This document shows, piece by piece, positions 1-7,052 of a DNA stretch of 7,052 nt. The position numbers and the translations under genes are program-made. Below the pieces are notes generated by a model that worked only from the letters and a program-made list of their open reading frames with translations, made no database searches and had not been told where the DNA came from. The stretch is taken from the NCBI GenBank assembly GCA_001799195.1, contig MGSU01000230.1, forward strand, positions 1 through 7,052. The letters run 5' to 3'. The DNA comes from Deltaproteobacteria bacterium RIFOXYA12_FULL_61_11. GTDB lineage: Bacteria > Bdellovibrionota_F > JAHFAK01 > YA12-FULL-61-11. Every line of letters starts with the position of its first letter. The stretch's first letter is position 1.

Positions 1-155
1 CGCACCGCGGGACGTTCTCTGGAGGTCCGCCCTCGGGTCCGAAGCGCGTGGCGTGAGGGCCTCGGACCGGTCAATCGGCCTTCGGTATCATAGGCCAACA
101 ACGATTTTGCCGTCGCGGTGAGAAGTATATCCACAAGAGTATCGAAAAGATCCAT
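1..155 (-). CDS. Possible 5' part of an unknown protein gene, cut by the window edge
   Basis: An open frame begins with ATG at 155 and stays open to base 1 (51 codons). The N-terminus reads MDLFDTLVDILLTATAKSLL, an amphipathic to hydrophobic stretch, followed by an Arg/Pro-rich part. I do not recognise the protein. Support for a real start is contextual: a GGGAG Shine-Dalgarno site 7 nt upstream (163-167) and a well-spaced promoter at 196-224. Against it, the frame after about residue 28 is arginine-rich and low in character. The DNA there contains an inverted repeat (36-42 with 62-68) and two 10-11 bp blocks also found in the noncoding element at 249-458, so coding sequence could end outside this frame or be disrupted. 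It could also be a short leader or an RNA gene driven by the same promoter. Confidence 0.4.
   Translation of the reverse strand, partial: MDLFDTLVDILLTATAKSLLAYDTEGRLTGPRPSRHALRTRGRTSRERPAV
36..68. repeat. Inverted repeat with 7-bp arms
   Basis: GGTCCGA (36-42) pairs with TCGGACC (62-68) around a 19-nt loop. It lies inside the possible left-edge reading frame. It may be a structured RNA segment or chance in GC-rich DNA. There is no U-tract on either side, so it is not a good intrinsic terminator. Confidence 0.3.
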
Positions 156-162
156 GTTCGTG

Positions 163-167
163 CTCCC
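163..167 (-). promoter_or_regulatory. Ribosome binding site for the left-edge gene
   Basis: GGGAG on the minus strand, 7 nt before the ATG at 155. It is the main local evidence that the ATG is used. Confidence 0.45.
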
Positions 168-170
168 GGG

Positions 171-184
171 CCGGAGATCTCCGG
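171..184. promoter_or_regulatory. 14-bp perfect palindrome, candidate operator
   Basis: CCGGAGATCTCCGG is a perfect inverted repeat. It lies just downstream of the expected transcription start (about base 189) of the minus-strand promoter at 196-224 and just upstream of the Shine-Dalgarno site at 163-167. That position suits a repressor operator, or a short 5' leader hairpin. The binding role is inference; the symmetry and position are seen directly. Confidence 0.4.
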
Positions 185-195
185 ATGGTGGACCG

Positions 196-224
196 AGCAT
201 ACCCGCGAGAGAGGAGAATGGCAA
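196..224 (-). promoter_or_regulatory. Sigma70-type promoter for the left-edge gene
   Basis: On the minus strand TTGCCA (219-224, 5 of 6 to TTGACA) and TATGCT (196-201, 4 of 6 to TATAAT) are separated by exactly 17 bp. The predicted start near 189 gives a leader of about 34 nt before the ATG at 155. The layout closely matches the promoter in front of the PilZ gene (TTGCCA, 17 bp, TATGGT), which supports both. Confidence 0.55.
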
Positions 225-314
225 GCACCTGTTGCAATCCTGCGTAACCCTTCAGGGGGATTTCAGTTTTGGCTGGTACGAGGGGTCCTGTCACCTCTCA
301 CACCGACGCCGCTG

Positions 315-380
315 CATCCTGCGCGTCGCTTGGAGGTCCGCATCCTTGCGGCCACCCCCACCATGCTCATCCTTGCGCGT
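315..380. repeat. Three short direct repeats with a 26-27 bp period
   Basis: CATCCTGCGCGT (315-326), CATCCTTGCGGC (341-352) and CATCCTTGCGCGT (368-380) share the core CATCCT(T)GCG at starts 26 and 27 bp apart. The spacers between them differ, so this is not a CRISPR array. They lie inside the inverted-repeat-bounded block and look like part of an extragenic repeat unit. Confidence 0.4.
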
Positions 381-405
381 GGCGGGGGACCCCCGTCGGT
401 GCCAC
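379..405. repeat. GC-rich nested hairpin
   Basis: GTGGC (379-383) pairs with GCCAC (401-405), and inside it CGGGGG (383-388) can pair partly with CCCCCG (390-395). The structure is strong but has no T-run after it on either strand, so Rho-independent termination is not supported. Confidence 0.35.
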
Positions 406-492
406 CCCGGTGATGGAGTGATCACTTACGTATAATTCACCCAAAACTGAACTGAAGGCATTCATTCCCGCAGAACTGCTCGAGGAAGTAAC

Positions 493-1836
493 TCAGGTTT
501 GAGCAATCACGGTACGCTGGATGACCAGAGTCTCGGCATCGAACACTTCGAGCAAGACGCTCAAGGGGTTCTCTCTCGCATACAGATCCTTCTTGCGCAA
601 CACCTTGGCGCGCATACCAATACCCTGAGGTTTGTAGTCGGTTATCCAATTCCGGAGATGTTCGAAGTGCTCTTCGGTGACAATCCCCTGCTCATGGATC
701 ACGAAGAAGCGCTTCCCCAAGCGAGAGACCTTCGCCGGGATTTCGTGTTCCTGCAGGTAACGGCAGAGGAGCCCTGCCAATTCGTGCAGGGCGTGGTCCC
801 CGAAGCGGGGGTCTTTCTGGTTGAGTTGCTCCACCACCTCATAGACCACCTCGAACACGCTGAAACGTTCGGGCAACTGAGGTTCGAGCCGGGCCAGGAG
901 CCGTTCCGGTTGTTCCAGTCCGGTCACCCGGTCATGGATGAACAGGAGGTTCTCGGCCTCGTTGAGTGCATTGGAAAGCAACTCCCGAAGGGAATGTGCG
1001 GCAGGGTAGTGAGCGTTGAGGAGCGATTCTTGTTCCGGGAAGGAGAACACGGCCTGACGGAGGTTGATGGAGTACTGGCGATCGAGGACTTGGAGTTCGA
1101 GTTTCGCCGGGAGCAGGTCTGCCAGGGGGAGCCCCGGCCAGGGACGGGGCCGGTAGGCCGTCCGTTCGGTAGCGAGGTCGTCCTGTTCTCCAAGAGGACT
1201 CGTCGTGTCGAATTCGAGCAGGAAGAATTCGTCGCCCTTGCGCGCTATCCAGACCGTATGCTCTCCGTGCGCTCGGACCAGGGTGAGGAAGAGCTTCTTC
1301 AGGAGGTAGTTCCCGATATACGTACCGTGATTTTTATTGAAATGGGCGAACTGTTCGATTTCCACGACGAGAATCCTGAACGGATGGAGTAGCTCTCCAA
1401 AGGTACGGTGCAATCGGTCGGGAAGAAGATCGTGGCGGAAAGCACCGGTCAACCGATCGAGGTAGCGTTGCTCCTGACCGATCTCTCGCGCGCGCCGCTC
1501 GAGGGTGTTGCGAGCTCCGAGACGGCAAACGATGGTGACCAGAGAGAATTCGTGGGTTCCGCACAGGGTGATGACCGCGCCGTCTTCCAATATCGCGGTT
1601 GTGACCTTGTGGTCATTGACCAGAGTCCCATTGGTCGAACCGAGATCATCCAAGCGGAAGTGGTTTTCCTCGTAACGAATCACGAAATGGTGTCTCGAGA
1701 CGAATTCCTCGGCAATACGGAAATCCGTGTCCCCGGGACTGCGGCCGACCACCACCTCGTCCGAGTCGAAAATCGCGCGCTGCCCGACATTTTTGCCGTC
1801 GAGGACGAAGAGGAGCAGACTATCACGCTCGATCAT
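493..1836 (-). CDS. FHA domain protein with two degenerate GGDEF-like domains
   Basis: This 447-residue soluble protein starts with an FHA phosphothreonine-binding domain (about 8-100): GRS at 31-33, SRHH at 47-50 and GSTNGT at 66-71 are all canonical. A first GGDEF-like domain follows (about 127-298), opening with DRLTG (127-131). It has EIEQF where the family has DIDxF, and KGDEF (200-204) preceded by Arg in place of GGDEF; a typical tail helix with LLSNALNEAENLL closes it. A second, more decayed copy (about 302-447) opens with DRVTGL and carries GKRFF (374-378) at the signature, so the catalytic acidic residues are gone. Diguanylate cyclase activity is doubtful in the first copy and very unlikely in the second. 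The likely role is phosphopeptide-guided scaffolding or nucleotide sensing (inference). ATG at 1836 is preferred over GTG at 1842 because GAGG (1845-1848) is 8 nt from the ATG but only 2 nt from the GTG. Confidence 0.85.
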   Translation of the reverse strand: MIERDSLLLFVLDGKNVGQRAIFDSDEVVVGRSPGDTDFRIAEEFVSRHHFVIRYEENHFRLDDLGSTNGTLVNDHKVTTAILEDGAVITLCGTHEFSLVTIVCRLGARNTLERRAREIGQEQRYLDRLTGAFRHDLLPDRLHRTFGELLHPFRILVVEIEQFAHFNKNHGTYIGNYLLKKLFLTLVRAHGEHTVWIARKGDEFFLLEFDTTSPLGEQDDLATERTAYRPRPWPGLPLADLLPAKLELQVLDRQYSINLRQAVFSFPEQESLLNAHYPAAHSLRELLSNALNEAENLLFIHDRVTGLEQPERLLARLEPQLPERFSVFEVVYEVVEQLNQKDPRFGDHALHELAGLLCRYLQEHEIPAKVSRLGKRFFVIHEQGIVTEEHFEHLRNWITDYKPQGIGMRAKVLRKKDLYARENPLSVLLEVFDAETLVIQRTVIAQT

Positions 1837-1844
1837 GCCCACAA

Positions 1845-1848
1845 CCTC
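1845..1848 (-). promoter_or_regulatory. Ribosome binding site deciding the FHA gene start
   Basis: GAGG on the minus strand lies 8 nt before ATG 1836 and only 2 nt before the in-frame GTG at 1842. This spacing selects the ATG. Confidence 0.5.
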
Positions 1849-1962
1849 GCGTTGCCACGGAGGCTCCAGAGTCTCCGCGCAGAAAATCCCCCCTCATCCA
1901 CCGTATCCAGAAGGTGGTTCAGCATAACTTGAATAGGTGCAAAAAACCAGAATTGCGTTTCC

Positions 1963-3177
1963 TCACAAGGGTTCGGGGAGGTGGGGCTGCATTGTCCACC
2001 TTGGTCTGAGCCTCAAGTCCACCGCGGCTCCCCCGAGGTCGAGTAGCGAAAAAGCGAGTTCCCCCGGTCGAACAGGTTCGAAGACCACGGGCGCGTAGCC
2101 CATCCAGTAAGGACCACCGGGTAGTTCAAGGGGATACCAGGTCTTCGAACGGACTTCGAAACATTCCACTCGATCGGGGCTGGAGCTCTCTCCGCGCTCG
2201 AGGGCCACGTACACGCACGGAACCCCATTGGGATGCTCCGGAGGAACGTGGACCGCGAGGTATTCTCCTCGAGGTTCGTGCCAAGCACCCTCGAAACGAT
2301 GCTCTTCGGGTACCCAGGCTCCGGCGAAGATCAGGCTGTGTTGGCCAACCACCACGAGGTCGAGGTACCCGTCCAGATCGAAGTCGACGAAACCGCCGTC
2401 GATGAGGTGGAACCCCGGGGCCAGGGATCCGGTCGGATAGTAGGGCCAGGGCAGACCGTGCTCGGTTGTCACGTCCTCGACCCTCCCCTCGGCATCGAAA
2501 CGGACCAGAGCGCTCGGTCCGATATGTTTTTGAACATCCCCATAGGAAGCGAAGAAACAGGCCGGTACCTCGACCCGGTCGAGGGGCAAGCTCGCGCAGG
2601 CAACGCCTCGGCCGACCAACGAGAGCTCGAGGTCTCGCATGGAAAACTGCCCTTCCTCGTTGAACAGCAGGACCTGAGGGGTGGCATAGGGAAAGAGCGA
2701 GGTGCGACCGAACACCTTGTAATCCTGCCAATCCGCAACAGCCAGGACCAAGCTGGGCGGTTGTCCTGGTCCGTTCAGGTGTACCGCGGCCACGTCATGG
2801 ATGCGGCGGCCTTTCGTTTCCCCTTCTCCACCAAGCTCGAAACGGTACTGCCCACCTCCGGAAAGTTCCAGGACCACCTCGTGCCGGGACCAGGCAACGT
2901 CGTCTTCCACGCCGTCACCATCGAGTTCGAACCCCGCAACCCGCTGATCCGAAACAGTGGCCTCGGCCCGGACGACCTCGAAGCGGGGAGCGTACCTCGA
3001 GGAGAGCGCGAGAGACGTGATCCCCGAGGGTTCGTCACGCAGGGGATCGGGTGCACCGCAGGAAGGGAGAACCCCACCGACGAGAGCCGGGAGACCGAGC
3101 AAGCAGAGCAGTGCGAGCAGGTGCTGACGAGGGGGTACCCGCTCTCCGATCCGGTACGATGGTGTTGGTTGCCGCAC
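1963..3177 (-). CDS. Probable exported FG-GAP/VCBS-repeat lipoprotein
   Basis: The product has 404 residues. The N-terminus is a basic stretch, a hydrophobic core (LLALLCLLGLPALVGG, 20-35) and LPSC ending at Cys40, followed by Gly. This resembles a type II signal peptide, although Pro at -2 is atypical for a lipobox. Two calcium-binding-like loops of the FG-GAP/VCBS type are visible: LDGDGVEDD near 85-93 and DFDLDGYLDL at 265-274. Such repeats form beta-propeller blades in integrin-like and other surface proteins; the intervening sequence is beta-rich and could supply further degenerate blades. Cysteines at 194, 207, 321 and 339 might form disulfides in the envelope. Its substrate or partner is unknown. 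The start is GTG, supported by GAGG (3186-3189) 8 nt upstream; no ATG exists before residue 180. The gene begins 43 nt after ygiQ ends, so it is probably in the same transcript. Confidence 0.75.
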   Translation of the reverse strand: MRQPTPSYRIGERVPPRQHLLALLCLLGLPALVGGVLPSCGAPDPLRDEPSGITSLALSSRYAPRFEVVRAEATVSDQRVAGFELDGDGVEDDVAWSRHEVVLELSGGGQYRFELGGEGETKGRRIHDVAAVHLNGPGQPPSLVLAVADWQDYKVFGRTSLFPYATPQVLLFNEEGQFSMRDLELSLVGRGVACASLPLDRVEVPACFFASYGDVQKHIGPSALVRFDAEGRVEDVTTEHGLPWPYYPTGSLAPGFHLIDGGFVDFDLDGYLDLVVVGQHSLIFAGAWVPEEHRFEGAWHEPRGEYLAVHVPPEHPNGVPCVYVALERGESSSPDRVECFEVRSKTWYPLELPGGPYWMGYAPVVFEPVRPGELAFSLLDLGGAAVDLRLRPRWTMQPHLPEPL

Positions 3178-3220
3178 CCCGAGAACCTCGTTTGGGAAGG
3201 GTTGATCACCGGGCCGGACC

Positions 3221-5038
3221 CTAGCGCACTAGCCGGGAAAACACAAGTCCCAGGTTCGCACGACGCCTGCCGTTGCGTTTGGCACTGCGCTTGCGAGGGG
3301 TTCGGTGCCGCCGGTCCTGGGGTACTATGAGCCGCGCGGACCTGGGAACAAACTCGCCGACATTCGAAGGGGAAAGCACCGCGCGTTGGGCGGCCCGTCC
3401 CGAGACACTGCGCTCGACGAATAGGACATTGCCCCGCGGGTCTCGTCCCGTGTGGTACATGACCGTGGCCAACGTTCCCGGGGTCGGAGTGAAGATCTGG
3501 ACTTGCTCGGGCCGGAGGTGCAGATCCCTCTGGGCCGCCTCGGCCAAGGCAGTCATGTGGTAGAGGGTGCAACCCGGATGCGCGGCGATCAGGTAATACG
3601 AGAGATGTTTCTCCACGCCTTGCCGCCGAACTTCGTCTTGGTACCGACGGCGGAACTCCACAAGCCGCTCCCACGGGGGTTTGTTCATGAGACCGAGTAC
3701 CGCCGGGGAACAGTGCTCCGGCGCCAGTTTCAATTGGCCGCCGACATGGTTCCGGACGAGGTCGGCGAGATAGGCCGGACCCTGACGCTCGTCCGCCAGG
3801 ACTAGGTCGTGCCGAACGCCGGAGGCCACGAACACCTGACGCACGCCGGGCACCTTGGTCAGCGCTCTCAGCAAAGACCTCAGGGGAGCATGGTCGATCG
3901 GCAAGGCCGGACACGGTGCTGCGCCCAAACATTGGCGCTCGGCGCAGGGGCCAGAGGCTTGCTTGGCCGGGCAATCGAAACCATACATATTGGCGGTAGG
4001 ACCTCCGACGTCGGTGATGATGCCGCGGAAGCGGGGGTGCTCGGTCAGGGCCGCGGCTTCGCGGAGCAACGATTCCCTGCTGCGCGAGATCACGGTGCGA
4101 CCCTGGTGCACGGCAATGGCGCAGAAGCTACATCCTCCGTAGCAGCCTCGGTGCGAGAGCAAGGAGAACCGCACCGTGTCCAGGGCCCGGACCTTCCCCA
4201 CCTGGGAAGGATGGGCCTCACGCTCGAAACCGAGTTCATGGACTGCGTCCAGCTCCTCTCGAGCCAGCGGGGCAGCAGGTGGATTATGCACGACCCAGCG
4301 ATCGCCATGACCTTGGCACAATTGCCGGGCAGCAGGGCCCTCGGCATTCGCTGCAAAGAGGTGATGGGCGAGTTCGAAGGCCGAGGTATCCTTGGCAATA
4401 GCCTCGAAGGACGGTAACTCCAGAGCTCCTGCCGGAGGTTCCTTGCGTACGACGCAGAGTCCGGGCAGGTCGTGGAAGGACCTTCCCGAGGCAAGACGTT
4501 CGGCAAGGGCGAGCACGGCGCGTTCCCCCTGACCGTAGACCAGCGCATCGGCTTTGGCGTCGAGGAGCAGGGATCGCCTGACTCGATCCTCCCAAAAATC
4601 GTAATGGGCCAGTCGGCGCAGGCTGGCCTCAATACCGCCCAGGACAATGGGTCGTCGCGATCCGGCATGCCTGCGGATGAGATTGGCATACACGATGGAA
4701 GCCCTGTCCGGTCGGCGGTCGTTACGCCCCCCGGGGGTGAAATCATCCTCACGGCGGGGTTTGCCGAGGGCGGTACGGTTGGCGACGAGAGAATCGACGC
4801 AGCCGGCGCTGATGCCCCAGAACAGCTTTGGGAGACCGAGCCGGGTGATATCCTCGGGTCCGAGGAGTCCCGGTTGGGCCACCACGCCGACGCGATAGCC
4901 GGCCGCGGTGAGCACTTTTCCGATCACCGCAACCCCGTCGAAGGGGGTGTCGGTGTAAGCATCGCCGCTGACCAGGATCACCTCGCACTGTTCCCAGCCG
5001 CGAGCAGCGAGTTCCTCTCGGGTAGCCGGTAGGAACAT
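3221..5038 (-). CDS. ygiQ: YgiQ-family radical SAM protein (UPF0313)
   Basis: The product has 605 residues, near the usual size for the family. The N-terminal region carries the family hallmark SGDAYTDTPFDG (24-35), followed by a cobalamin-binding-like fold region (LFWGISAGC, VLGGIEASLRR). The radical SAM core has CYGGCSFC, giving the 4Fe-4S ligands Cys299, Cys303 and Cys306 in the CX3CX2C pattern. A second cysteine group (356, 365, 370, 376) follows, as is common in YgiQ proteins. Later conserved blocks include LKLAPEHCSP (436-445) and FTPTPGT (516-522). The last 30 residues are a basic tail rich in Arg and Lys. The enzyme is cytoplasmic and is expected to cleave S-adenosylmethionine to make a radical; its substrate is not established. 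ATG 5038 has GGAG (5044-5047) 5 nt upstream. It lies 48 nt after the PilZ gene, probably in one operon. Clustering with c-di-GMP-type genes is not explained. Confidence 0.93.
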   Translation of the reverse strand: MFLPATREELAARGWEQCEVILVSGDAYTDTPFDGVAVIGKVLTAAGYRVGVVAQPGLLGPEDITRLGLPKLFWGISAGCVDSLVANRTALGKPRREDDFTPGGRNDRRPDRASIVYANLIRRHAGSRRPIVLGGIEASLRRLAHYDFWEDRVRRSLLLDAKADALVYGQGERAVLALAERLASGRSFHDLPGLCVVRKEPPAGALELPSFEAIAKDTSAFELAHHLFAANAEGPAARQLCQGHGDRWVVHNPPAAPLAREELDAVHELGFEREAHPSQVGKVRALDTVRFSLLSHRGCYGGCSFCAIAVHQGRTVISRSRESLLREAAALTEHPRFRGIITDVGGPTANMYGFDCPAKQASGPCAERQCLGAAPCPALPIDHAPLRSLLRALTKVPGVRQVFVASGVRHDLVLADERQGPAYLADLVRNHVGGQLKLAPEHCSPAVLGLMNKPPWERLVEFRRRYQDEVRRQGVEKHLSYYLIAAHPGCTLYHMTALAEAAQRDLHLRPEQVQIFTPTPGTLATVMYHTGRDPRGNVLFVERSVSGRAAQRAVLSPSNVGEFVPRSARLIVPQDRRHRTPRKRSAKRNGRRRANLGLVFSRLVR

Positions 5039-5086
5039 GAAGTCTCCACGGAGGTTCAGAGTGAGCGGATGGGGACTACGAGGTGA

Positions 5087-5746
5087 TCAGACCTGATGGT
5101 GGCGCTGGCACCACTGGAAGAATTGTTCGAGGCGGGGCTTGAACTCGTCGGCATAGTCGACAAACTGGATGCCGACGCCCTTGTTCCCGTTGGGCCGAGG
5201 CGAGAGGTAGACAACCTTCCCGGTGCACTGCAGTTCGAGGTTGAGCCCGGGCAAAACCAAGGTGAAGGGGATGAGTTGGTCCTTTATACAATCCGCGCCG
5301 GTCTCGAAGAATAGCCCGCCCTTACTCAGATTCTTGGTGTACTCGACGGCGAAGTCGTTGAGGCTGGCAAACTGGACCTTTACTCGGAACTCATGGCGGG
5401 GAGCCTTCCGGTGCTCTGCAAGACGCTGCGTATCTCCCGAACGGTGGTCGATCAGCGAGAGCAATTCGTCGGGGATATCAAGGAACCGTAGGCCCATACC
5501 ATCCTTGTCCTTCTGGCGTCCGTGCCGGACGACCTCGCCGCGACAGCGGTACTTGGCCTGATCTTCGTCGAGCGCGAGTAAGAAGGTTGGTCTGGCGTTC
5601 CGGGGCATGGGATTCTCGGTGAGTACGAAGACCCCGCTCCGGCTGATATCGAAGGTGCGTTCGCGACGATTGCCGCGCAGTTCGGGATAACTGACCCAAC
5701 CCTTGCAAAGGACACGCGGGTGTTGACGTTTATCGAGGGTGGTCAT
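5087..5746 (-). CDS. Tandem PilZ domain protein, likely c-di-GMP receptor
   Basis: The product has 219 residues and two PilZ domains. The first (about 5-100) has RQHPR (7-11) and DISRSG (33-38). The second (about 111-215) has RKAPR (113-117) and NLSKGG (139-144). Both therefore keep the RxxxR and (D/N)xSxxG motifs that bind c-di-GMP in this family. There is no signal peptide or membrane segment, so it is cytosolic. No output domain is present; it probably works by binding a partner protein (inference). Similar PilZ pairs are known from myxobacterial-type paralogous families. The start at 5746 is chosen because GGAG (5755-5758) lies 8 nt upstream, and because the longer start at 5788 falls inside the -10 box of its promoter. 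It is first in the minus-strand cluster and divergent from the LpoB-like gene. Confidence 0.88.
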   Translation of the reverse strand: MTTLDKRQHPRVLCKGWVSYPELRGNRRERTFDISRSGVFVLTENPMPRNARPTFLLALDEDQAKYRCRGEVVRHGRQKDKDGMGLRFLDIPDELLSLIDHRSGDTQRLAEHRKAPRHEFRVKVQFASLNDFAVEYTKNLSKGGLFFETGADCIKDQLIPFTLVLPGLNLELQCTGKVVYLSPRPNGNKGVGIQFVDYADEFKPRLEQFFQWCQRHHQV

Positions 5747-5783
5747 GGAGAACACTCCAGCATCGTTTCCATTACGGGGCCGA

Positions 5784-5812
5784 ACCATAGCGCACTTCGG
5801 TCATTCTGGCAA
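5784..5812 (-). promoter_or_regulatory. Sigma70-type promoter of the PilZ-ygiQ cluster
   Basis: On the minus strand TTGCCA (5807-5812) and TATGGT (5784-5789) are separated by exactly 17 bp. The predicted start near 5777 leaves a leader of about 31 nt to ATG 5746. It lies back to back with the plus-strand promoter at 5843-5871, with 30 bp between the two -35 boxes, so a shared regulator could act on both. Confidence 0.6.
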
Positions 5813-5842
5813 GGCTTGAGGGAGCAAAACGGCGTTTTCCCG

Positions 5843-5871
5843 TTGACAACCCGGTGCTCTTCTCGAATAGT
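5843..5871 (+). promoter_or_regulatory. Sigma70-type promoter of the LpoB-like gene
   Basis: A perfect TTGACA (5843-5848), a 17-bp spacer and AATAGT (5866-5871, 4 of 6 to TATAAT). The predicted start near 5878 gives a leader of about 37 nt before ATG 5915. Confidence 0.65.
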
Positions 5872-5914
5872 CAGGCCGCATGCGATGTCGACAACAGTGC
5901 TGACGAGGTGTTCC

Positions 5915-6514
5915 ATGGTCAAGTTGTTGGTTCTCCTGCTGATGATGAGTCTCCTGGTTTCTTGTGGGCCCAAACGCACGGTCCAGCGCACCGATGTCAA
6001 TACCACCATCGACCTCAGCGGGCGTTGGAACGACACCGATTCCCGCCTCGTCGCCGAGGAGATGATCCGCGATTGCCTGCAGAGTGCCTGGATCGGCAAC
6101 TTCAAGAGCCAGAACAGCGGGAAGAGCCCGGTCCTCATCGTCGGCAGAGTGGCCAACAAGAGCCACGAGATCATCAACACCGATACGTTCATGAACGACC
6201 TCGAGCGCGTCCTGGTCAATTCGGGCACCGTGGAGTTCGTGGCTGACTCGACCCAGCGGCAACAACTCCGCTCCGAACGCGCCGATCAACTCCAGCACTC
6301 CCGCGATGACACGGTCAAGGGTCCGGGCAAGGAGATCGGCGCCGATTACATGGTACAGGGCTCCATAGCCACCATCGTGGACGAAGCCGGAGAGCAGAAG
6401 GTCGTCTTCTACCAGGTCGACCTCGAGCTGATCCACGTCGAGTCCAACCGCAAGGTCTGGATGCTGCAGAAGAAGATCAAGAAGATCGTCGAACGCGCGT
6501 CCAATTCCTGGTGA
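5915..6514 (+). CDS. LpoB-family lipoprotein (penicillin-binding protein activator-like)
   Basis: The product has 199 residues, close to E. coli LpoB. A short lipoprotein signal peptide ends in the textbook lipobox LVSC with Cys17, followed by Gly-Pro, predicting outer membrane anchoring. The mature protein has the family blocks IDLSGRWNDTDSRLVAEEMI (split here as residues 32-51), PVLIVGRVANKSHEII (72-87), NSGTVEFVAD (102-111) and GADYMVQGSI (142-151). LpoB in E. coli crosses the periplasm to activate the peptidoglycan synthase PBP1b; here the linker after Cys17 is short (about 15 residues), unlike the long disordered linker in E. coli, so the reach and partner may differ. GAGG (5905-5908) supports ATG 5915. 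An upstream in-frame ATG at 5885 would leave almost no leader and has no ribosome site. A second lipoprotein gene follows after 74 nt. Confidence 0.85.
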   Translation: MVKLLVLLLMMSLLVSCGPKRTVQRTDVNTTIDLSGRWNDTDSRLVAEEMIRDCLQSAWIGNFKSQNSGKSPVLIVGRVANKSHEIINTDTFMNDLERVLVNSGTVEFVADSTQRQQLRSERADQLQHSRDDTVKGPGKEIGADYMVQGSIATIVDEAGEQKVVFYQVDLELIHVESNRKVWMLQKKIKKIVERASNSW

Positions 6515-6573
6515 CCCCGCCCCGGCCTGCTCAGCCTCCATCCCATCGGTCGGCCCGAAAAGCCGGCGCAGCC

Positions 6574-6580
6574 GAGGAGA
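6574..6580 (+). promoter_or_regulatory. Ribosome binding site of the second lipoprotein gene
   Basis: GAGGAGA, 8 nt before ATG 6589. It fixes this ATG as the start. Confidence 0.6.
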
Positions 6581-6588
6581 CCTCGATC

Positions 6589-7052
6589 ATGCAGCGTGCC
6601 CTCCAAGCCCTCACCTTCCTCCCTTTGCTCTTGTTCCTGGCCTGCGGCGTCAGTCAGACCTATTACAAGCGCATCGACACCAGGCTGCGCGACTACGACT
6701 TCCAAGGTGCCTTGGGCAAACTTGACCAAGAGGAATACGGTTCGCGCAACCGACTCCTCTACCACCTCGACAAGGGTATTCTTGCCCACTACCAGGGGGA
6801 TTTCGCCGCGAGCAACGCCGAACTCGGGAAGGCCGATGAGCTCGCCGAAGACCTGTTCACCAAGTCGGTCTCGCAACGGGTCTCCTCGTACGTGACCAAC
6901 GACAACGTGCGCGATTATCCGGGCGAGGATTTCGAAGTCGCGCTGATCGATCTCTTCCGCACGGTCAACTACCTGCTCCTCGGAGAACTCGAGAACGCCC
7001 TGGTCATGTGCCGCCGGGTCGATCACAAGCTCAAGGTCTACAGCGACAAGTA
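6589..7052 (+). CDS. COG3014-like TPR-type lipoprotein, 3' end outside the window
   Basis: The first 154 residues are present and the frame is open at the window end. A hydrophobic N-terminus (LTFLPLLLFLAC, 8-19) ends in a probable lipobox at Cys19 followed by Gly; Leu at -2 is less usual. The mature part is helical, with a TPR-like pair: LLYHLDKGILAHYQGDFAAS (56-75) is the kind of aromatic/Gly-Asp pattern seen in TPR helices. The motif region YPGEDFEVALIDL ... TVNYLLLGELENALVMCRR (110-143) resembles the conserved core of COG3014 proteins, which from memory sit beside LpoB-type lipoproteins in several Gram-negative genomes. The close spacing to the LpoB-like gene and its own strong ribosome site suggest one operon and joint action at the outer membrane. 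Biochemical function is unknown. The family call is less certain than the lipoprotein call. Confidence 0.72.
   Translation, partial: MQRALQALTFLPLLLFLACGVSQTYYKRIDTRLRDYDFQGALGKLDQEEYGSRNRLLYHLDKGILAHYQGDFAASNAELGKADELAEDLFTKSVSQRVSSYVTNDNVRDYPGEDFEVALIDLFRTVNYLLLGELENALVMCRRVDHKLKVYSDK

Follow-up and report, generated by a model that had tools for sequence, protein, structure and literature searches.

The locus examined here raises the question of whether an FHA domain can truly be followed by two successive GGDEF-like domains in one protein, and what such a protein would do. The window we analyzed is one complete contig of 7052 bases (G000:C230) from a genome that is 87% complete and spread over 342 contigs. 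The host phylum is sparsely sampled, with two species in the set we searched. The gene lies at 493..1836 on the minus strand and codes for 447 amino acids from an ATG at 1836. An alternative GTG start at 1842 gives an open reading frame of 449 amino acids (493-1842, minus strand), from which residues are numbered throughout. The ATG, with GAGG 8 bases upstream, appears from the sequence to be the likelier start. Because codon-position GC is uniform over the FHA region and both GGDEF-like regions, the entire frame looks like normal coding sequence.

The FHA domain (residues ~8-110; 1513..1821, minus strand) is complete, as the first-pass annotation had read it. PF00498 matched residues 30-93 with 66 bits against a cut-off of 20.7, and all of the motifs are present: GRS (33-35), SRHH (49-52), and GSTNG (68-72). 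The FHA domain of DgcB, an FHA-GGDEF diguanylate cyclase from Bdellovibrio bacteriovorus, contacts phosphothreonine through two arginines, a serine, a threonine, and an asparagine (PMC6733907). The phosphothreonine-contacting residues are kept in the window protein as R34, S49, R50, T70, and N71. The FHA part of the AF2 model has pLDDT values mostly of 76-91, and its fold matches the FHA domains of GarA, OdhI, and DgcB with Z scores of 15-17. We examined the start region and the upstream frame for a DgcB-type N-terminal tail with a phosphorylatable threonine. None is present ahead of the FHA domain, which starts at most about 8 residues from the ATG; the frame upstream of the GTG is open for 17 codons at most. 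Since the protein offers its FHA domain no N-terminal tail to bind, we infer that its phosphothreonine partner would be supplied in trans.

The first GGDEF-like domain (copy 1, residues ~123-300; 943..1476, minus strand) is recognizable in profile searches. PF00990 matched residues 127-214 with 28.2 bits (cut-off 23.8), covering only profile positions 2-92 of 161. The hhalign probability is 96%, and a fold match to the DgcB structure (PDB 6hbz) covers residues 7-215 of the protein. In the AF2 model, copy 1 contains helices at 137-148, 165-172, and 174-192 and strands at 155-162, 196-202, and 205-211.

We aligned copy 1 with 44 GGDEF domains and compared the conserved positions, taking the roles of the altered residues to be those of the established PleD-type GGDEF mechanism. 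The aspartate pair of the metal site is replaced by E161 and E163 (E-I-E for D-x-D), the first of these being D in 41 of the 44 homologs. A166 and N178 stand where 40 homologs have K and 41 have D, respectively, while K170 and T174 take the places of an aspartate and a histidine. The I-site arginine (R in 41/44) has become G193 and the I-site aspartate (D in 37/44) has become T196. The C-terminal lysine, present in 41 homologs, is E297. The Ser-x-Gly strand is lost (R262, A264) and is preceded by an insert of ~20 residues. The signature motif itself reads KGDEF (residues 202-206; 1225..1239, minus strand), with K202 at a first position that is G in 41/44. N169, G203, D204, E205, and F206 are kept. 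By analogy with VCA0965, KGDEF by itself would be expected to abolish the activity of copy 1, because only A, G, M, and H were active when the first GGDEF position of that protein was saturated (PMC3974145). The first-pass annotation had described loss of catalysis in a second, decayed copy; this holds, but its treatment of copy 1 as intact does not survive the residue comparison. Judged by these substitutions, copy 1 is already a pseudo-enzyme, and the protein contains no intact GGDEF copy.

The second GGDEF-like domain (copy 2, residues ~301-449; 496..942, minus strand) is far more diverged. We found no Pfam, NCBIfam, or PDB match to residues 301-449. A RhoGAP match at the C-terminus (E 0.086) fell below the cut-off and was judged to be chance. 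The GGDEF landmarks are nevertheless present at the correct spacing: DRVTGL at 304-309 (for DxLTG), N341, G348-D349, and, as the hairpin segment, SRLGKRFFVI (373-382). The altered motif within this predicted beta hairpin is GKRFF (residues 376-380; 703..717, minus strand). A profile built from 44 GGDEF sequences gave copy 2 a local score of 8.3 bits, which was reached by 1 of 10000 shuffled sequences and by none of 3000 real segments. Aligned end to end from DxLTG to GGDEF, copy 2 scored 16.5 bits; the highest scores were 10.7 among 5000 shuffles and 8.9 among 5000 real non-GGDEF segments, and the reversed sequence scored -18.8. Three further degenerate GGDEF domains that this genome encodes, none of them part of the profile, scored 37 to 84. 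The hhalign comparison of copy 2 gave a P value of 0.0009. The two copies also align with each other, staying in register between DRxTG and the hairpin of the motif, and the score of this alignment was matched by 1 shuffle in 3000. The clear GGDEF-derived half spans residues 303-383, and the C-terminal part is more diverged. Copy 2 has V333 in place of the first metal aspartate and K377 and R378 in its motif, leaving no acidic metal ligands. Its I-site positions are Q364 and E367, so there is no RxxD, while N341 and D349 are kept.

Structure prediction agreed with this assignment in part. In the full-length AF2 model, copy 2 contains helices at 312-322, 337-343, 345-365, and 390-403 and strands at 329-334, 370-375, 378-383, and 410-414. 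The order of these elements is that of a GGDEF domain. pLDDT was about 45-73 over residues 311-410 and lower beyond, in a run in which no homolog row covered the copy 2 region. Folded alone from its single sequence, copy 2 reached a pLDDT of 42.5 and gave meaningless Foldseek matches; Foldseek and VIA-align searches with the full-length model returned lists filled by FHA matches. Copy 2 is clearly GGDEF-derived in sequence, and its fold is predicted at low to moderate confidence. The proposal of two successive GGDEF-like domains was borne out, and the architecture of an FHA domain followed by both copies is confirmed as real. The separate profile searches suggested for each half succeeded in Pfam for copy 1, but copy 2 was detected only by the controlled 44-sequence profile. 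The suggested structure check of the C-terminal part gave the GGDEF element order in the full-length model, at low to moderate confidence; the model of the isolated domain was too poor to use. Strongly decayed GGDEF copies of this sort can escape Pfam-scale searches.

We surveyed other genomes for the same architecture. An FHA domain with two GGDEF domains was not found in 59 relatives or in the other genome of the host phylum. The tandem arrangement was likewise absent from the 195, 5, 3, and 40 genomes of the phyla of G029, G034, G025, and G013 (243 in total), and from the best 80 of 140 confirmed named loci in a search of 84,980 genomes. Scanning genome contigs with the full-length protein returned no relative, and plasmids gave no match. 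Nine named FHA-GGDEF proteins from Myxococcota, planctomycetes, and other groups, found by scanning with an alignment of the FHA and first GGDEF domains, each have a single GGDEF domain that ends at most about 30 residues from the C-terminus. In the literature, our search for "GGDEF-GGDEF" returned the term as used for contacts between domains. The homolog survey proposed in the first-pass annotation therefore yielded no second example; the single-sequence searches have low sensitivity for so diverged a second copy, which makes this absence weak evidence.

The same annotation had suggested that the second copy arose by internal duplication, and the comparisons do not bear this out. Among 45 domains ranked by similarity, copy 1 was second for copy 2, whereas copy 2 was 31st for copy 1. 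Copy 2 is about as close to GGDEF domains of other bacteria, and the tree is saturated. Because the ranks are asymmetric and the tree is saturated, these sequences do not distinguish internal duplication from fusion of two diverged domains.

Three genes lie upstream of the FHA gene on the same strand. They code for a weak FG-GAP-like protein that is probably exported (1963-3177, minus strand; FG-GAP match of 17.3 bits, below the cut-off, and no other assignment), a YgiQ-family radical SAM protein (3221-5038, minus strand), and a tandem PilZ protein of the TIGR02266 family (5087-5788, minus strand). Both PilZ domains contain RxxxR and D/NxSxxG-like motifs. The successive gaps are about 120, 43, and 48 bases. 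A single operon of all four genes is possible, an idea weakened by the gap of 121 bases before the FHA gene. An LpoB-like lipoprotein gene (5720-6514, plus strand) has a lipoprotein signal near MVKLLVLLLMMSLLVSC. It is listed with a GTG start that runs into the divergent PilZ gene, so translation probably begins farther downstream.

Over the whole genome, we counted 16 GGDEF matches, 25 FHA matches, and 12 kinase-domain matches; the FHA matches and 11 of the kinase matches scored above the cut-off. On contig C240, two canonical FHA-GGDEF genes are immediately preceded by a Ser/Thr kinase domain encoded on the same strand (2205-5103, minus strand; L044), suggesting a kinase to c-di-GMP operon. 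Canonical FHA-GGDEF paralogs at C329 have N-terminal tails with threonines, in motifs that we read as, for example, TEKTIF and NEKTII. A third locus (L041; C36:1500-5500) encodes, in frame +1 and beginning at about position 823 of the locus, a protein of 618 amino acids with an FHA domain, a degenerate GGDEF domain, and an AAA+/HTH module. Its AAA+ domain appears to be of the sigma54-activator type, an assignment made by reading the sequence rather than by profile search. Kinase, FHA, and GGDEF domains are repeatedly linked in this organism, as seen in the C240 cluster, the L041 protein, and the domain counts. Further degenerate GGDEF proteins are encoded on contigs C303 and C19 (L047 and L048); one has a GAF-like N-terminal part with a TSEF motif, and the other has a receiver-like one.

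We propose that the gene product is a catalytically dead, cytoplasmic FHA-pseudoGGDEF-pseudoGGDEF adaptor that combines phosphothreonine docking in trans with GGDEF pairing, and we consider this reading reasonably probable. The intact FHA domain and the loss of both GGDEF active sites can be read from the residues themselves. The FHA domain would bind a phosphothreonine on a partner protein. This partner might be a Ser/Thr kinase or one of the genome's canonical FHA-GGDEF cyclases, bound through its threonine-containing tail. The two pseudo-GGDEF domains would together serve as a protein-protein module, either packing against each other as a pseudo-dimer or engaging an active GGDEF domain. Such pairing by dead copies is possible by analogy with the degenerate E. 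coli GGDEF proteins CdgI, PdeK, and PdeR, which bind other GGDEF domains (PMC5635695). In this way kinase signaling would alter the site of c-di-GMP synthesis, or whether it takes place at all. The neighboring tandem PilZ protein, whose gene may share a transcription unit with the FHA gene, could plausibly read c-di-GMP in this pathway. A bolder version, to which we assign little probability, is a two-lobed pseudo-diguanylate cyclase that forms its own pseudo-dimer of inactive GGDEF domains, reads phosphothreonine, and heterodimerizes with the canonical FHA-GGDEF cyclases as a kinase-switched on/off control. If the adaptor reading is correct, the protein would be a compact pseudo-enzyme wiring Ser/Thr-kinase signaling to c-di-GMP, and it would come from a phylum that has been sampled sparsely and is rich in kinases, FHA domains, and FHA-GGDEF cyclases.

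The main rival to the adaptor reading makes the tandem pair a receptor for nucleotides or c-di-GMP: the FHA domain would position the protein, and GTP or c-di-GMP bound at a residual site would change its shape. PopA and CdgA are examples of degenerate GGDEF proteins that have been described as c-di-GMP receptors (PMC3974145). Copy 1 retains the guanine-contact asparagine N169 together with D204, E205, and F206, and copy 2 retains N341 and D349. These remnants have to be set against the disappearance of the I-site arginine and aspartate from both copies, the lysine at the first glycine of the copy 1 motif, and the loss of the C-terminal lysine and of metal-binding aspartate. We therefore regard a receptor as unlikely. 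Of the two functions that the first-pass annotation had offered, a phosphothreonine-linked scaffold is the better reading and nucleotide sensing the weaker option, because copy 1 has lost its I-site and half of its guanine-contact pair and copy 2 has lost its metal ligands.

Retained residues could also be taken to mean that copy 1 is still an active, unusual cyclase, with KGDEF and glutamates at its metal site, and that copy 2 is a built-in half-partner. The change from D to E is conservative, N169 and D204-F206 are in place, and single changes at the first glycine can be tolerated (PMC3974145). Lysine is not among the active VCA0965 variants (PMC3974145), a number of further positions that contact substrate have changed along with it, and the Ser-x-Gly strand is lost behind its 20-residue insert; we give this reading hardly any credence. 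The opposite extreme is a functionless, decaying pseudogene of an FHA-GGDEF cyclase that was extended by a second decaying copy. In favor of decay, both copies have lost many conserved residues and no orthologue was found in the genomes searched. A pseudogene is nonetheless very unlikely: the frame stays open for 449 codons, codon-position GC is even across both copies, the ribosome-binding site is good, and the FHA domain is fully conserved.

We compared the window protein, read as an adaptor, to known systems. All of its parts are familiar, and what is new is the combination of domains rather than the kind of system; the general interest is modest for that reason. The closest known protein is DgcB (PDB 6hbz; PMC6733907), which has an FHA domain followed by a GGDEF domain in the same order and with the same spacing. 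By sequence profile, DgcB was the top match over the full length (E 3.2e-71), and it ranked first by fold. It has one catalytically competent GGDEF domain with an I-site, whereas in the window protein neither an active site nor an I-site is intact and an extra GGDEF-like domain is present. The intact GG(D/E)EF motif and metal-site aspartate that mark a DgcB-type cyclase are missing from both copies. DgcB also has an N-terminal tail of ~31 residues whose phosphothreonine is bound by its own FHA domain, a feature that the window protein lacks. CdgI and other degenerate E. coli GGDEF proteins likewise have no intact A-site and are said to contact other GGDEF domains (PMC5635695), but they have neither an FHA domain nor a tandem pair, and CdgI keeps the I-site that the window protein has lost. 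GarA and OdhI share the FHA fold and its binding residues (Z 16-17); each is a lone FHA domain with a regulatory tail and no GGDEF domain. The L041 protein of the same genome has the same succession of an FHA domain and a degenerate GGDEF domain, and differs in its output, which is a sigma54-activator-type AAA+ and HTH module where the window protein has its second GGDEF-like domain.
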